From contig NZ_JAJISD010000005.1 of assembly GCF_020880995.1 (NCBI RefSeq), forward strand, positions 186,001 to 250,000: DNA of 64,000 nt, given 5' to 3'. How positions within the stretch are numbered: position 1 is the first letter of the stretch; the number at the start of each line of letters is the position of its first letter. The notes under the pieces are model-generated. The model searched no databases, was not told the origin of the DNA, and worked only from the letters and a program-made list of their open reading frames with translations. Position numbers and translations under genes: made by a program. Shown here one piece after another: positions 1 to 64,000 of this stretch. The stretch comes from Reyranella aquatilis. Its GTDB lineage: Bacteria > Pseudomonadota > Alphaproteobacteria > Reyranellales > Reyranellaceae.

Positions 1-1088
1 TCGGGATCGAGGCCGATGCGGCGCTGGTCGATCACCACCGGCATCAGGTTGGCGCCGAGCTTCACCGTGCCGCTGTCGGGCTCGAGCTCGCCCATCAGCA
101 TCTTGAGCAGCGTCGTCTTGCCCGCGCCGTTCGGCCCGATCAGGCCGATGCGGTTCTTGCGAAAGATGCGGGTCGAGAAATCCTGGACGATGACCTTGTC
201 GCCCCAGCGCTTGGTGATGTTGCGTGCGGTGACGACCAGCGCGCCCGAGGCCTCGGCGCTGCCCGCCTCGATGGTGGCGCGGCCGACGGGGCCGATCTGC
301 TGGCTGCGCTGCTGGCGGAGCGCCGCGAGTGCACGCAGGCGGCCTTCGTTGCGCGTGCGGCGGGCGCGGATCGACTTGCCGGCCCATTCGGTCTCGCGCT
401 CGATCAGCCGGTCGAGCTTGTGCCGCTCCGTCGCCTCGCGTTCGAGGATGTCGGTCGACCAGGCCTCGAACTCGCCATAGCCCTTGTCGAGACGGCGGAC
501 GATGCCGCGGTCGAGCCACAGCACGGCGCGCGTCAGGTTGGTGAGGAAGCGCCGGTCGTGACTCACCAGCACGTAGGCGCCGCGCCATTTCGAGAGCTTC
601 TCTTCCAGCCACTCGATGGTCGGCAGGTCGAGATGGTTGGTCGGCTCGTCGAGCAGCATGACGTCGGGCTCGGCGATCAGCACGCGGGCCAGCGCCGCGC
701 GCCGCGCCTCGCCGCCCGATAGCGTCGTCGGATCGCGATCGCCGGCGAGCTTCATGTCGTCGAGGATGGCGGCGACGCGATAGTCGTCGGGCCCCAGCGA
801 ATCGGTGAGCGCCGAGCCGACATAATCGGCGACCGTGGCGTGGCCGGTGAAGTCCGGCTCCTGCGGCAGGGTGGCGACGGTGGCGCCGGGCTGGGCGAAG
901 CGCTCGCCGGAATCGGCGATCGGCGCGCCCGCGAGGATGCGCAGCAGGGTCGACTTGCCGGCGCCGTTGCGGCCGACCAGCGACAGGCGCTCGCCCGGCG
1001 CGATGCCGAGATCGACGCCGGCCAGGATGGTCTGGTCGCCGAGATGGAAGCGAATGTCGCTCAGCGCAAGGAGGGGCGGATCGGCCAT
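1..1088 (-). CDS. ABC-F family ATPase (Uup-like), C-terminus outside window
   Basis: About 362 residues are visible, reading leftward off the window edge. A first nucleotide-binding domain has Walker A GRNGAGKS near residues 39-46, signature LSGGEARR and Walker B/D-loop LLDEPTNHLDL. A basic, charged linker follows, then a second Walker A, GPNGAGKTT. Two ABC domains on one chain with no membrane segment is the ABC-F architecture, whose members act on the ribosome rather than transport. The N-terminal sequence looks most like Uup. The ATG at 1088 is preceded by no other in-frame start before the divergent DUF1491 gene. Function within ABC-F is inferred from family only. Confidence 0.9.
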   Translation of the reverse strand, partial: MADPPLLALSDIRFHLGDQTILAGVDLGIAPGERLSLVGRNGAGKSTLLRILAGAPIADSGERFAQPGATVATLPQEPDFTGHATVADYVGSALTDSLGPDDYRVAAILDDMKLAGDRDPTTLSGGEARRAALARVLIAEPDVMLLDEPTNHLDLPTIEWLEEKLSKWRGAYVLVSHDRRFLTNLTRAVLWLDRGIVRRLDKGYGEFEAWSTDILEREATERHKLDRLIERETEWAGKSIRARRTRNEGRLRALAALRQQRSQQIGPVGRATIEAGSAEASGALVVTARNITKRWGDKVIVQDFSTRIFRKNRIGLIGPNGAGKTTLLKMLMGELEPDSGTVKLGANLMPVVIDQRRIGLDP

Positions 1089-1177
1089 GGGAGGCGCTGT
1101 ATTGGCCGAACCTGACCGCGTCGGCAAGGTTTGCGGCGTTTGACGCGCCGGGCGGCGCCCTGCATGAAGGCGCCGTC

Positions 1178-1513
1178 ATGGTGATGGGCCTCACGACGGG
1201 ACTTTGGGTCAGCGCGCAGATACGCCTCTGCGACCGCGCGTTCATTCCCGCAGCGGTCGTGCGGCGCGGCGATCCCGATGTCGGCACCGTACTGCTGAAG
1301 ATCAACCGCTTCGAGGCGGGCGTGACCGTCTTCACCCAGACCAGCACGCTCGACGACGAACCGTCGTGGAGCCGCGGCACCGGCCCCTCGCCCGTGACCG
1401 AGCCGGAAGCCGACGCCTACATCGCCCGCCAGGTCGCGCGCGATCCCGACCTCTGGGTCCTCGAGATCGAGGACCGCAAGGGCGAATACAAGATCAACGG
1501 CAAGATCGTTTAG
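1178..1513 (+). CDS. DUF1491 family protein
   Basis: A 111-residue cytoplasmic protein with the blocks I associate with the alphaproteobacterial DUF1491 family: WVSAQIRLC near the N-terminus, VVRRGDPDVGTVLLKIN in the middle and DPDLWVLEIEDRKGEY near the end. No signal peptide or membrane segment is seen. Two in-frame ATGs lie at 1178 and 1184; GAAGG about 7 nt upstream favours the first. It is divergent from the ABC-F gene with about 90 bp between, so the two do not form an operon. No biochemical function is established for the family, and I infer none. Confidence 0.8.
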   Translation: MVMGLTTGLWVSAQIRLCDRAFIPAAVVRRGDPDVGTVLLKINRFEAGVTVFTQTSTLDDEPSWSRGTGPSPVTEPEADAYIARQVARDPDLWVLEIEDRKGEYKINGKIV

Positions 1514-1538
1514 GCGAAGACGCGAGGTCTTCGAGTAA

Positions 1539-1628
1539 CCCCCTCACCCAGCCTCTCCCCCTATCGGGGGAGAGGAGTTCCAAAATCATGTTCCTCGCCC
1601 CGACAGGGGGAGAGGTTAGGTGAGGGGG
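1539..1628. repeat. Intergenic inverted repeat, CCCCCTCACC family
   Basis: Two outer arms of 23 bp (1539-1561 and about 1606-1628) are complementary at about 21 positions. They begin CCCCCTCACC and end GGTGAGGGGG. An inner pair (CTCTCCCCC / GGGGGAGAG) repeats the motif, so the whole forms a long hairpin. It lies between the ends of two convergent genes and could fold as a bidirectional terminator. No other copy of this family was seen in the window. Confidence 0.75.
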
Positions 1629-1656
1629 ATGCGCACGGGACGGCGAATGTCGCCCC

Positions 1657-2541
1657 CTACTGCGCCCCCAGCACCGTCGTCGGATCGATCGTCTTTCCGG
1701 CGCGGCGCACCTCGAAGTGGAGCTGCGGGTCGGGCGTCCCGCCGGACGTTCCGACCTTGGCGATCGTCTGGCCGCGCTTCACCGTATCGCCCTTCTTCAC
1801 CAGCAATTCTTCGTTGTTGCCGTAGGCGGTGATGTAGCCGCCGGGATGCTCGATCAGCAGGAGGTTGCCCATCTTGGCCACCTCGTTGCCGGCATAGACG
1901 ACCTTGCCGCCCTCGGCCGCCTTGACCGGCGTGCCCTTGGCGGCGGCGATGTTGATACCGTCGTTCTTCTGGCCGCCCGTGGTGCCGTAGGGCAGGACGA
2001 TCTTGCCGTTCACCGGCCAGCTCATCTTCGGCGCCGGCGGCGTGGCCGCCACGGAGACCGATTTGCCGGCCAGCGGCGTCGGTTCGCCGGCGGGCGCGGC
2101 GGAGCGCGGCGCCTCGCCCGACGAGGAGCCGGGCGGCGGCGCGAGGCCTTCCCTCTTCACCGAGGACGGCGCGTTGGGATTGGCCGCCGCGGTCTGCGTG
2201 CCGGGCGCCTCGCCGTAGGTATCCTGCACGAAGCGCGCGCCCGGCATCGCCAGCTGCTGGCCGGGCTTCAGCGTATAGGGTGCCTTCAGGTTGTTGCGGT
2301 CGATGATGGTCTGCGAGGGCACACCATAGCGGCGCGACAGGCCGTCAACCGTGTCCTTGTCCTTCACCACATAGACCGGAACGGCGTTGGGGCCGGCGGC
2401 GGACCCGGGATATTCCATGGTGCCTTCGCGGGCACCCATGACGGTGTTGCAGGCGCCGAGCGCGACCGACAGCACCGCCATTGTACCCAGCGTGTGCATC
2501 CGGCCGGCCCATCGCGAGGGGAAGCGAGGGGCGTTTTTCAT
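1657..2541 (-). CDS. NlpD/LppB-like lipoprotein with LysM and degenerate M23 domain
   Basis: A 294-residue envelope protein. An N-terminal hydrophobic stretch ends in ALGAC (Cys31), a lipobox. A LysM peptidoglycan-binding domain spans about residues 56-99, a Pro/Ala-rich linker follows, and an M23 (LytM) domain spans about 176-291. The M23 zinc ligands are mostly lost: the HxxxD site reads NDGIN, YGH reads YGN and HLHFE reads QLHFE. This matches NlpD/EnvC-type activators of cell-wall amidases rather than active endopeptidases. It follows pcm, as in many proteobacteria. The start at 2541 gives the best signal peptide; an earlier in-frame ATG at 2559 is possible. Confidence 0.88.
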   Translation of the reverse strand: MKNAPRFPSRWAGRMHTLGTMAVLSVALGACNTVMGAREGTMEYPGSAAGPNAVPVYVVKDKDTVDGLSRRYGVPSQTIIDRNNLKAPYTLKPGQQLAMPGARFVQDTYGEAPGTQTAAANPNAPSSVKREGLAPPPGSSSGEAPRSAAPAGEPTPLAGKSVSVAATPPAPKMSWPVNGKIVLPYGTTGGQKNDGINIAAAKGTPVKAAEGGKVVYAGNEVAKMGNLLLIEHPGGYITAYGNNEELLVKKGDTVKRGQTIAKVGTSGGTPDPQLHFEVRRAGKTIDPTTVLGAQ

Positions 2542-2610
2542 GGCCGGAGTGTAACTCATCGAGATTCGAGCGGGAATAGGACCCGGGGTCGTTCGTTTTT
2601 CGACGCTCCC

Positions 2611-2633
2611 GGACATTGCCTGAGGCAATGTCC
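2611..2633. other. Perfect 10-bp hairpin between pcm and the NlpD-like gene
   Basis: Ten-base arms (2611-2620 and 2624-2633) are perfectly complementary around a 3-nt loop. A second, bulged hairpin with CTGAGC/GCTCAG arms follows at about 2645-2666 over the pcm stop codon. Neither has a T-run on the minus strand, so intrinsic termination is doubtful. Processing, mRNA stabilisation or partial attenuation before the lipoprotein gene are alternatives. Confidence 0.5.
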
Positions 2634-2659
2634 TGCCGCCCCCCGGGCCTGAGCTTCGC

Positions 2660-3307
2660 TCAGCCCGACCCGAGCACCGGCAGCGGGCCGGCGACAAGCG
2701 GCACGAACCGCACCGGCATCAGCGTGTCGCGCTGCAGGCCGCTCTCGTTCTTCACGATGCGCTCGACGACTTGCGAGGTGGGATCGCGGCCGACCGGGAC
2801 GATCAGGATGCCGCCGACCGCCAGCTGGTCGATCAGCGCCTGCGGCCGCTCCTCGGCGGCGGCGGTGACGATGATGCGATCGAACGGCGCCTGGCCCGGC
2901 CAGCCCTTGCTGCCGTCGTTGATGTCGACCACGACGTTGTAGATGCCGAGGTCGAGCAGCAGGCGCTCGGCGGCCTTGGAGAGCGGCTTGAAGCGCTCGA
3001 CCGAATAGACACGGCGCGCGAGCTTGGCCAGCACGGCCGCCTGGTAGCCCGAGCCGGTGCCGATCTCGAGCACCTTCATGCGCGGACCGACCCGCAACGC
3101 CTCGGTCATGGCGGCCACCACCAGCGGCTGGCTGATCGTCTGGCCGAAGGCGATCGGTAGCGCGGTGTTCTCCCAGGCGCGCTCGGCGAAGGTCTGCGTG
3201 ACGAAGCGCTCGCGGTCGACCGAGGCGATGGCCGCCAGCACGTTCTCGTCCGTAATGCCCGAGTTGCGCAGCTCGGCGATCAGGCGCTGCATGGCGGCGA
3301 CGTTCAC
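2660..3307 (-). CDS. pcm: Protein-L-isoaspartate O-methyltransferase
   Basis: A 215-residue cytoplasmic repair enzyme that methylates L-isoaspartyl residues in aged proteins using S-adenosylmethionine. The PIMT hallmark FGQTISQP lies near residue 54, followed by the Rossmann SAM motif VLEIGTGSGYQAAVLA. Later come FDRIIVTAAAEE and a GGILIVPVG strand. Length is normal for the family. The start at 3307 lies 12 bp downstream of surE, and the surE-pcm-lipoprotein order is the common proteobacterial stress-survival cluster. Confidence 0.95.
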   Translation of the reverse strand: MNVAAMQRLIAELRNSGITDENVLAAIASVDRERFVTQTFAERAWENTALPIAFGQTISQPLVVAAMTEALRVGPRMKVLEIGTGSGYQAAVLAKLARRVYSVERFKPLSKAAERLLLDLGIYNVVVDINDGSKGWPGQAPFDRIIVTAAAEERPQALIDQLAVGGILIVPVGRDPTSQVVERIVKNESGLQRDTLMPVRFVPLVAGPLPVLGSG

Positions 3308-3319
3308 GCGGGGCCGCCC

Positions 3320-4117
3320 CTAGTCGAGATCGACGGGTGCCGCCTCGAACTCCGCCACGAGCTTGCGGCGCATGCTCTCGTGGGTGAGGTCGAGGTGCAG
3401 CGGAGTGACGGAGATATGGCCCGAGCGCACGGCGGCGATGTCGCTCGCGGCGTCGATCTCGCTCTCCTGCGGCGCATAGCCGATCCAGTAGTAGGTGCCG
3501 CCGCGCGGGTCCTTGCGCTCGACGATGTGGCCGCCGAAGCCGCGCGTGCCGGTGTGCGTGACCCGCACGCCCTTCACCGAGCCCGAGACCACGTCGGGGA
3601 AGTTGATGTTGACCAGCACGTTGCGCGGCCAGTCCATCGCCAGCACGCGGCGCGCCACGGCGGCGCCGTGGGCCGTCGCGGTGCCCCACTTCACCGGATG
3701 GTCGTGTGTGTAGGCCTGGCTGAAGGCGATCGACGGCAGACCGAGCAGGCAGCCTTCCATGGCGGCCGCGATGGTGCCCGAATAGGTCACGTCGTCGGCG
3801 ATGTTGGTGCCGCGATTGACGCCCGACAGGACGAGGTCGGGCTTGCGGTCCTTCATCAGGTGCTTGACCGCGAACAGCACGCAGTCGGTCGGGGTGCCGT
3901 CGATGGCGAACTTGTGCTCGCTGACCTCGCGCGCGCGGATTGGGCGCGACAGCGACAGCGAGTGACCGGCGCCGCTCTGGTTGACCTCGGGCGCCACGAT
4001 CCAGACGTCGCTCGAAAGCTGCGCGGCGATCTCGACCAGGGCTTCGAGGCCCGGCGCGTGGATGCCGTCGTCGTTGGTGACGAGGATGCGCGCCCTGGCG
4101 AGGTTGGCGACCTTCAT
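3320..4117 (-). CDS. surE: 5'/3'-nucleotidase SurE
   Basis: A 265-residue metal-dependent phosphatase acting on nucleoside 5'- and 3'-monophosphates. The metal-binding DD lies in [13 protein letters not shown] at the N-terminus. [11 protein letters not shown] and the [16 protein letters not shown] block supply the remaining ligands. GTPTDCV and [11 protein letters not shown] are also family signatures. Its ATG overlaps the serS stop by 4 nt (ATGA), so translation is probably coupled. The C-terminal part corresponds to the SurE dimer/tetramer arm. Confidence 0.95.
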
Positions 4118-5670
4118 TTCTTGGCGGGCATGGCACGGGGCGCGGGGATCAGCTCGAGGCCGCCCATGTAGGAACGCAGCGCCTCGGGCACCGTCACCGA
4201 GCCGTCCTCGTTCTGGTAGTTCTCCAGCACCGCGACCAGCGTGCGGCCGACCGCCAGGGCGGAGCCGTTCAGCGTATGCAGGAAGCGAGTACCTTTGCCC
4301 CCTCTTGGCCGGTAGCGCGCATTCATGCGCCGGGCTTGAAAGTCACCACAATTCGAGCAGCTCGAAATCTCACGATAAGCGTTCTGGCCCGGCAGCCACA
4401 CTTCAAGATCATAGGTCTTGCGTGCCGAGAAACCCATATCACCACTGCAGAGTGTCATTACGCGATAGGCTAAGCCAAGCTGCTTCAACACTTCTTCGGC
4501 ACGACCAGTCATGCGCTCGTGCTCTCCCTCTGATTGCTCGGGAGTCGTTATGCTAACTAATTCGACCTTGAAGAACTGATGCTGACGAATCATCCCCCTT
4601 GTATCCTTGCCAGCAGCGCCGGCTTCGGAGCGGAAAGATGGAGTCCAAGCTGTATAGCGAAGGGGCAGATCTTTCTCTTCGAGAATGGAATCACTCACAA
4701 GATTTGTGAGAGGCACTTCCGCCGTAGGGATCAGCCATCTCTTCTCAGTTCTAGTTTGCTGGCCTTGGATTGCCGAATAGAGATCTGAAAAAACAGTTGT
4801 CGCGACACTCGCGTTGTTAGCCACAAAATACTGTCGCACTCGCTTTAACGCTGCCTCTTGCTTCATCGGCTCAACATTGCCGTGGACGAGGTAGTTTCTA
4901 AGATATTTAGATAGGAATTCGGCTTTAAAGGCATTTTGCGTATATTGCGGAATGTTGTTCTTTTTATCTTGAAGGATTTTCTCCATCGCATCGTGGTCGG
5001 TAAATGTTGCTTGAAATAAATCGTCTTTGAATTTTGGAAGCTGGCCAACTCCATACACAGCATCATTCTTCACGAGCAATGGAGGATTTATTTCCGTGTA
5101 TCCTCCTTCCTCGCTCGTATGTAAGTCGAGCATGAACTGAGCAAGGGCACGTTCCAATCGAGCCAAGTAGCGCTTCAGTATTACAAAGCGTGATCCGGAT
5201 ATTTTTACAGCCTGGACAAAATCCATCTCCCCCGTGGCTTCACCAAGTTCCACGTGGTCTTTTGGCGGGAAACTGAAATTGCGCTGACTGCCAATGCGGC
5301 GACTTTCCACATTACTGTGTTCGTCACTCCCAGTCGGAACATCATCCGCTGGGATATTTGGCAGCTGGTCAAGTTGACGCTTCAGCTCCTCGTCGAGGCG
5401 CGCTGCATCGCGTTCACCCTTTTTGAGACTCTCTTCTAAGGAGACGACTTTGGCCATTAGCGCATCGGCTGGCTCGCCCTTCCGCTTAGCCATACCTATT
5501 TGCTGGCTGAGCGATTTGCGCTGAGCCTGAAGCGATTCGCTCTCTGAGATAGCAAGGCGACGGCGCTTGTCTATCTCCAGAATTTCTTTCGCCCGCGCAG
5601 GTAATCCCCGACGCTGCAGGCCTCGGTCAAATATGTCGGGATGATCCCGAATAAATCGAATGTCGTGCAT
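4114..5670 (-). CDS. serS: Seryl-tRNA synthetase, chimeric, with about 88-residue insertion
   Basis: Charges tRNA-Ser with serine. The 518 residues exceed the usual 420-430. The N-terminal coiled-coil tRNA arm (about 28-105) and class II core are present: motif 2 [15 protein letters not shown] near 347-360, [17 protein letters not shown], and motif 3 [12 protein letters not shown] near 475-486. The excess sits at about residues 222-310, between [10 protein letters not shown] and [11 protein letters not shown]. It is hydrophilic and helical-looking, with no intein motifs. Base composition is odd: 20 of 60 bases are G/C at 4921-4980 against 43 of 60 at 4141-4200. Only the last 55-60 codons have local composition. 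The reading frame is intact and all three motifs are present, so it is probably active. It is the only serS in view, in its usual syntenic slot. Confidence 0.93.
4290..5670. other. Low-GC segment covering most of serS (putative transferred DNA)
   Basis: Composition and third-codon-position use change abruptly at about 4290, inside the conserved [12 protein letters not shown] codons, and return to local style just beyond the serS start at 5670, at the tatC boundary. Flanking surE and tatC look native. Boundaries in a conserved coding block and at a gene edge are what homologous replacement by a diverged serS would leave. The GC counts are direct; transfer is inference. Confidence 0.7.
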
Positions 5671-5672
5671 GA

Positions 5673-6491
5673 CTATCTATTAGCAGATTCTTCGGCCTTC
5701 TTCTCGGCTTCCTCGGCCTTCTCTTCGGCCTCCTCGGCCGCCTTGTCCGCGGCCGCGCGCTTCCGCTCGATCACGCCGCCGATCAGGATGGAGATCTCGT
5801 AGAAGGCCATCAGCGGGATCGCGAGCGCGATCTGGCTGACCACGTCGGGCGGCGCCAAGACGGCGGCGATGACGAAGGCCACCACGATGGCGTAGCGGCG
5901 CTTGGACTTCAGCCCCTCGGTGGTGGCGATGCCGACCTGGATCAGCAGGGTCAGCAGGACGGGCACCTCGAAGGCGAAACCGAAGGCGAAGACGAGCTGC
6001 AGGATGCGTTCGAGATAGTCGGACGATCTCAGGGTCTTCTCGATGTCCGGCGGCGCGTACTGCGTCAGCATGAAGTTGATCACGTACGGCAGCACGACAT
6101 AGTACATCAGCGCGCAGCCGGCATAGAACATGAACGGCGTGGCGACCAGGAACGGGACGAAGGCCCGCTTCTCGTGGCGATAGAGGCCGGGCGCGACGAA
6201 CAGCCAGATCTGGACCGCGATCAGCGGGAAGCCCACGATCAGCGCCACGAAGGCCGACAATTTCACCGTGACGAAGAAGAACTCGAAAATGTCGAGGACG
6301 ATGACCTTGTAGCCGTCGGCCAGCGCCGGCTGGATCAGGAACGAGAAGATCGGCTTGGCGAAGTAGAAGGTGATGAAGAAGACGGCGAAGAAGCAGACCA
6401 GCGCATAGATCAGGCGCTTGCGCAGCTCGATCAGGTGATCGAGCAGCGGCATCGGCTTGTCGTCTTCAGGTCCGTCGTGCGCCTGGGTCAC
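5673..6491 (-). CDS. tatC: Sec-independent translocase subunit TatC
   Basis: A 272-residue inner-membrane protein with six predicted helices, the receptor for twin-arginine signal peptides. The cytoplasmic N-terminus holds [14 protein letters not shown], and the first periplasmic loop region holds [21 protein letters not shown]; both are TatC signatures. The C-terminal tail after residue 240 is an alternating Ala/Glu/Lys stretch likely to form a charged helix, longer than in the E. coli protein. The stop is 2 bp from the serS start. It is third in a tatABC operon. Confidence 0.96.
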
Positions 6492-6560
6492 GGATGGGCT
6501 CGCAGAATGGGAGCCGCGTTATGCCGCCCTTTGGCGCGCAATTCAAAGCGCAAGTTGGCG

Positions 6561-7055
6561 CTATCCGGCGGCGACGGCCTTGACCGGCTTCTCTTCGGCT
6601 GAAGTCACCGCAGGTTCGCTGGCCGAAGGCGCCGCTTCCGCCACCGGCGTGGCCTCGGAGGTGATTGCTGCGGTCGTGGTTCCGGCGGCCGGCTCGGCGG
6701 CGATCTGGGGCGCAGATTCCGGCTCGGCCAGCGGATTATCGAACTTCGCCTTGGCCTCGGCCATCGCCTTCTCGCCCTCGGCCATGCCCTCCTGAAGCGC
6801 GCTCTTGATTTCCCGGGTGGGATCGAGCGCCTGCAGGTCGAGGCCGGGATTGGCGGTGAGCTGCTTCTTCACGTCGTCGAGGTCGGCCTGGCGGACCATC
6901 TCGTCGACATGGCCACGGAATTCCGACGCCATGCCGCGCATCTGGGCCATCCATTTGCCCCAGCTGCGCAACATGCCGGGCAATTCCTTCGGGCCGATGA
7001 CGACGAGCGCCACGACCGCGATGACCAGCAGTTCCGGACTATCGATGCCAAACAT
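6561..7055 (-). CDS. tatB: Sec-independent translocase subunit TatB
   Basis: 164 residues. A single N-terminal membrane helix (PELLVIAVVALVVIGPKELP) is followed by the amphipathic helix and charged segment typical of TatB, then a low-complexity Ala/Glu/Pro tail. The Glu in the membrane helix and the GPKELP hinge are TatA/B-family features. It pairs with TatC to form the substrate-binding complex. It lies 27 bp downstream of tatA and about 70 bp upstream of tatC. Confidence 0.95.
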   Translation of the reverse strand: MFGIDSPELLVIAVVALVVIGPKELPGMLRSWGKWMAQMRGMASEFRGHVDEMVRQADLDDVKKQLTANPGLDLQALDPTREIKSALQEGMAEGEKAMAEAKAKFDNPLAEPESAPQIAAEPAAGTTTAAITSEATPVAEAAPSASEPAVTSAEEKPVKAVAAG

Positions 7056-7082
7056 GGCCGCTCAGGCCCCCACGGCGCCGCC

Positions 7083-7355
7083 TTAGACCTTGGCGGCGGT
7101 ATCCTGGTGGTGAACGGTGCCGCCCGGCGGGGTGGTGGTCGCCTGGGCCGAGATCGGCTTGGCGGTGTCGCCCGGCTGAGTGCCCGGCTGAGCCTGCGGC
7201 GGAGTCTCTTCCTGGCCGCCCCCGACGCCCTTCTTGAAGGCCGAGAGGCCCTTGCCGAAGTCGCCCATGAGCTGCGAGACCTTGCCGCGACCGCCGAAAA
7301 GCAGCAGCACGACGGCCAGCACGATCAGCCAGTGCCATACGCTGAAGCTACCCAT
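7083..7355 (-). CDS. tatA: Sec-independent translocase subunit TatA
   Basis: 90 residues. An N-terminal membrane helix ([17 protein letters not shown]), the FGGRGK hinge and the amphipathic helix with [15 protein letters not shown] are diagnostic of TatA, the pore-forming subunit of the twin-arginine pathway. The tail is Pro/Gln/Thr-rich and probably disordered. It is the first tat gene; about 110 bp separate it from scpB, so a tat promoter could lie there. Confidence 0.95.
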
Positions 7356-7466
7356 TTCAAAATGCTCCCAAGTCGATTTGCAATCGGCGTGTCGATCAAC
7401 GAGCGCCGATTATGGCATCCGCTGCGAAGCCACGGCAACCGGTCGAAATAAGGTGGTTCTGGGGCG

Positions 7467-8582
7467 TCAGCGCCCCGGTTCCCCCGTGTTCTCTTCGACC
7501 GCCAGAGGCTCGTCGGCCTCGTCTTCCGTCGGTTCGAGCGGCAGATCGGGCTCGTCCGGCCTGAATATGGGGGGCTGGGCCCGCGCGTCCAGCAGGCCCG
7601 CGGCCTTCAGTTCCTCCTGGCCCGGCAGGTCGTCGAGGCTCGGCAGGCCGAAATGTTCGAGAAAGAAATCGGTCGTGCCCCAGGTCACCGGCTTGCCGGG
7701 CGCCCGCCGGCGGCCCATCGGCTTGATCCAGTTCTGCTCGAACAGCAGGTCGAGCGTGCCCTTGCTGAGACCGACGCCGCGCACCTGCTCGATTTCCGCC
7801 CGGGTCACCGGCTGGTGATAGGCGATGATCGCCAGCGTCTCGACCGAGGCGCGCGACAGCTTGCGCGTCACCGGCCGCTCGATCTTGAGCTTCTCCGAGA
7901 GGTCCGGCGCCGTGCGGAAGGCATAGCCGCCCGCCACCTTGATCAGGTTCACGCCCCGGCCGGCATACATCTCCGCGAGATCGGCAAGGAGGCGCTTCAC
8001 GTCGGCGTCGTTGGGCAGGCGCTCGGCCAGTTCCTTCTCGTCGAGCGCCTGGGTGCCGGCGAAGACCAGCGCCTCCAGCAGGCGCAGATGCTGGGCATGG
8101 TCGGGCGACACGACGTCCGTCACGCCGGGTGAGGCAGCGGCGCCAGCGGCCGCAGCAGCCGCAGCGACAGTCGCAACAGCCACCGCTTCCTCGGACACGG
8201 CCTCGGCAAGGGCCGCTTCGGTCGAGACCGGCGCCTCCTCGGCTACGGCTGCCTGTGCAGGCTTCTCGTCCTGGTCGCCATCCTCGTCGTCCACATCCTC
8301 GCCGTCGCCATCGTCCTCTTCGGCGTCGTCATCGTCCTCGTCTTCGTCGGCGTCATCGTCGTCCGACTCGTCGTCTTCTTCGTCTTCATCGTCATCGTCG
8401 TCATCCGAATCGTCGTCATCGTCGGAATCGTCGTCCGACTCCTCGTCGTCGTCGTCATCGTCATCTTCGTCGTCGCCGGCCTTCTCCTTGCCGGCAGCCA
8501 GCCGGCGGACGAGTTCGAGCGCTTCGGGCTCTTCGACGGCCGGAGTTGTGCTTTCGATGTCTGACATGTCGGGGACCGTCAC
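7467..8582 (-). CDS. scpB: Segregation and condensation protein B with long acidic extension
   Basis: 371 residues, against about 200-240 in typical ScpB. The winged-helix core starts near residue 165 (LRLLEALVFAGTQAL) and includes LSRASVETLAIIAYHQPVTR and WGTTDFFLEHFGLPSLDDLP. It binds ScpA and the SMC condensin. In front lies an extension: residues about 36-106 are almost only Asp, Glu and Ser, followed by an Ala-rich linker (111-150). The GTG start at 8582 overlaps the scpA TGA by 4 nt; an ATG at 8567 is the alternative. The acidic tract is in frame with an intact gene. Its repeated GAC/GAT codons suggest slippage growth. Confidence 0.92.
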   Translation of the reverse strand: MTVPDMSDIESTTPAVEEPEALELVRRLAAGKEKAGDDEDDDDDDDEESDDDSDDDDDSDDDDDDEDEEDDESDDDDADEDEDDDDAEEDDGDGEDVDDEDGDQDEKPAQAAVAEEAPVSTEAALAEAVSEEAVAVATVAAAAAAAGAAASPGVTDVVSPDHAQHLRLLEALVFAGTQALDEKELAERLPNDADVKRLLADLAEMYAGRGVNLIKVAGGYAFRTAPDLSEKLKIERPVTRKLSRASVETLAIIAYHQPVTRAEIEQVRGVGLSKGTLDLLFEQNWIKPMGRRRAPGKPVTWGTTDFFLEHFGLPSLDDLPGQEELKAAGLLDARAQPPIFRPDEPDLPLEPTEDEADEPLAVEENTGEPGR

Positions 8583-9451
8583 TGCTGGTCGGTACGTTTA
8601 CGCAAATGGATGGGGCCGAAGCGCTCGGTCTGGCGCAACTCGATCTGGCCGTCCTTGGCGAGCTGCAGGCCGGCCACGAAGGTCGCGGCGATCGCCGAAC
8701 GGCGGCGCCCCGGATCGGTGAGGCCGGCCGGCAGGAAAGCTTCGAGCGACTGCCAGTCGATGGCGATGCCCAGCATGCGCCCCAGGCGCTCCGCCGCTTC
8801 CTCGACCGAGAAGAACTCCATCGGCGCGATCTGGTAGGTGTCGGCGTCCTTCGGCCGGACCTGCGAGCCGTAGGCGCTGAGCAGGTCGTAGAGCTTCACG
8901 TCCCAGACTGCGCGGCGCACCACCACGATGCCCTCGGGCTGGCCGCGCGAGAAGATATCCCGGCCGAGCTGCGGCCGCGCCATCAGGCGCGCGCCGGCCT
9001 CCTGCATGGCCTCGAGACGGCGCAGCTGCCATTGCAGCGCGTCGGCCATCTCCTGCCCCGACGGCTCCTCGCCGGCCGGCGGTTCGGGCAGCAACAGGCG
9101 CGATTTCAGGTAGGCGAGCCAGGCCGCCATGACCAGGTAATCGGCCGCCAGCTCCAGCCGCATCCGTCGCGCCTGGTGGATATGGGAGAGATACTGGTCG
9201 ACCAGCGCCACCATCGAGATCTTGCGCAGATCGACCTTCTGGTCGCGCGCCAGGGTCAGCAGCAGGTCGAGCGGGCCTTCGAAGCCCTCGAGATTGACGA
9301 TCAGCTCGCCCTCGCCCGGCGCGATCACGTCCGGACCGCCCGCGGCGAAGGTGTCGGCGACGGCGCCGCCCTCCCCGGCCGCACCCGGGACGGGGGCGCT
9401 GTCGGCAGGCGCGGGCGCGTCGTCAGGCGGCGGGCTGGCGGAACTGGTCAT
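8579..9451 (-). CDS. scpA: Segregation and condensation protein A
   Basis: The 290-residue kleisin subunit of the bacterial SMC condensin. After a Pro/Ala-rich leader of about 45 residues comes the signature LEGFEGPLDLLLTLARDQKVDLRKI, followed by YLVMAAWLAYLKSRLLLP. The C-terminal winged helix that contacts SMC is recognisable in FLPAGLTDPGRRRSAIAATF. It overlaps scpB by 4 nt and lies about 50 bp downstream of nagZ, the usual alphaproteobacterial order. The unusual leader parallels the extended scpB N-terminus. Confidence 0.94.
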   Translation of the reverse strand: MTSSASPPPDDAPAPADSAPVPGAAGEGGAVADTFAAGGPDVIAPGEGELIVNLEGFEGPLDLLLTLARDQKVDLRKISMVALVDQYLSHIHQARRMRLELAADYLVMAAWLAYLKSRLLLPEPPAGEEPSGQEMADALQWQLRRLEAMQEAGARLMARPQLGRDIFSRGQPEGIVVVRRAVWDVKLYDLLSAYGSQVRPKDADTYQIAPMEFFSVEEAAERLGRMLGIAIDWQSLEAFLPAGLTDPGRRRSAIAATFVAGLQLAKDGQIELRQTERFGPIHLRKRTDQQ

Positions 9452-9505
9452 GCAGTCCCGGTTTAGTCAGCGAAAGCGCCTGCCGCCACAGGATTTGGTA
9501 GCGCC

Positions 9506-10537
9506 TTATCCCCACGCCGGGAGGAGTTCGGCGACCCGCCGGGCCGCATCGGCCAGACCTCTGCCTCCGGCCGGATCCCGATGCCGGGCGAGGAAGGACC
9601 GTCCGTCGTGGAACCGCCGGGCGGCCGCTTCGGTCAGGGCGCCGGTCCGGCCCGCGATCTCGACCATCTCCGGCATCCGGCCGTTGCAGTGCAGGGCGAT
9701 GTCGCAGCCGGCGGCCAGCGCGCGGGCTGCGCGGTCGCCCAGCGACCCGCCCAGCGCCTGCATGGACAGGTCGTCCGACAGCAGCAGCCCGTCGAAGCCG
9801 ATATGGGTGCGGATGACGTCCCGCACGGCCCCTGCCGACACGGTGATGCAGTCCTTCGGGTCGATCGCCTCGAACAGCAGGTGTCCCGTCATCGCCCAGG
9901 GAAGGTCCGACAGCAGCTGGAACGGCACGAAGTCGGTGCGCTCCAGCTCGGCGCGTGAGGCCGTGACCGTCGGCAGCGCCTCGTGGCTGTCGACGGTGGC
10001 GCGACCGTGGCCGGGGATGTGCTTGATGACGGGCATCACGCCCTCGGCCAGCAGTCCCTCGGCCGCCGCGCGGCCCAGCGCCGCCACCGGCTCGGGCCGG
10101 TCGGCATAGGCGCGGTCGCCGATCACGGCATGGGTCTCGGGAAAGGCGATGTCGAGCACCGGCAGGCAATCCACGTCGCAGCCGATCGAGGCCACGTCGG
10201 CCGCGAGCAGGCGCGAATTGAGCTTGGTGGCTTCCAGCCCCCGCTCCGGGTCGCGGGCATAGAGCTCGCCCAGCAGGCGGGCCGGCGGCGCCTTGCGCCA
10301 GCTGGGCGGACGCAGGCGCGCGACCCTGCCGCCTTCCTGGTCGATCAGGACCGGCGCATCAGCGCGCGCCACGCAGGAGCGCAGGTCGTCGACCAGCCGC
10401 CGCGCACGCTCGACCGTGTCGATGTTGCGCGCGAACAGGATGAAGCCCAGCGGATCGGCGTCGCGAAAGAACGCCCGCTCCTCGGCCGAGAGATCGGGCC
10501 CGGCACAGCCCAGGATGACCGCGCGCGGCCGGCTCAT
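9506..10537 (-). CDS. nagZ: Beta-N-acetylhexosaminidase NagZ
   Basis: A 343-residue glycoside hydrolase family 3 enzyme that removes N-acetylglucosamine from muropeptides in cell-wall recycling. Motifs seen: VLIDQEGGRVARL, the substrate-binding KHIPGHGRATVDSHEALP with the catalytic His loop, and LLLSDDLSMQAL containing the nucleophile Asp. The start MSRPRAVILGC at 10537 is preceded by GGGAAG. An upstream in-frame ORF extension has no family character. It lies 13 bp after the SPOR-protein stop, so the two are probably co-transcribed. Confidence 0.94.
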   Translation of the reverse strand: MSRPRAVILGCAGPDLSAEERAFFRDADPLGFILFARNIDTVERARRLVDDLRSCVARADAPVLIDQEGGRVARLRPPSWRKAPPARLLGELYARDPERGLEATKLNSRLLAADVASIGCDVDCLPVLDIAFPETHAVIGDRAYADRPEPVAALGRAAAEGLLAEGVMPVIKHIPGHGRATVDSHEALPTVTASRAELERTDFVPFQLLSDLPWAMTGHLLFEAIDPKDCITVSAGAVRDVIRTHIGFDGLLLSDDLSMQALGGSLGDRAARALAAGCDIALHCNGRMPEMVEIAGRTGALTEAAARRFHDGRSFLARHRDPAGGRGLADAARRVAELLPAWG

Positions 10538-10550
10538 CGGAGAGCTTCCC

Positions 10551-11471
10551 CTAGCGGGCAGGCGGGACCGAGACGCAGTCGGCCTTGCGGGACTTGAGCG
10601 CGGCACAGACCGAATGGGCCTGCTTCTCGTCGAGCGGGCCGGCCTGCACTCGGTACCAGACACCGCGATCGCCGAGATCGACGCGGACCGCCTGCATGCG
10701 CAGGTTCGACAGTTCGCCGGCATGTGCGCTCTGCAGCCGCGCCCAGGTCGACTTGGCGACGTCCTCGTTCTTCACCGACGCCACCTGGATGCGCCAGCCA
10801 CCGGTCGGGCCGGACATGTTCTCGATCAGGCTGGCGATGCTGGGGCCGCTTTCGGTCGGTGCAGGCGTGGTGGTGGCCGGCTGCACGTTGGGCGGATTGG
10901 CCGGCACCTTGGGCTCCCCGGCGGCGGGCGGTGGCGTGCCGGCCGTGGTCGAGGCGGGTTGCAGCGGCGTCGGCGTCTTGGCGGTCTCGGCCTCGCGCGG
11001 CGGCGCGGCCGGCAGCGGCAGGCCGTTGGCCGGCAGCTTCGGATTGACGGCCACCGGCAGCAGCTTCTCCGGCTGGGTCGGCACGGCGCCGGGCGAGATG
11101 CGGTTGAAGACTTCCTTGTCCTGGTTCGGCGGCACCAGCCCGCCGGCATTCTCGGGCTTCACGCGGGCCGGTGTGGTCGGTGCCTGGACCACCAATGGCT
11201 CAAGCCCCTTGCCGCCCGCCTTGACGTCCTGGTTGTGGGCCCACCACACGACCGACCCGAAGCTCGCGACGGCGGCGATCGACACCATCACCGTGAGGAT
11301 CTGGCCGCGGCGTCGGTTGACCCGCATGAGCAGCGAGTCCCGGGGAGGCGGGGGAATGGAATCGGGTTCATGCGCGACGGGCCGAGGCGGAGGATCGAGC
11401 CGCACAGCTACCGACTCGTTGGGCCGGTAGATCGTTGGTCCGTCGCCGGAGGGGGACCGGCGAACATGCAT
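10551..11471 (-). CDS. SPOR domain-containing membrane protein
   Basis: 306 residues. A short cytoplasmic N-terminus, one membrane helix at about 56-78, a long Pro/Thr/Ala-rich periplasmic linker, and a C-terminal SPOR domain (about 222-302: GWRIQVASVKNEDVAKSTW to YRVQAGPLDEKQAHSVCAAL). SPOR domains bind denuded septal peptidoglycan, so a role at the division site is likely. Placement between argS and nagZ is conserved in alphaproteobacteria. The ATG lies 3 nt after the argS stop. Its exact function there is not established. Confidence 0.88.
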   Translation of the reverse strand: MHVRRSPSGDGPTIYRPNESVAVRLDPPPRPVAHEPDSIPPPPRDSLLMRVNRRRGQILTVMVSIAAVASFGSVVWWAHNQDVKAGGKGLEPLVVQAPTTPARVKPENAGGLVPPNQDKEVFNRISPGAVPTQPEKLLPVAVNPKLPANGLPLPAAPPREAETAKTPTPLQPASTTAGTPPPAAGEPKVPANPPNVQPATTTPAPTESGPSIASLIENMSGPTGGWRIQVASVKNEDVAKSTWARLQSAHAGELSNLRMQAVRVDLGDRGVWYRVQAGPLDEKQAHSVCAALKSRKADCVSVPPAR

Positions 11472-11474
11472 TTT

Positions 11475-13217
11475 TTATCTCATTTCATCGACGGGTGTGA
11501 CGCCGAAGACCTTTAAACCCGATCCTATCACAAAACCGATTCCCTGTACCAATGCCAGACGCGCCCGCGTGAGATCGGAGTCGCCCTCGATCACGAAGCG
11601 CAGGCCCGGCTCCTCCCGTCCCCTGTTCCAGTGGGAATGGAAGGCGGCGGCCAGGTCGTAGAGATAGAAGGCGATGCGATGGGGCTCGTGCGCCACCGCC
11701 GCCGCTTCGACTTGGCGGGGCCACTGGGCGATCATCCGGATCAGCGCGAGCTCGCCTGCATCGGAGAGGCGGTCGAGTGGCGCGCTGTCGAGACCGTCGA
11801 TCGCGATGCCCGCGGCCGTGGCCTGGCGCATCACGGACCGCGTCCGCGCATGCCCATACTGGACGTACCAGACCGGGTTGTCGCGTGACTGTTCGGTGGC
11901 CTTCACGAGGTCGAAGTCGAACGGGGCATCGTTCTTGCGCGTGAGCATCGTGAAGCGCACGACGTCGGGCCCGACCTCGTCGAGCAGGTCGCGCAGGGTG
12001 ACGAAGGTGCCGGCGCGCTTGGACATGCGCACCAGTTCGCCGTTGCGCATGACGCGCACCAGCTGGCAGAGCTTGACGTCGAGTTCGCCCTGTTTGGCGG
12101 TGATGGCACTGACCGCCGCCTTCATGCGGTTGACGTAGCCGCCATGGTCGGCGCCCCACACGTCGATCATGTCGGCGAAGCCGCGGCGGTACTTGTCGTG
12201 GTGGTAGGCGATGTCGTTGGCGAAGTAGGTCCAGCTGCCGTCCGACTTCTTCAGCGGCCGGTCGACCTCGTCGCCGAACTGGGTTGCCCGGAACAGGGTC
12301 TGCTCGCGGTCTTCCCAATCGTCGGGAAGCTGTCCCTTCGGCGGCTCCAGCCGCCCCTGGTAGATCAGGCCCTGTCGCGTCAGCTCCTCGAAGGCACGGT
12401 CGACGGCGCCGCTCTCGACCAGCGCACGCTCGGACGAATAGACGTCGATGTGGACGCCCAGCGTCTCGAGGTCGGCCTTGATCTCGGCCATCAGCGTGGC
12501 AATGGCGAACGCCCGCATCTCGGGCAGCCAGTCGGACTCGGGCTTGGCCACCCAGCGCGCGCCGTCGCGCTTGGCGATCGCCGCGCCCACGTCCTTGAGA
12601 TATTCGCCGGGATAGAGACCCTCGGGGATCGACTCGATCGTCTCGCCGAGCGCCTCGCGGTAGCGCAGGTAGGTCGACTGGCCGAGCTTGTCGACCTGCG
12701 CGCCTGCATCGTTGATGTAATACTCCTTCGTGACGTCGTAGCCCGCCTTGTGCAGCAGGTTCGACAGCGCGTCGCCCACGATGGCGCCGCGCGCATGCGC
12801 GACGTGCAATGGCCCGGTCGGATTGGCCGACACGTACTCGACGTTCACCTTCCCGCCCTTGCCCATGCTCGAATCGCCATAGGCGATGCCGGCCTTCAGG
12901 CAATCGCCGAGACGCGCGCGCCAGAAGCCGTCAGCGATCTTGAGGTTGAGGAAGCCCGGCCCCGCCACCGCGCCGTCGACCACGTCGGGATTGGCCTTGA
13001 GGCGGGCCAGCAGCGGCTCGGCGATGTCGCGCGGCTTCTTGCCGGCTGCCTTGGACAGGACCATGGCGGCATTGGTGGCGATGTCGCCATGCGCGGCATC
13101 GCGCGGCGGCTCGGCCGTGATGGCGGAAAAGTCGAGCTTTTCGGGCAATTCACCCGCGGCCTGCATGGATTGGAGGGCCGCGACGATCTCGCCGATGAAA
13201 TGACGGTACGGATTCAT
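11475..13217 (-). CDS. argS: Arginyl-tRNA synthetase
   Basis: A 580-residue class I synthetase. The HIGH-like site appears in [21 protein letters not shown] near the N-terminal third, and the KMSKS-like site in [15 protein letters not shown]. The N-terminal additional domain and the anticodon-binding C-terminus (ending [13 protein letters not shown]) are complete. The start [12 protein letters not shown] at 13217 fits the family; an upstream in-frame extension reads as non-native sequence antisense to dgt. The window shows no second argS. Confidence 0.96.
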
Positions 13218-13264
13218 GGGCCGGGTATTGCCGAATCCGCGCCTTTTGTCATCCAGGGGGCCCC

Positions 13265-14452
13265 TCAGGAATACAGGTCGAACAGGCGCCGGTGTTCGTC
13301 GAGGGCGTAGCGATCGGTCATGCCGGCGATGTAGTCGGCGACCACCCGCGCGCGGGCGTGCGGCTCGGCCTGCTCGGCCTTCTCGCGCCACGGCGAGGGC
13401 AGGCAATTGGGCTCGGCGAACAGGAGATTGAACAGGTCGACCACGACACGGCGGGCCTTGGAGTGCGACCGGTTCAGCTTCCAGTGCTCGTACATGCGCG
13501 TGTAGAGGAAGCGCTTCACCGTCTTCTCGGTCGCCGTCATCGCCTCGGAGAAGGCGACGACCGGACGCCCGAGGGCGCGGATGTCGGCCACGGATTTCGG
13601 ATTGGCCTCCTTGAGCCGGCGGCGCGTCTCGGCGATGACGTCCTCGACCATGGCGTTGATCACGCGACGCACCGCTTCGTGGATCAGGCGTGGCTGGTCG
13701 ATGCCGGGATACTTGGCCGTCACCAGCGCGAACATCTCGCCGACAAGCGGCAGGTCGAGCAGGTCCTTCACCTCGAACAGGCCGGCCCGCAGCCCGTCGT
13801 CGATGTCATGGTTGTTGTAGGCGATGTCGTCGCTCAGCGCCGCGACCTGCGCCTCGGGCCCGGCATGGCCGTCGAGCTCGAGGTCCTGGTCCTTGCAGTA
13901 TTCGACGATGGCGGCCGGCAGATCGGCCAGCGTCCGGCCGGACTTCAGCAGCGGACCGTTGTGCTTCACCGCACCCTCGAGCGTCTCCCAGGTGAGATTG
14001 AGCCCGTCGAACTCGGCATAGCGGTCCTCGAGCTTGGTGAGGATCCGCAGCGTCTGCGCGTTATGGTCGAAGCCGGCATAGGGGAGCATGACCCCGTGCA
14101 GCGCCTCCTCACCGGCGTGGCCGAACGGCGTGTGACCGAGATCGTGCGCCAGCGCGACGGCCTCGCCGAGATCCTCGTCGAGGCGCAGCGTGCGGCAGAT
14201 CGTGCGCGTGATCTGGGCGACCTCGAGCGAGTGCGTGAGGCGGGTGCGGTAGTGGTCGCCCTCGTGGAAGACGAAGACCTGCGTCTTGTGCTTCAGGCGC
14301 CGGAACGCCGTGGAATGGATGATGCGGTCGCGGTCGCGCTGGAACGGGCTGCGGCTCGGCGACTCGCCCTCGCGATGATAGCGGCCCCTGCTCCGCCATG
14401 GCAGCGTCGCATAGGGCGCCAGCGCCTCGTGTCGCCACAACTCCTCGGCCAA
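13265..14452 (-). CDS. dgt: dGTP triphosphohydrolase-like HD protein
   Basis: A 395-residue HD-domain enzyme of the bacterial Dgt-like family, which hydrolyses dNTPs to nucleoside and triphosphate. The metal-binding residues lie in [11 protein letters not shown] and [21 protein letters not shown], with a later conserved Asp in [16 protein letters not shown]. The N-terminal [25 protein letters not shown] block is characteristic. It precedes argS by 47 bp. Length fits the shorter dGTPase-like subgroup rather than the 505-residue E. coli enzyme. Confidence 0.93.
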
Positions 14453-14512
14453 ACGCGGTCCTCCTGCAGGGCCGCGTTCTACGCCGTCCGGAGCGCCATG
14501 GCTACTTGGCGC

Positions 14513-14944
14513 CTACTTGACGAGCGTGACCGGCACCTTGGAGTGCGCGATCACGTCCTGCGCGACCGAACCCATCAGCACGCCGGCCAGGCCGGTATGG
14601 CCGCGGGTGCCCAGCACCACCAGCCCCGCGCCCACCTTCTTCACGAAGTCGGCGACGATCTCGCCCTGGCGGCCGACGCCGATATGCGTCTTGGCCGTCA
14701 CCCCGGCCTTGCCGGCCAGCGCGACCGCGGAGGCGAGCGCCTTCTGGCCCTCCTCGCGATGGTGCGAATCGATCTGCTCGCGCGGCACGAAGGTCGAGAT
14801 GGCACCGCCGAGGCTCGGCTGGACGTTCAGGAGGTGCAGCTCGGCGGCGCAGCCGGTGGCGACCATGTCGAGCGCGTGCTGGACGGCGCGGTCGGAGCAG
14901 GCCGAACCGTCGACCGCGACGAGGATGGCGTTGATCTTGTGCAT
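14513..14944 (-). CDS. Universal stress protein (UspA family)
   Basis: 143 residues, one Usp domain. It starts INAILVAVDGSACSDRAVQ, and the ATP-binding loop reads GTRGHTGLAGVLMGSVAQ, matching G-x2-G-x9-G-S. So it is probably an ATP-binding member. The start MHKINAIL at 14944 sits 4 bp downstream of the TerC-type gene's stop, implying one transcript. A stress or membrane-damage response role is inferred from family only. Confidence 0.9.
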   Translation of the reverse strand: MHKINAILVAVDGSACSDRAVQHALDMVATGCAAELHLLNVQPSLGGAISTFVPREQIDSHHREEGQKALASAVALAGKAGVTAKTHIGVGRQGEIVADFVKKVGAGLVVLGTRGHTGLAGVLMGSVAQDVIAHSKVPVTLVK

Positions 14945-14948
14945 GGAG

Positions 14949-15677
14949 CTACTCCTTGCCCTTGTCGGCCGCGAGATCGACCGGATCGTGTTCCTTGTGC
15001 TTCTGCTTCGCCCGATACTGGAGGAAGTAGCCGACCACGACGACCAGCACGGCACAGCCGATCTCGAGGATCGTCTTGGCATGCGGCGTGAGGGCGGTGA
15101 GCTTGGCGGCATAGCCCGGATCGGTGGCCAGCACCTCACCCGCGATCCAGCCCAGCAGCGCGCCGCCGGCGATGACGATGATCGGGAAACGGTTGAGGAG
15201 CGCCATGATCAGCGTTGCGCCGAACACGATCAGCGGGATGGAGATGATCAGGCCCAGCACCATCAGCGTGGTGTCGCCCTTGGCCGCGGCGGCGATCGCG
15301 ATGGCATTGTCGAGGCTCATCACCGCGTCGGCGATGATGATGGTACGGATGGCCGAGCCCAGCGAACTGGCGGCCTTGACGCCGTCCTCGCCCTCTTCCT
15401 CGCCCTGTACCAGCTTGACGCCGATCCAGAGCAGCAGCATGCCGCCCACCAGCTTCAGGAAGGGCACCGACAGGAGATAGTCGACGATCAGGACGAACAG
15501 GATTCGCAGCAGGATGGCGCCGCCGCTGCCGATGATGATGGCCGGGCGCTGGTGCTTCTTCTCGAGGTTCCGGCAGGCCAGCGCGATGACGAGCGCGTTG
15601 TCGCCCGACAGGATGATGTTCACCAGAATGATCTGGGTCAGACCGCTCCAGAAAGCGGGCGTCAGCTCAAATCCCAT
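14949..15677 (-). CDS. TerC family integral membrane protein (YjbE-like)
   Basis: 242 residues with about seven hydrophobic helices. The paired acidic motifs [15 protein letters not shown] and [16 protein letters not shown] in two related halves are the TerC signature and probably bind a metal ion. Members of this family export manganese or support tellurite resistance and metalation of secreted proteins. A charged insert (GEEEGEDG) lies in a loop, and the tail is Lys/Asp-rich. It is co-directional with the Usp gene and divergent from gpt. Confidence 0.88.
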
Positions 15678-15740
15678 ATGCAGCGGTCCCCGTGCCGATT
15701 TCCCTGCATGCCCTGTTTCCCAGCGGCCTGCGCTTCTATG

Positions 15741-15779
15741 CTTCGGCCGAAGGTGTTAGTGCAGCCCTTCCGAAGGGGC
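15741..15779. promoter_or_regulatory. Two dyads in the terC-gpt divergent intergenic region
   Basis: The 137-bp gap between the divergent TerC-type and gpt genes holds a perfect 12-bp palindrome (CTTCGGCCGAAG, 15741-15752) and a GCCC...GGGC hairpin centred on TTCCGA (15764-15779). On the minus strand they fall in the TerC leader. TerC genes are often under a manganese riboswitch, but I could not fit the yybP-ykoY conserved core here. Treat these as unassigned symmetric elements. Confidence 0.3.
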
Positions 15780-15814
15780 AAGCCAAACCGGACAGGATCC
15801 AGGGACGAAATCGC

Positions 15815-16318
15815 ATGGCGGGAAGTGCCGGCTACAACAGAATGTTCCCCGTCTCGTGGACGGAACTGCACCGCGACGCCCGGGCGCTGGCCTGGCGTCT
15901 GGCCGACCTCGGGCCGTTCAGGGGACTGGTCGCCATCACCCGCGGCGGGCTGGTCCCGGCGGCCATCGTGGCACGCGAACTGAATCTTCGCCTGATCGAC
16001 ACGATCTGCTGCTCGACCTACGACCGCATGGAGCGCGGCGCCAAGGTCGAGATGCTCAAGGGCACCGCCGCCGAGCAGGACAAGGGCAAGGGCTGGCTGA
16101 TCGTCGACGACCTCGTTGACACCGGCGTCACCGCCCGCGCCGTCCGGGCCATGCTGCCCGAAGCGCATTTCGCCACCGTCTATGCAAAACCCGCCGGCCG
16201 TCCGGTCGTGGACAGTTATGTCACCGAAGTGAGCCAGGACACCTGGATCCTGTTTCCCTGGGACCAGGAGGCCGTCATGGCCAAGACGATCATCGAACTG
16301 AAGGGCGACGCCAAGTGA
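15815..16318 (+). CDS. gpt: Xanthine(-guanine) phosphoribosyltransferase
   Basis: A 167-residue purine-salvage enzyme converting guanine or xanthine plus PRPP to GMP or XMP. It matches E. coli Gpt closely: [30 protein letters not shown], the PRPP motif [18 protein letters not shown], and [16 protein letters not shown]. The C-terminus [12 protein letters not shown] also fits. The ATG at 15815 (MAGSAGYN) leaves a short leader before the FPVSWTEL start of homology; an internal ATG at 15842 could also serve. Divergent from the TerC-type gene. Confidence 0.93.
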
Positions 16319-16340
16319 GGCACGCCGGCGACACCACCGC

Positions 16341-16417
16341 CATTGTCATCCCGAGCGCAGCGAGGGACCTTTCAAGCCGCCATTCAAGGGTCCCTCGCTG
16401 CGCTCGGGATGACAATG
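16341..16417. repeat. Paired inverted repeat, GTCATCCCGAGC family, copy 1
   Basis: Two nearly perfect arms of about 30 bp (16341-16371 and 16386-16417) built on GTCATCCCGAGCGCAGCGAG and its complement flank a 14-nt loop. It lies just after the gpt stop. Related arms recur at 37946-37980, 42755-42854 and 63655-63753, always between genes. Confidence 0.88.
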
Positions 16418-16472
16418 TGCGGGCCATTACGATGTGCGCCATTCGTATCTCTGCGCCGATGGGAGCCCACCA

Positions 16473-17486
16473 ATGAAGTGCTACGTCATTCCCGCCCCCA
16501 AGGGCATCGAGTCGCTGACCCTGGTCGAGCGCCCTGCCCCGACGCCCGGGCCGCGCCAGGTGCTGGTGCGGGTGAGGGCGACGTCGCTCAACTACCGCGA
16601 CCTGCTCACCATCGAGGCACAGTACGCGCGCTCGGCGCCCAAACCCGACCTGATCCCGCTGTCGGACGGCGCCGGCGAGGTGGTCGCGGTCGGACCGGGC
16701 GTGAGCCGGGTCAAGGTCGGCGACCGGGTCGCGGGCTGCTTCATGCAGCGCTGGTTCGGCGGCGCGATCAGCGAGAGCGCCATGCCCTCGGCCATGGGCG
16801 GTGCGATCGACGGCATGCTGACCGAGCTCGCCGTGCTGGAAGAAGAAGGCGTCGTGAAGCTGCCGGCGCATCTCAGCTACGAGGAAGGAGCCACCCTTCC
16901 CTGCGCCGCCGTCACCGCCTGGAACGCGCTGGTCGAGATCGGCCACATCAAGGCCGGCGACGTGGTGCAGATCCAGGGCACCGGCGGCGTCTCGATCTTC
17001 GCGCTACAGTTCGCCCGCATGTTCGGCGCCCGCGTGATCGGCACCTCGAGTTCCGCCGCCAAGGCCGAACGGCTGAAGCAGATGGGCGCCGAGGCGGTGA
17101 TCGACTACAGGGCGACGCCCGACTGGGACCAGGAGGCGCTGAAGCTGACCGGTGGCCGCGGTGCCGACATCACGGTCGAGGTCGGCGGCGCCGGCACGCT
17201 CCCCCGCTCCTTCCTGGCTACGCGGCTGGGCGGCTCGATCGCGGTGATCGGACTCCTGTCGGGCATGGCGACGCTCGACCCGATGCCGATCCTGCGCCGC
17301 AACCTCAAGGTCCAGGGCCTCTATGTCGGCAGCACGCAGATGTTCGAGGCGATGAACCGCGCGATCGAGGCGAACGGCCTGAAGCCCGTGATCGACAAGG
17401 TGTTCCCGTTCGCCGAGGTCCAGGCCGCCTACCGGCACCTCAAGAGCCAGAAGCATTTCGGCAAGATCGTCATTTCACACGCCTAG
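16473..17486 (+). CDS. Zinc-independent quinone oxidoreductase-like MDR alcohol dehydrogenase
   Basis: A 337-residue medium-chain dehydrogenase/reductase. The GroES-like N-domain (SLNYRDLLTIEAQY, LSDGAGEVVAVGPGVSRVKVGDRVAG) lacks the Cys cluster of structural zinc. The Rossmann domain has VVQIQGTGGVSIFALQFARMFGARVIGTSSS and ADITVEVGGAGT. This fits NADPH-dependent quinone or enone reductases. The start MKCYVIPA at 16473 follows GGGAG. It stands alone between the repeat hairpin and the LNG-repeat gene. The substrate is unknown. Confidence 0.87.
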   Translation: MKCYVIPAPKGIESLTLVERPAPTPGPRQVLVRVRATSLNYRDLLTIEAQYARSAPKPDLIPLSDGAGEVVAVGPGVSRVKVGDRVAGCFMQRWFGGAISESAMPSAMGGAIDGMLTELAVLEEEGVVKLPAHLSYEEGATLPCAAVTAWNALVEIGHIKAGDVVQIQGTGGVSIFALQFARMFGARVIGTSSSAAKAERLKQMGAEAVIDYRATPDWDQEALKLTGGRGADITVEVGGAGTLPRSFLATRLGGSIAVIGLLSGMATLDPMPILRRNLKVQGLYVGSTQMFEAMNRAIEANGLKPVIDKVFPFAEVQAAYRHLKSQKHFGKIVISHA

Positions 17487-17620
17487 GAAGCAGATCTTCA
17501 CCGGCCGCGTGCAACCCCCACGCCTGTCGCTGCAACTCCCGTGATCGGCGGCCGGATGCGACAAGGCCGGCACCGACGGACGGCATACCGCCGCCCGGCA
17601 CATCTCAAGGGAGACCTCCA

Positions 17621-17833
17621 ATGTTCAAGACGATCCTCGCCACTGCGACCGCCGCCCTGATCGCCACCGCCATCGCCGCACCGGCTCAGGCAGGACTGTC
17701 GCTCAACGGCCTGTCGATCAATGGCTGGCGGCTCAACGGCCTGGCGATCAATGGCCTGGCGATCAATGGCGCAGAAGTCCCGGCGCAGACCTTCGTGCTT
17801 GAGGCGATCGAACTGCCGCCGGCGGAACTCTAG
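17621..17833 (+). CDS. Small secreted LNG-pentapeptide repeat protein
   Basis: 70 residues with a clear Sec signal peptide (about 1-24, ending PAQA). The mature chain starts with five perfect-register pentapeptides, G-[LW]-[SRA]-[LI]-N (GLSLN, GLSIN, GWRLN, GLAIN, GLAIN), then a 20-residue acidic tail ending LPPAEL. At DNA level GGCCTGGCGATCAAT is directly repeated. A strong ribosome site, AAGGGAG, precedes the ATG. The register differs from the classic A[DN]Lxx pentapeptide repeat, though a similar right-handed coil is possible. It ends 9 bp before the ADYC-like gene. I know LNG-type repeats mainly from predicted secreted proteins without known function. Confidence 0.75.
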   Translation: MFKTILATATAALIATAIAAPAQAGLSLNGLSINGWRLNGLAINGLAINGAEVPAQTFVLEAIELPPAEL

Positions 17834-17842
17834 GCTCCAGAT

Positions 17843-18661
17843 ATGCCCTGTCGGCTGCTGACAGGACTCGTGATTGGCGGCGCCCTCCTCGGGGCGCCGT
17901 CTGCATTCATGGCCGTCGCTCAATCCTCCGAGCGCTCGGCGCCAAAAATCTCGTCGCTCGGCGTCGAGGGCACGGAGATTCTGGTGACCCTCTCCGATGG
18001 CCGGACGCTGCGCAGCATGCAACTGGTCGGCGCGGTGCTGAAGGTCCGTTTCGATGGGGCGGCCGCGGAGGTGCGCATCGCGGCCGTCGAGCCCGATCCC
18101 GACGACAAGTCAAACACGGTGTGGCTCCACACGCTCGAGAGACGCGGGTCCGATGGGAGCTGGGCCAACCTGTGCAGTCCTGGACCCGACGGCCGCCGCC
18201 AGGGCTTCCCGCTGCAGGGCGCCCAAGGCCTTGAGGTCACCTGCTCCTCGGGTGCCGTCGGCAAATGTGTGCGCTTCGGCTACAGACCATGGGCTGCCGG
18301 GCAGGACGGGCGGCGCCTGACGCCGCTGCACGCGGCGTGCGTACGCATGGTGCGCGGCGACTATGGAGGCAACGGAGAGGCGTGGACAAGGAATGGCATG
18401 CGCATCGACGTCTACGACACCGAAGGTATCCAGACGCCGGAAAACGATCCGGCAGACAGGTTCGAGGCCGGTTGGTCGCCCGACGGGGCGGTCTGCGTCC
18501 GTCATGTTCGCGTGGGCGAGAACGTCAGCCTGACCGAACTCGAAGCGCGCTATTCGCACCTGCGCGGCCGGACCGGTGAGATCTGCACCGAAGATTTTGC
18601 CCGCGCGCACGGCGCCATCCTGTTCAACCGCTCTCTGAATGTCGCCGCGGCTCGACCCTAG
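17843..18661 (+). CDS. Secreted ADYC-like domain protein
   Basis: 272 residues with an N-terminal signal-like hydrophobic segment (about 5-27). A beta-rich part (about 36-105) precedes a C-terminal region with six cysteines after the signal (111, 134, 142, 166, 218, 248), likely disulfide-bonded. The segment CVRMVRGDYGGNGEAWTRNG, then IDVYDTEGIQ and GWSPDGAVCVRH, resembles the ADYC domain I recall from myxobacterial secreted proteins. The name-giving ADYC reads GDYG here. It starts 9 bp after the LNG-repeat gene, so both are probably co-expressed and exported. Function unknown; the family assignment is from memory. Confidence 0.7.
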   Translation: MPCRLLTGLVIGGALLGAPSAFMAVAQSSERSAPKISSLGVEGTEILVTLSDGRTLRSMQLVGAVLKVRFDGAAAEVRIAAVEPDPDDKSNTVWLHTLERRGSDGSWANLCSPGPDGRRQGFPLQGAQGLEVTCSSGAVGKCVRFGYRPWAAGQDGRRLTPLHAACVRMVRGDYGGNGEAWTRNGMRIDVYDTEGIQTPENDPADRFEAGWSPDGAVCVRHVRVGENVSLTELEARYSHLRGRTGEICTEDFARAHGAILFNRSLNVAAARP

Positions 18662-18721
18662 CGAGGTTCACATGTCGACACGGATTGCATGCGGTAAATT
18701 CTGCCGAGGAGAGGACGTACC

Positions 18722-19348
18722 ATGGCGCAGCGTGTGATCGACTACTGGTTCACGACGGGAAGCACCCACAACTACCTGACCGCGATGCGGCTGCCCGACG
18801 TAGCCGCGGCGACTGGGGTGGCTTTCCGTTGGCGGCCGTTCGATCTGCGCACCCTGTTCGACGAGCGCGGCTACTTCCCTTTCCCCAAGGGCTCGCCAAA
18901 GACCGCCTACATGTTCCGCGACATCGAGCGCCGCGCGGCCGCGCGTGGCATCCCCATTGCCCTGCCGGTCCCCTATCCGCTGCCCGACAGCATGACCGCC
19001 AATCTCGTCGCCTTGCTCGGCATCCGCGAGGGATGGGGTATCGACTATATCCGCGCCGCCTACCGGCGCTGGTTCCAGGAGGGCCAGCCGGCCGGTACGG
19101 ATCCGAACCTTTCGGCGAGCCTGGCCGAGATCGGCCAGGACAGGGAACGGGTCCTGTCGCTTGCCACCGCCGCGGCCAACCGGGACGCCCTCACCGCCGA
19201 AACCGATGTCGCCCGCTCGATCGGCCTTGTCGGTTCGCCGAGCTTCGTCGTCGACGGAGAAGTCTTCTGGGGCGACGACCGGCTGGAAGACGCCGTCACC
19301 TGGGCCCGTCACGGGACGCTCGCCTGCGCCACGCCGACGCGCGACTAG
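18722..19348 (+). CDS. 2-hydroxychromene-2-carboxylate isomerase / DsbA-family protein
   Basis: A 208-residue thioredoxin-fold protein of the GST-kappa/NahD branch. It opens VIDYWFTTGSTHNYLTAMRLPDVA, where the usual catalytic Ser sits in the S-x-x-[ST]Y pattern. WRPFDLRTLF, an all-helical insert and GLVGSPSFVVDGEVFWGDDRLEDA at the end complete the family pattern. NahD enzymes isomerise a glutathione-dependent naphthalene intermediate, but most chromosomal homologues have unknown substrates. The start follows AGGAGAGG. It converges on the TPR regulator gene. Confidence 0.85.
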   Translation: MAQRVIDYWFTTGSTHNYLTAMRLPDVAAATGVAFRWRPFDLRTLFDERGYFPFPKGSPKTAYMFRDIERRAAARGIPIALPVPYPLPDSMTANLVALLGIREGWGIDYIRAAYRRWFQEGQPAGTDPNLSASLAEIGQDRERVLSLATAAANRDALTAETDVARSIGLVGSPSFVVDGEVFWGDDRLEDAVTWARHGTLACATPTRD

Positions 19349-19355
19349 AGAGACT

Positions 19356-20810
19356 CTACGCCTCCGGCAGGCCGGCCTTGCGCAGGCCCTCCGTGTAGAG
19401 TTCGCGATCGGCCGGCCGGCGAAAGAAGCGCACGACCTCGGCGATGCTCTTGTCGGCGCCATCGCTTGCCGCGAGAAGCTGGGCCGCCGCGGCGCGCGCC
19501 TCGGCCTCGCTGCCCAGTTGACCATAACTCGCCGCCATGACGCGGCAGGCCGTATGGAACCAGCGCACCGCCATGCTGTGCCGTGCCGTCTCGATCGCCT
19601 CGTCGAAGCGACCGGCGAGGTACAGCGCCGAAGCGCGCTGGGCCAGCCACGCGAATTTCTGAGGGTCGTTGGGACTGAGGCGCAGCGCCGTGTCGATGGC
19701 GGCCAGCGCGTCGACGGGCCGCCCCCCGAAGGTACAAGCGACGGCCAGCGCGAAGTAGCCCGGTGCGAGATTGGGATTGAGCCGCACTGCCTGCTGGCCA
19801 TGGTCGATCCCGGTCTCGGCACCGCCGTCATGCGCCGCCGACAGCGCAAGCACGTAGTAGGCGAGCGCGTTCTGCGGATCGCGTGCCAGCGCCCGGCGCG
19901 CCGCGGCCGCAGATTCCTCGAAGGCAACGTCGCGGTCGTGGCGAAAGCCGTAGATGCCTTGCTGGAACAGGGTGCGACCGATGCCGACATGGGCATCGGC
20001 CAGGGTATCGTCGAGTGCGATCGCCCGACGGTAGTAGTCGAGTGCCTTCGCCGCTTCCTCCAGGCCGACCTGATGGAAGTGCCACGAGCCGCGCAGGTAC
20101 AGGTCCCATGCCGCCATGTTCTCCGGCAGCCTGTTGCGGGTGCGCATATGCTCGTGTTGCGTGACCGCGGGTTCGATCGCCACGGCGACCCTTTCCGTCA
20201 CCTGGTCCTGGATGGCGAAGATATCGGTGAGACTCCCGTCATAGCGTTCGGCCCAGAGCTGGGTGCCGCTATCCGCTTCGCTCAACTGGGCGGTGACGCG
20301 CACGCGATCGCCGGCGCGCCGCACGCTTCCCTGAACGACATAGCGCACGCCGAGCTCACGCCCGACCTGGCGAAGATCGATGGCCCGCCCCTGATAGGTG
20401 AAGGTCGAATTGCGGGCGATCACCAGAAGCGACCGCCATTTCGACAAGGCCGTGATGATGTCCTCGGTGATGCCGCCGGCGAAATATTCCTGATCGGCCT
20501 CGCCGCCCAAGTTGGCGAATGGAAGCACGGCGACGGCCGGCCGGTCGAAAGGCACGCCCTCGCCGGCGAAGCGGGCACCGAAGGCCACGGTATCGAGGTC
20601 CCAGTCCGCACGACCGAAATCCGCCCTGGAGCGGGCTATGGCCTCCGTGAGCAGCGAAAGGTTGTGATCGCTGGGAACGGTGGCACCCGAGACCCACCGG
20701 CTGACCACCGACTTGTCTATGCCGATCATCTGGGCAAGCTTGCCGCGGCTGAGATTGAGGGTCTTCAATACCAGCCCGAGCTTCTGTGCAAAATCGGACG
20801 CGGTCGCCAT
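19356..20810 (-). CDS. HTH - TolB/FlgO-like - TPR regulatory protein
   Basis: 484 residues. The N-terminus is an XRE-type helix-turn-helix (LSRGKLAQMIGIDKSVVSRW, about 20-41). A TolB-N/FlgO-like domain follows (PAVAVLPFANLGGEADQEYF through GTQLWAERYDGSLTDIFAIQ), as in adenylate-cyclase-associated regulators. The rest is at least five TPR-like helical repeats. No cyclase or membrane segment is present. Start MATASDFAQ at 20810; the longer upstream frame is antisense noise. It is divergent from the Bug-aldolase-dioxygenase operon, with 141 bp between, and is a plausible regulator of it. Ligand or partner unknown. Confidence 0.85.
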   Translation of the reverse strand: MATASDFAQKLGLVLKTLNLSRGKLAQMIGIDKSVVSRWVSGATVPSDHNLSLLTEAIARSRADFGRADWDLDTVAFGARFAGEGVPFDRPAVAVLPFANLGGEADQEYFAGGITEDIITALSKWRSLLVIARNSTFTYQGRAIDLRQVGRELGVRYVVQGSVRRAGDRVRVTAQLSEADSGTQLWAERYDGSLTDIFAIQDQVTERVAVAIEPAVTQHEHMRTRNRLPENMAAWDLYLRGSWHFHQVGLEEAAKALDYYRRAIALDDTLADAHVGIGRTLFQQGIYGFRHDRDVAFEESAAAARRALARDPQNALAYYVLALSAAHDGGAETGIDHGQQAVRLNPNLAPGYFALAVACTFGGRPVDALAAIDTALRLSPNDPQKFAWLAQRASALYLAGRFDEAIETARHSMAVRWFHTACRVMAASYGQLGSEAEARAAAAQLLAASDGADKSIAEVVRFFRRPADRELYTEGLRKAGLPEA

Positions 20811-20832
20811 GCCTGGAGGATTGCGAAATTGG

Positions 20833-20893
20833 CCCCTGGGCGCAACCGGGCGCCCGCGTGCGGTGCGCGAAGCCGTCGCGTGCACCCCAGGGG
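20833..20893. promoter_or_regulatory. Candidate operator dyad between HTH-TPR gene and Bug operon
   Basis: CCCCTGGG (20833-20840) and CCCAGGGG (20886-20893) are perfect 8-bp inverted repeats 45 bp apart within the 141-bp divergent gap. The spacing, about four to five helical turns, would suit looping by an HTH protein. GC-rich chance matches cannot be excluded. Confidence 0.3.
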
Positions 20894-20951
20894 GCGATCC
20901 TCTATACCGCAGCAGTTCATCGGCTTCGTCACCACATCCGGGACCAGCATC

Positions 20952-21926
20952 ATGTTGAAGCGCCGTCATCTCGCCGCGTTCATCGTCGCGGCGCCATTCG
21001 TGAAATCCGCGTTCGCACAGACCTGGACGCCGTCCGGCCCCGTCAAGATGGTCGTGGCCTATCCGGCCGGCGGCCCGACCGATGTGATCGCGCGCATCGT
21101 CGCGGCCGACATTTCGGGTCCGCTGGGACAGCAGGTGGTGGTCGAGAACGTGTCGGGCGGCGCCGGCGCCATCGGCACGCGCGCCGTCGCCAAGGCCAAG
21201 CCGGACGGGCAGACGATCACCTTCGGCAACAACCAGACGCACGGCAACAACATGTTCATGCTGAAGGAGCCGGGCTACGACGCGGTGAAAGACTTCGCAC
21301 CGCTGGCCGGCGCCGGCGCCTTCGAGCATGTCTTCGTGGTGCGCAACGACCTGCCGGTGAAGAACATCCAGGAGCTGATCGCGCTGGCCAAGTCCAAGCC
21401 CGGCGAGCTGAACTACGGATCGACCGGCATCGGTTCGGGCTCGCACCTGTCGACCGAGCTATTCATGGCGCGCACCGGCATCAAGATGACCCAGGTGCCC
21501 TATCGCGGCGCCCCGCCGCTGGTGCAGGACCTGGTCGGCGGTCGCATCGACATCTCCAATTCGACCCTGCCCAGCGTGCTGGCCCAGATCAAGGCGGGCA
21601 CGATCCGCGCCATCGCCATCGGCAGCCCGAAGCGCAATCCGCAGCTGCCGGACGTGCCGACGCTCGAGGAGCAGGGCGTGACCGGCGCCAATGCCTCCTC
21701 GTGGGCGGCCTTCTTCGCGCCGGCGGGCACGCCGCAACCCGCGCTCGACCGGCTCTCGGGCGAGATCATGAAGAGCCTGAAGAAGCCCGAGGTGGTCGAG
21801 AAGATCGACAAGCTCGGCTTCACCGTCGAGCCGCGCGACCCCGCGCAGTTCAAGCCCTACCAGGAGCGGGAGATCGCGACCTGGGTGAAGATCGCCAAGG
21901 ACGCCGGGATCGAGCCGGGAGAATAG
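20952..21926 (+). CDS. Bug family tripartite tricarboxylate transporter substrate-binding protein
   Basis: 324 residues. A signal peptide (about 1-23, ending AFAQ) precedes the Bug/TctC fold: VKMVVAYPAGGPTDVIARIVA, GGAGAIGTRAVAKAKPDGQT, LNYGSTGIGSGSHLS and VPYRGAPPLVQDLVGGRIDI are family blocks. It binds a carboxylate-type solute in the periplasm. No TctA/TctB permease genes are in the window, so it is an orphan receptor that must share a permease. It heads an operon, 8 bp before the aldolase/SDR fusion. Confidence 0.92.
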   Translation: MLKRRHLAAFIVAAPFVKSAFAQTWTPSGPVKMVVAYPAGGPTDVIARIVAADISGPLGQQVVVENVSGGAGAIGTRAVAKAKPDGQTITFGNNQTHGNNMFMLKEPGYDAVKDFAPLAGAGAFEHVFVVRNDLPVKNIQELIALAKSKPGELNYGSTGIGSGSHLSTELFMARTGIKMTQVPYRGAPPLVQDLVGGRIDISNSTLPSVLAQIKAGTIRAIAIGSPKRNPQLPDVPTLEEQGVTGANASSWAAFFAPAGTPQPALDRLSGEIMKSLKKPEVVEKIDKLGFTVEPRDPAQFKPYQEREIATWVKIAKDAGIEPGE

Positions 21927-21934
21927 GCAGCGCC

Positions 21935-23971
21935 ATGAAGAACCTCTGGTCCGACAGCGATGCCCGGCAGGCCATCGCCAGCCACGCCGCCAAGGGCATC
22001 GACGAGGACCTGGCGCTGCGGGTCTATACGACGCGTCTGCTGGGCGGCGAGCCCAAGCTGGTGCTGCACGGCGGCGGCAACACCTCGGTGAAGACGCGCA
22101 TGGCCGACGTCACCGGCCGGCCGCTCGACGTGCTCTGCGTCAAGGGCAGCGGCTGGGACATGGGCACGATCGAGGCGCCCGGCCTGCCCGCCGTCCGCCT
22201 CGCGCCGCTGCGCGAGCTGGAAGGGCTGCAGGCGCTCAGCGACGAGGACATGGTGAACGTGCAGCGCGCCAACCTGCTCGACAGCAAGGCGCCCAACCCG
22301 TCGGTCGAGACGCTGCTGCATGCGTTCCTGCCGCACAAGTTCATCGACCACACGCATTCCAACGCGGTACTGGCCCTGACCGACCAGCCCGACGGCGCCG
22401 AACTGGCCGCCGATCTCTATGGGAAGCGCGCGGCGCTGGTGCCCTATGTCATGCCGGGCTTCGCGCTGGCGAAGAAGACCGCCGAAATCGCGCGCGCCCA
22501 TCCCGACGTCGAGGGGCTGATCCTGCTGAAGCACGGCATCTTCTCGATGGGGGCGACCGCCGAGGAAGCCTATGTCCGCATGATCGACCTCGTGACCATG
22601 GCCGAGCAGCGCCTCGCCAAGGCCACGCGCAGGATTTTCCCCGGCGCAGACCTGCCCGCCAAGCCCGCAACGGCGGCGGAGATCGCGCCGATCCTGCGCG
22701 GCCTGTTCTCGTTGCCGGCGAAGGCCGGCGGCCGCGAGGCCGCGCAGCGTTTCGTGTTCGAGTTCCGCAGCTCGCCGGAAATACTGGCCTACGTGAACGG
22801 CAAGGAGATCGCGCGCTACAGCCAGCAGGGTCCCGTGACGCCCGACCATGCGATCCGGACCAAGAACGTGGCCTTCATCGCGCCCGCGCCGGAAGCCGGC
22901 CGGCTCGATGCGTTCAAGCAAGAGGCCAAGGCCGCGCTTGAGAAATTCGCGGCCGACTATCACGCCTATTTCAAACGCTATAACGGCCAGCAGATCACGG
23001 CGAAGAAGGAACTCGACCCGATCCCGCGCGTGGCGCTGGTGCCGGGTGTCGGCCTGTTCGGCATCGGCAACACGTCGAAGGACGCCAAGATCGCCGCCGA
23101 TCTCGCCGAGACGACAGTGGCGGTGATCGCCGACGCCGAGCGGCTCGGAACCTACCAATGCATCCCCGAGCCCGACATCTTCGACATCGAATACTGGTCG
23201 CTGGAACAGGCAAAGCTGAGCAGCGCCGCCGAGAAGCCGTTGGCGCGCCGCATCGTGGTCGTCACGGGCGGCGCCTCCGGCATCGGCGCCGCAACCGCCG
23301 CCGCCTTCGCGCGCGAGGGCGCCGAGGTGGCGGTGCTCGACCGCGACGTCTCGAAGGTCAAGGGTTTCGCTGTCGCCTGCGACGTGACCGATCCGAAATC
23401 GGTGCGCGCGGCCTTCGACAAGGTCGCGGCGAGCTTCGGTGGTGTCGACATCGTGGTCTCGAATGCGGGCGCGGCCTGGCAGGGCCGCATCGGCGACGTC
23501 GACGAGTCCGTGCTGCGCCAGAGCTTCGAACTGAATTTCTGGGCACACCAGAGCGTGGCGCAGAACGCGGTCCGCATCATGCGGACCCAGAACCTGGGCG
23601 GCTGCCTGCTGTTCAACACCTCCAAGCAGGCGGTAAATCCCGGGCCGGACTTCGGCCCCTACGGACTGCCCAAGGCCGCGACGCTGTTCCTGATGCGCCA
23701 GTACGCGCTCGACCATGGCGGCGACGGCATCCGTGCCAACGCGGTGAATGCCGATCGCATCCGCACCGGTCTTCTGACGGACGAAATGATCGCACAGCGG
23801 TCCAGGGCGCGCGGTCTCAGCGAGGCCGATTACATGGGCGGCAACCTGCTCGGCCTCGAAGTCACGGCCGACGACGTGGCGCAGGCCTTCGTTTCGCTAG
23901 CCAAGGCGATGAAGACGACAGGCGCTGTCACGACCGTGGACGGTGGTAATATCGCGGCCGCCCTGCGCTAG
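21935..23971 (+). CDS. Bifunctional class II aldolase / short-chain dehydrogenase (RhaD-type)
   Basis: 678 residues. The N-terminal class II aldolase domain (to about 430) has KLVLHGGGNTSVK, zinc-ligand motif H139-T-H141 and LLKHGIFSMG. The C-terminal SDR domain has VVVTGGASGIGAATAAAFAREG, a conserved NTSKQ stretch and the YGLPK version of YxxxK. This two-domain layout matches the rhamnulose-1-phosphate aldolase/lactaldehyde dehydrogenase fusions, though the sugar is uncertain. It follows the Bug gene by 8 bp and precedes the TfdA-type gene by 25 bp. No kinase or isomerase for rhamnose is nearby, so another 1-phospho-ketose or sugar acid is possible. Confidence 0.88.
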   Translation: MKNLWSDSDARQAIASHAAKGIDEDLALRVYTTRLLGGEPKLVLHGGGNTSVKTRMADVTGRPLDVLCVKGSGWDMGTIEAPGLPAVRLAPLRELEGLQALSDEDMVNVQRANLLDSKAPNPSVETLLHAFLPHKFIDHTHSNAVLALTDQPDGAELAADLYGKRAALVPYVMPGFALAKKTAEIARAHPDVEGLILLKHGIFSMGATAEEAYVRMIDLVTMAEQRLAKATRRIFPGADLPAKPATAAEIAPILRGLFSLPAKAGGREAAQRFVFEFRSSPEILAYVNGKEIARYSQQGPVTPDHAIRTKNVAFIAPAPEAGRLDAFKQEAKAALEKFAADYHAYFKRYNGQQITAKKELDPIPRVALVPGVGLFGIGNTSKDAKIAADLAETTVAVIADAERLGTYQCIPEPDIFDIEYWSLEQAKLSSAAEKPLARRIVVVTGGASGIGAATAAAFAREGAEVAVLDRDVSKVKGFAVACDVTDPKSVRAAFDKVAASFGGVDIVVSNAGAAWQGRIGDVDESVLRQSFELNFWAHQSVAQNAVRIMRTQNLGGCLLFNTSKQAVNPGPDFGPYGLPKAATLFLMRQYALDHGGDGIRANAVNADRIRTGLLTDEMIAQRSRARGLSEADYMGGNLLGLEVTADDVAQAFVSLAKAMKTTGAVTTVDGGNIAAALR

Positions 23972-23996
23972 GGGTTCCTTTCCCGGGGAGGTCCCG

Positions 23997-24893
23997 TTGC
24001 CGATCGAGACGCGTCCGCTCCAGCCGCTGCAATCGTCGTTCGCCGCCGAGATGACGGGCATCGACGCCACCAGGCCGCTGACGCCCGCAGAGGTCGCCGC
24101 CGTCGAGGCGGGCATGGACAGGTATGCCGTGCTGGTGTTGCCCGGCCAGGACATGACGGACGAACAGCAACTTGCCTTCACGCGCAACTTCGGGCCCCTG
24201 CAGGAAGGCGCCAACACGACGCTGACGGCGACAACGATGCGCCTGGGCGGTGCCTTCGCCGACGTCTCCAATCTCGACAAGGACAACCGGCGCCTCGAAC
24301 GAACCGATCGCCGCCGCATGGCCGCGCTGGGCAACCGGCTTTGGCACTCCGATGCCACCTTCCGCATCGTGCCGGCGCGCTATTCCCTGCTGAGCGGCCG
24401 CATCGTGACGCGCGACGGCGGCAACACCGAGTTCGCCGACATGCGCGCCGCCTACGACGCGCTCGACGACGCCACCAAGGCCGAGATCGAGAACCTGGTC
24501 TGCGAGCATTCGCTGATCTATTCGCGCGGCCAGCTCGGATTCACCGACTTCACCGACGAGGAACGCCACCGGATGCGCCCCGTGCTGCACAGGCTCGTGC
24601 GCACGCATCCGGTCACCGGCCGCAAGTCATTGCTCTTGTCGGCCCATATCGGCGCCATCGTCGGCTGGCCGCGTCCCGAGGCCATGGCCTTCATCCGCGA
24701 CCTGATGGAACACGCGACGCAGCCCGAGTTCGTCTATGTCCATCGCTGGACGAAGAACGACTTCGTGATCTGGGACAATCGCACCACGATGCACCGCGTC
24801 CGCCGCTTCGACGACCTCAACATCGTCCGCGACATGCGCCGCACCACGACCATGAGCGAAGGCCCGACGGTCGAAGGGCAGCAGGCGGCGTAA
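23997..24893 (+). CDS. TauD/TfdA family Fe(II)/2-oxoglutarate dioxygenase
   Basis: 298 residues. The iron triad appears as H117-S-D119 (RLWHSDATFR) and H266 (WDNRTTMHRV), with the 2-oxoglutarate-binding Arg nearby. YSLLSGRIVTRDGGNTEFADMRAAYDAL strongly resembles alpha-type TfdA (2,4-D dioxygenase) of bradyrhizobia. I place the start at the TTG at 23997 because GGGGAGG lies 5 nt upstream (23985-23991); a GTG at 23943 overlaps the previous gene and lacks such a site. It probably hydroxylates an aryloxyalkanoate or similar ether acid to release an alcohol. Confidence 0.88.
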   Translation: MPIETRPLQPLQSSFAAEMTGIDATRPLTPAEVAAVEAGMDRYAVLVLPGQDMTDEQQLAFTRNFGPLQEGANTTLTATTMRLGGAFADVSNLDKDNRRLERTDRRRMAALGNRLWHSDATFRIVPARYSLLSGRIVTRDGGNTEFADMRAAYDALDDATKAEIENLVCEHSLIYSRGQLGFTDFTDEERHRMRPVLHRLVRTHPVTGRKSLLLSAHIGAIVGWPRPEAMAFIRDLMEHATQPEFVYVHRWTKNDFVIWDNRTTMHRVRRFDDLNIVRDMRRTTTMSEGPTVEGQQAA

Positions 24894-24894
24894 C

Positions 24895-25419
24895 ATGAAA
24901 ATCAGGCTCGACAGCCTTTCACTCCTCGTCGCGCTGCATGCCGTATTGTTCGCCGCCCAGCCTGCCGTGGCCAAGGACGTGCGCTTTCCGGGCACTGGCA
25001 ATCCGGCCTTCTCCTTGCACATACCCGACGACTGGACGACCGAGGAAGGCGACGACGACAGTCTCCTCGTGGCGAGCGGCGATCGCAGCATGGCCTTCAC
25101 TCTGCTGCTCGAGACGAGCGACAAGCCATGGGACGACGACGCCCTCGACGAAATCGCCACGGTGGCGCTCAGGGTCGCGAAAGCGTCCCCGCCGAAACGC
25201 AAGGAAGCCGCTTCGATCTCGGGATTTCCGGGCTTTTCCTACCCTTCGGCGACGACGAACGATGCCGGGGACGTTGTCAGGCTGACGCTGTACATCATAC
25301 GGATCGACAAGACTCACCTGGCGCTGTTCAACCGCATCGAAGCTGCGGACAATTCGCCGGCGCAGCGGAAAATCGCCGATACCGTGCTTCGGAGCATGAC
25401 GATCAGTCCGCCACGCTGA
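24895..25419 (+). CDS. Secreted protein of unknown function
   Basis: 174 residues with a Sec signal peptide (about 1-26, ending AVAKD). The remainder looks like a compact alpha/beta domain: NPAFSLHIPDDWTTEEGDDD resembles the opening of PsbP/DUF1795-like folds, in which a bacterial-exported protein carries a short beta-rich domain. There are no cysteines in the mature part. It begins 1 nt after the dioxygenase stop, so it is the fourth gene of the Bug-aldolase-dioxygenase operon. Function not recognised. Confidence 0.75.
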   Translation: MKIRLDSLSLLVALHAVLFAAQPAVAKDVRFPGTGNPAFSLHIPDDWTTEEGDDDSLLVASGDRSMAFTLLLETSDKPWDDDALDEIATVALRVAKASPPKRKEAASISGFPGFSYPSATTNDAGDVVRLTLYIIRIDKTHLALFNRIEAADNSPAQRKIADTVLRSMTISPPR

Positions 25420-25425
25420 GTGCCC

Positions 25426-26067
25426 TCAACGCCCCTCGAACTCCGCATCCTTCTTCGGGATCAGATCGTACGGAAGCGCGAAGCCCGGCAGCGCCTTGAT
25501 CCGGTCGCGCCACGCCGCGAGGTTAGGCCGCGAATCGATCGACAGGCCGCCTTCGTGGGCGAACACCATGCGGCCCCAGCAGCCGATGTCGGCGATCGAG
25601 CAGGCATCGCCCACCAGCCATTCGCGGCCGGCCAGCGACCTGTCGGCGAAGTCGAGCGCAGCCTCAGCCTGCGGACGGAAGAAGTTCACGATGTCCTGCG
25701 AAACGTCGGGACGGAAGCGCGCAAAATGGCGGACGCGGGCCACGTTGGTGATGGCGTCGTTCTCCCACGCGAGCCACTCGCGCGCCTGCCAGCGATGCTG
25801 CTCGGTCCTGGGCTCGAACTGGCCGGTCGTGCGCGCGAGATAATCGAGGATCACGTTCGACATCACCAGCGTCAGGCCGCGATGGCGCAGCACCGGCACC
25901 TGGCCGTAGCGGTTGATCGCGAGGTGCGCGGCTTCCTTCTGCACCCCGTTCTTCAGGTTGACGGTGCGGAACGAGAACGGCAGGCCCGAGAGCGCGAGGA
26001 ACAGCATCGGCTTGTAGCTCGAGCTCGACGTGAAACTGCCGTGCAGAACGAGGCGCTCGTCGTTCAT
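25426..26067 (-). CDS. Glutathione S-transferase family protein
   Basis: 213 residues. The thioredoxin-like N-domain has a Ser-rich start (LVLHGSFTSSSSYKPMLFLAL), INRYGQVPVLRHRGLTLVMSNVILDYLA, where cis-Pro and the glutathione-binding [SN] motif lie, and an all-helical C-domain with WLVGDACSIADIGCWG. The start MNDERLVLHG at 26067 is used because upstream in-frame sequence is antisense to the AKR promoter. It is divergent from the aldo/keto reductase, with 64 bp between. The substrate is unknown; the chain is complete. Confidence 0.87.
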   Translation of the reverse strand: MNDERLVLHGSFTSSSSYKPMLFLALSGLPFSFRTVNLKNGVQKEAAHLAINRYGQVPVLRHRGLTLVMSNVILDYLARTTGQFEPRTEQHRWQAREWLAWENDAITNVARVRHFARFRPDVSQDIVNFFRPQAEAALDFADRSLAGREWLVGDACSIADIGCWGRMVFAHEGGLSIDSRPNLAAWRDRIKALPGFALPYDLIPKKDAEFEGR

Positions 26068-26131
26068 CGGAACTCCTGTGGCATTGGGCCGAGGCAATTC
26101 GTACTCTCGTCTGCCTTCGGAGGAAACGAAC

Positions 26132-27160
26132 ATGACAGCGCTCAAGCGCCGCAAGGTCGGAAAGACGAAACTCGAAGTCACCGAGATCGGTCTGGGTGGC
26201 GCGCCGATGGGCGGCTTTCGCGCGACGATTTCCGACGCCGAGGCGGTGCAACTCACCAACGACGGCTACGACGCCGGCATCCGCTACTTCGACACCTCGC
26301 CCTTCTACGGCTATGGCCGCAGCGAGCTGCGCATGGGCGCGGCGTTGCGGGAGAAACCCCGCGACAGCTTCGTGCTCTCGACCAAGATCGGTCGCATCCT
26401 GCACGTGCGGAAGCCCGGCGAGGTGCTCCCAAAGGATTTTCGCGAGAACGGCCTGCCGGGCTTCGTACCGCAGTTCGACTACACTTATGACGGCGTGATG
26501 CGCTCGCTGGAGCATTCGCATCTCCGGCTCGGCCTCGACAAGATCGACATCGCGCTGGTCCACGACGTCGATTTCTGGACCATCAAGGACCGCGCCCTCC
26601 TCGACGAGCGCTTCAGGACGGTGATGGACTCCGGGTTCCGTGCGCTCGACGAGCTGCGCAAGGCCGGAATCATCTCCGCCATCGGCGTCGGCATCAACGA
26701 GAGCGACACCAGTACCCGCTTCATCAAGGCCGGCGACTTCGACTGCATGTTGCTCGCCGGGCGCTACACGCTGCTCGAACAGGGGGCGCTGGAGGAGTTC
26801 CTGCCGGAATGCCTCAAGCGGAACGTTTCGGTGATCCTGGGCGGGCCCTACAACTCGGGCATCCTGACCGGCAACGTGAAGACGGGCGCGACGCACGACT
26901 ATGTGGCCGCGCCGCAGCATCTCGTCGACAAGGCACAGAAGATCGAGGCCGTATGCCAGCGGCACGGCGTGCCGTTGGGGGCGGCGGCGATGCAGTTCCC
27001 GCTGTTCCATCCCGCCTTCTGCTCCGTCATCCCCGGTGCGCTGAGCGTTGCCGAGGTGAAGCATAACGTCGCCCACATGAGCGTGAAGATCCCGGTCGAG
27101 CTGTGGAGCGAGTTGAAGCGCGAGAAGCTGCTCGACCCCGCCGCGCCGACCCCGAACTGA
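26132..27160 (+). CDS. Aldo/keto reductase, D-threo-aldose 1-dehydrogenase type
   Basis: A 342-residue TIM-barrel AKR. IRYFDTSPFYGYGRSELRMG holds the catalytic Asp and Tyr, with Lys in VLSTKIGR and His in ALVHDVDFW. The blocks LLAGRYTLLEQGALEEFLP, GGPYNSGILTG and AAMQFPLFHPAFCSVIPGA are those of L-fucose/D-threo-aldose 1-dehydrogenases, which oxidise the sugar to a lactone. GGAGG precedes the ATG. A metal-dependent hydrolase follows 10 bp later and could open that lactone. Confidence 0.88.
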   Translation: MTALKRRKVGKTKLEVTEIGLGGAPMGGFRATISDAEAVQLTNDGYDAGIRYFDTSPFYGYGRSELRMGAALREKPRDSFVLSTKIGRILHVRKPGEVLPKDFRENGLPGFVPQFDYTYDGVMRSLEHSHLRLGLDKIDIALVHDVDFWTIKDRALLDERFRTVMDSGFRALDELRKAGIISAIGVGINESDTSTRFIKAGDFDCMLLAGRYTLLEQGALEEFLPECLKRNVSVILGGPYNSGILTGNVKTGATHDYVAAPQHLVDKAQKIEAVCQRHGVPLGAAAMQFPLFHPAFCSVIPGALSVAEVKHNVAHMSVKIPVELWSELKREKLLDPAAPTPN

Positions 27161-27170
27161 GGACACCGCA

Positions 27171-27998
27171 ATGAAGATCGTCGACGCGCAGATCCACATC
27201 TGGTCGCAGACCGTCACGCCGCCCACGGGGCTGCATCGCAAGGTCGAGAAGTTCACCGCCGAGCAGGCACTGAAGGAGATGGACGAGGCCGGCGTCGACG
27301 CGGCGCTGATCCATCCGCCCTACTCCTGGGACCCGACCTCCAACCAGCTCGCCCTCGATGCCGCCCAGAAGTATCCCGACCGCTTCGCCGTGATGGGCCA
27401 GTTCCCGCTGCAGGATCCCGAGAGCCGGAACCGCATCAAGGGCTGGCGCGACCAGCCCGGCATGATGGGCCTGCGCTGGGCGCTGCTGCAGCCGGCCGAG
27501 CAGAAGTGGCTGAACGACGGGCTGCTCGACTGGGTCTGGCCGGCCGCCGAGAAGGAAGGCATTCCGGTCGCGACCATGGGCGGCATCTTCCCCGACAAGT
27601 TCCGCGAGATTGCCGAAGCGCACCCCAACCTCAAGATGATCGTCGATCATTGCGGGCTGAACCGTCACGGCCAGGACGAGGAAGCCTTCATCCATCTCGA
27701 CAAGCTGGTGGCGCTGGCGAAGCTGCCCAACGTCGCCGTCAAGGCGACCGGCGCGCCGCACTATTCCACGAAGGGCTATCCGTTCCAAAACATCCAGGAC
27801 GGGCTGCACCGCATCTTCGACGCCTTCGGCCCCAAGCGCTTCTTCTGGGGCACCGACATCACCCGCATGCCATGCACCTACCGCCAGTGCGTGACCTTCT
27901 TCACCGAGGAACTGCCGTGGTTGAAGGGACGTGACCTCGAGGACGTAATGGGTCGCGGCCTGTGCGAGTGGATCGACTGGAAGCTGAAGTTCGACTGA
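27171..27998 (+). CDS. Amidohydrolase-2 family hydrolase, putative sugar lactonase
   Basis: A 275-residue TIM-barrel metal hydrolase. It starts KIVDAQIHIWSQT (HxH metal site reduced to QIHIW as in the lactonase-like branch), with KMIVDHCGLNRHG in the middle and FFWGTDITRMPCTYRQ near the end giving the barrel Asp. These are features of L-fuconolactonase, pyrone-dicarboxylate lactonase and 4-sulfomuconolactonase relatives. It is 10 bp downstream of a threo-aldose dehydrogenase-like gene, so a lactone product of that enzyme is the simplest substrate guess. Confidence 0.82.
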   Translation: MKIVDAQIHIWSQTVTPPTGLHRKVEKFTAEQALKEMDEAGVDAALIHPPYSWDPTSNQLALDAAQKYPDRFAVMGQFPLQDPESRNRIKGWRDQPGMMGLRWALLQPAEQKWLNDGLLDWVWPAAEKEGIPVATMGGIFPDKFREIAEAHPNLKMIVDHCGLNRHGQDEEAFIHLDKLVALAKLPNVAVKATGAPHYSTKGYPFQNIQDGLHRIFDAFGPKRFFWGTDITRMPCTYRQCVTFFTEELPWLKGRDLEDVMGRGLCEWIDWKLKFD

Positions 27999-28007
27999 GC
28001 TTCAACT

Positions 28008-28135
28008 CCGTCATCTCGACCGAAGCGCCGCAGGGGCGCAGTGGAGTGACCTCTTGTGCGCCAGTAGATGTCGAATGGAGGCAAAAAGGTCTCTCCACTT
28101 CGCCTCGCTACGCTAGGCTCCGATCGAGGTGACGG
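28008..28135. repeat. Inverted repeat, GTCATCTCGACCGAAGC family
   Basis: Left arm 28008-28051 (CCGTCATCTCGACCGAAGC to GTGGAGTGACC) and right arm about 28089-28135 are imperfect inverted copies separated by about 37 bp. The core is related to, but distinct from, the GTCATCCCGAGC family elsewhere in the window. It sits between convergent gene ends and may act as a terminator. Confidence 0.65.
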
Positions 28136-28138
28136 GTG

Positions 28139-28603
28139 CTACTTCTGCAGCGGCAGGATCTGCCCGCGGATCTCGCCGTCGGGATACTTCTCCGTCATCA
28201 CGTTGACATACCAGAGGCCGGCCAGCACCTCGCGGACCTGCTGCTCCGTCAGCGTCACGCCGTCGTTCACCGTCGAACGGTCGGCATAGAAGGGCACGTC
28301 GATCGGTACGACCTGCACCGCGTTCTGGTCCGGCGCGGCGGGACCATAGAGGCCGGCCTGCCGCACCGGGCCGCTCAGACGCACCAGAATGAGCTTGTAT
28401 TCCAGCACCCGGGTTGATGGGCGATAGGTGGCGGCGAAATACCCCTCGCCCTTGCTGTCGGTGGCCGGCACCATCCGCGCCCCGCTCAGGTCGGCGCGGA
28501 GGTCGGTCTTCGGCAGGTTGGGCTCACCCATGTTGAACGAGCAGGCCGAGGCCGCGAGCAACGGGCCCAGGGACAGGAGGAGGCGGCGGGACGGGAGGCT
28601 CAT
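28139..28603 (-). CDS. CHRD domain lipoprotein
   Basis: 154 residues with a lipoprotein signal (LLAASAC, Cys21). The rest is a CHRD domain: LRADLSGARMVPATDSKGEGYFAATYRP, LEYKLILVRLSGPVRQAGLYGPA and WYVNVMTEKYPDGEIRGQI match the beta-rich repeat first described in chordin. In bacteria these domains are extracytoplasmic with no assigned activity. It ends just short of the repeat hairpin at 28008-28135 and is preceded by GGGAGG. Confidence 0.85.
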   Translation of the reverse strand: MSLPSRRLLLSLGPLLAASACSFNMGEPNLPKTDLRADLSGARMVPATDSKGEGYFAATYRPSTRVLEYKLILVRLSGPVRQAGLYGPAAPDQNAVQVVPIDVPFYADRSTVNDGVTLTEQQVREVLAGLWYVNVMTEKYPDGEIRGQILPLQK

Positions 28604-28648
28604 GCTTCTAGTCTACGTCGCCGATCGCGCCGACGTCCCCGCGCCCCG

Positions 28649-30400
28649 TCACGCTTTGTGATGCACCGGCGCCCGGCCATAGACCGGCGTCGGCAGCCCT
28701 TCCATCCGCGCCTTGAGCTGCAGGGACAGGAAGATCGAGTAGAGCCGCGACTGCATCAGGTTGCCGCCGTGGAACCACAGGTTTTCCTGCGCCGTCGGCT
28801 TCCACATGTTGCGCAGCTCGCCCTCCCAGGGGCCGGGATCCTTGGCGGTGCCGGAGCCCAGGCCCCAGCACTTGCCGACCTTGTCGGCGACCTCGGGCGA
28901 GATCAGCTCGGCCGCCCACTGGTTCATCGAACCGTATCCCGTCGCATAGACGACGAGGTCGGCCTTGAGCTCGCTGCCATCGTCCAGCACGACCGAATCC
29001 TCGGTCATGCGCTCGATCTCGACGCCCGACTTGAGCTTGATGCGCCCGTCGGCGATCAGGTCGGAGGCGCCGACGTCGATGTAGTAGCCCGAGCCCCGCC
29101 GCAGATACATCGGGCCGATGCCGGTATTGTCTTCGCCGAAGGTCAGCTTGAAGCCCGCCTTCTCCAGCCGCGCATAGAAGTCCGCATCCTCGCGGCGGAT
29201 CTGCTCCACGACCGGCTGCATCACCTTGGGCAGCGCGCCGTAGGGCATGGAGGCGGTCGTGAGATCGGCGATCTCGGTGGTGATGCCCGACGCCACCGCC
29301 TCTTCCGAATAGAGCGGCCGGTTGCGCGCCAGCGTGTCGGCGCGCACCACCAGCGTGGCCGAGCGCTGCAGCAGGGTCACGTCGGCGCCGTGCTCCCACA
29401 GGTCGGCGGCGATGTCGTGCGCGGAATTGTTCGAGCCCACGACCACGCAGCGCTTGCCGGCCCAGCCCTCGCCACCGGGATGCCGGCTCGAATGATGCTG
29501 CTTGCCCTTGAAGCGGTCGGCGCCGGGGAAGGCCGGAATCTCCGGAAAGCCGGACATGCCGGTCGCGATCACCAGCTGCTTCGGCGTGAGCGTGATCTCC
29601 CGGCCGTCACGCTCGACGACGACCGTCCATTCGCCCTTGGCCTCGTCGAACGATGCGCGCCTGCACGCGGTCGAGGACCAGTAATCGAGCTCCATGATCT
29701 TCGTGTAGGATTCGAGCCAGTCGCCCATCTTGTCCTTGGGCGTGTAGATCGGCCAGTGATCGGGAAAAGGCAGGTACGGCAGATGGTCGTACCAGACCGG
29801 ATCGTGCAGGCAGAGCGACTTGTAGCGGTTGCGCCAGGCATCGCCCGGCCGCGCGTTGCGGTCGACGATCAGCGTCGGCACGCCGAGCCTCTTGAGGCGC
29901 GCGCCGAGCGCAATGCCGCCCTGCCCGCCGCCGATCACCAGCACGTAGGGCTGGCGCTCGTAGCCCAGCTCCCGCGCATCGGCGTTGCGGCGGTCGGTCC
30001 AGGTGACGCGGTCCCTGAAGGCACCGTGCTGCGTGCCGTGCTCGCGCGTCGGGCCCTTCTTTTCCTCGAACCCCTTCAACTCCAGCAGCGCGGTGAACAA
30101 GGTCCACGCCTTGCCGTCCTTCAGCCGGACGTGACCCCTGCCACGGCCTCGCACCGTCTCGAAGGTGAACCAGCCGGGTCGCCCTGCGAGTTGGAAGGAA
30201 CCCGGTTTCACATCGCTGAGGCGCGCGCGAAGCATGTCAGCAATCGCAGAGCGGCTCTCCAGCGTGACGATGTTCCAGGTGAACGCCACCAGATCGCGCC
30301 AATAGCAGTCATCGGCGAACATGGCGCTCGCGCCGTCGATGTCTCCGCGCTCCAGCGCGGACGCAAACTCGGCAAGCCACTCGGTCTCGTTCATCGTCAT
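28649..30400 (-). CDS. Flavin-containing monooxygenase with NTF2-like N-terminal domain
   Basis: 583 residues. Residues about 1-110 look like an NTF2/SnoaL-type domain (FASALERGDIDGASAMFADDCYWRD). An FMO/BVMO core follows: FAD motif VLVIGGGQGGIALGARL (about 154-170), DRNARPGDAWRNRYKSLCLH, the FKGKQHHSSRH version of the FMO fingerprint, NADPH motif CVVVGSNNSAHDIA, and ATGYGSMN. It could perform N- or S-oxidation or Baeyer-Villiger chemistry. The start is ATG at 30400; ATG at 30394 is equally possible. Divergent from the amidohydrolase operon, with 82 bp between. Confidence 0.88.
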   Translation of the reverse strand: MTMNETEWLAEFASALERGDIDGASAMFADDCYWRDLVAFTWNIVTLESRSAIADMLRARLSDVKPGSFQLAGRPGWFTFETVRGRGRGHVRLKDGKAWTLFTALLELKGFEEKKGPTREHGTQHGAFRDRVTWTDRRNADARELGYERQPYVLVIGGGQGGIALGARLKRLGVPTLIVDRNARPGDAWRNRYKSLCLHDPVWYDHLPYLPFPDHWPIYTPKDKMGDWLESYTKIMELDYWSSTACRRASFDEAKGEWTVVVERDGREITLTPKQLVIATGMSGFPEIPAFPGADRFKGKQHHSSRHPGGEGWAGKRCVVVGSNNSAHDIAADLWEHGADVTLLQRSATLVVRADTLARNRPLYSEEAVASGITTEIADLTTASMPYGALPKVMQPVVEQIRREDADFYARLEKAGFKLTFGEDNTGIGPMYLRRGSGYYIDVGASDLIADGRIKLKSGVEIERMTEDSVVLDDGSELKADLVVYATGYGSMNQWAAELISPEVADKVGKCWGLGSGTAKDPGPWEGELRNMWKPTAQENLWFHGGNLMQSRLYSIFLSLQLKARMEGLPTPVYGRAPVHHKA

Positions 30401-30482
30401 CCCATTGCGACAGGCAGGCAGGCGGCGCACTCTATTGGATGGACGACTCCAGAGGAATGGGGCGTCCAGGAGGAAACGACCG

Positions 30483-31622
30483 ATGAAGTACGATGTGATT
30501 TCCGCGGACGGGCATGTCGACCTGATCTGGCTGCCGCCGGATCTCTTCACCAGCAACGCGCCGGCTTCCATGAAGGAGCGCATGCCCCATGTCGTCGACG
30601 GTCCCAAGGGGCCGGAATGGACGAGCATCAAGGGCGCGAAATTCGGACTGGTGAACGGCATGGGCTCGGCCGGACGCGAATACGTGCCGGGCATCATCCA
30701 TCGTTCCGACCGCATGGCCTCGACCGGCCTCTACGACGACGGCAAGAAGGGCATTCGCCGGCTCACCGAAGTCGATCATCGTCTCAAGGACCAGGATCGC
30801 GACGGCGTGCAGGCCGAGGTGCTGTACGGCGTGCTGGGATCGAGCGGACGCCTGAACGATCCGGAAGCCGCCATCGTGATGCTGCGCATCTACAACGACT
30901 GGCTCCACGATTTCTGCAAGCAGGCGCCGGACCGGCTGATCGGCCTCGCCAACATCCCGAACTACGACATGCAAGAATCGATCGCTGAGGCGACGCGCTG
31001 CGCCAAGCGCGGCGTGAAGGGGCTCGACATCGCTAACCGGCCCGACATGACGCCGCTCTGGGATCCGTTCTGGGAGCCGCTCTGGAAGTTCGGCCACGAC
31101 ACCGGCATCCCGCTGCACTTCCACACGATCGGCGGCCGCTCGCCCGACGTCACGAAGTACACGCCCGAGGTTCAGCGCCGCATCTTCGCCACGCACATCA
31201 CCGGTTTCCAGATGCACATGAGCACCATGCTGATGGGGCTGATGTTCTCCGGCGCGCCGGCGCGCTATCCGAACCTCAAGATCGTGATCGGCGAGGCAGG
31301 CCTCGGCTGGATCCCCTACGTGCTGCAGCACATGGACCTCGAATGGGAGGACCAGTTCCAGGACCTCGACCTCAAGATGAAGCCCTCGGAATACTGGCAT
31401 CGCCAGTTCTATGCGACCTACCAGACCGACCCCGTCGGCATCGAGCTGCTGCACCATCTCGGCGAGGACAATGTCATGTGGGGCTCCGACTATCCTCATC
31501 CCGACGGCATCTGGCCGGACAGCCAGGAGTTCCTCGGCCGGGAACTGACGGAGGTCTCGCCCGAGGCCAAGCGCAAGATCACCCGCGACAACGCGGTGAA
31601 GCTGTACCAGCTGGCAAACTGA
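30483..31622 (+). CDS. Amidohydrolase-2 family (ACMSD-like) protein
   Basis: 379 residues. ISADGHVDLIWLPPDLF carries a D-G-H metal motif in place of HxH. GIPLHFHTIGG, VIGEAGLGWIPYVLQHMD and VMWGSDYPHPDGIWPDS are blocks typical of the 2-amino-3-carboxymuconate semialdehyde decarboxylase-like branch. Members decarboxylate or hydrolyse aromatic ring-cleavage products. GGAGG precedes the ATG. A DMT-type exporter follows 1 nt after the stop, so the two are co-transcribed. Confidence 0.88.
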   Translation: MKYDVISADGHVDLIWLPPDLFTSNAPASMKERMPHVVDGPKGPEWTSIKGAKFGLVNGMGSAGREYVPGIIHRSDRMASTGLYDDGKKGIRRLTEVDHRLKDQDRDGVQAEVLYGVLGSSGRLNDPEAAIVMLRIYNDWLHDFCKQAPDRLIGLANIPNYDMQESIAEATRCAKRGVKGLDIANRPDMTPLWDPFWEPLWKFGHDTGIPLHFHTIGGRSPDVTKYTPEVQRRIFATHITGFQMHMSTMLMGLMFSGAPARYPNLKIVIGEAGLGWIPYVLQHMDLEWEDQFQDLDLKMKPSEYWHRQFYATYQTDPVGIELLHHLGEDNVMWGSDYPHPDGIWPDSQEFLGRELTEVSPEAKRKITRDNAVKLYQLAN

Positions 31623-31623
31623 G

Positions 31624-32466
31624 GTGGTGCCAGCGACGGGAGCGGCCCGCACGGCCCTCCTCACGACCTTCGCGATGCTGGCCTTCGCCAGCAACTCCCT
31701 GCTGTGTCGCGTGGCATTGCGCGACACCGCCATCGACGCCGCGACCTTCACGTCGATCCGTCTGGCCTCGGGGGCGCTCGTCCTCTGGATCCTGCTGCGC
31801 TCGCGCGGCCGGCAGCCGCTGGCCGCAGGCAGCTGGCCGATGGCGGCCATGCTGTTCGCCTACGCGGTCTGCTTCTCCTTCGCCTATCGCGATCTCACCG
31901 CCGCGACGGGAGCGCTGCTGCTGTTCGGCGCGGTGCAGCTCACCATGACGGCCTACGGCCTGTTCTCCGGCGAGCGCCTGGCAGGCCTGCGGCTGGTCGG
32001 CGTGCTGGTCGCGATCGCGGGCCTGGTCTGGCTGCTGCTGCCCGGCCTCTCGGCGCCGCCCTACATCGCCGCCGCATTGATGCTCGCCGCCGGACTCGCC
32101 TGGGGCATCTACTCGCTGCTCGGCCGCAGCGCCGGCGATCCGACGGCCGCGACCGGCGGCAATTTCATCCGGGCCGTGCCCTTCGCCGCCATCGTCAGCC
32201 TGGCGGTCGCCTCGCAGGCCAGTCCCGATCCGACCGGCCTGATCTACGCCGTGATCTCCGGCGCCGTGACCTCGGGCCTGGGCTACGTGCTGTGGTACGC
32301 GGCCCTTCCGGCGCTGTCCGCCACGTCGGCCGCCACAATCCAGCTCTGCGTCCCGGCCATTGCCGCGCTGGGGGGCGTGGTGCTACTCGCCGAGCCCATC
32401 ACCGCGCGGCTGCTGTTCGCCTCGGCGGCCATCCTGGGCGGCATCGCCCTCACCATACGCAAGTAA
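31624..32466 (+). CDS. EamA/DMT family transporter
   Basis: A 280-residue membrane protein with ten hydrophobic helices in two EamA halves. It begins TALLTTFAMLAFASNSLLCRVAL; the second half ends LGGVVLLAEPITARLLFASAAILGGIALTI, the standard DMT closing pattern. GTG at 31624 is used as start because it is 1 nt after the previous stop; a GTG codon at 31627 is an alternative. Probably exports an amino acid or metabolite; the substrate cannot be told. Confidence 0.87.
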   Translation: MVPATGAARTALLTTFAMLAFASNSLLCRVALRDTAIDAATFTSIRLASGALVLWILLRSRGRQPLAAGSWPMAAMLFAYAVCFSFAYRDLTAATGALLLFGAVQLTMTAYGLFSGERLAGLRLVGVLVAIAGLVWLLLPGLSAPPYIAAALMLAAGLAWGIYSLLGRSAGDPTAATGGNFIRAVPFAAIVSLAVASQASPDPTGLIYAVISGAVTSGLGYVLWYAALPALSATSAATIQLCVPAIAALGGVVLLAEPITARLLFASAAILGGIALTIRK

Positions 32467-32490
32467 CGCAGGCAATTGCCCGAGGAAGCC

Positions 32491-33693
32491 ATGTTCGAAG
32501 TCGCCGAGCGTCTCAGGAATGTGAAGGTGTCGGCCTCGGCCGCGATGACCCGCAAGGTGCGCGACCTGCGCGCCCAGGGCGTGAAGATTGTCGGCCTGTC
32601 CTCCGGCGAGCCCGACTTTCCGACACCGGCACACGCCGTCGAAGCCGCCCACCGGGCGGCCCTCGCCGGAGAGACCAAGTATCCGCCGCAGGACGGCATC
32701 AAGCCCCTCAAAGAAGCGATCCAGCGGAAGTTCAAGCGCGACAACAATCTCGACTATGCGCTCGACGAGATCATGGTCTCCAACGGCAGCAAGCAGATCA
32801 TGTACGACGCGCTGATGGCCAGCGTGAACCCGGGCGACGAGGTGATCATCCCCGCCCCGGGCTGGATCTCCTATGCCGACCAGGCCGTGATCGCCGGCGC
32901 GAAACCGGTGCCGGTCTCCTGCCCCGAGAACAACCAGTTCAAGCTGCGCGCGGCCGATCTCGACGCGGTCATCACCGCAAAGACAAAGTGGGTGGTGATG
33001 AACTTCCCCAACAATCCCACGGGTGCGGTCTGCTCGCCGGCCGAGATGCGCCAGATCTGCGACGTGCTGCTGAAGCACAAGCATGTGCTGGTGATGGCCG
33101 ACGACGTCTATGAGCACCTCGTCTACGGCGACGCGACGTTCAGCACCGTGGCCGAGGTTGAGCCGGCGCTGAAGGACCGCACGCTCACCGTCAACGGTGC
33201 CTCGAAGGCCTATGCCATGACCGGCTGGCGCGTCGGCTTCGCCGGCGGCCCCCGCGCGATGATCGCGGCCATGACCAACATGCAGGGCCAGATCGGCTCG
33301 GGCATCTCCACCATCAGCCAGGCCGCCGCCGTCGCCGCGCTCGACGGGCCGCAGGAGATGCTGAAGGAGCGCGCCGCCGACTACCAGAAGCGTCGCGACG
33401 AGGTCGTGGCCATGTTGCGCGCCGCCAATGGCGTCACCTGCCACCTGCCAGAGGGCGCCTTCTACGTGTTCCCCAACATCGCAGGCTGCATCGGCAAGAC
33501 CAGCAAGGGTGGCCGCAGGATCGCCAACGACACAGATTTCGTGACGGCTCTGCTGGAAGAGAAGCACGTCGCCACCGTGCAGGGCGCGGCCTACGGCATG
33601 AGCCCCTACTTCCGCATTTCCTACGCCACCGACATGGCGAGCCTCCGCGAGGGCTGCAGCCGCATTCAGGAGTTCTGCGCCGAGCTGCGCTAG
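32491..33693 (+). CDS. Class I/II pyridoxal-phosphate aminotransferase (aspartate aminotransferase-like)
   Basis: 400 residues. IVGLSSGEPDFPTPAHAVEAA, NGSKQIMYDALMASVNPGD, VMNFPNNPTGAVCSP, the Asp/Tyr pair MADDVYEHL and the PLP-lysine site VNGASKAYAMTGWRVGF are all present. The C-terminal Arg appears in YFRISYATD. It belongs to the subgroup Ib aspartate/aromatic type. It lies 24 bp after the DMT gene and its stop codon is part of the terminal inverted repeat of the element at 33690-33871. Confidence 0.92.
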   Translation: MFEVAERLRNVKVSASAAMTRKVRDLRAQGVKIVGLSSGEPDFPTPAHAVEAAHRAALAGETKYPPQDGIKPLKEAIQRKFKRDNNLDYALDEIMVSNGSKQIMYDALMASVNPGDEVIIPAPGWISYADQAVIAGAKPVPVSCPENNQFKLRAADLDAVITAKTKWVVMNFPNNPTGAVCSPAEMRQICDVLLKHKHVLVMADDVYEHLVYGDATFSTVAEVEPALKDRTLTVNGASKAYAMTGWRVGFAGGPRAMIAAMTNMQGQIGSGISTISQAAAVAALDGPQEMLKERAADYQKRRDEVVAMLRAANGVTCHLPEGAFYVFPNIAGCIGKTSKGGRRIANDTDFVTALLEEKHVATVQGAAYGMSPYFRISYATDMASLREGCSRIQEFCAELR

Positions 33694-33871
33694 AGTCTTT
33701 CCGAGTAGCCTCGAATCACACCACCAAACTCATGCTGAGAAGGCCCGAAGGGCCGTCTAGAAGCATGGGCACGAGCACCACGTTTGTTGCCCATCCTTCG
33801 AGACGCGCCGCTTCGCGGCGCTCCTCAGGATGAGGCGGGTGTTTGATTTATCTGTATCGGAAAGACTCTAG
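33690..33871. mobile_element. MITE-like element with 15-bp terminal inverted repeats
   Basis: CTAGAGTCTTTCCGA (33690-33704) and its exact complement (33857-33871) bound a 182-bp non-coding segment. Inside lies a head-to-head pair of intergenic repeats: a degenerate inverted copy (33730-33770) and a good copy (33790-33835) of the CCCATCCTTCGAGACGC...CTCCTCAGGATGAGG family. The left end supplies the TAG stop of the aminotransferase. No target-site duplication could be made out. The arms could instead form a long terminator stem. Confidence 0.5.
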
Positions 33872-33892
33872 GCGCGGGGCGAGCAGGCTCGG

Positions 33893-34870
33893 TCATTCCG
33901 CCTTGATGCCGGCGGCCTTGATGACCTTGGCCCACTTGTCGGTGGCTTCGGCGAGGATCGCGCCGAATTCCGCCGGCGTGCCGCCGAGCGGCGTGCCGCC
34001 CAGTTCGACGATCCGGTTCCTGATCCGCGGGTTGGCGAGGCCAGCGTTCAGCTCCTTGTTCAGCAGTTCGATGATCCCGGCCGGCGTTCCCTTGGGCACG
34101 CCGATGCCGGCGAAGCCGCTGGCCTCGTAGCCCGGCACGAAATCCGCCACCGGCGGAACGTCCGGCAGCACATCGAGGCGGGCCCTGGTCGTCACCGCGA
34201 GCGCGCGCAGCTTGCCGGCCTTCACCTGCTGGATCGATTCCGACAGCGGGGCGAAGACGACCTGCACGTGGCCGCTGATCAGGTCGGCAACCGCCGGCGC
34301 ACCGCCCTTGTACGGCACGTGAACCAGATTCACGCCGGTCATCATCTTGAAGAGTTCGCAGGCGATGTTCTGCGGCGTGCCCTGACCGGCCGATCCGTAG
34401 TTGATCTTGCCCGGGTTGGCCTTGGCGTAGGCGATGAACTCGGGAAGCGTGTTCGCCGGAACTGACGGGTTGACCACGACGACGTAGGCGAGCCGCGCGG
34501 CGCAGATGACCGGCGCGATGTCGCGCATGAAATCGAAGCCGAGGTTGGAATAGAGCGCCGAGTTGATCGCGTGCGGCGTCACGACCTGGAGCAGCGTGTA
34601 GCCGTCGGGTGCGGCCTTGGCGACCGTGTCGGTTGCGATGTTGCCGCTGGCGCCCGGCTTGTTCTCGACGATGAACTGCTGGCCGAGACGCTCGGTCAGC
34701 CATTCGGCCGCGAGGCGGGCCTGGATGTCGGTCGCCCCGCCGGCCGGAAAGCCGACGAGGATGCGGGCCGGCTTCGACGGATAGGCCTGGGCAAAAGCTC
34801 CGCTCGAAACCACGGGCAAGGCAGCGGAACCCGCGGCCAGGTGCACGAACGCGCGACGGCTGATCTTCAT
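33893..34870 (-). CDS. Bug family tripartite tricarboxylate transporter substrate-binding protein (second)
   Basis: 325 residues. A signal peptide of about 27 residues with a twin-Arg-like start (KISRRAFVHLAAGSAALP) may be Tat- rather than Sec-dependent. Bug-fold blocks: ARILVGFPAGGATDIQARLAA, GASGNIATDTVAKAAPDGYT, INYGSAGQGTPQNIACELF and VPYKGGAPAVADLISGHVQV. No permease genes accompany it. The start MKISRR at 34870 follows GGAGG within the leader. It differs clearly from the first Bug protein at 20952, so the two probably bind different carboxylates. Confidence 0.92.
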   Translation of the reverse strand: MKISRRAFVHLAAGSAALPVVSSGAFAQAYPSKPARILVGFPAGGATDIQARLAAEWLTERLGQQFIVENKPGASGNIATDTVAKAAPDGYTLLQVVTPHAINSALYSNLGFDFMRDIAPVICAARLAYVVVVNPSVPANTLPEFIAYAKANPGKINYGSAGQGTPQNIACELFKMMTGVNLVHVPYKGGAPAVADLISGHVQVVFAPLSESIQQVKAGKLRALAVTTRARLDVLPDVPPVADFVPGYEASGFAGIGVPKGTPAGIIELLNKELNAGLANPRIRNRIVELGGTPLGGTPAEFGAILAEATDKWAKVIKAAGIKAE

Positions 34871-34988
34871 GATGTTTCCTCCGCAGGCTGCGCCTTCTCG
34901 TGGATTTCGATCCATCCGGGCCAGCTGCGGGATCAGGCTACACCCGGCCTGTCGGCGGGCGGAAGGGGCGAACGGCTCGTCGCCCAGG

Positions 34989-35441
34989 CTAGAGAGCGTT
35001 GATTTCCCTGACCTTGTTGGCGAGGCCCAGCTTGCGGTTGCAGAGCGGCCAGTGCCAGGTCTCGCCCTGGTCGAACATCACCCAGGCGGTGAGCGCCGCC
35101 GCCTTTTCGTAGTCCTGGGCGGCCTCGATCGCTTCCTGGGTCGTGAGCACCGTGCCGTCACGCCGCTGCTGCATGGTGATGTAGGTGCGCGCCGTGTACT
35201 GGAAACGACCATGGTAGGCGCCGCGCCCGCCGACGATGCGACTCGAATGCGGTCCCCAGCTGCCGCTCTCGCAAATCGCGAGCGACTGGACGACTTCGTC
35301 CTTGCGCGCTTTCACGAACATCTCGTGCTCCGTCGGGCCCTGCGGGACGGCGGCCGTCTCGACGGGCTTCTTGGCGCATCCCGGGCCGAGGCAGAGCCCG
35401 GCGAGCAGGAGCGGGAGCGTGGCGGTTCGATGAATGTTCAC
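34989..35441 (-). CDS. Lysozyme/Rpf-like fold envelope protein
   Basis: 150 residues. A hydrophobic N-terminus ends LGPGC (Cys22), a weak lipobox, so it is probably exported or lipidated. The mature part begins with a flexible KKPVETAAVPQG stretch. Then come LAICESGSW, GAYHGRFQYTARTY, TTQEAIEAAQDYEKAAALTAW and WHWPLCNRKLG. A Glu in CESG, a G-x-x-x-F-Q segment and a closing WP[LV]C resemble resuscitation-promoting-factor/transglycosylase-like domains, where that Glu is catalytic. Cys57 and the Cys of WPLCN could form the conserved disulfide. This is fold recognition by eye and could be wrong. Confidence 0.6.
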   Translation of the reverse strand: MNIHRTATLPLLLAGLCLGPGCAKKPVETAAVPQGPTEHEMFVKARKDEVVQSLAICESGSWGPHSSRIVGGRGAYHGRFQYTARTYITMQQRRDGTVLTTQEAIEAAQDYEKAAALTAWVMFDQGETWHWPLCNRKLGLANKVREINAL

Positions 35442-35626
35442 GACCGGCCATTGATCACATGATTTTATCCCCAGGGTAAACCCCGCCCCCCGCAGGCCAT
35501 GGCACCCAGGGCGCTACCGCCGCAGGATCGGCCGTCACATCAGCCGACCCCGTAAATTGCCGCCTGCGCTGGCTTAACGGGCTCTCGGGCCGCGGACCTA
35601 CGGAAAGCGCTCAACCGCGCATGTCG

Positions 35627-35676
35627 AAGCGGCCAACCGTACTTTCTTGTACCAATTGTAACGAGGCCGGCCGCTT
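35627..35676. terminator. Dyad next to the puuE stop
   Basis: AAGCGGCC (35627-35634) and GGCCGCTT (35669-35676) are perfect 8-bp complements adjoining the puuE stop codon. The 34-nt loop is AT-richer than its surroundings. A read-through barrier for puuE is possible. The rest of the 235-bp gap 35442-35676 shows no ORF or RNA gene that I can recognise. Confidence 0.3.
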
Positions 35677-36591
35677 TCAGGCTCCGCCCGCCGGGTGCGT
35701 CCTGATCCAGTGACGCGCGATCTCCTCCCGCGTCGCCACCCAGACCTTGGGTTTCGATGCCACGTAGTCGAGGAAGCGCGCCAGCGTCGCGGCGCGGCTC
35801 GGCCGGCCGGCGAGGCGGCAGTGCAGGCCGACGGACATCATCTTCGGTGAGCGCGCGCCCTCGGCATACAGCACGTCGAAACTGTCCTTCATCGCCTGCA
35901 GCCAGCCGTCGCCCGCTGAGAAGCCAGGAGCGACGCTGAACTTCATGTCGTTCACTTCCAGCGTGTAGGGAATGATCAGGTGCGGTGCGCCGCCCACCTT
36001 CACCCAGTACGGCAGATCGTCGCTGTAGGAATCGCTCGAGTAGAGGAAGCCGCCATGCTTCACGACGGCTTCGAGCGTGTGCACGCCGAAGCGGCCGGTG
36101 TACCAGCCGACCGGTGCGCGGCCGGCGGCCTGCCGGATTGCCTTCACCGCCTTCTTCATGTGGTCGAGCTCCTGCTCGAGCGTGAAGTCCTTGTAGTTGA
36201 TCCAGCGCCAGCCGTGGCTCGCCACCTCGTGCCCGGCCTCGGCCATCGCCTTGCCGGCGGCGGGGTTCAGTTCCAGCGCACGTCCGACGGCCCACGAGGT
36301 GAAGCGCATGTTGCGTTCCTCGAACAGGCGCAGGATCCGCCAGAAGCCGGCGCGGCTGCCATACTCGTACATCGATTCGGTCGACAGATCGCGGGCTCCG
36401 GCGAAGGGCGTGCCGCCCGGCGTCTCGGTCAGGAAGACTTCGGAGGCGGCGTCGCCGTTCAGGACCGTATTCTCCCCGCCCTCCTCGTAGTTCAGCACGA
36501 AGCTCACGGCGATGCGCGCGTCGCCGGGCCACTGCGCATGCGGCGGGTTGGGGCCGTAGCCGATCAGGTTGCGGTCGAGATGGTCGTGCAT
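35677..36591 (-). CDS. puuE: PuuE-type allantoinase (polysaccharide deacetylase fold)
   Basis: 304 residues. RNLIGYGPNPPHAQWPG, AVSFVLNYEEGGENTVLNGD, ESMYEYGSRAGFWRIL, EVASHGWRWI, GWYTGRFGVHTLEAVV, DDLPYW and SVGLHCRLAGRPSRAATL match Pseudomonas PuuE almost block for block. PuuE opens the allantoin ring to allantoate without a bound metal, using a polysaccharide-deacetylase barrel. The start MHDHLDRN at 36591 is best. It is divergent from a carbamoylase-type amidase that could act on the next ureido intermediate, although no other ureide genes are here. Confidence 0.88.
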   Translation of the reverse strand: MHDHLDRNLIGYGPNPPHAQWPGDARIAVSFVLNYEEGGENTVLNGDAASEVFLTETPGGTPFAGARDLSTESMYEYGSRAGFWRILRLFEERNMRFTSWAVGRALELNPAAGKAMAEAGHEVASHGWRWINYKDFTLEQELDHMKKAVKAIRQAAGRAPVGWYTGRFGVHTLEAVVKHGGFLYSSDSYSDDLPYWVKVGGAPHLIIPYTLEVNDMKFSVAPGFSAGDGWLQAMKDSFDVLYAEGARSPKMMSVGLHCRLAGRPSRAATLARFLDYVASKPKVWVATREEIARHWIRTHPAGGA

Positions 36592-36643
36592 GAAGCCCCC
36601 TGAAACGCGCTGCCCGATCCCGGGCGATTGAAGCCCGACTATG

Positions 36644-36662
36644 GCGCGGCTATAGCTCGCGC
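36644..36662. promoter_or_regulatory. Candidate operator between puuE and the carbamoylase gene
   Basis: GCTATAGC (36649-36656) is a perfect palindrome, extended on both sides by GCGCG/CGCGC arms with a single bulged T. It is the only strong symmetric site in the 91-bp divergent gap and would suit a dimeric regulator acting on both genes. No regulator gene lies next to it. Confidence 0.35.
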
Positions 36663-36682
36663 GACAAGCTTGGGAGAGCGGG

Positions 36683-37924
36683 ATGAGCGCGGCCGACGCG
36701 ATCAGGGAAGACCGGCTGTGGCAGAGGCACGCCGACATGGCGAAGCTCGGCGGCACGCCGAAGGGCGGCGTCAATCGGCAGGCGCTCTCGCCCGAGGATG
36801 CGGCGGCCCGCAACCTGCTGGGTTCCTGGGCCAGGGCACGCGGCTTCTCGACCTTCACCGACGCGATCGGCAACCTGTTCGTGCGGCGCGAGGGCTCCGA
36901 GCCGGATGCCCGGCCGGTGATGAGCGGCTCGCACATGGACAGCCAGCCGACCGGCGGCCGCTTCGACGGCATGTATGGCGTGCTCGCAGCCTTCGAGGCG
37001 CTGGAAGCCCTGGAGGATGCCGGCGTGAAGACGAAGCGTCCCGTGGTCGCCGTCGCCTGGACCAACGAGGAAGGCTCTCGGTTCCAGCCCGGCGCCATGG
37101 GTTCGGCCGTCTTCGCCGGCCACAACGACCTCGAAAAGATGCTGCAGGTGAAGGACTGGAAGGGCGTCGTGCTCAAGGACGCGCTGGCGGAGACGCTGAA
37201 GGCCGCGCCCGCTCCGATGCGCGAGGGCCCGCCCGGCTTCCCGCTCGACGGCTACGTCGAGACCCATATCGAGCAGGGCCCGCGGCTGGAGAACGAGGGC
37301 AGGACGATCGGCGTCGTGACCGCCATCCAGGGCAGCCGCCGCTACATCGTGACCACGGAGGGCGAAGAGGCGCATGCCGGCACGACGCCGCGCGCTGCCC
37401 GCAAGGATGCCTTCGCGGCTGCGGTCCGCATCGCCCAGGCCATGTACGAGGCCACGACCGACACGGACGACACGCTGCGCTTCACCATCGGCCGGGTCGA
37501 AGTCGCACCGGGGTCGCCCAACACGGTACCGGGCCGCACGACCTTCACCATCGACATGCGCCATCCCGACGATTCCGTGCTGGACGCTCATGAGAAAAAG
37601 CTGAAGGAAATCGTAGCCACCAGGGCTGCCCCCTGCCCCGCCGGAATCGAGCGCGTCGTCGCCGTTCCGCCGACAAACTTCGATCCGATGGTGGTCGACC
37701 TCGTGCGGACGAAGACCAGGGCGCTCGGGCTCAGCAACATGGACATGCCCTCGGGCGCCGGCCACGACGCCATGCACATCGCCCATCTCTGCCCCGCCGG
37801 CATGATCTTCGTGCCCTGCGAACGCGGCATCAGCCACAACGAGATCGAGAACGCCACCCCGCAGGACCTCGCCGCTGGCGCCCGCGTGCTGGTCGAGGTG
37901 CTGGCGGAGCTGGCCAATCGCTGA
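36683..37924 (+). CDS. Zinc-dependent amidase, hydantoinase/carbamoylase (AllC/HyuC) family
   Basis: A 413-residue M20-type metal amidase. SGSHMDSQPTGGRFDGMYG and WTNEEGSRFQPGAMGS supply metal ligands; ETHIEQGPRLENEG, AHAGTTPRAARKDA and SGAGHDAMHIA follow. CERGISHNEIE near the end is the family closing motif. Members hydrolyse N-carbamoyl amino acids, allantoate, ureidoglycine or beta-ureidopropionate. The neighbouring puuE makes allantoate an attractive substrate, but the sequence alone does not decide. GGGAG precedes the ATG at 36683. Confidence 0.88.
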   Translation: MSAADAIREDRLWQRHADMAKLGGTPKGGVNRQALSPEDAAARNLLGSWARARGFSTFTDAIGNLFVRREGSEPDARPVMSGSHMDSQPTGGRFDGMYGVLAAFEALEALEDAGVKTKRPVVAVAWTNEEGSRFQPGAMGSAVFAGHNDLEKMLQVKDWKGVVLKDALAETLKAAPAPMREGPPGFPLDGYVETHIEQGPRLENEGRTIGVVTAIQGSRRYIVTTEGEEAHAGTTPRAARKDAFAAAVRIAQAMYEATTDTDDTLRFTIGRVEVAPGSPNTVPGRTTFTIDMRHPDDSVLDAHEKKLKEIVATRAAPCPAGIERVVAVPPTNFDPMVVDLVRTKTRALGLSNMDMPSGAGHDAMHIAHLCPAGMIFVPCERGISHNEIENATPQDLAAGARVLVEVLAELANR

Positions 37925-37945
37925 CGTACCCGTTTCGCCACCCAT

Positions 37946-37980
37946 CCATTGTCATCCCGAGCGCAGCGAGAGACCTTTCC
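37946..37980. repeat. GTCATCCCGAGC family repeat, single arm (copy 2)
   Basis: One arm of the paired repeat (CCATTGTCATCCCGAGCGCA onward to GACCTTTCC) lies between the carbamoylase and the M20 peptidase genes. The partner arm is missing, which separates this copy from the hairpin-forming ones. Confidence 0.8.
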
Positions 37981-38015
37981 TGTCGCTCGCAGCAGTCACT
38001 GAGGAATAGCGCGCC

Positions 38016-39170
38016 ATGTCGAAAAAGATGCAATCCGAACTCGTCTCGATCCTGTCAGACCTGATCGCGCTGCCGAGCCCCTTCCCGCCCGGCACCTCGG
38101 TCGAGATCTGCGCCTATACGGCCAGGCGCCTGAAGAAGGCGGGCTACAAGGTCGAGATCGCGACCCGCAAGAAGGGCGTCGACAATGTCGTGGCGCGAAT
38201 GAAGGGCAAGGGGAAGGGCCCGGTCATCGCCTTCAACGCCCATGTCGATACGGTCGGCGTCGGCGAGCGCTCGAACTGGAAGAGCGATCCCTACAAGGCG
38301 CTGGTGAAGGGCGGGCTCGTCTACGGGCTGGGCGCGGGCAACTGCAAGGGAAGCATGGCGGTGCAGATCTGGATCGCCGAGGAGATCGCGCGCCGCGGCG
38401 GTCCCGAGAAGGGCGAGCTGATCTTCACATTCGTGGCCGACGAGGAGAATCTCGGGCCCGAAGGCATGGAGTACCTGCGCAAGAGCGGCAAGGTCCGGCC
38501 GGACGCCCTGATCCTGGGCGCGCAGACCGAGAACAACCTGATCGTGGCCGAGCGCGGCGTGATGTGGGCGCGCCTCACCACCAAGGGCCGCGCGGCGCAT
38601 GCCGGCAATCCGGCGGCCGGCGACAACGCCATCCTGCGCATGATGCGCCTCGTGGGCGCGCTCAGCTCCTATTACGACAAGGCGCTGGCGGATCGCGTCT
38701 CGGGCGCGATGAAGTCGACGGTCAACATCGGCATGTTCCATGGCGGCCACAACACCAACGTCGTGCCCTCCGCCTGCACCGTCGAGATCGATCGCCGCCT
38801 GCTGCCCAACGAGAAGGTGAAGGACGCCTTCAAGGAGCTGAAGAAGGTGATCGACGGCGTCGGCGAGCCGAAGTCGATGTACGGCGTCGAGTTCCTGACC
38901 GGCACCAACGGCTTCTTCGCGCCCGAGAACGGCGCGGCGGTCGGCGCGTTCGAAGCGGCGGTGAAGACCCACAGCCGCCGCAAGGTGAAGTTCCTCAACG
39001 CCACCGGCGTGAGCGACGGCCGCTACTATGCCGACGACGGCATCGAGATCATCAACTTCGGCCCGGGCTCGGGCGCGCAGGGCCATGCCGCCAACGAGAG
39101 CGTGCCGATCGCCGAGATGGTCGATGCCGCCCACATCCAGCTCGACGTGGTGAAGCGCCTGCTGGGCTGA
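38016..39170 (+). CDS. M20 family metallopeptidase-like protein
   Basis: 384 residues, ArgE/DapE/CPG2-like. FNAHVDTVGVGERSNW carries the first metal His and Asp, FVADEENLGPEG the catalytic Glu pair, and AQGHAANESVPI the last His. The bridging-Asp segment, usually GRGxxDMKG, reads GLGAGNCKGSMA, with Asn in place of the bridging Asp. Either the metal site is altered or the subfamily uses a different ligand. A lid/dimerisation domain (about 185-295) is present. It could deacylate or cleave a dipeptide; a position next to ureide amidases hints at nitrogen scavenging. Confidence 0.85.
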   Translation: MSKKMQSELVSILSDLIALPSPFPPGTSVEICAYTARRLKKAGYKVEIATRKKGVDNVVARMKGKGKGPVIAFNAHVDTVGVGERSNWKSDPYKALVKGGLVYGLGAGNCKGSMAVQIWIAEEIARRGGPEKGELIFTFVADEENLGPEGMEYLRKSGKVRPDALILGAQTENNLIVAERGVMWARLTTKGRAAHAGNPAAGDNAILRMMRLVGALSSYYDKALADRVSGAMKSTVNIGMFHGGHNTNVVPSACTVEIDRRLLPNEKVKDAFKELKKVIDGVGEPKSMYGVEFLTGTNGFFAPENGAAVGAFEAAVKTHSRRKVKFLNATGVSDGRYYADDGIEIINFGPGSGAQGHAANESVPIAEMVDAAHIQLDVVKRLLG

Positions 39171-39228
39171 TCGCCTGCTTTGCACCCTGCCCCGGCGCGT
39201 GGCACGCTCCGGGCAGGGAGAAGACACC

Positions 39229-39975
39229 ATGCCGTTCTATGAAAAAGGCGACGTCCGCATTCACTACGAAGAGATGGGCTCGGGCCTGCCGCTGCTGATC
39301 ATTCCGGGCGGCGGGCTGAACTCGACCATCGCCGGTCTCGACAAGACCCATCCGTTCAACGCGATGCGGGAATTCAGCGACCGCTTCCGCTGCATCTGCG
39401 CCGACCTGCGCAACGCCAATGGCGGCCAGTCGACCGGCCCGCTCGACATCGAACGCACTTGGGATGCCATCACCGACGACCATGTCGGCCTGATGGACCA
39501 TCTCGGCGCCAAGCAGTTCATGGTGCTGGGCTACTGCATCGGCCAGCCGCTGATCTGGAACCTGATCAAGCGCGTGGGCGACCGCGTGATCGCCGCCGTC
39601 CTGACGCAGCCCTCGGGCTTCCGCCCCGAACTGCCCAACCAGTTCTACGACAACAACATGAAGGGCTGGGGGCCCGACTTCGTGGCGAAGCGGCCGGAGT
39701 ACACGATGGACCAGGTGAGCCAGTACCTCACCAACATGTACACCAAGAAGGCCGACTTCGTGTTCACCGTGCCGCGCGAGTTCGTGAAGGCCTGCAAGAC
39801 CCCGATCCTCGTCGCGCCCGACGACAGCCCGCCGCATCCCTACAAGGTGGCGATGGAAGTGGCGATGCTCTCACCCAATTCGCAGGTCACGCTCTATCCG
39901 TGGAAGGACACGCCGGAGCGTGTTCCGCTGGCGGTGCGCCACATCCGGATGTTCCTGGAAGCGCACCGGCCATAA
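39229..39975 (+). CDS. Alpha/beta hydrolase with cysteine nucleophile elbow
   Basis: 248 residues. LLIIPGGGLNSTIAGLD gives the oxyanion HG-like loop. The nucleophile elbow reads VLGYCIGQPLIW, so residue 103 is Cys rather than Ser. DDSPPHPYKVAMEV marks the late acid region and the C-terminus ends AVRHIRMFLEAHRP. Cysteine nucleophiles are known in dienelactone hydrolases but rare in this fold. Start at 39229 follows AGGGAGAAG. It lies 58 bp after the M20 gene and probably shares its transcript. Confidence 0.82.
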   Translation: MPFYEKGDVRIHYEEMGSGLPLLIIPGGGLNSTIAGLDKTHPFNAMREFSDRFRCICADLRNANGGQSTGPLDIERTWDAITDDHVGLMDHLGAKQFMVLGYCIGQPLIWNLIKRVGDRVIAAVLTQPSGFRPELPNQFYDNNMKGWGPDFVAKRPEYTMDQVSQYLTNMYTKKADFVFTVPREFVKACKTPILVAPDDSPPHPYKVAMEVAMLSPNSQVTLYPWKDTPERVPLAVRHIRMFLEAHRP

Positions 39976-39983
39976 GCACCGCG

Positions 39984-40121
39984 TCCGTGGCCCATCCTTC
40001 GAGACGCACGCCTGCGGCGTGCTCCTCAGGATGAGGTAAAATCAATCGAGCGAACCATCAAAGCCTCACCCTGAGGAGCGCCTCACAGAGGCGCGTCTCG
40101 AAGGGTGGGCACGCGCACCGC
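39984..40121. repeat. Head-to-head pair of CCCATCCTTCGAGACGC repeats
   Basis: A forward copy (39991-40036) and an inverted copy (about 40064-40110) of the family CCCATCCTTCGAGACGC ... CTCCTCAGGATGAGG face each other across about 27 bp of AT-rich sequence. Related outer sequence (CACCGCG) also mirrors. They fall between two convergent genes. A second pair lies inside the element at 33690-33871. Confidence 0.85.
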
Positions 40122-40126
40122 GTTTG

Positions 40127-41800
<1,674 letters not shown>

Positions 41801-41836
41801 GAATGAAGATTAGCGCGCCATGCGAGATTTGGAATC

Positions 41837-42745
41837 ATGAAACTCGATTTCGTCACCGTGGACGTGTTCACGGACCGCCAGTTCGGGGGCAACCCCCTCG
41901 CCGTCATCACCAATGCACAGGGCCTGTCGGGCGAGCGCATGCAGGCCATCGCCGCCGAATTCAACCTGGCCGAGACGACCTTCGTCCTGCCGCCGAAAGA
42001 TCCGGCCCACACGGCCGAGGTCCGCATCTTCACGCCCAAGGCCGAGATGCCCTTCGCCGGCCATCCCAATGTCGGCACCGCCTTCGTGCTGGCCCGGGCC
42101 GGCACCAGCTACGGCCGGCCGGTGACCGGCGACCGGCTGGTCTTCGAGGAGAAGGCCGGCCTCGTCGCCATGGACATCGAGCGCGAGGCCGGCGCCGTCG
42201 TGGCGACGCGCCTGGCCGCGCCCGTGCCGCTCAGCTTCGGCGAGGAGATCGATCCCGCCCTCGTCGCCCAGGCCTGCTCCCTGAAGCCTGAGGACCTGAA
42301 GCTCGACGTCCATCCGCCGCGGGTCGCGTCCTGCGGTGCACCGCTCCTCTTCGTCGAACTGAAATCGCGCGAGGCCCTCAAGCGAGCGGCGCCCCGCGCC
42401 GAGATCTTCGCGCGCGACCTGCCGCGCGACCGCATCGTCGGCATCCATCTCTACGTGCAGGCGCAGGAGGGCGACATCGACGTGCAGACCCGCATGTTCG
42501 CCCCCGAGCACGGCATCCTCGAGGATCCCGCCACGGGCGCCGCCAACGTGGCGCTGATCGGCGTGCTGACGCACCACCGGCCCGAGACCGACATCACCTT
42601 GGACAAAACCATCGGCCAGGGCTTCGATATGGGCCGGCCCAGCGTGCTGCGCGCCTCTGCCGAGAAGAAGGACGGCAAGGTCGTCGCCACCTACATCGGC
42701 GGCCGCTGCAAGCCGATGATGAGCGGCGTAATCGAGCTCGATTGA
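41837..42745 (+). CDS. PhzF family isomerase
   Basis: A 302-residue protein of the diaminopimelate-epimerase fold. [19 protein letters not shown] and [13 protein letters not shown] hold the catalytic Glu of Phz[24 protein letters not shown] and [14 protein letters not shown] complete the signature. The active-site Cys pair of DapF is absent, as expected. No other phenazine gene is present, so it most likely isomerises some other trans-2,3-dihydro-3-hydroxy acid. Divergent from the acyl-CoA synthetase. Confidence 0.92.
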
Positions 42746-42754
42746 ACCGAACCT

Positions 42755-42854
42755 TAAAGGTCCCTCGCTGCGCTCGGGATGACAGCGCTTTTCGAATCGA
42801 CGCACGGCGCCAATCCCGCCACCATTGTCATCCCGAGCGCAGCGAGGGGCCTTT
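42755..42854. repeat. Paired inverted repeat, GTCATCCCGAGC family, copy 3
   Basis: Arm 1 (42755-42785) and arm 2 (42822-42854) are inverted copies separated by 36 bp, between the convergent ends of phzF and the Lrp-family gene. The right edge touches the regulator stop codon. A bidirectional terminator role fits the location. Confidence 0.85.
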
Positions 42855-43324
42855 CACTTTTGCCTGGTTAGCGGCAGCGCCGCACCCTGCTTCACCGGGC
42901 GTAGCGCAAACGAGCTGCGGATCTGAGCGATGCCCTGGATCTTGGTGAAGTCCATCACGAAGCGCTCGTACGCCTCGAGGTCGGGAACGACCACCCGCAG
43001 CAGATAGTCGCTGTCGCCGGTCATCAGGTAGCATTCCATCACCTCGGGCCGCTCGGCCGCCGCCCGCTCGAAATCCTTCAGGGCCTTCTCAGTCTGGGTC
43101 GTGAGCGACACGCTGACGAAGACGTTGACCGACAGGCCGACCGACTTGGCGTCGACCTGGGCGGCATAGCCCTTGATGACCCCCGCCTCCTCCAGCGCCT
43201 TGACCCGCCGCCAGCAGGGCGACGAGGAAAGCCCGACCTGCTCGGCGAGGTCGGCATTGCTCAGGCGGCCATCGTGCTGCAGCCGTTCGAGAATGCGCCG
43301 GTCGATCGCATCGAGGGATATCAT
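42854..43324 (-). CDS. Lrp/AsnC family transcriptional regulator
   Basis: 156 residues. N-terminal AsnC-type helix-turn-helix (LDAIDRRILERLQHDGRLSN, then ADLAEQVGLSSSPCWRRVKALEEAGVI), C-terminal RAM domain (VSVSLTTQTEKALKDFERAA, ECYLMTGDSDYLLRVVVPDL, FALRPVKQGAALP). Lrp-type proteins sense amino acids. It is divergent from the AceE-like E1 gene, and the gap holds a 15-bp palindrome, so the E1-mtnA-MFS operon is its likely target. This mirrors the mdeR-mdeB arrangement of Pseudomonas methionine catabolism. Confidence 0.93.
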   Translation of the reverse strand: MISLDAIDRRILERLQHDGRLSNADLAEQVGLSSSPCWRRVKALEEAGVIKGYAAQVDAKSVGLSVNVFVSVSLTTQTEKALKDFERAAAERPEVMECYLMTGDSDYLLRVVVPDLEAYERFVMDFTKIQGIAQIRSSFALRPVKQGAALPLTRQK

Positions 43325-43344
43325 TGCTCTATTTTCTCATTCAG

Positions 43345-43359
43345 GGGTAGATTCTACCC
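43345..43359. promoter_or_regulatory. Probable Lrp-family operator (GGGTAGA-T-TCTACCC)
   Basis: A perfect 15-bp palindrome, GGGTAGATTCTACCC, lies 21 bp upstream of the Lrp-family start codon and 65 bp upstream of the E1 gene. It shares the C/T-AG...CT-A/G outline of Lrp boxes (AG-x-A-T-T-x-CT). Position between divergent genes fits autoregulation plus control of the E1 operon. Confidence 0.65.
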
Positions 43360-43423
43360 TATACAGCCCGTTCCGCGACCCGAACGCAAGGACCTTCCAG
43401 CCCGTCGGGAGTATCCGTTGGCC

Positions 43424-45763
43424 ATGACCACCCTCGCCCCCATCCAGCGTCTTCGCCTCCTCCGTGAACTGGAACGCAAGGTGCTGTGGCTCAGCGCCTG
43501 GACGATCCATCACGCCAACCACATCCGTCCCAACCGCGACGGGCTGAAGGTCGGCGGGCACCAAGCCTCCTGCGCCTCGCTGGCGACGGTCATGTCCGCG
43601 CTCTATTTCTCGGTGCTGCGCCCGGAGGATCGCGTCGCGGTGAAACCGCACGCCTCGCCGGTGTTCCACGCCATCCAGTACCTGTTCGGCCACCAGACCC
43701 GCGAGAAGCTCGAACGCTTCCGCGCGCTGGGCGGGGCGCAGTCCTATCCGTCGCGCACCAAGGACGTGGACGACGTCGACTTCTCGACGGGCTCGGTCGG
43801 CCTCGGCGTCGCCATGACCCTGTTCTCGTCGATCGTGCAGGACTATGTGCGGCTGAAGAACCTGGGTGACGGCAAGCGCCCCACGGGACGCATGGTGGCG
43901 CTGGTCGGCGACGCCGAACTCGACGAGGGCAACATCTTCGAGGCGCTGCTCGAAGGCTGGAAGCACGACGTCCGGAATCTGTGGTGGGTGATCGACTACA
44001 ACCGCCAGAGCCTCGACGGCGTGGTGAACGACCGGCTGTTCGGCCGCGTCGCCGAAATGTTCGAGCTGGTCGGCTGGCGCGTCGTCACGCTGAAGTACGG
44101 CAAGTTGCTGGAAACCGCCTTCACCCAGCCCGACGGCGCGCACCTGCGCGACTGGATCGACGCCTGCCCCAACTCGCTCTACTCGGCGCTGGTGTTCAAA
44201 GGCGGGGCCGGCTGGCGCGAGGCGCTGACGCGCGACCTCAACCAGTATCCCGGCATCCGCCGCATCCTCGAGCAGCACGACGACGCGTCGCTGCACCGGC
44301 TGATGACCAACCTGGCCGGCAATGACATGCAGGCCGTGGTCGACGCCTTCGAGAACGTCACCGACGACACGCCGACCTGCTTCATCGCCTACACGATCAA
44401 GGGCCAGGGCCTGCCCTTCGCCGGCCACAAGGACAATCATTCCGGCCTGATGACGCTCGACCAGATGGCGGGTTTCAAGAAGGGCATGGGGATCGCGGAC
44501 GGCGAGGAGTGGGACAAGTTCGCGGGCCTCACCTCGGCGCCGGCCGACCTGCAGGCCTTCCTCGATGCAGCACCTTTCAACGCCGAGGGCCGCCGCCGCA
44601 CCGAGGCGCCGATCATCGCGCTTCCGGCGCAGCTCACCAAGCCCAACGACAGGAAGTCGAGCACGCAGGAAGGATTCGGCAAGATCCTGAACGCGATCGC
44701 CTCGGAAGACGGCGAACTCGCCCGCCACATCGTCACGACCTCGCCGGACGTCACGGTCTCGACCAATCTCGGCGCCTGGGTGAACCGGCGCGGCCTGTTC
44801 GGCCACACCGAAGCCGAGGACGTGTTCCGCGAGCTCAAGGTCGTGTCGGCCCAGCTCTGGCGGCAGACGCCCAAGGGCCAGCACGTGGAACTGGGCATCG
44901 CCGAGAACAACCTGTTCATCCAGCTCGCCGCGCTGGGCCTCAGCCATCAGCTGTTCGGCGCGCGCCTGCTGCCGATCGGCACGCTCTACGATCCGTTCAT
45001 CGCGCGCGGCCTCGATGCTTTGAACTACGCCTGCTACCAGGATTCACGCTTCATGCTGGTGGCGACGCCCTCCGGCGTGACGCTGGCGCCGGAAGGCGGT
45101 GCGCATCAGAGTATCCATACGCCGCTGATCGGCATCGGCCAGCCGGGCCTCGTCTCCTATGAGCCCGCCTATGTCGACGAGCTGGCGGTGCTGATGCGCC
45201 ATGGCTTCGAATACATGCAGCAGCCCGACGGCGGCTCGGTCTATCTGCGCCTGTCGACCCGCAGCCTGGCCCAGCCCGAGCGCACGCTGACGCCGGCGCA
45301 GCAGGCCGACATCGTGTCCGGCGGCTACTGGTACGCTCCGCCCGAAGAGGGCTCGGACGTGGCCATCGTCGCCATGGGCGCGGTGACCCCGGAAGCCATC
45401 GCCGCTCACGAGAGCGTTGCGCGCGACTTCGCCGGCGCCGGCCTGCTGGTGCTGACCTCGCCCGACCGGCTGCACACCGACTGGCTGGCCGCGCAGCGCA
45501 ATCGCGGCCGCACGGCGGGAATGGTCGACCGCTCGGCGAGCCCGATCGAGCGGCTGCTGGCGCCCTTGTCGCGCGATGCGCGCATCGTGACGGTGATGGA
45601 CGGCCATCCGCTGGCGCTGTCGTGGCTGGGTTCGGTGCGCGGCCAGCGGGTCGTGCCGCTCGGCATCGAGAAGTTCGGCCAGTCCGGCGACATACCAGAT
45701 CTCTATCGCGCCTACGGGCTCGACACGGCGGCGATAATCGACGCGGTGGCGCGCGCCGTCTAA
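43424..45763 (+). CDS. AceE-like homodimeric 2-oxoacid dehydrogenase E1 / transketolase-like
   Basis: 779 residues, thiamine-diphosphate dependent. The TPP motif reads VGDAELDEGN...DYNRQSLDG (about 161-199), close to AceE's GDGEMDEPE...NCNLQRLDG. HQASCASLATVMSALYF, DFSTGSVGLGVAM and the pyrimidine-domain GIAENNLFIQLAALGLSHQL are also E1/transketolase features. It is shorter than AceE (about 890). No E2 or E3 lies nearby. Related stand-alone enzymes (MdeB) decarboxylate 2-oxobutyrate from methionine. The neighbours mtnA and an Lrp regulator support a methionine-linked 2-oxoacid. ATG at 43424; a TTG at 43418 also in frame. Confidence 0.85.
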   Translation: MTTLAPIQRLRLLRELERKVLWLSAWTIHHANHIRPNRDGLKVGGHQASCASLATVMSALYFSVLRPEDRVAVKPHASPVFHAIQYLFGHQTREKLERFRALGGAQSYPSRTKDVDDVDFSTGSVGLGVAMTLFSSIVQDYVRLKNLGDGKRPTGRMVALVGDAELDEGNIFEALLEGWKHDVRNLWWVIDYNRQSLDGVVNDRLFGRVAEMFELVGWRVVTLKYGKLLETAFTQPDGAHLRDWIDACPNSLYSALVFKGGAGWREALTRDLNQYPGIRRILEQHDDASLHRLMTNLAGNDMQAVVDAFENVTDDTPTCFIAYTIKGQGLPFAGHKDNHSGLMTLDQMAGFKKGMGIADGEEWDKFAGLTSAPADLQAFLDAAPFNAEGRRRTEAPIIALPAQLTKPNDRKSSTQEGFGKILNAIASEDGELARHIVTTSPDVTVSTNLGAWVNRRGLFGHTEAEDVFRELKVVSAQLWRQTPKGQHVELGIAENNLFIQLAALGLSHQLFGARLLPIGTLYDPFIARGLDALNYACYQDSRFMLVATPSGVTLAPEGGAHQSIHTPLIGIGQPGLVSYEPAYVDELAVLMRHGFEYMQQPDGGSVYLRLSTRSLAQPERTLTPAQQADIVSGGYWYAPPEEGSDVAIVAMGAVTPEAIAAHESVARDFAGAGLLVLTSPDRLHTDWLAAQRNRGRTAGMVDRSASPIERLLAPLSRDARIVTVMDGHPLALSWLGSVRGQRVVPLGIEKFGQSGDIPDLYRAYGLDTAAIIDAVARAV

Positions 45764-45772
45764 ACTGGCGCC

Positions 45773-46873
45773 GTGAAAGTAGACGGCACACCTTATCGAA
45801 CCATCTGGCTCGGCGCCGACGGCACGACCGTCCAGGCCATCGACCAGACCCTTCTGCCCCACCGTTTCGTCGTGCGCGATCTGCGCACAATGGAAGACGC
45901 CGAGGTGGCGATCCGCACCATGATCGTGCGTGGCGCGCCCCTGATCGGCGCCGCCGCGGCCTACGGTATGGCGCTCGCCATGGCGGCCGATCCGTCCGAC
46001 GCGATGCTGGAGCGTGCCTATCGCCTCCTCCTGGACTCGCGGCCCACGGCGGTGAACCTGCGCTGGGCGCTCGACGATCTGCGCGCGCTGCTGGCGCCCT
46101 TGCCGCCCGCCCGGCGGCGCGAGGCGGCCTACCGGCGCGCCGCCGAGATCTGCGACGAAGACGCGGAGATCTGCCGCCGAATCGGCGAGAACGGGCTCGG
46201 CCTGATCCGCAGGCTGACGCCGCGCGACAAGGGCGGCCGACTCAATGCGCTCACCCATTGCAACGCCGGCTGGCTCGCCACCGTCGACTGGGGCACGGCG
46301 CTGGCTCCGATCTACCAGGCGCACAATGCCGGCATTCCGATCCATGTCTGGGTCGACGAGACGCGGCCGCGCAACCAGGGCGCCAGCCTGACGGCTTGGG
46401 AATTGAGCAAGCACGGTGTGCCGCACACGGTCATCGCCGACAATGCCGGCGGCCACCTGATGCAGCACGACCAGGTCGATTTCGTCATAACCGGCACCGA
46501 CCGCACGACACGCGGCGGCGACGTCTGCAACAAGATCGGCACCTACCTGAAGGCGCTGGCCGCCCACGACAATGGCGTGCCCTTCTATGTGGGCCTGCCC
46601 TACCCGACCATCGACTGGACGATCGTCGACGGCGTGCGCGAGATCCCCATCGAGGAGCGCAGTGCCCGCGAAGTGTCGCACATGACGGGGCGTACCGAGG
46701 ATGGCGAACTGGCGACGGTCCACGTGCTGCCCGAGGGGAGCAACGCCGCCAATCCGGGCTTCGACGTGACGCCCGCACGCCTGGTGACGGCGCTGATCAC
46801 CGAGCGCGGCGTCTGCGATGCCAGTGAGGCCGGCCTGCTGTCGCTCTATCCCGAGCAGTCGCGGGCGGCGTGA
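45773..46873 (+). CDS. mtnA: S-methyl-5-thioribose-1-phosphate isomerase
   Basis: A 366-residue aldose-ketose isomerase of the eIF2B-like fold. TMIVRGAPLIGAAAAYGMAL, LNALTHCNAGWLATVDWGT (catalytic Cys), DETRPRNQGASLTAWEL and FVITGTDRTTRGGDVCNKIGT (catalytic Asp) are all intact. It converts MTR-1-phosphate to MTRu-1-phosphate in the methionine salvage route. It may also act on 5-deoxyribose-1-phosphate. The GTG start lies 9 bp after the E1 stop. No mtnK, mtnB, mtnC or mtnD genes follow, so a shunt-type use is possible. Confidence 0.92.
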   Translation: MKVDGTPYRTIWLGADGTTVQAIDQTLLPHRFVVRDLRTMEDAEVAIRTMIVRGAPLIGAAAAYGMALAMAADPSDAMLERAYRLLLDSRPTAVNLRWALDDLRALLAPLPPARRREAAYRRAAEICDEDAEICRRIGENGLGLIRRLTPRDKGGRLNALTHCNAGWLATVDWGTALAPIYQAHNAGIPIHVWVDETRPRNQGASLTAWELSKHGVPHTVIADNAGGHLMQHDQVDFVITGTDRTTRGGDVCNKIGTYLKALAAHDNGVPFYVGLPYPTIDWTIVDGVREIPIEERSAREVSHMTGRTEDGELATVHVLPEGSNAANPGFDVTPARLVTALITERGVCDASEAGLLSLYPEQSRAA

Positions 46874-48054
46874 AGATCACGGCGGCGACGAAGGCCACCA
46901 TCGGGCTCTGCCTCACCCAGATCGTCGGCTGGGGCACGACCTTCCTGATGCCCTCGGTCCTGGGCCGCCACTTCCAGCGCGACCTCGACCTGCCGAGCGA
47001 AGTCGTCTACGGCGGCATCACGGTGATGTTCGGGGTCGGCGCCCTGTTCGCCCCACGTGTCGGCCGGCTGCTCGACCGTACCGGCGCCCGCTCCGTGATG
47101 GCCGTCGGCTCGGTCATCTATGCCCTGTCGCTCGCCGCGCTCGCCTTCTCGCAGGGTCTGGTGACCTACCTTCTCTGCTGGGCCGCCATGGGCATCGCCT
47201 CGACGCTGGCGCTGAACACGCCCGCCAGCATCGCGCTGGCGCAGATCGCGGGCAGCCGCGCGCGCCAGGCCATCGCCATCCTTGCGATCATCGGCGGCTT
47301 CGCCTCGACGGTGTTCTGGCCGGTCTCGGAGGCGCTGGAAGTCATCATGAGCTGGCGCGGCGTGCTGCTGGTCTATGCGGCGATCCATCTGCTGGTCTGT
47401 GCGCCCGTCCATCTCCTCGTATTGCCGGGCCGGCCGAGCGTCGCGGCGCAGACGGCCGTGGGCACGAGCGCCTCGGGGCTGCCGTCGGACCGTACCGATC
47501 GTCTCTTCGTCCTGCTGGCGATCGCCTTCTCCTGCGGCGCCTTCATTTTCACGGGCTTCATCGTGCACGCGATCGGCGTACTGCGCGGCCTGGGCCACGA
47601 TCCCGCGTCCGCGCTGCTGCTGGCCTCCCTGATCGGCCCCGCACAGGTCGGCGTGCGGGTGATCGAACTGCTGTTCGGGCACCGTTACGCCATCAGCAGC
47701 TCGACCCTGTTCGCCGCCGCCGTCCTGCCGCTCGGCCTCGGCCTCGCGCTGCTGGCGGGCGGCAACTTCGCAATCGCCCTGCTCTGCCTCGTCGCCTTCG
47801 GAATCGCCAACGGCCTGAAGGCGGTGCTGCGCGCCACGCTGCCGCTCGCCCTGTTCGGACGCGCCCAGTTCGGCACCTATCTCGGCCGCCTCGCGCTCCC
47901 CCAGGGTATCGTCTCGGCCGCGGCCCCGCCGGTGCTGGCCGCGGTGATGGCCAAGTACGGTGCCGAGGGCGTGCTGGCGATGACCTTCGTGATCGCCACC
48001 ATCGCCTTCGTTGCGACCGTCCTGCTGGTGCGGACCAGCGGCACGATTCGCTGA
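46870..48054 (+). CDS. Major facilitator superfamily transporter
   Basis: 394 residues with twelve hydrophobic helices. The loop 2-3 motif is recognisable in FAPRVGRLLDRTGARSVMAVGS. It ends LVRTSGTIR. The GTG start overlaps the mtnA stop by 4 nt (GTGA), so it is translationally coupled. Export or import of a methylthio-sugar, methionine-derived acid or related metabolite is a reasonable inference from the operon, not from sequence. Followed by a tandem repeat and hairpin at 48051-48097. Confidence 0.88.
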   Translation: MKITAATKATIGLCLTQIVGWGTTFLMPSVLGRHFQRDLDLPSEVVYGGITVMFGVGALFAPRVGRLLDRTGARSVMAVGSVIYALSLAALAFSQGLVTYLLCWAAMGIASTLALNTPASIALAQIAGSRARQAIAILAIIGGFASTVFWPVSEALEVIMSWRGVLLVYAAIHLLVCAPVHLLVLPGRPSVAAQTAVGTSASGLPSDRTDRLFVLLAIAFSCGAFIFTGFIVHAIGVLRGLGHDPASALLLASLIGPAQVGVRVIELLFGHRYAISSSTLFAAAVLPLGLGLALLAGGNFAIALLCLVAFGIANGLKAVLRATLPLALFGRAQFGTYLGRLALPQGIVSAAAPPVLAAVMAKYGAEGVLAMTFVIATIAFVATVLLVRTSGTIR

Positions 48055-48097
48055 GTCGGGCCGCTGAGTCGGGCCGCTGATCCGGGCGGGCGATCAG
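48051..48097. terminator. 13-bp tandem repeat and hairpin between convergent genes
   Basis: CTGAGTCGGGCCG occurs twice in tandem (48051-48063, 48064-48076), starting inside the MFS stop codon, and a third partial copy begins at 48077. CTGATC (48077-48082) and GATCAG (48092-48097) form a stem over the amidase stop. No T-run is present. A bidirectional stop for both genes is likely but weakly supported. Confidence 0.45.
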
Positions 48098-49512
48098 CCG
48101 CCGGCGCAAGCGCCGGGCATCCGCCGACGCCAGTCGAAGTGCCTTTCCCAGGCCGCGCAGAACTGCAGCACTTGCTCGTCCGCGAAACGCCGCCCGATCA
48201 CCTGCAGTCCGACCGGCAGGCCCGACGGCGACCAGCCGCAGGGCACCGATGCCGCAGGCTGGCCGGTGATGTTGAACGGATAGGAAAAAGGCGTCCAACG
48301 CGCCCAGGGCACCGGCTTGTCCATGTCCATGTCGGGAGGCCCGTCCGCCTCGGCCGCAAAGGGTTCGATCGGCACCATCGGCATCACGAGAAGGTCGAAG
48401 GTCTCGAACGCCTCCGCGACCGCGCGATTGAAGGCCGCCCGCGCCTGCAGCGTGCGGAAATGGTCCTCCAGCCTGATCGACGCCGACCGCGCCACCATGC
48501 GTGCGAAGCCCGGGTCGATCCGCGCCATGTCTTCGGGCTTCAGGCCGCCATAGAGCGCGCCGCGCGCGACCCAGAGCGCATCGAAGATGTCGATGGGATC
48601 GGGCCAGTCGAGCTTCGCGTCGACGATCTCGACCGGCAGGCGCGCCGCGATCTCGCCGAAGGCGCCGGCGATCACCGCCGCAACGGCGGGGTCGACGGAG
48701 ACGCCGAACAGGGTCGGCGCGAGTACGCAGCGCAGTTTCGGCAGATCGCCCAGGGTCTCGCGATAGGAGAGGCCGGCCGCCGGCAGCGACTGCGGATCGC
48801 GCGCATCCGGTCCCTGCACGACGTCGAGCGCGAGAGCATAGTCCTCGACGCTGTTCGTCATGGGTCCCGCATGCGACAGATGCTCGGTCGGGCTCAGCGG
48901 ATAGGTCGGCACGCGCGCGAGCGTGGGTTTCAGCGAGAAGATGCCGCAGAACGAGGCCGGCACCCGCATGGAGCCGCCGCCGTCCGAACCCAGAGTCAGC
49001 GGCACCGTGCGGTCGGCGACGGCAACGGCTGAACCCGCACTCGAACCGCCCGCGGTCTTCGAGACGTCCCAGGGGTTTCGCGTCACGCCATAGAGCGGCG
49101 AGTTGGATGCGGCTTTCCACCCCAGTTCGGGCGTCGTGGTCTTGCCGACCATGATCGCACCCGCGCCCAGCAGGCGCTCGACCGACGGCGCGGTCTCCGT
49201 TGCGACCGAATCGACGTAGAGCCGGGAGCCGCGCTGCGTCCGGTAGCCGTCGACCAGGAACAGGTCCTTGATGCCGACCGGCACGCCGTGAAATGGTCCG
49301 CGGAACGACTTGGCCCGGGCCTCCGTCTCCAGTTGCGCCGCCCGCTTCCGTGCATCGTCGTGGAAGATGGCGCTGTAGGCATTCACCGCGGGCTCGGTCT
49401 GCTCGATCGCATCGAGCGAGGCCTCGACCAGCTCCACGGGCGAGACCTCGCCTGTCCGCACCAGCCTCGCCATCTCGACCGCGCTCAAGGCTGCGTAGTC
49501 ACGCAGTTCCAT
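48094..49512 (-). CDS. Amidase (amidase-signature family)
   Basis: 472 residues. The Ser-cisSer-Lys triad is seen as Lys in GVPVGIKDLFLV and Ser residues in KTAGGSSAGSAVAVADRTVPL with GSDGGGSMRVPASFCG. It hydrolyses an amide bond, possibly of a small carboxamide, aryl amide or urea derivative. It ends the minus-strand cassette: its ATG is 24 bp after the UgpC-like ATPase stop, so it is probably co-transcribed with the importer. That pairing suggests the imported compound, or its hydrolysis product, contains an amide. Confidence 0.9.
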   Translation of the reverse strand: MELRDYAALSAVEMARLVRTGEVSPVELVEASLDAIEQTEPAVNAYSAIFHDDARKRAAQLETEARAKSFRGPFHGVPVGIKDLFLVDGYRTQRGSRLYVDSVATETAPSVERLLGAGAIMVGKTTTPELGWKAASNSPLYGVTRNPWDVSKTAGGSSAGSAVAVADRTVPLTLGSDGGGSMRVPASFCGIFSLKPTLARVPTYPLSPTEHLSHAGPMTNSVEDYALALDVVQGPDARDPQSLPAAGLSYRETLGDLPKLRCVLAPTLFGVSVDPAVAAVIAGAFGEIAARLPVEIVDAKLDWPDPIDIFDALWVARGALYGGLKPEDMARIDPGFARMVARSASIRLEDHFRTLQARAAFNRAVAEAFETFDLLVMPMVPIEPFAAEADGPPDMDMDKPVPWARWTPFSYPFNITGQPAASVPCGWSPSGLPVGLQVIGRRFADEQVLQFCAAWERHFDWRRRMPGACAGG

Positions 49513-49536
49513 CGTCTTCCTCCCGATCCGGTTTTC

Positions 49537-50604
49537 CTAGAGGCGTCGGCCCGATGCGGCGTCGAACAGGTGCAGGTCCTTCGCCCGCACCTTCACGCCA
49601 TGTTCCGTGGCCTCGCCCAGTTCGGTGTCCGGCGGCGCCGCCACCACGAACCCGTCGCGCCCGTCGTCGAGATGGACCAGCTTCACGCTGCCCAGATCCT
49701 CGACCAGTTCGACACGCCCGCCGAGGCCGCCCGCCGTCGATGGCGCCAGCGCGAGCGCATCGGGCCGCACGCCCACCACGACCTCGCGATCCGGCGGACC
49801 GATCTGCGCACCCTCTCCCGCCAATGCAGCGCCGCCGTCCAGGCTGAGGGATCTGCCGTCGTCAGCCACCTTGCCCTTGAAGAAATTCATCGGCAGCGAG
49901 CCGATGAAGCCCGCCACGAACAGGGTCGCCGGCCGCGCATAGACTTCGCCCGGCGTCCCGACCTGCTCGACCCGTCCGGCGTTCATCACGATCAGGCGGT
50001 TGGCGAGCGACATCGCCTCGACCTGGTCGTGCGTCACCAGGATCGAGGTGGCGTCGAGGCGCAGATGCAGCCGCTTCAGCTCGGTTCGCATCTGGTGGCG
50101 CAGCTTGGCGTCGAGGTTCGACAGCGGTTCGTCGAACAGGAAGACCTTGGGCTCGCGGATGATGGCGCGGCCCATCGCGACCCGCTGGCGCTGGCCGCCG
50201 CTCAGCTGCGTGGGCTTGCGGGCGAGGAAGTCGCCGATGCCCAGGATGCCCGCGACGCCCGCCACCTTGTCACGGATCGTCTGCTTCGGCGCATGCGCGA
50301 TCCTGAGCGAATAGGACATGTTCTCGGCCACGCTCATGTGCGGGTAGAGCGCGTAGTTCTGGAACACCATGGCGATGTCGCGCTCGCGCGGCTCGAGCCG
50401 GTTGACCACGCGCCCGTCGATCGCGATCTCACCGCCGGTGATCTCCTCCAGTCCGGCGATCATGCGCAGCAGGGTGGACTTGCCGCAGCCGCTCGGCCCC
50501 AGGATGACGGCGAACTCGCCGTGCCGGATCTCGAGATCGACGCCGTGCAGGACCTTCGCGGGCCCGTAGGACTTCTCGACTTTGCGTATGTCGACGGTGG
50601 CCAA
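49537..50604 (-). CDS. UgpC/MalK-type ABC transporter ATPase
   Basis: 355 residues. Walker A GPSGCGKST, signature LSGGQRQRVAMGRAI, Walker B VFLFDEPLSNLD, His switch ILVTHDQVEAM. A C-terminal TOBE/MalK-like regulatory domain (about 240-350) is present. The start at 50604 lies 12 bp after the permease stop. This type powers carbohydrate or glycerol-phosphate importers and is sometimes shared among them. Confidence 0.94.
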   Translation of the reverse strand: MATVDIRKVEKSYGPAKVLHGVDLEIRHGEFAVILGPSGCGKSTLLRMIAGLEEITGGEIAIDGRVVNRLEPRERDIAMVFQNYALYPHMSVAENMSYSLRIAHAPKQTIRDKVAGVAGILGIGDFLARKPTQLSGGQRQRVAMGRAIIREPKVFLFDEPLSNLDAKLRHQMRTELKRLHLRLDATSILVTHDQVEAMSLANRLIVMNAGRVEQVGTPGEVYARPATLFVAGFIGSLPMNFFKGKVADDGRSLSLDGGAALAGEGAQIGPPDREVVVGVRPDALALAPSTAGGLGGRVELVEDLGSVKLVHLDDGRDGFVVAAPPDTELGEATEHGVKVRAKDLHLFDAASGRRL

Positions 50605-50616
50605 GGGAATGCTCCG

Positions 50617-51540
50617 CTATTTTTCCGAGTCGACGAGGCCTTTGACGAACCAGCGCTGCAACGCCACGACCACCATCACCGGCGGCAGCGTGATCAGCAG
50701 CGCCCCGGCCATCAGCGTGTTCCACTTCGGCACCGCCTCCGGCGCGGCGGAGATCTGCTTGGAGAGCCCGATCACCGCTGTCGTCATGCTGGCCTCGGTC
50801 GTGATCAGCAGCGGCCAGAGATACTGGTTCCAGCCGAACACGAAGAGGATCACCGTGAGCGCCACGACGTTGGTCCGGGACATCGGCCACAGCACGTCGA
50901 TCAGGAAACGCATGGGCGAGGCACCATCGATCTTTGCCGCCTCCAGCAGTTCCTCGGGGATCGTGAGGAAGAGCTGGCGGAACAGGAAGGTCGCGGTGGC
51001 CGAAGCCATCAGCGGCAGGATGAGGCCGGCGTAGGAATCGAGCAGGCTCCACTTCACGACCGCCTCGACGTTCCAGCCGGTCAGGCTCTCCAGCGGTCCT
51101 CGCAGGCCCGTCTGGTCGAGCAGCCAGCCCAGCCCCTGCAGCGGATGTGCCGCCACCGCGTAGGTCGGCACGATGCGCACCTCGATCGGCAGCATCAGCG
51201 TGGCGAAGATCAGCCAGAAGGCCGTCATTCGGAAGGGAAAGCGGAAATAGGTGATGGCGAAGGCCGAGAGGATCGACAACGCGATCTTGCCCACCGTCAC
51301 TCCCACCGAGACGATCAGCGAATTGACCAGCTGCCGCCCGAGATCGCCGCGTGCCATCGCCGTCTTGAGGTTCGTCCAGAGTTCGTTGCCCGGCGTCAGC
51401 GGCATAGGCACCTGCAGAACGTCGGGCAGGGTATGGGTCGCGGCGATCAGCGCGTAGTAGAGCGGCAGGCAGACGGCCACCACGCCCGCGATCAGCAGGA
51501 TGTGGCAAACCAGGTCCAGCCAGGGGGTCCGCTCGATCAT
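50617..51540 (-). CDS. ABC importer permease, UgpE-like
   Basis: 307 residues with six hydrophobic helices. The EAA motif reads [18 protein letters not shown], the coupling helix that contacts the ATPase. MalG/UgpE-type proteins form a heterodimer with the UgpA-like permease upstream, which overlaps this gene by 4 nt (51537-51540). The P-loop partner follows. There is no sign of truncation. Substrate identity is set by the SBP, not this chain. Confidence 0.93.
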
Positions 51541-52430
51541 TGGGCGTACTTCACGCGTCGCTCGAGGAAGCGGAACTGCACGGCCGTCAGCCCGATCACC
51601 AGGATCATCAGGATGACCGACTGCGCCGAGGACAGGCCGAGGTCGAGGCCGAGGAAGCCGTCGGCATAGACCTTGTACACCAGGATGTCGGTCGCCCCGC
51701 CCGGGCCGCCCTGGGTCAAGGCATGGATGATGCCAAACGTGTCGAAGAAAGCGTAGACGACATTGATGACCAGCAGGAAGAAGGTGGTCGGCGAAATCAG
51801 AGGAAAGACGATGCTGACGAAGCGCCGGACCGGTCCCGCCCCGTCGATGGCGGCGGCCTCGATCAGCGAGCGCGGAATCGCCTGCAGGGCGGCGAGAAAG
51901 AACACGAAATTGTAGCTCACCTGCTTCCAGGCGGCCGCGACGATCACCAGCAGCATGGCATCGTTGCCGTCGAGCAGCGGGTTCCAGGCGACGCCGAAGC
52001 CCTGCTTCAGCATCAGCGCGATCGCGCCGTAGATCGGATGGAACAGGAACAGCCAGAGCACGCCGGCCAGGACAGGCGCCACGGCATAGGGCCAGATGAC
52101 CAGCAGCCGGTAGACCGATTTGCCGCGCACCACCCGGTCGACCAGCACCGCGAAGGCCAGCCCGGCCAGCACCGCCGAGGCGGTCGTGCCGGAACTGAAG
52201 ATGGCTGTCCGGTAGATCGAGTTGAAGTATTCCGGACTGGTCAGCACGTCGCGGAAATTGTCGAACCAGACGAAGGTCGAGCGCTGACCGAAGGGATCGC
52301 TGACGGTAAAGGCCTGGTAGAGCGCCTGTGCCGCGGGCCAGAAGACGAAGATGGCCAGCACGAGCATCTGCGGTGCGAGCAGGAGGAACGCCAGCGGCTT
52401 GTGCCGCTGGAAGTTCACGCGCTTGATCAC
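51537..52430 (-). CDS. ABC importer permease, UgpA-like
   Basis: 297 residues, six helices with a short N-terminal basic leader. The EAA loop reads [36 protein letters not shown] and [17 protein letters not shown] near the C-terminus are typical of MalF/UgpA-type permeases without the extra MalF loop. It overlaps the next permease by 4 nt. It lies 30 bp downstream of the SBP gene in the same cassette. Confidence 0.93.
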
Positions 52431-52460
52431 GACGTGGATCCGTTCCCCGGGCGCGGCACC

Positions 52461-53768
52461 TCAGTTGCCGCGCTGGCGTTCGAAACGGCGCAGGATCTCG
52501 TTGCCCCGGCGCACGGCGTCGTCCATCGCCTGCTGTGCCGTCTTCTTGTTGGACCAGACGGCCTCCATTTCCTCTTCGAGGGCGGCGACGTACTGGTTGG
52601 CGTTGCCCAGGCGCACCGTCATGGTGTTGAGCGTCGGCGTGCCGCGCTGGACCTGCGTGATGGCCACTTCCTGCTGCGGGTACTTGTCGTAATAGCCCTC
52701 GGCCTTGACCTTCTCGTACGCCGCCTTGGTGATCGGCATGTAGCCAGTGTCCTTGTGCCACTTGGCCTGCTGGTCCGGATTGGTCAGATGCGCGAGGAAC
52801 GCGGCCACGCCCTTGTATTCCTCGGGCTTGTGGCCCTTCAGCACCCAGAGCGCGCCGCCGCCGATCAGGCTGTTGTGCGGCGTCGTACCGGCCTCGTAGG
52901 GCAGCGGCGCGGCCTCGAAGGCGAACTTCGCGCTGGCCTGCAGCGAGGAGAACACCGCCGACGAATGGGTCATCATCGCGCAGCGGCCGGAGGCGAAGGC
53001 CGGCGTGGCACTGCTGCCCTGCCGGCCGGAATAGACGTAGCGGCCGTCGGCCACCCAGGACTGCAGGCGCGCGATGTTCTTCACCACCGCCGTCTTGTTG
53101 TAGGTGAAGGTCGCGTCGAGCCCGTCGAGGCCGTTATGCTGCGTGGCGATCGGCAGGTCGTGGATCGTCGAATAGTTGTCGACATGAACCCACTGCTGCC
53201 AGCCCGACGTGTAGCCGCATTCGAAGCCGGCGGCGCGCAGCTTGGTCAGGTACTCGCCCATCTCGTCCCAGGTCACCGGCGGGCGGGTGAGGCCCGCCTT
53301 TGCGAAGCCGTCCTTGTTGTACCAGAGGATCGGCGTCGAGGCGCTGAACGGCAGCGACAGGAGCTTCTTGTCCTTGGTGCGGTAGTAGTTCAGCACCGGC
53401 TGGATGTAGTTGTCCCAGTCGACCTTGTAGCCTTCGGCTGCCAGCAGGTCCTGGACGGGATAGACCGCACCCGAAAGCAGCATGCTCTGCGTTCCCTGGC
53501 CGATCACGACCAGAAGCTGCGGATGCTTGTTCGCACGAAAGCCGGCGATGGCGGCGTTGAAGGTCTCGTCGTAGGTGCCGCGGCCGCTGGCCACGACCTT
53601 GTAGGCGGTCTGGGAATTGTTGAAGCTGTCGATCTGCTGCTTCAGCGCATCGTCGATTGGGCCGAGCGTGGGATGCCAGAACTGGATCTCGATCGGCGCG
53701 GCGGCGGCCACCGAGGCGCCGAAGGCGGCGATCATGCCTGCGAAGGCGCCGAGCAATCTTCTCCTCAT
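52461..53768 (-). CDS. ABC importer substrate-binding protein, UgpB-like
   Basis: 435 residues. A Sec signal (about 1-24, ending VAAAA) precedes the family-1 SBP fold. PIEIQFWHPTLGPIDDALKQ at the mature start, DSFNNSQTAYKVVASGRGTYDE and ILWYNKDGFAKAGL are typical of the glycerol-3-phosphate/carbohydrate SBP (UgpB) branch. Start MRRRLLG at 53768 was chosen over the upstream ATG at 53789, which overlaps the hydrolase stop. Substrate is probably a phospho-diester or glycerophospho compound, judged from the neighbouring hydrolase. Confidence 0.9.
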   Translation of the reverse strand: MRRRLLGAFAGMIAAFGASVAAAAPIEIQFWHPTLGPIDDALKQQIDSFNNSQTAYKVVASGRGTYDETFNAAIAGFRANKHPQLLVVIGQGTQSMLLSGAVYPVQDLLAAEGYKVDWDNYIQPVLNYYRTKDKKLLSLPFSASTPILWYNKDGFAKAGLTRPPVTWDEMGEYLTKLRAAGFECGYTSGWQQWVHVDNYSTIHDLPIATQHNGLDGLDATFTYNKTAVVKNIARLQSWVADGRYVYSGRQGSSATPAFASGRCAMMTHSSAVFSSLQASAKFAFEAAPLPYEAGTTPHNSLIGGGALWVLKGHKPEEYKGVAAFLAHLTNPDQQAKWHKDTGYMPITKAAYEKVKAEGYYDKYPQQEVAITQVQRGTPTLNTMTVRLGNANQYVAALEEEMEAVWSNKKTAQQAMDDAVRRGNEILRRFERQRGN

Positions 53769-53788
53769 GACGAATTCCTTCTGCTGCA

Positions 53789-55324
53789 TCAGGGGCGGAC
53801 GTGAAGACCCTTGGACGAAACGTGCATGCCGGTGAGCTCGCGGCCGCTGGAAACGATGCGCCACGACAGCATTTTCTGTGCGTAGGCGAGCATCGCCGGC
53901 GCCGCGGCCGGATCGCGAGACAGGTCGTTGAGACAGTGCGGATCAGCCGCGAGGTCGAAGAACAGCGGCGGCAGGGCCGCGAAGTGGACGTACTTGAAGC
54001 GCTCGTCGCGGATGACGGCCAGCGAGCAGGAATCCATAGGCAGGCCGAGCGCGACCTCCGAATCGGCGGCGCCCAAGCCGCGGAAGTCGAACTCCCAATG
54101 CACTTCCCGGCGCCAGTCGGCAGGCGCCATGCCGTGCAGCAGCGGCAGCAGGGACCGGCCGTCGCACTGCCGCGGAATGTCGAGGCCGAGCCAGTCGAGG
54201 ACCGTCGGCATCACGTCCACCGCCTCGGTGAAACGCTCGATCTTCGTGCCGCGGGCGCCATCCGCCGCAGCGCGCGGGTCACGCACGATCAGCGGCACGT
54301 TGTAGGCTTCGTCGAAATAGCCCTGCTTGCCCAGCATCCAGTGGTCGCCGAGCAGTTCGCCATGATCGGACGTCACGACGATCAGCGTGTCGTCGTAGAG
54401 TCCCCATTCCTTCAGCCTGTCGAGCAGGCGTCCGACCTGGTCGTCGACCTCCTGCACCATGCCGTAGTAGGTGGCACGCAACTGCGCGAGATCGGCGTCG
54501 CTGAGATCGGCAACCAGCCCCTGCCCGGTAACGAAGTAGCTCGCGAGATTCTGCGACCGGAGATAGCTCGCCAGCAGCGGATGCTGCGCGCCTTCGCGCT
54601 CCGCAGTGGCGGCGCGACGCGGCGGCGCCATGTCGGCCGGATCGTACAGCGCGTTATAGGGCTCTGGGGCGATGAAGGGCGGGTGCGGGCGGATATAGGC
54701 CGCGTGCGCGAACCACGAACCGTTGCGCCGCACCGAAATGAAGTCGAGGAGACGGTCGGTGAGGAAGGCGGTGATGCTGTCCTCGGCCTTGAAGCGCGCC
54801 GGCGGGAAGGTGGGGCCGCGATCGCCCGCCGGCGCGGCCGGGCGGTAGATCTCGGTGACGTCGTCGGCGAAGGCGTAGCCCTTGGCTTTGAGATCGGCCA
54901 TCCACGGATAGGGCAGTTCCGGCAGATGCAGTTCAGGAGCGAAGCCCGTCATCACCGATTCGTAGGTGCGCAGCGCGGGATCGTCCGGCGGCAGTCCGGT
55001 CGGATCGGCCGTCGTGTCCGTGTAGCCGAACAGGGCCGGGTCGTATCCGGCCTTGCGGCATTCCAGGGCGATATTCGTGAAGCGGCGTGCAAGCGGCGTG
55101 CCGTTCCGCATTACGCCGTTGTTGTGCTGATAGGTGCCGGTCAGCAGCGCCGCCCGCGACGGGCCGCAGGGAGCGGCCTGCACGAAATGGCGGCGGCACA
55201 GCACGCCGTCGGCCGCCAGCCGGTCGAGGTTCGGGGTCTTCAGCACGGGGTTGCCGGCACAGCCAAGCGCGTCGGCCCGCCACTGATCGATGACGATGAA
55301 GAGGATGTTCCTCCGCGCGACCAT
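53789..55324 (-). CDS. Phosphonate monoester hydrolase-like sulfatase-superfamily enzyme
   Basis: 511 residues, cytoplasmic (no signal). The formylglycine site is C53-G-P-S-R57, followed by AALLTG. Metal residues lie at Asp13 (VIDQWRAD) and D320-H321 (VVTSDHGELLGDH). Blocks FAHAAYIRPHPPFIAPEPYNALY, TEAVDVMPTVLDWLGLDIP and FKYVHFAALPPLFFDL match Rhizobium/Burkholderia phosphonate monoester hydrolase, which cleaves phosphonate monoesters, phosphodiesters and sulfates. It heads the cassette, next to a Ugp-type importer. The Cys-to-formylglycine enzyme is not in the window. An arylsulfatase role remains possible. Confidence 0.87.
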   Translation of the reverse strand: MVARRNILFIVIDQWRADALGCAGNPVLKTPNLDRLAADGVLCRRHFVQAAPCGPSRAALLTGTYQHNNGVMRNGTPLARRFTNIALECRKAGYDPALFGYTDTTADPTGLPPDDPALRTYESVMTGFAPELHLPELPYPWMADLKAKGYAFADDVTEIYRPAAPAGDRGPTFPPARFKAEDSITAFLTDRLLDFISVRRNGSWFAHAAYIRPHPPFIAPEPYNALYDPADMAPPRRAATAEREGAQHPLLASYLRSQNLASYFVTGQGLVADLSDADLAQLRATYYGMVQEVDDQVGRLLDRLKEWGLYDDTLIVVTSDHGELLGDHWMLGKQGYFDEAYNVPLIVRDPRAAADGARGTKIERFTEAVDVMPTVLDWLGLDIPRQCDGRSLLPLLHGMAPADWRREVHWEFDFRGLGAADSEVALGLPMDSCSLAVIRDERFKYVHFAALPPLFFDLAADPHCLNDLSRDPAAAPAMLAYAQKMLSWRIVSSGRELTGMHVSSKGLHVRP

Positions 55325-55375
55325 CCGATGCTCCCCTTCCCCTTCGGGCGATCATCGGGCGCGCGGTTTGTTAGG

Positions 55376-55391
55376 ACAATTTAATATTTGT
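55376..55391. promoter_or_regulatory. Putative LysR operator in hydrolase/LysR divergent gap
   Basis: The 99-bp gap between the hydrolase and LysR genes is strikingly AT-rich for this genome. ACAA(TTTAATAT)TTGT at 55376-55391 is an inverted repeat with an AT-rich centre, 33 bp upstream of the LysR ATG. LysR-type sites are usually T-N11-A, which fits. The AT-rich run nearby probably also holds the promoters. Confidence 0.5.
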
Positions 55392-55423
55392 TCTGTAACT
55401 GAAAGATTATTTATACTGCTCTT

Positions 55424-56320
55424 ATGCTCCACACGCAGATCCGCGCCTTCGACGCCGTCGCCCAGGAGGGCAGTTTCTCGCGAGCGGCGGAGGCGCTCGG
55501 CCTCACGCAACCAGCCGTGACCATCCAGGTCAAGGCGCTGGAGGAACGCTACGGGGTGAAGCTGTTCGAGCGGTCCCGCCGCGCGGTGAAGCTGACCGAG
55601 ATGGGCGAGCGGCTGTTCCGCATGTCGCGCCGCTATTCGAGCCTCGAGGAGCAGATGCGCGAGATCCTGACCGAATCATCGGAACTGGAGAGCGGGCAAC
55701 TCAGCCTCACCGCCGACGGTCCGCACATCGCGATGGGCGTGTTTGCTCGCTTCCTCGCGCGACACCCCAACATCGAACTGTCCGTCGCCATGGGCAATAC
55801 ACGCTTCGTGCGCGAACAGCTGCTGGAGCGGCGCACCGACCTGGCCATCCTGCCCGGCGTCGAGCGCCATCCGCAGATCCATGCCATGCCACTGTGGAAG
55901 CACACGGCGGTTCTGATCGTCGCCAACGATCATCCCTGGGCCAGCCGGGAGAGCGTGCGACTGGCCGAGCTGAACGACCAGCCGATGGTCTCGCGCGAGG
56001 AAGGCTCCAACACCCGGCGGGTCGCGGCAGCGGCGATGGCGAAGGCCGGTGTCAGGCCACGCACCGTGCTGGAGCTGGGCAGTCGCGAGGCCGTCTGCGA
56101 GGCGGTCGGCGCGGGTCTCGGCTTCAGCATCGTCTGGGAACTGGAGGCCAGCGCCTCGACGCGCTTCCGCACCCTCCATTTCCGTGACGCGAAGATCACC
56201 AGCAGCGACTATGTCGCCTGCCTGAAGAGCGAACGACTGCGGCGCAGCATCAAGGCCTTCTACGCGGTGGCCGCCAGCCTCTCGAACCAGCGTGAGGCCG
56301 CGCGACGCAGCCTGCCCTAG
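55424..56320 (+). CDS. LysR family transcriptional regulator
   Basis: 298 residues. N-terminal winged HTH: IRAFDAVAQEGSFSRAAEAL, then GLTQPAVTIQVKALEERYGV. C-terminal periplasmic-binding-like effector domain (about 90-290; ILPGVERHPQIHAMPLW, REAVCEAVGAGLGFSIV). The sequence resembles the phosphonate-associated LysR proteins that accompany 2-aminoethylphosphonate genes, but this is from memory. It is divergent from the hydrolase-ABC-amidase cassette and is its probable activator. Confidence 0.9.
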   Translation: MLHTQIRAFDAVAQEGSFSRAAEALGLTQPAVTIQVKALEERYGVKLFERSRRAVKLTEMGERLFRMSRRYSSLEEQMREILTESSELESGQLSLTADGPHIAMGVFARFLARHPNIELSVAMGNTRFVREQLLERRTDLAILPGVERHPQIHAMPLWKHTAVLIVANDHPWASRESVRLAELNDQPMVSREEGSNTRRVAAAAMAKAGVRPRTVLELGSREAVCEAVGAGLGFSIVWELEASASTRFRTLHFRDAKITSSDYVACLKSERLRRSIKAFYAVAASLSNQREAARRSLP

Positions 56321-56401
56321 GCCGCGCGGGAAACCGGACGAGGCGGCCGCCTGCTTGCTAGTATGCGATCCGGCAACAGCGGGCTCCGCCCGAGAAGGTC
56401 C

Positions 56402-57646
56402 ATGTTCGAACCCCATTCGCTCATCCTCGGCTTCGTCGTCGCCCTCGGCGTCGGCCTGCTGATCGGCATCGACCGCGAGCGCAAGAAGGGCGAAGGGCCC
56501 GGACGCGGCGCCGCGGGGCTCCGCACCTTCACCCTCGCATCGCTCGCCGGCGCGACCGCAGCGGCGGCCGGTGGCGATTTCCTTCTGGCCGCGACGGTGC
56601 TGGGCGTGGCGGCCTTCGCCGGGCTTTCCTACTGGCATGCGCGTGACAGCGACCCCGGCCTCACGACGGAGACGGCGCTGGTCGCCACCACCCTGCTGGG
56701 CGGGCTGGCCGTCCGGGAGCCGGGCTTCGCGGCCGGCGTCGGCGTGATGGTCGCCGTGCTGTTGAACGCGCGGGTCGCCCTGCATCGCTTCGTGCGCTCG
56801 ATGCTGACCGACGGCGAGATGCACGACCTGCTGATCTTCGCCGCCGCGACGCTGATCGTCCTGCCGCTGCTGCCCGACCATCCGATCGGTCCCTACGGTG
56901 CGCTGAACCTGCGCACGATCTGGCTGGTCGTGATCCTGGTGATGGGCGTCGGTGCCCTGGGCTACATCGCAGTCCGCATCGTGGGGCCCCGGTTCGGCCT
57001 GCCGCTGGCCGGCCTCGCCTCAGGCTTCATCTCCAGCTCGGCCACCATCGGCGCGATGGGTGCGCGGGCCGCCCGGGAACCGCAGCTGCTGAAGCCCGCG
57101 GCCGCCGGCGCCGCACTGTCCTCCGTCGCGACCGTGGTGCAGCTCGGCCTGCTGATCGGTGCCACCGATCTCGAGGCCCTGAAAGCTCTCGCCCTGCCCC
57201 TTCTCTTTGCCGGTGCGACGGCGGTCGTCTATGGCGGCGCCTTCATCCTGTGGGCGTTGCGCCAGGACCGCGGCCGGGTCGAGGAAACGGCGGGCAGCGC
57301 CTTCAGCCTCAGGACGGCGCTGGTGTTCGCCGCGATCCTGGCCGCCGTGCTTCTGCTGGCGGCCGCGTTGCAGGACTGGATGGGCGAGGCCGGGGTCATC
57401 CTGGCAGCCGGCGCGGCCGGCTTTGCCGACACGCATGCGCCGGCGATATCAGTCGCGTCCCTCGTCGCCGAGGGCCGTCTCGCGCCGCCCGCCGCCGTGA
57501 TTCCCGTTCTCGCCGCCTTCTCGACCAATACAATCACCAAGATGGTGTTCGCCTTCAGCGCGGGCGGTCCGCGTTTCGCCCTCTACGTCGTGCCGGGCCA
57601 GCTGCTGATGCTGGCCGCGGCGTGGGCCGCTCTGCTGATCGCGTGA
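56402..57646 (+). CDS. MgtC/SapB-DUF4010 integral membrane protein
   Basis: 414 residues with about twelve hydrophobic segments. The N-terminal half has the MgtC/SapB opening (ALGVGLLIGIDRERKKGEGPGRGAAGLRTF). The C-terminal half fits DUF4010 (GLASGFISSSATIGAMGARA, ALSSVATVVQLGLLIGATDLEAL, AFSTNTITKMVFAFSAG). Such fusions are broad in proteobacteria and of unknown transport function. Start MFEPHSL at 56402 follows GAGAAGG. It is single, 20 bp before the next hydrolase gene. Confidence 0.87.
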   Translation: MFEPHSLILGFVVALGVGLLIGIDRERKKGEGPGRGAAGLRTFTLASLAGATAAAAGGDFLLAATVLGVAAFAGLSYWHARDSDPGLTTETALVATTLLGGLAVREPGFAAGVGVMVAVLLNARVALHRFVRSMLTDGEMHDLLIFAAATLIVLPLLPDHPIGPYGALNLRTIWLVVILVMGVGALGYIAVRIVGPRFGLPLAGLASGFISSSATIGAMGARAAREPQLLKPAAAGAALSSVATVVQLGLLIGATDLEALKALALPLLFAGATAVVYGGAFILWALRQDRGRVEETAGSAFSLRTALVFAAILAAVLLLAAALQDWMGEAGVILAAGAAGFADTHAPAISVASLVAEGRLAPPAAVIPVLAAFSTNTITKMVFAFSAGGPRFALYVVPGQLLMLAAAWAALLIA

Positions 57647-57666
57647 TTGCACGAGAGGAAGGAGAG

Positions 57667-58377
57667 ATGGGAAGATCGCCGCCGATGCGTTCCCTCGTCC
57701 TGCTTCCCGGCTTCATGTGCGACGCCGATCTGTGGACCGATATGGTCCCCGATATCGAAGCGCTCGGATCCCTTCTCTTCGGCAACGTCTACGAGGACGA
57801 TTCGCTGGAAGGCATGGCCCGGCGCGTGCTGGCCGAAGCGCCCGAGCGCTTCGTGCTGGTCGGCTTCTCGATGGGCGGCTTCGTAGCGCGCGTGCTCACG
57901 CTGATGGCGCCGGAGCGCGTGACGGGCGTGGCCTTCGTCGCCTCCTCCGCGCGCGGCTACTCCGACGAGGAGCGCGCGCGTCGCCAGTCGGGCTACCGGC
58001 CGGGCGACCGGCCGCCGCGCGCGGCCGGCGCCGCCTCCAACGCGCTCGGCCTGCATCCCGACCGAGACACCGATCCCGTCCTGCTCGACCGCCTGCGCGG
58101 CATGCAACGCCGGCTCGGCCCGGAGGTTCGCAAGCGCCAGGCCGCCCTCGTCCGGCGAGACGGCTATGCCGACCTCGAACGGATCGACTGTCCCTCGCTG
58201 GTCGTCGCCTGCCGCCAGGACAGGCTGCGCACCTTCGCCGAGACCGAACGCATGGCGCAGGCTCTGCCCAACTCGAGCTTCAGCATCCTCGAAGACTGCG
58301 GCCACATGGCGCCGCTCGAGAAGCCGCGGGAACTGTCGGGATTGCTCGGCGCCTGGATCGAGCGCACGGGCCTCTGA
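57667..58377 (+). CDS. Alpha/beta hydrolase
   Basis: 236 residues. Oxyanion loop LVLLPGFMCDADLW, nucleophile elbow VLVGFSMGGFVARVL (Ser), acid in VVACRQDRLRTFAETERM and His in EDCGHMAPLEKPREL form a normal triad, unlike the Cys-type hydrolase at 39229. Probably a small-ester or lactone esterase. GGAAGGAGAG precedes the ATG at 57667; upstream in-frame sequence overlaps the membrane gene in another frame. It likely shares a transcript with the MgtC-like gene. Confidence 0.9.
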   Translation: MGRSPPMRSLVLLPGFMCDADLWTDMVPDIEALGSLLFGNVYEDDSLEGMARRVLAEAPERFVLVGFSMGGFVARVLTLMAPERVTGVAFVASSARGYSDEERARRQSGYRPGDRPPRAAGAASNALGLHPDRDTDPVLLDRLRGMQRRLGPEVRKRQAALVRRDGYADLERIDCPSLVVACRQDRLRTFAETERMAQALPNSSFSILEDCGHMAPLEKPRELSGLLGAWIERTGL

Positions 58378-58392
58378 TCCGCGTCGCCCGGC

Positions 58393-59271
58393 TCAGGAGG
58401 GCAGCCGCCTGTTCCGGCTCCGACGCGACAGGTGCACGGCGCCGCCGAACAGCAGCGACACCGCGAAGGCGACGGCCGCGGGCAGCCAGAGATCGATGAA
58501 TGAGAGGATGCGGGCGCGGCCCGGCTGGCGGCGGTCGTAGACGACGTTCACGATATCGCCCGCAGCGAACGAACTGCCGCTGCCGCCGCGGCCATGGAAC
58601 TCGACCTCGCGGCCCTCCGGCGTCGTGAAGCGCACCACCGGGGCGTAGGATATTCTTTCGACATCGCGACGCACCTCGCGACCGGCAGGCGTCGTCACCT
58701 CCTCCGTCACGATCGAGCGGCTTTCGCGTATTTCCAGCACCTTGCCTCGGGCGCGGCCTCCGCTGGCATAGAGATCGACCGCACTCCAAAGCGCAAAGAT
58801 GCCGATCAGCAGGGCCGACACCGAGATCACGGTGAAGGCGCGCTCACCCACGGCCGCAAGATCGGCACCGTTGGACAACGCCCACGCAATCGCGCCGAAC
58901 ATCAGCCAGAAGCCGCCGAAGCCTGCGAGCAGCAGCGGCACGAGCCAGAGCCGGTCGAACGTCTGGAGGCGAAAGTCCGCGGGCGTCTCGGGCCGGTAGA
59001 GGACGGTGACGGCATCGCCCACGGCAAAGTCCGGTGCGCCGCTGGCGAGATCGCGCACCTCGATCGACTCGCCCAGCGGTAGCCGAAACCGAACGACCGG
59101 CGCATACATGTCTCCGTCGCGTACGATCTCGGTGACAATGCCGTCGGCGCGCTCGCCGTAGAGGACGTGGCGCAGATTGCCGACACCGATGGCCACGCCG
59201 GCGGCCGCAATGAGCCCGCCGATCCCGAGGACCAGCCAGGCGATCCAGCGCCAGTTCGCGTCGGCGGCCAC
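58393..59271 (-). CDS. Membrane protein with tandem DUF3592-like domains
   Basis: 292 residues. Two halves share the plan: a membrane helix, a beta-rich extracellular stretch (APVVRFRLPLGESIEVRD; APVVRFTTPEGREVEFHG), then VGDAVTVLYRPETPADFRLQ or AGDIVNVVYDRRQPGRARIL, then another helix. That duplicated VxVxYxP motif is the DUF3592 signature. No catalytic residues are visible. It is the last gene of the minus-strand operon epimerase-SDR-membrane-DUF3592, 15 bp after the preceding gene. Function unknown. Confidence 0.85.
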   Translation of the reverse strand: MAADANWRWIAWLVLGIGGLIAAAGVAIGVGNLRHVLYGERADGIVTEIVRDGDMYAPVVRFRLPLGESIEVRDLASGAPDFAVGDAVTVLYRPETPADFRLQTFDRLWLVPLLLAGFGGFWLMFGAIAWALSNGADLAAVGERAFTVISVSALLIGIFALWSAVDLYASGGRARGKVLEIRESRSIVTEEVTTPAGREVRRDVERISYAPVVRFTTPEGREVEFHGRGGSGSSFAAGDIVNVVYDRRQPGRARILSFIDLWLPAAVAFAVSLLFGGAVHLSRRSRNRRLPS

Positions 59272-59286
59272 TTGTCCTGCGACCGG

Positions 59287-59970
59287 TCAGGCGCTGCGTC
59301 GCCGCAGCCTGTCGATCAACTCCGACAGCCGGCTGCCCTGGGGCGTCGCCGGATCGAGCAGCCGTTCGTGCGGCGTGTCGCGCGCCAGCCGGCTGATCTC
59401 CATCAGCGCGCGGATGTGCTGGCGCCGGGTCAGGCGATATTCGGACGAGCGGTGATGGAAGAAGAGGCGCCGCAGCTGGCCATCGCCCACCAACGCATTC
59501 AGTTCGCTGGCGGTCACGTAGAGCAGGAAGGAAACGAAGATCCAGATCTGCACGGCCACGAAGCGATGCCAGCTGAAATCGAGGATGGCCGCCTGGGCCG
59601 CGGCATCGAAGCCGCGCGCATCGAAGGCGAAGTGCAGGATCCTCTCCAGAAATCGAACGATCGTGACGACGATGCCGTAGAACACCGTCTTGTAGAGGAT
59701 GGGCTGGATGAGCGGTGCGCCCCGGAACTTGTCGATGATGCGGACCTTGTCGACGATCAGCACCACCTTTCCGACGACCAGCGCGGTGGTGCTGGCCAGC
59801 ATGAAGCCGGTGAGGTTGAACCAGTAGTCGTGCGTCAGCAGGTTTGTCGTGAAGACGACGAGGTTGAAGGCGACGAAGAAGTAGAGTGTGGGCGGCAGCA
59901 TGTGCCGGACCACGTGCATCCAACCATGCAGGAAGCGGCGCGGCAGCGAGGCGATGCCAGTCGCGGTCAA
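59287..59970 (-). CDS. Integral membrane protein of unknown function
   Basis: 227 residues with about four hydrophobic segments (LPPTLYFFVAFNLVVFTT, FNLTGFMLASTTALVVGKVV, LYKTVFYGIVVTIVRFLERI, VQIWIFVSFLLYVTASELN). The C-terminal third (RLFFHHRSSEYRLTRRQ onward) is basic and cytoplasmic-looking. I do not recognise a family with certainty; the pattern recalls small conserved proteobacterial membrane proteins without a named function. It overlaps the SDR stop by 4 nt, so it is translationally coupled to it. Confidence 0.7.
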   Translation of the reverse strand: MTATGIASLPRRFLHGWMHVVRHMLPPTLYFFVAFNLVVFTTNLLTHDYWFNLTGFMLASTTALVVGKVVLIVDKVRIIDKFRGAPLIQPILYKTVFYGIVVTIVRFLERILHFAFDARGFDAAAQAAILDFSWHRFVAVQIWIFVSFLLYVTASELNALVGDGQLRRLFFHHRSSEYRLTRRQHIRALMEISRLARDTPHERLLDPATPQGSRLSELIDRLRRRSA

Positions 59971-60734
59971 ATGCGGCCTCCGTCGATCACGAAGTTCTGC
60001 GCCGTGACCAGCCGGCTGTCATCGGCGGCGAGCCACAGCACCATGCGCGCGATGTCGGGCGCGTGGAGAAGCTCCTTGAGGCATTGGGCGTTGAGCTGCG
60101 CCGCCCGGGCCTCGGGCGTGACCCAGAGGTCGAGCTGGCGCTGGGTCATGATCCAGCCGGGCGTTACCGCATTGAGGCGGATGTTGTCGCCGCCGAGATC
60201 GCGCGCGAGACCGCGCGTCATCCCGATCACTGCCGCCTTGGCCGCCTGGTAGACGGAAAGGTTGGGCGTCATCGTATGGTAGCTCACCGAGCTGAAGTTC
60301 ACGATCGAGCCACCGCCCGCCCTCTTCATGGACGGTGCCACCGTCTGGATCGCGAAATAGGCGTGGCGCAGGTTGACCGCGATGCGCTCATCCCAGAAGT
60401 CCGGCGTCACCTGGTCGAGCGTATGGCGATCGTCGCGCGCGGCGTTATTCACCAGCACCGTGATGGTCCCGAGCTTCGCCGCCACGCCCTCGATGGCCCG
60501 CTGATAGGCCGCGACATCGCGGATGTCGCACGGCACGAACAGCGGCACGGTGAGGCGCCGCGCCTCGATCCTGTCGACCAGCGCCCGCGAGGCCGCCTCG
60601 TCGATGTCGACGAAGCCGACCCTGGCACCCTGCTCGGCGAAATGCTCGACGATCGAGGCGCCGATGCCGGAGCCGCCGCCCGATACGAAGACGGTCCGCC
60701 CCGAGAGGCTGGGATAGGAGGCGAATGAGGACAT
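59967..60734 (-). CDS. Short-chain dehydrogenase, D-xylose 1-dehydrogenase-like
   Basis: 255 residues. FVSGGGSGIGASIVEHFAEQGA, DIRDVAAYQRAI, LVNNAARDDRHTLDQVTPDFWDERIAVNLRHAYFA, YQAAK catalytic pair and VTPGWIMTQRQLDLWVTPE are close to Caulobacter XylB, an NAD-dependent xylose dehydrogenase. The start at 60734 lies 10 bp after the epimerase stop. It may oxidise another aldose. Operon with an aldose epimerase supports a sugar substrate. Confidence 0.88.
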   Translation of the reverse strand: MSSFASYPSLSGRTVFVSGGGSGIGASIVEHFAEQGARVGFVDIDEAASRALVDRIEARRLTVPLFVPCDIRDVAAYQRAIEGVAAKLGTITVLVNNAARDDRHTLDQVTPDFWDERIAVNLRHAYFAIQTVAPSMKRAGGGSIVNFSSVSYHTMTPNLSVYQAAKAAVIGMTRGLARDLGGDNIRLNAVTPGWIMTQRQLDLWVTPEARAAQLNAQCLKELLHAPDIARMVLWLAADDSRLVTAQNFVIDGGRI

Positions 60735-60744
60735 GACGTTCCTT

Positions 60745-61611
60745 CTAGATCCTGCTCAGGCGAAACGAGACTTCGCCAGCCAACGTGGCGCCGGCGGCCA
60801 GCGGATTCTGACCGACCGCGCCGTTGGCATGACTGACCGGCTCGACACAGAAATATCGTTGGCCGTCGGGAACATAGATCACCAGATGACGAAACGCCTC
60901 CGTCGCGGACAGGAAGAGGCGGATGCCCTGACGCGGCCAGGTGATCGACGCCTTCCCGTCCCAGCCGCCGAAGCAGTGGTCGAGCCCCAGTCCCTCGATC
61001 CGGCGCGAGTTCGAGAAGTCCCATCCGGACGGCAGTGGCACGTGCCGGATCGGCAGCACCTCGGCGTCGGTCTCCCACACGCCCGACAGGCGGCAAGCGA
61101 GTGCTGTATCGGCATCCCGCACGAAGAAAGGATGCAGGCCCAGCCCCATCGGCACGGAGCGGTCTTCCAGATTTTCGACCGACAGGCCGACCATCAGGCC
61201 GTCTTCGTTCAGGGTGAAGGTCTGGCGTGCACGATAACGGAAGGGCCAGCCGGTACCTCCCGCGCAGGGTTCGTGGAGATGGAGGAGCTCGGCCCGATCA
61301 AGCTCTTGCCGGACAACCTGCCAAGCCGCCGCCCAGCCTTCGCCGTGCATCGGATGAGGCACACCGGGCCAGTTGTTCCGGATTCGGAGGACTTCATCAC
61401 CGAAAGCAAGGCGACCGTTCGCGATGCGATTGGAAAACGGGACCAGGGGATAGCAGGCCGTGTCCTTGCCCGTGCCGGACGCAAGTGCCCCATCCGTAGC
61501 CGGCCGCAACAGGTCGCCGACGCCCTCGAGGGCGAAGCGGGCGATCGAGCCGCCGGCCTGCGGTGCCAAATCGACGGCCATCCCGCCGGCCCGCAGCGAC
61601 AAAAGCGTCAC
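60745..61611 (-). CDS. Aldose 1-epimerase family protein
   Basis: 288 residues, galactose-mutarotase-like beta-sandwich. LAPQAGGSIARFALEGVGDLLRP, YPLVPFSNRIANGRLAFG, HPMHGEGWAAAWQVV (catalytic His), GLGLHPFFVRD (second His) and YFCVEPVSHANGAV (Glu) are in place. The GTG at 61611 gives the family start LLSLRAGGMAVDLAPQ; an ATG at 61581 would cut into it. It heads the operon with the SDR and may speed presentation of a sugar anomer to it. Divergent from the HpcH aldolase, with 57 bp between. Confidence 0.88.
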   Translation of the reverse strand: MTLLSLRAGGMAVDLAPQAGGSIARFALEGVGDLLRPATDGALASGTGKDTACYPLVPFSNRIANGRLAFGDEVLRIRNNWPGVPHPMHGEGWAAAWQVVRQELDRAELLHLHEPCAGGTGWPFRYRARQTFTLNEDGLMVGLSVENLEDRSVPMGLGLHPFFVRDADTALACRLSGVWETDAEVLPIRHVPLPSGWDFSNSRRIEGLGLDHCFGGWDGKASITWPRQGIRLFLSATEAFRHLVIYVPDGQRYFCVEPVSHANGAVGQNPLAAGATLAGEVSFRLSRI

Positions 61612-61668
61612 GCAATCCCCCGTCGCTGTGTAAACTCGCGCGTTTTCAAATTTCGAGGAAACGTATCG

Positions 61669-62451
61669 ATGTCGAACATGCTGAAGAAGCGGCTGCAGGC
61701 CGGCAAGGCCTGCGTCAATGGCTGGCTGGCGATCCCCGACGGCTTCGCCGCCGAGACCATGGCGCAGTGCGGCTGGGACAGCGTCACCGTCGACATGCAG
61801 CATGGCGTGCAGGACTACCTCTCGATGGTCCGTTGCTTTCAGGCGATGGACAAGTACCCGATCACCCCGCTGGTGCGTGTGCCGTGGAACGAGCCCGGTA
61901 TCGTCGGCAAGGTGCTGGACGGCGGCGCCTGGGGCGTCATCTGCCCGATGGTGAACACGCCGGCCGAAGCGAAGGCGCTGGTCTCCTATGCGCTCTATCC
62001 GCCCAAGGGCAAGCGTTCCAACGGCCCGATCCGCGCCGGCGCCTATGGCGAGGCGACACCCTACCAGGCGATGGCCAACGACGAGGTGCTGATCATCCCG
62101 ATGATCGAGACGCAGGAGGCGATCGACAACATCGACGCCATTCTCGACGTGCCGGGCGTCAGTGGCATCTATATCGGACCGTCCGACCTCGGCCTGTCGC
62201 TCGGCCTGAAGCCGATGCTCGACCGCGAGGAGCCGCAGATCCTGGCGATCTACGACAAGCTGCTCGCCGCCACGAAGAAGCGCGGCCAGTTCGCCGGCCT
62301 GCACAACGGCACCGGCAGCTACGCCGCCAAGATGGTCCACAAGGGCTTCCAGCTCGTCACGATCGCCAACGATGCCGGCCTGATGGCAAAGGCCGCGCGC
62401 GAGGCCGTTGCGCAGACGCGCAAGGAAGGCGGCCCGACGGCGGCCGCGTAG
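61669..62451 (+). CDS. HpcH/HpaI family aldolase
   Basis: A 260-residue class II metal-dependent aldolase. VTVDMQHGVQDYLSMVRCFQA, IIPMIETQEAIDNIDAIL, VSGIYIGPSDLGLSLGL and VTIANDAGLMAKAAREAV match 4-hydroxy-2-oxoheptanedioate and 2-keto-3-deoxy-sugar-acid aldolases. The Glu/Asp metal residues (IETQEA, GPSDL) are conserved. ATG at 61669 is preceded by GAGGAAACG. It is divergent from the sugar-oxidation operon and followed 13 bp later by an amidohydrolase. Confidence 0.9.
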   Translation: MSNMLKKRLQAGKACVNGWLAIPDGFAAETMAQCGWDSVTVDMQHGVQDYLSMVRCFQAMDKYPITPLVRVPWNEPGIVGKVLDGGAWGVICPMVNTPAEAKALVSYALYPPKGKRSNGPIRAGAYGEATPYQAMANDEVLIIPMIETQEAIDNIDAILDVPGVSGIYIGPSDLGLSLGLKPMLDREEPQILAIYDKLLAATKKRGQFAGLHNGTGSYAAKMVHKGFQLVTIANDAGLMAKAAREAVAQTRKEGGPTAAA

Positions 62452-62464
62452 GGCGGGCCGAGGC

Positions 62465-63649
62465 GTGCGTTTCAGCAACGCCACGCTGCCCGACAGCAGC
62501 CGGCACGATATCGAGGTCGAGGGCGGGCGGATCGCCGCCCTCCTCCCCGTCTCGGGCACGGCGCGCGCGGCCGATCCGGATAGCATCGACCTCGGCGGCA
62601 GGCTCGTTCTGCCGCCGCTGGTCGACGGTCACATCCATCTCGACAAGACGCTGCTCGGGCTGCCCTGGGTGCCCAACCAGTCGGCGGGCAACAAGGTCTC
62701 CGACCGCATCGAAGCCGAGCGCCGGGTTCGCGCCGCGCGCACCGTGCCGGAGTTCGAGACGGGTTCGAACCTGGTGCGACAGGTCGTGGCCAGCGGCACG
62801 CTGCACATGCGCAGCCATGTCGACATCGACAACCAGCTGGGGCTCCGGAACCTCCATGAGGTGCTGAAGATCCGCGAGCACTTCCGCGATCTCGTCACCA
62901 TCGAGATCGTGGCCTTCCCGCAAAGCGGCATCCTGCGCTCGCCCGGCACGGCGGAATTGCTCGACGAGGCGATCGCTGAGGGCGCGGACCTCGTGGGCGG
63001 CCTCGATCCGATCGGCATCGACGGCGATCTCGACGCCCATCTCGATGCGGTGTTCGCGATCGCCCAGCGCCGCGGCGCAGGCATCGACATCCATCTGCAC
63101 GATGGCGGAGAGGCCGGGCTGGCCCAGATTCTGGCCATCGCCGCGCGCACCGAAGCGCTCGGCCTGCAGGGCAAGGTCGCCGTCAGCCACGCCTTTGCGC
63201 TGGGCTCGGTGCCGACCGACAGCGCCACGCGGGCCGCCGACACGCTGGCCCGCTCGGGCGTCGCCATCATGAGTCACGGCCCCGGCGGCGCCACGATCCC
63301 ACCCCTCAAGCTCCTGCGTGAGCATGGCGTCGAAGTGTTCGGTGGCTCCGACAATATCCGCGATGCCTGGTCGCCCTTCGGCAACGGCGACATGCTGGAA
63401 CGCGCCATGCTGATTGGCTATCGCGCCAACTTCCGCCACGACGAGGAACTGGCACTGGCCTTCGACATGGTGACGGCGGCGGCCGCGCGCGTGCTCGGCC
63501 TCGACGACTACGGTCTGAAGGTCGGCGGCCCGGCCGACTTCGTGACGGTCGAGGCCACGACGCTCGCCGAAGCCGTTGCCAACCGCAGACGCCGCAGCCT
63601 CGTCGTCAAAGCGGGCCGCGTCGTCGCGCGGGATGGGGTGCTGATTTGA
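62465..63649 (+). CDS. Cytosine-deaminase-like amidohydrolase
   Basis: 394 residues. PPLVDGHIHLDKTLLGLPW gives the HxH metal pair; IDIHLHDGG, VSHAFALGS and GSDNIRDAWSPFG give the remaining His and Asp. This is the CodA/AtzF-like branch of amidohydrolases, acting on cyclic amidine or ureide rings. GTG at 62465 is used as start because homology opens just after it; an ORF upstream has no such character. It is co-directional with the HpcH aldolase. Confidence 0.87.
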   Translation: MRFSNATLPDSSRHDIEVEGGRIAALLPVSGTARAADPDSIDLGGRLVLPPLVDGHIHLDKTLLGLPWVPNQSAGNKVSDRIEAERRVRAARTVPEFETGSNLVRQVVASGTLHMRSHVDIDNQLGLRNLHEVLKIREHFRDLVTIEIVAFPQSGILRSPGTAELLDEAIAEGADLVGGLDPIGIDGDLDAHLDAVFAIAQRRGAGIDIHLHDGGEAGLAQILAIAARTEALGLQGKVAVSHAFALGSVPTDSATRAADTLARSGVAIMSHGPGGATIPPLKLLREHGVEVFGGSDNIRDAWSPFGNGDMLERAMLIGYRANFRHDEELALAFDMVTAAAARVLGLDDYGLKVGGPADFVTVEATTLAEAVANRRRRSLVVKAGRVVARDGVLI

Positions 63650-63654
63650 AAGCC

Positions 63655-63753
63655 AAAGGTCCCTCGCTACGCTCGGGATGACAAATGTTGTTGGGTTGGC
63701 GCGGTACGCCGATCGCGAAACCGGTGTCATCCCGAGCGTAGCGAGGGACCTTT
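63655..63753. repeat. Paired inverted repeat, GTCATCCCGAGC family, copy 4
   Basis: Arm 1 (63655-63685, AAAGGTCCCTCGCTACGC) and arm 2 (63725-63753) are inverted copies about 40 bp apart, between the convergent ends of the amidohydrolase and the luciferase-like gene. Here the core is GAGCGTAGCGAG instead of GAGCGCAGCGAG on both arms, a compensatory change that keeps the stem. Confidence 0.88.
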
Positions 63754-63757
63754 GCTC

Positions 63758-64000
63758 CTATGCTGCCTTCGCCGCCTTCACCGGTCCCCACGACTTCACC
63801 ACCGGCAGCACCTCCTTCGCGAACAGCTTCAGCCCGCGCTCGCTCACCTCGTAGGGCGTGCCGCCGAAGCGGAAGGCGACGTTCATCTCGAAGTCGCCCA
63901 GCAGTTCGCGGCGCGCCTCGAGGCCACGCAGGATCTTGTCCGGCGTGCCCCAGGACGCCGCCTGCATGAAGCCCGTGATGGCGCCGTCCAGGCCACCCTT
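63758..64000 (-). CDS. LLM class (luciferase-like) flavin oxidoreductase, C-terminal part
   Basis: Only the last 80 codons are in the window; the frame stays open to the right edge. ASWGTPDKILRGLEARRELLGDFEMNVAF, then VSERGLKLFAKEVLPVVKSW, is the usual C-terminus of bacterial luciferase-family monooxygenases. No catalytic part is visible. The gene would start beyond 64000. Confidence is limited by the small fragment. Confidence 0.8.
   Translation of the reverse strand, partial: KGGLDGAITGFMQAASWGTPDKILRGLEARRELLGDFEMNVAFRFGGTPYEVSERGLKLFAKEVLPVVKSWGPVKAAKAA

Follow-up and report, generated by a model that had tools for sequence, protein, structure and literature searches.

The serS locus

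We analysed a 64,000-nucleotide stretch of a Reyranella aquatilis contig (NZ_JAJISD010000005.1, positions 186,001 to 250,000; hereafter the window), in which the seryl-tRNA synthetase (SerRS) gene serS lies between tatC and surE. The neighbour names tatC and surE, and argS below, were assigned by eye from translations of open reading frames (ORFs). The features, numbered from the first base of the window, are:

5673–6491, minus strand: tatC (named by eye), native as far as about 5704, with final codons that may be part of the foreign block
4114–5670, minus strand: serS, a 518-residue seryl-tRNA synthetase between tatC and surE, and the sole serS match in the genome
4276–5704, minus strand: foreign block, running from the last tatC codons to near serS codon 463, which very probably replaces native serS
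4741–5010, minus strand: insert region, serS residues 221–310, in the hairpin preceding the LIPTAE strand
4117–4284, minus strand: native serS C-terminus, codons 463–518
3320–4117, minus strand: surE (named by eye), native, overlapping the serS stop codon

The genome is a 6.0-Mb draft of 28 contigs (completeness 99.81, contamination 0.1), and the contig carrying serS is 421 kb long. Two bases separate the tatC stop codon from serS, as they do in seven of nine relatives compared. The serS protein scored 507.4 bits against TIGR00414 (cut-off 301.65) and matched the Pfam families PF02403 at residues 1–107 and PF00587 at 308–485, both above cut-off. All SerRS columns invariant in 35 homologues were kept, presumably including the class II motif residues. 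The gene thus has both domains and all the invariant columns of a bacterial SerRS, whereas it differs from one by 86 extra loop residues and by a low-GC foreign body joined to a native C-terminus. As the genome has no other serS match, the product is probably active as a synthetase.

Composition and identity breakpoints

The GC content over 100-bp windows fell from about 0.70 to 0.37–0.60 between positions of about 4300 and 5700 and then returned to 0.69. By codon range, serS GC3 was 0.51 for codons 1–220, 0.48 for 221–310 and 0.545 for 311–455, and rose to 0.87 for codons 456–518 (1.00 for codons 466–495); codons ending in A or T made up 7% of the native C-terminus vs 46–52% elsewhere in the gene. 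We compared GC3 across 29 relative loci (L007–L035), of which 27 were measured, L012 and L027 being left out. The serS GC3 of all 27 relatives, 25 of the genus and two of the family, was 0.80–0.93.

An earlier note, made from the sequence alone, had described serS as compositionally foreign with a native C-terminus, and GC, GC3 and identity breakpoints agree with that description. Its G/C counts (20, 24 and 43 of 60) were exact, and the GC and GC3 plot it had proposed shows the drop at about 4300–5700, with GC3 near 0.5 in the block vs 0.87 after it. The note had allowed that close relatives might share the low GC of this gene, which none of the 27 does. It had placed the end of the low-GC change at the start of serS; the 5′ break lies instead in the last tatC codons. 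Positions 4921–5040, which it had counted as part of the foreign body, are truly low in GC, but 4921–5010 belong to an insert absent from relatives rather than to the shared body.

To define the close relatives, we used the 12 genomes whose argS DNA was 90–93% identical (the next genomes were at 85%). In 100-base blocks, tatC (GC3 0.92) was mostly 0.90–1.00 identical to these genomes, with the last full block at its 3′ end at 0.83–0.91 and the remaining end piece at 0.48–0.62. Downstream of serS, the full blocks of surE were 0.83–0.98 identical. A two-breakpoint fit over 2982 sites, each scored by whether the window carries the base most common among the 12 close relatives, placed the breaks at 5704 (interval 5703–5724) and 4276 (4250–4291), with identities of 0.953 before, 0.701 inside and 0.938 after the block. 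The gain in lnL was 164, vs a maximum of 13 in 100 permutations, for which the scan used a coarser 25-site grid. Inside the block, identity was uneven: the best close relative reached 0.68–0.85 by segment, highest at codons 421–440. The 3′ joint is visible directly, as most codons from 463 onward are those of two close relatives (G042 and G044), and the open frame is continuous through both joints, making an in-frame fusion. These results show that serS is a chimera of a foreign block and a native C-terminus.

We also scanned 800 kb of this genome in 1560 windows of 1 kb, whose GC averaged 0.659 (SD 0.036); the lowest value, 0.49, falls in the serS block. Low-GC islands as such are not rare in this genome, since 24 windows lie below 0.55. 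On the window's contig, other low-GC islands lie at 92,501–100,000 and 366,001–400,000 (G000:C24), and their ORFs look accessory by eye.

Phylogenetic position of the two parts

The earlier note had suggested separate trees for the two parts of the protein. In the body tree (359 columns, 46 proteins), the window serS was sister to a subclade of eight genomes (G021, G035, G037, G038, G010, G020, G050 and G068; support 95/87) on a branch of 0.26, and the 12 close genomes formed a clade without it (100/99). The C-terminus was nearest its own clade, with 95% DNA identity to G042 over 150 bases (codons 462–511), in a poorly resolved tree. The best trees thus place body and C-terminus differently, as the note had expected of a chimera, but AU tests do not reject a body grouped with its own clade. 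Holding the window body with the 12 close genomes cost 5.6 lnL (p 0.081), and a placement outside the genus, with the other 37 genus rows grouped to its exclusion, cost 20.3 lnL (p 0.0995).

The N-terminal half of the body sat on a long branch (0.37) without settling in one position, and neither grouping was rejected, whether with its own 12 genomes (AU p 0.611) or with the eight-genome subclade (0.625). For residues 312–452, grouping with the own 12 had an AU p of 0.273, and the tree united them with the eight-genome subclade at 93. Across the body, 21 sites discriminate between the two groups; 13 agree with the eight-genome subclade, six with the own 12 and two with neither. Of the residues specific to a clade, the body has none of the four of its own 12 and three of the nine of the eight-genome subclade. 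Composition and identity show a mosaic. In the best tree the foreign part appears to belong within the genus, next to a subclade that is not the genome's own, a placement that the AU tests do not settle.

An 86-residue insert in the SerRS loop

The loop preceding the LIPTAE strand has 98 residues in the window protein vs 12–13 in most relatives, that is, an in-frame insert of 86 residues, which the earlier note had overlooked. Matches to the window serS end at residues 220–239 and restart at 295–311. Among 64 other genomes of the genus, read row by row, the insert is absent from all 61 comparable members, in which a single contig carries both halves, separated by 9 or 12 bases; two genomes had no match (G006 and G043) and one matched in the N half only (G009). 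The insert shows coding-like periodicity (GC1 0.51, GC2 0.32, GC3 0.48), and the GC minimum of the serS block lies mostly in it. Since its GC3 is similar to that of the low-GC body (0.48 vs 0.51), the two probably travelled together.

AF2 predicted four helices, with a mean pLDDT of 76, for residues 217–311 modelled alone from the single sequence. In the full-length model, strands 219–224 and 308–313 flank the insert, whose block means were 39–58, and for this reason we claim only that the insert is probably helical.

We searched for relatives of the insert in several collections. Foldseek against the PDB and viral models gave no match below E 0.001. Among 385 genomes of the class, only the gene itself fell below E 0.001, the next match being at 0.0045. 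No homologue was found among plasmids or in pattern scans of viral and genome contigs, which detect close relatives only. The best matches in the PDB and PHROGs were at 0.065 and 0.018, the latter search not listing phrog_1383, and Pfam gave no match at E up to 10, where HMMER filters drop most weak matches.

A phage derivation was considered and rejected. The lone phage match, LR756511.1 (tblastn E 0.9), belongs to the virion family phrog_1383, and its protein scored 76 against the insert (shuffle maximum 49), as the best of a large database. The eight other members of phrog_1383 do not stand out against the insert; when the insert was ranked together with 2000 shuffles, a nine-member profile gave it 2.1 bits and rank 262, and a four-member profile rank 134. 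We regard the phage match as a chance best match because neither family members nor profiles stand out. An intein was also rejected, as the Pfam search gave no Hint domain; known inteins are longer than this insert. Compared with Rfam at E up to 1, positions 4000–6000 matched neither a group I or II intron nor another structured RNA, and we dismissed an intron. Three small-RNA matches lay at other loci, below gathering scores, and were disregarded.

Rickettsia palindromic elements are in-frame inserts in alphaproteobacterial housekeeping proteins, and the window insert is alike in being an in-frame insert in such a protein. It differs in being single copy in the genome, with four further matches of 15–20 bases at E 0.27 or worse, and in its RNA folding, which was not unusual (z −0.39; 67 of 200 shuffles fold equally well or better). 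With neither repetition nor a stable palindromic fold, we rejected a repeat of this type.

By coordinates, the insert occupies the same loop as insertion II (G254–N261) of human cytosolic SerRS: residue 308 of the query aligns with residue 263 of 8p7b, a 514-residue cytoplasmic SerRS chain that we take to be the human enzyme. Insertion II comprises eight residues, vs 86 extra in the window, and kinship of the two inserts is not expected. According to the review PMC10817482, insertion II lies near the active site and has a negligible role in aminoacylation. Because the window insert sits at this site, a working synthetase with an accessory domain would be expected by analogy, and the insert may be such a peripheral domain. 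We think its likeliest role, at roughly even odds, is as an accessory surface, one that would bind a partner or keep a binder off, and not as a component of catalysis.

The SerRS loop in Alphaproteobacteria

Of the 385 class genomes, 377 gave a match to the window protein, and three of their SerRS aligned straight through the insert region. Loop length was determined for an enriched sample of 85 genomes from outside the family, 25 taken by rank and 60 by place. Twelve of the 85, with nine family codes, had loops of 50–122 residues (38–110 extra):

G236 122; G427 88; G138 88; G192 80; G354 70; G151 69
G391 67; G298 64; G261 64; G195 64; G289 54; G078 50

Among the others, G327 had 38 residues, G379 had 35 and the rest 12–23. 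Three genomes had ranked high through the insert, and we chose the last 14 of the 60 by hand, several of them because an open frame was long or a match began oddly; with these 17 set aside, six of 68 had a long loop, and 12 of 85 is not a fair frequency. A named metagenome-assembled genome (L110) had a loop of 72 residues. Within the window's own family, G061, G062 and G070 had loops of 56–57 residues, and G063 and G064, which share the genus code of G062, lack the insert. In the family of G236, where 15 of 16 genomes were measured, the loop has 12 residues in 14 and 122 in G236.

Likeness among 17 inserts, including that of the window and leaving out that of G195, was compared over 136 pairs. 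Only the three family members (z 21–24) and the pair L110/G298 (z 5.6) stood out; by eye, the G195 insert resembles that of G298, with the same genus code. In nine of the 17 (G236, G138, L110, G354, G391, G289, G261, G078 and G062), insert GC3 was at least 0.2 below both flanks, and in G236 (L282, L312) an insert with a GC content of 0.34 sits in a gene with GC3 0.87–0.95. No such drop was seen in the other eight (G327, G427, G192, G151, G298, G061, G070 and the window, whose insert GC3 in this comparison was 0.47 vs flanks of 0.52 and 0.65). SerRS loops on viral contigs had at most 24 residues in the 54 of 61 loci that could be measured. Overall, the loop before the LIPTAE strand is, in this enriched sample, an insertion hotspot whose inserts are mostly unrelated and often AT-rich. 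No title or opening part of an abstract in the literature covered, which lacks most subscription journals, dealt with the SerRS loop as a bacterial insertion hotspot.

A probable parallel replacement at argS

In the argS DNA comparison, a sister genome, G060, stood out, matching in pieces at 66% and 71%. The slot of argS in this genome (L316, G060:C196, minus strand) holds a gene for 642 residues with GC3 0.51, vs 0.78–0.89 in ten others. The protein has 62 extra residues at 223–284 and is 59–63% identical to genus ArgRS before this insert and 72–73% after it. Behind the low-GC gene lies a native-like argS 3′ end of 27 codons (89%), followed by what we identified by eye as the next gene of the window; our guess is that the remnant was retained for a downstream promoter. 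The best matches of this argS were 73–74% within the order and, among the class matches listed, 65% at best outside it; on viral contigs its patterns found no match, and phage records stayed below 60%. No match listed at E up to 1e-100 runs through the argS insert, and we therefore claim no hotspot in argS. The G060 argS appears to be a second synthetase replacement in the genus, parallel to serS. An artefact is less well excluded here because of the draft quality of G060 (360 contigs, completeness 90, contamination 2).

Origin of the serS allele

We consider it very probable that a diverged, lower-GC serS carrying the insert replaced the native allele in place by homologous recombination. Composition, sharp breakpoints on both sides and native flanks support this account, which the earlier note had already proposed. 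The diverged, lower-GC serS, its catalytic domain already holding the insert, would have entered a Reyranella-type cell on a DNA fragment. The crossovers would have fallen near the tatC/serS junction and, at the far end, around codon 463 in the conserved region of motif 3, so that the final 56 serS codons and the surE overlap stayed native. The native 3′ end may have been kept because surE overlaps it. Such a single replacement by a low-GC, insert-bearing allele would account for all the parts, with recombination as the likely route and a donor probably near or inside the genus, with GC3 of about 50%.

In-place homologous replacement of housekeeping genes occurs between relatives. The serS case is alike in its native flanks, mosaic gene and retained operon; it differs in a donor GC3 of about 0.5 in a genus at 0.80–0.93 and in the orphan insert. 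Searches for the donor found none, either in the order (76 genomes) or in a pattern scan of 84,980 genomes, where 54 loci reached 76% at best with patterns that detect close relatives only.

A version of this explanation in which the donor was a phage, plasmid or other mobile element with a captured genus serS is unlikely. The gene is present in 23 phage records and 61 viral-contig loci, residence in another replicon would fit the long branch and low GC, and the argS of G060 is similar; yet the viral loci reach at most 75% identity in their best segments and have the short loops described above, phage records stay below 60% and plasmid records reach at most 62% (best 20 of 100). No mobile-element gene was recognised beside serS when ORFs were judged by eye, and the two-base gap to tatC matches that of most of the nine relatives compared.

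Less likely still, native serS might have mutated in place, through a local burst of AT-biased mutation and gain of the insert with no donor. The AU tests leave room for this, both for the body and for its N half, as does G236, where an AT-rich insert sits in an otherwise GC-rich serS. A divergence of about 30% confined to 1.4 kb between flanks of 95% and 94%, and the loss of all four residues specific to the own clade, argue for replacement over mutation.

As a motive, the earlier note had speculated that a resistant or self-immune SerRS was selected against a SerRS inhibitor, for which we found no support and which we consider very improbable. Such inhibitors exist, albomycin among them (PMC9032320), but the genome has no second serS copy, no drug-biosynthesis gene was seen nearby when ORFs were judged by eye, and the conserved SerRS columns are unchanged. 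Assembly artefact or contamination, for which only a draft of 28 contigs would speak, is hardly credible with an open frame spanning both joints on a 421-kb contig, the completeness and contamination values given above and no other serS match in the genome.

Essential synthetases are usually taken as stable markers, and here a strongly diverged allele bearing a new domain appears to have taken the place of native serS, while argS in a sister genome bears the same signature. It is possible, though doubtful, that synthetase genes of the genus are repeatedly overwritten by orphan-insert alleles from one low-GC pool and that the SerRS loop hotspot reflects a plausible arms race. The pool would be an unsampled one that supplied serS in the window and argS in G060, both with inserts in the catalytic region; at the hotspot, unrelated and often AT-rich inserts would come and go, the opponent being a SerRS binder. 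If true, the repeated gain of unrelated segments by one fixed SerRS loop would provide a testable system for studying how domains enter essential enzymes and which forces drive their entry.

Some SerRS loci are of separate interest. Several of the viral contigs with SerRS (L147–L207, 61 loci) exceed 400 kb, and an annotated serS is also present on NZ_CP148399.1, recorded as an E. coli plasmid of 73.7 kb. In addition to its gene of the genus type, G048 has a second, more distant SerRS (G048:C203, L072), 53% and 68% identical to the two query halves, which is either contamination or a paralogue.
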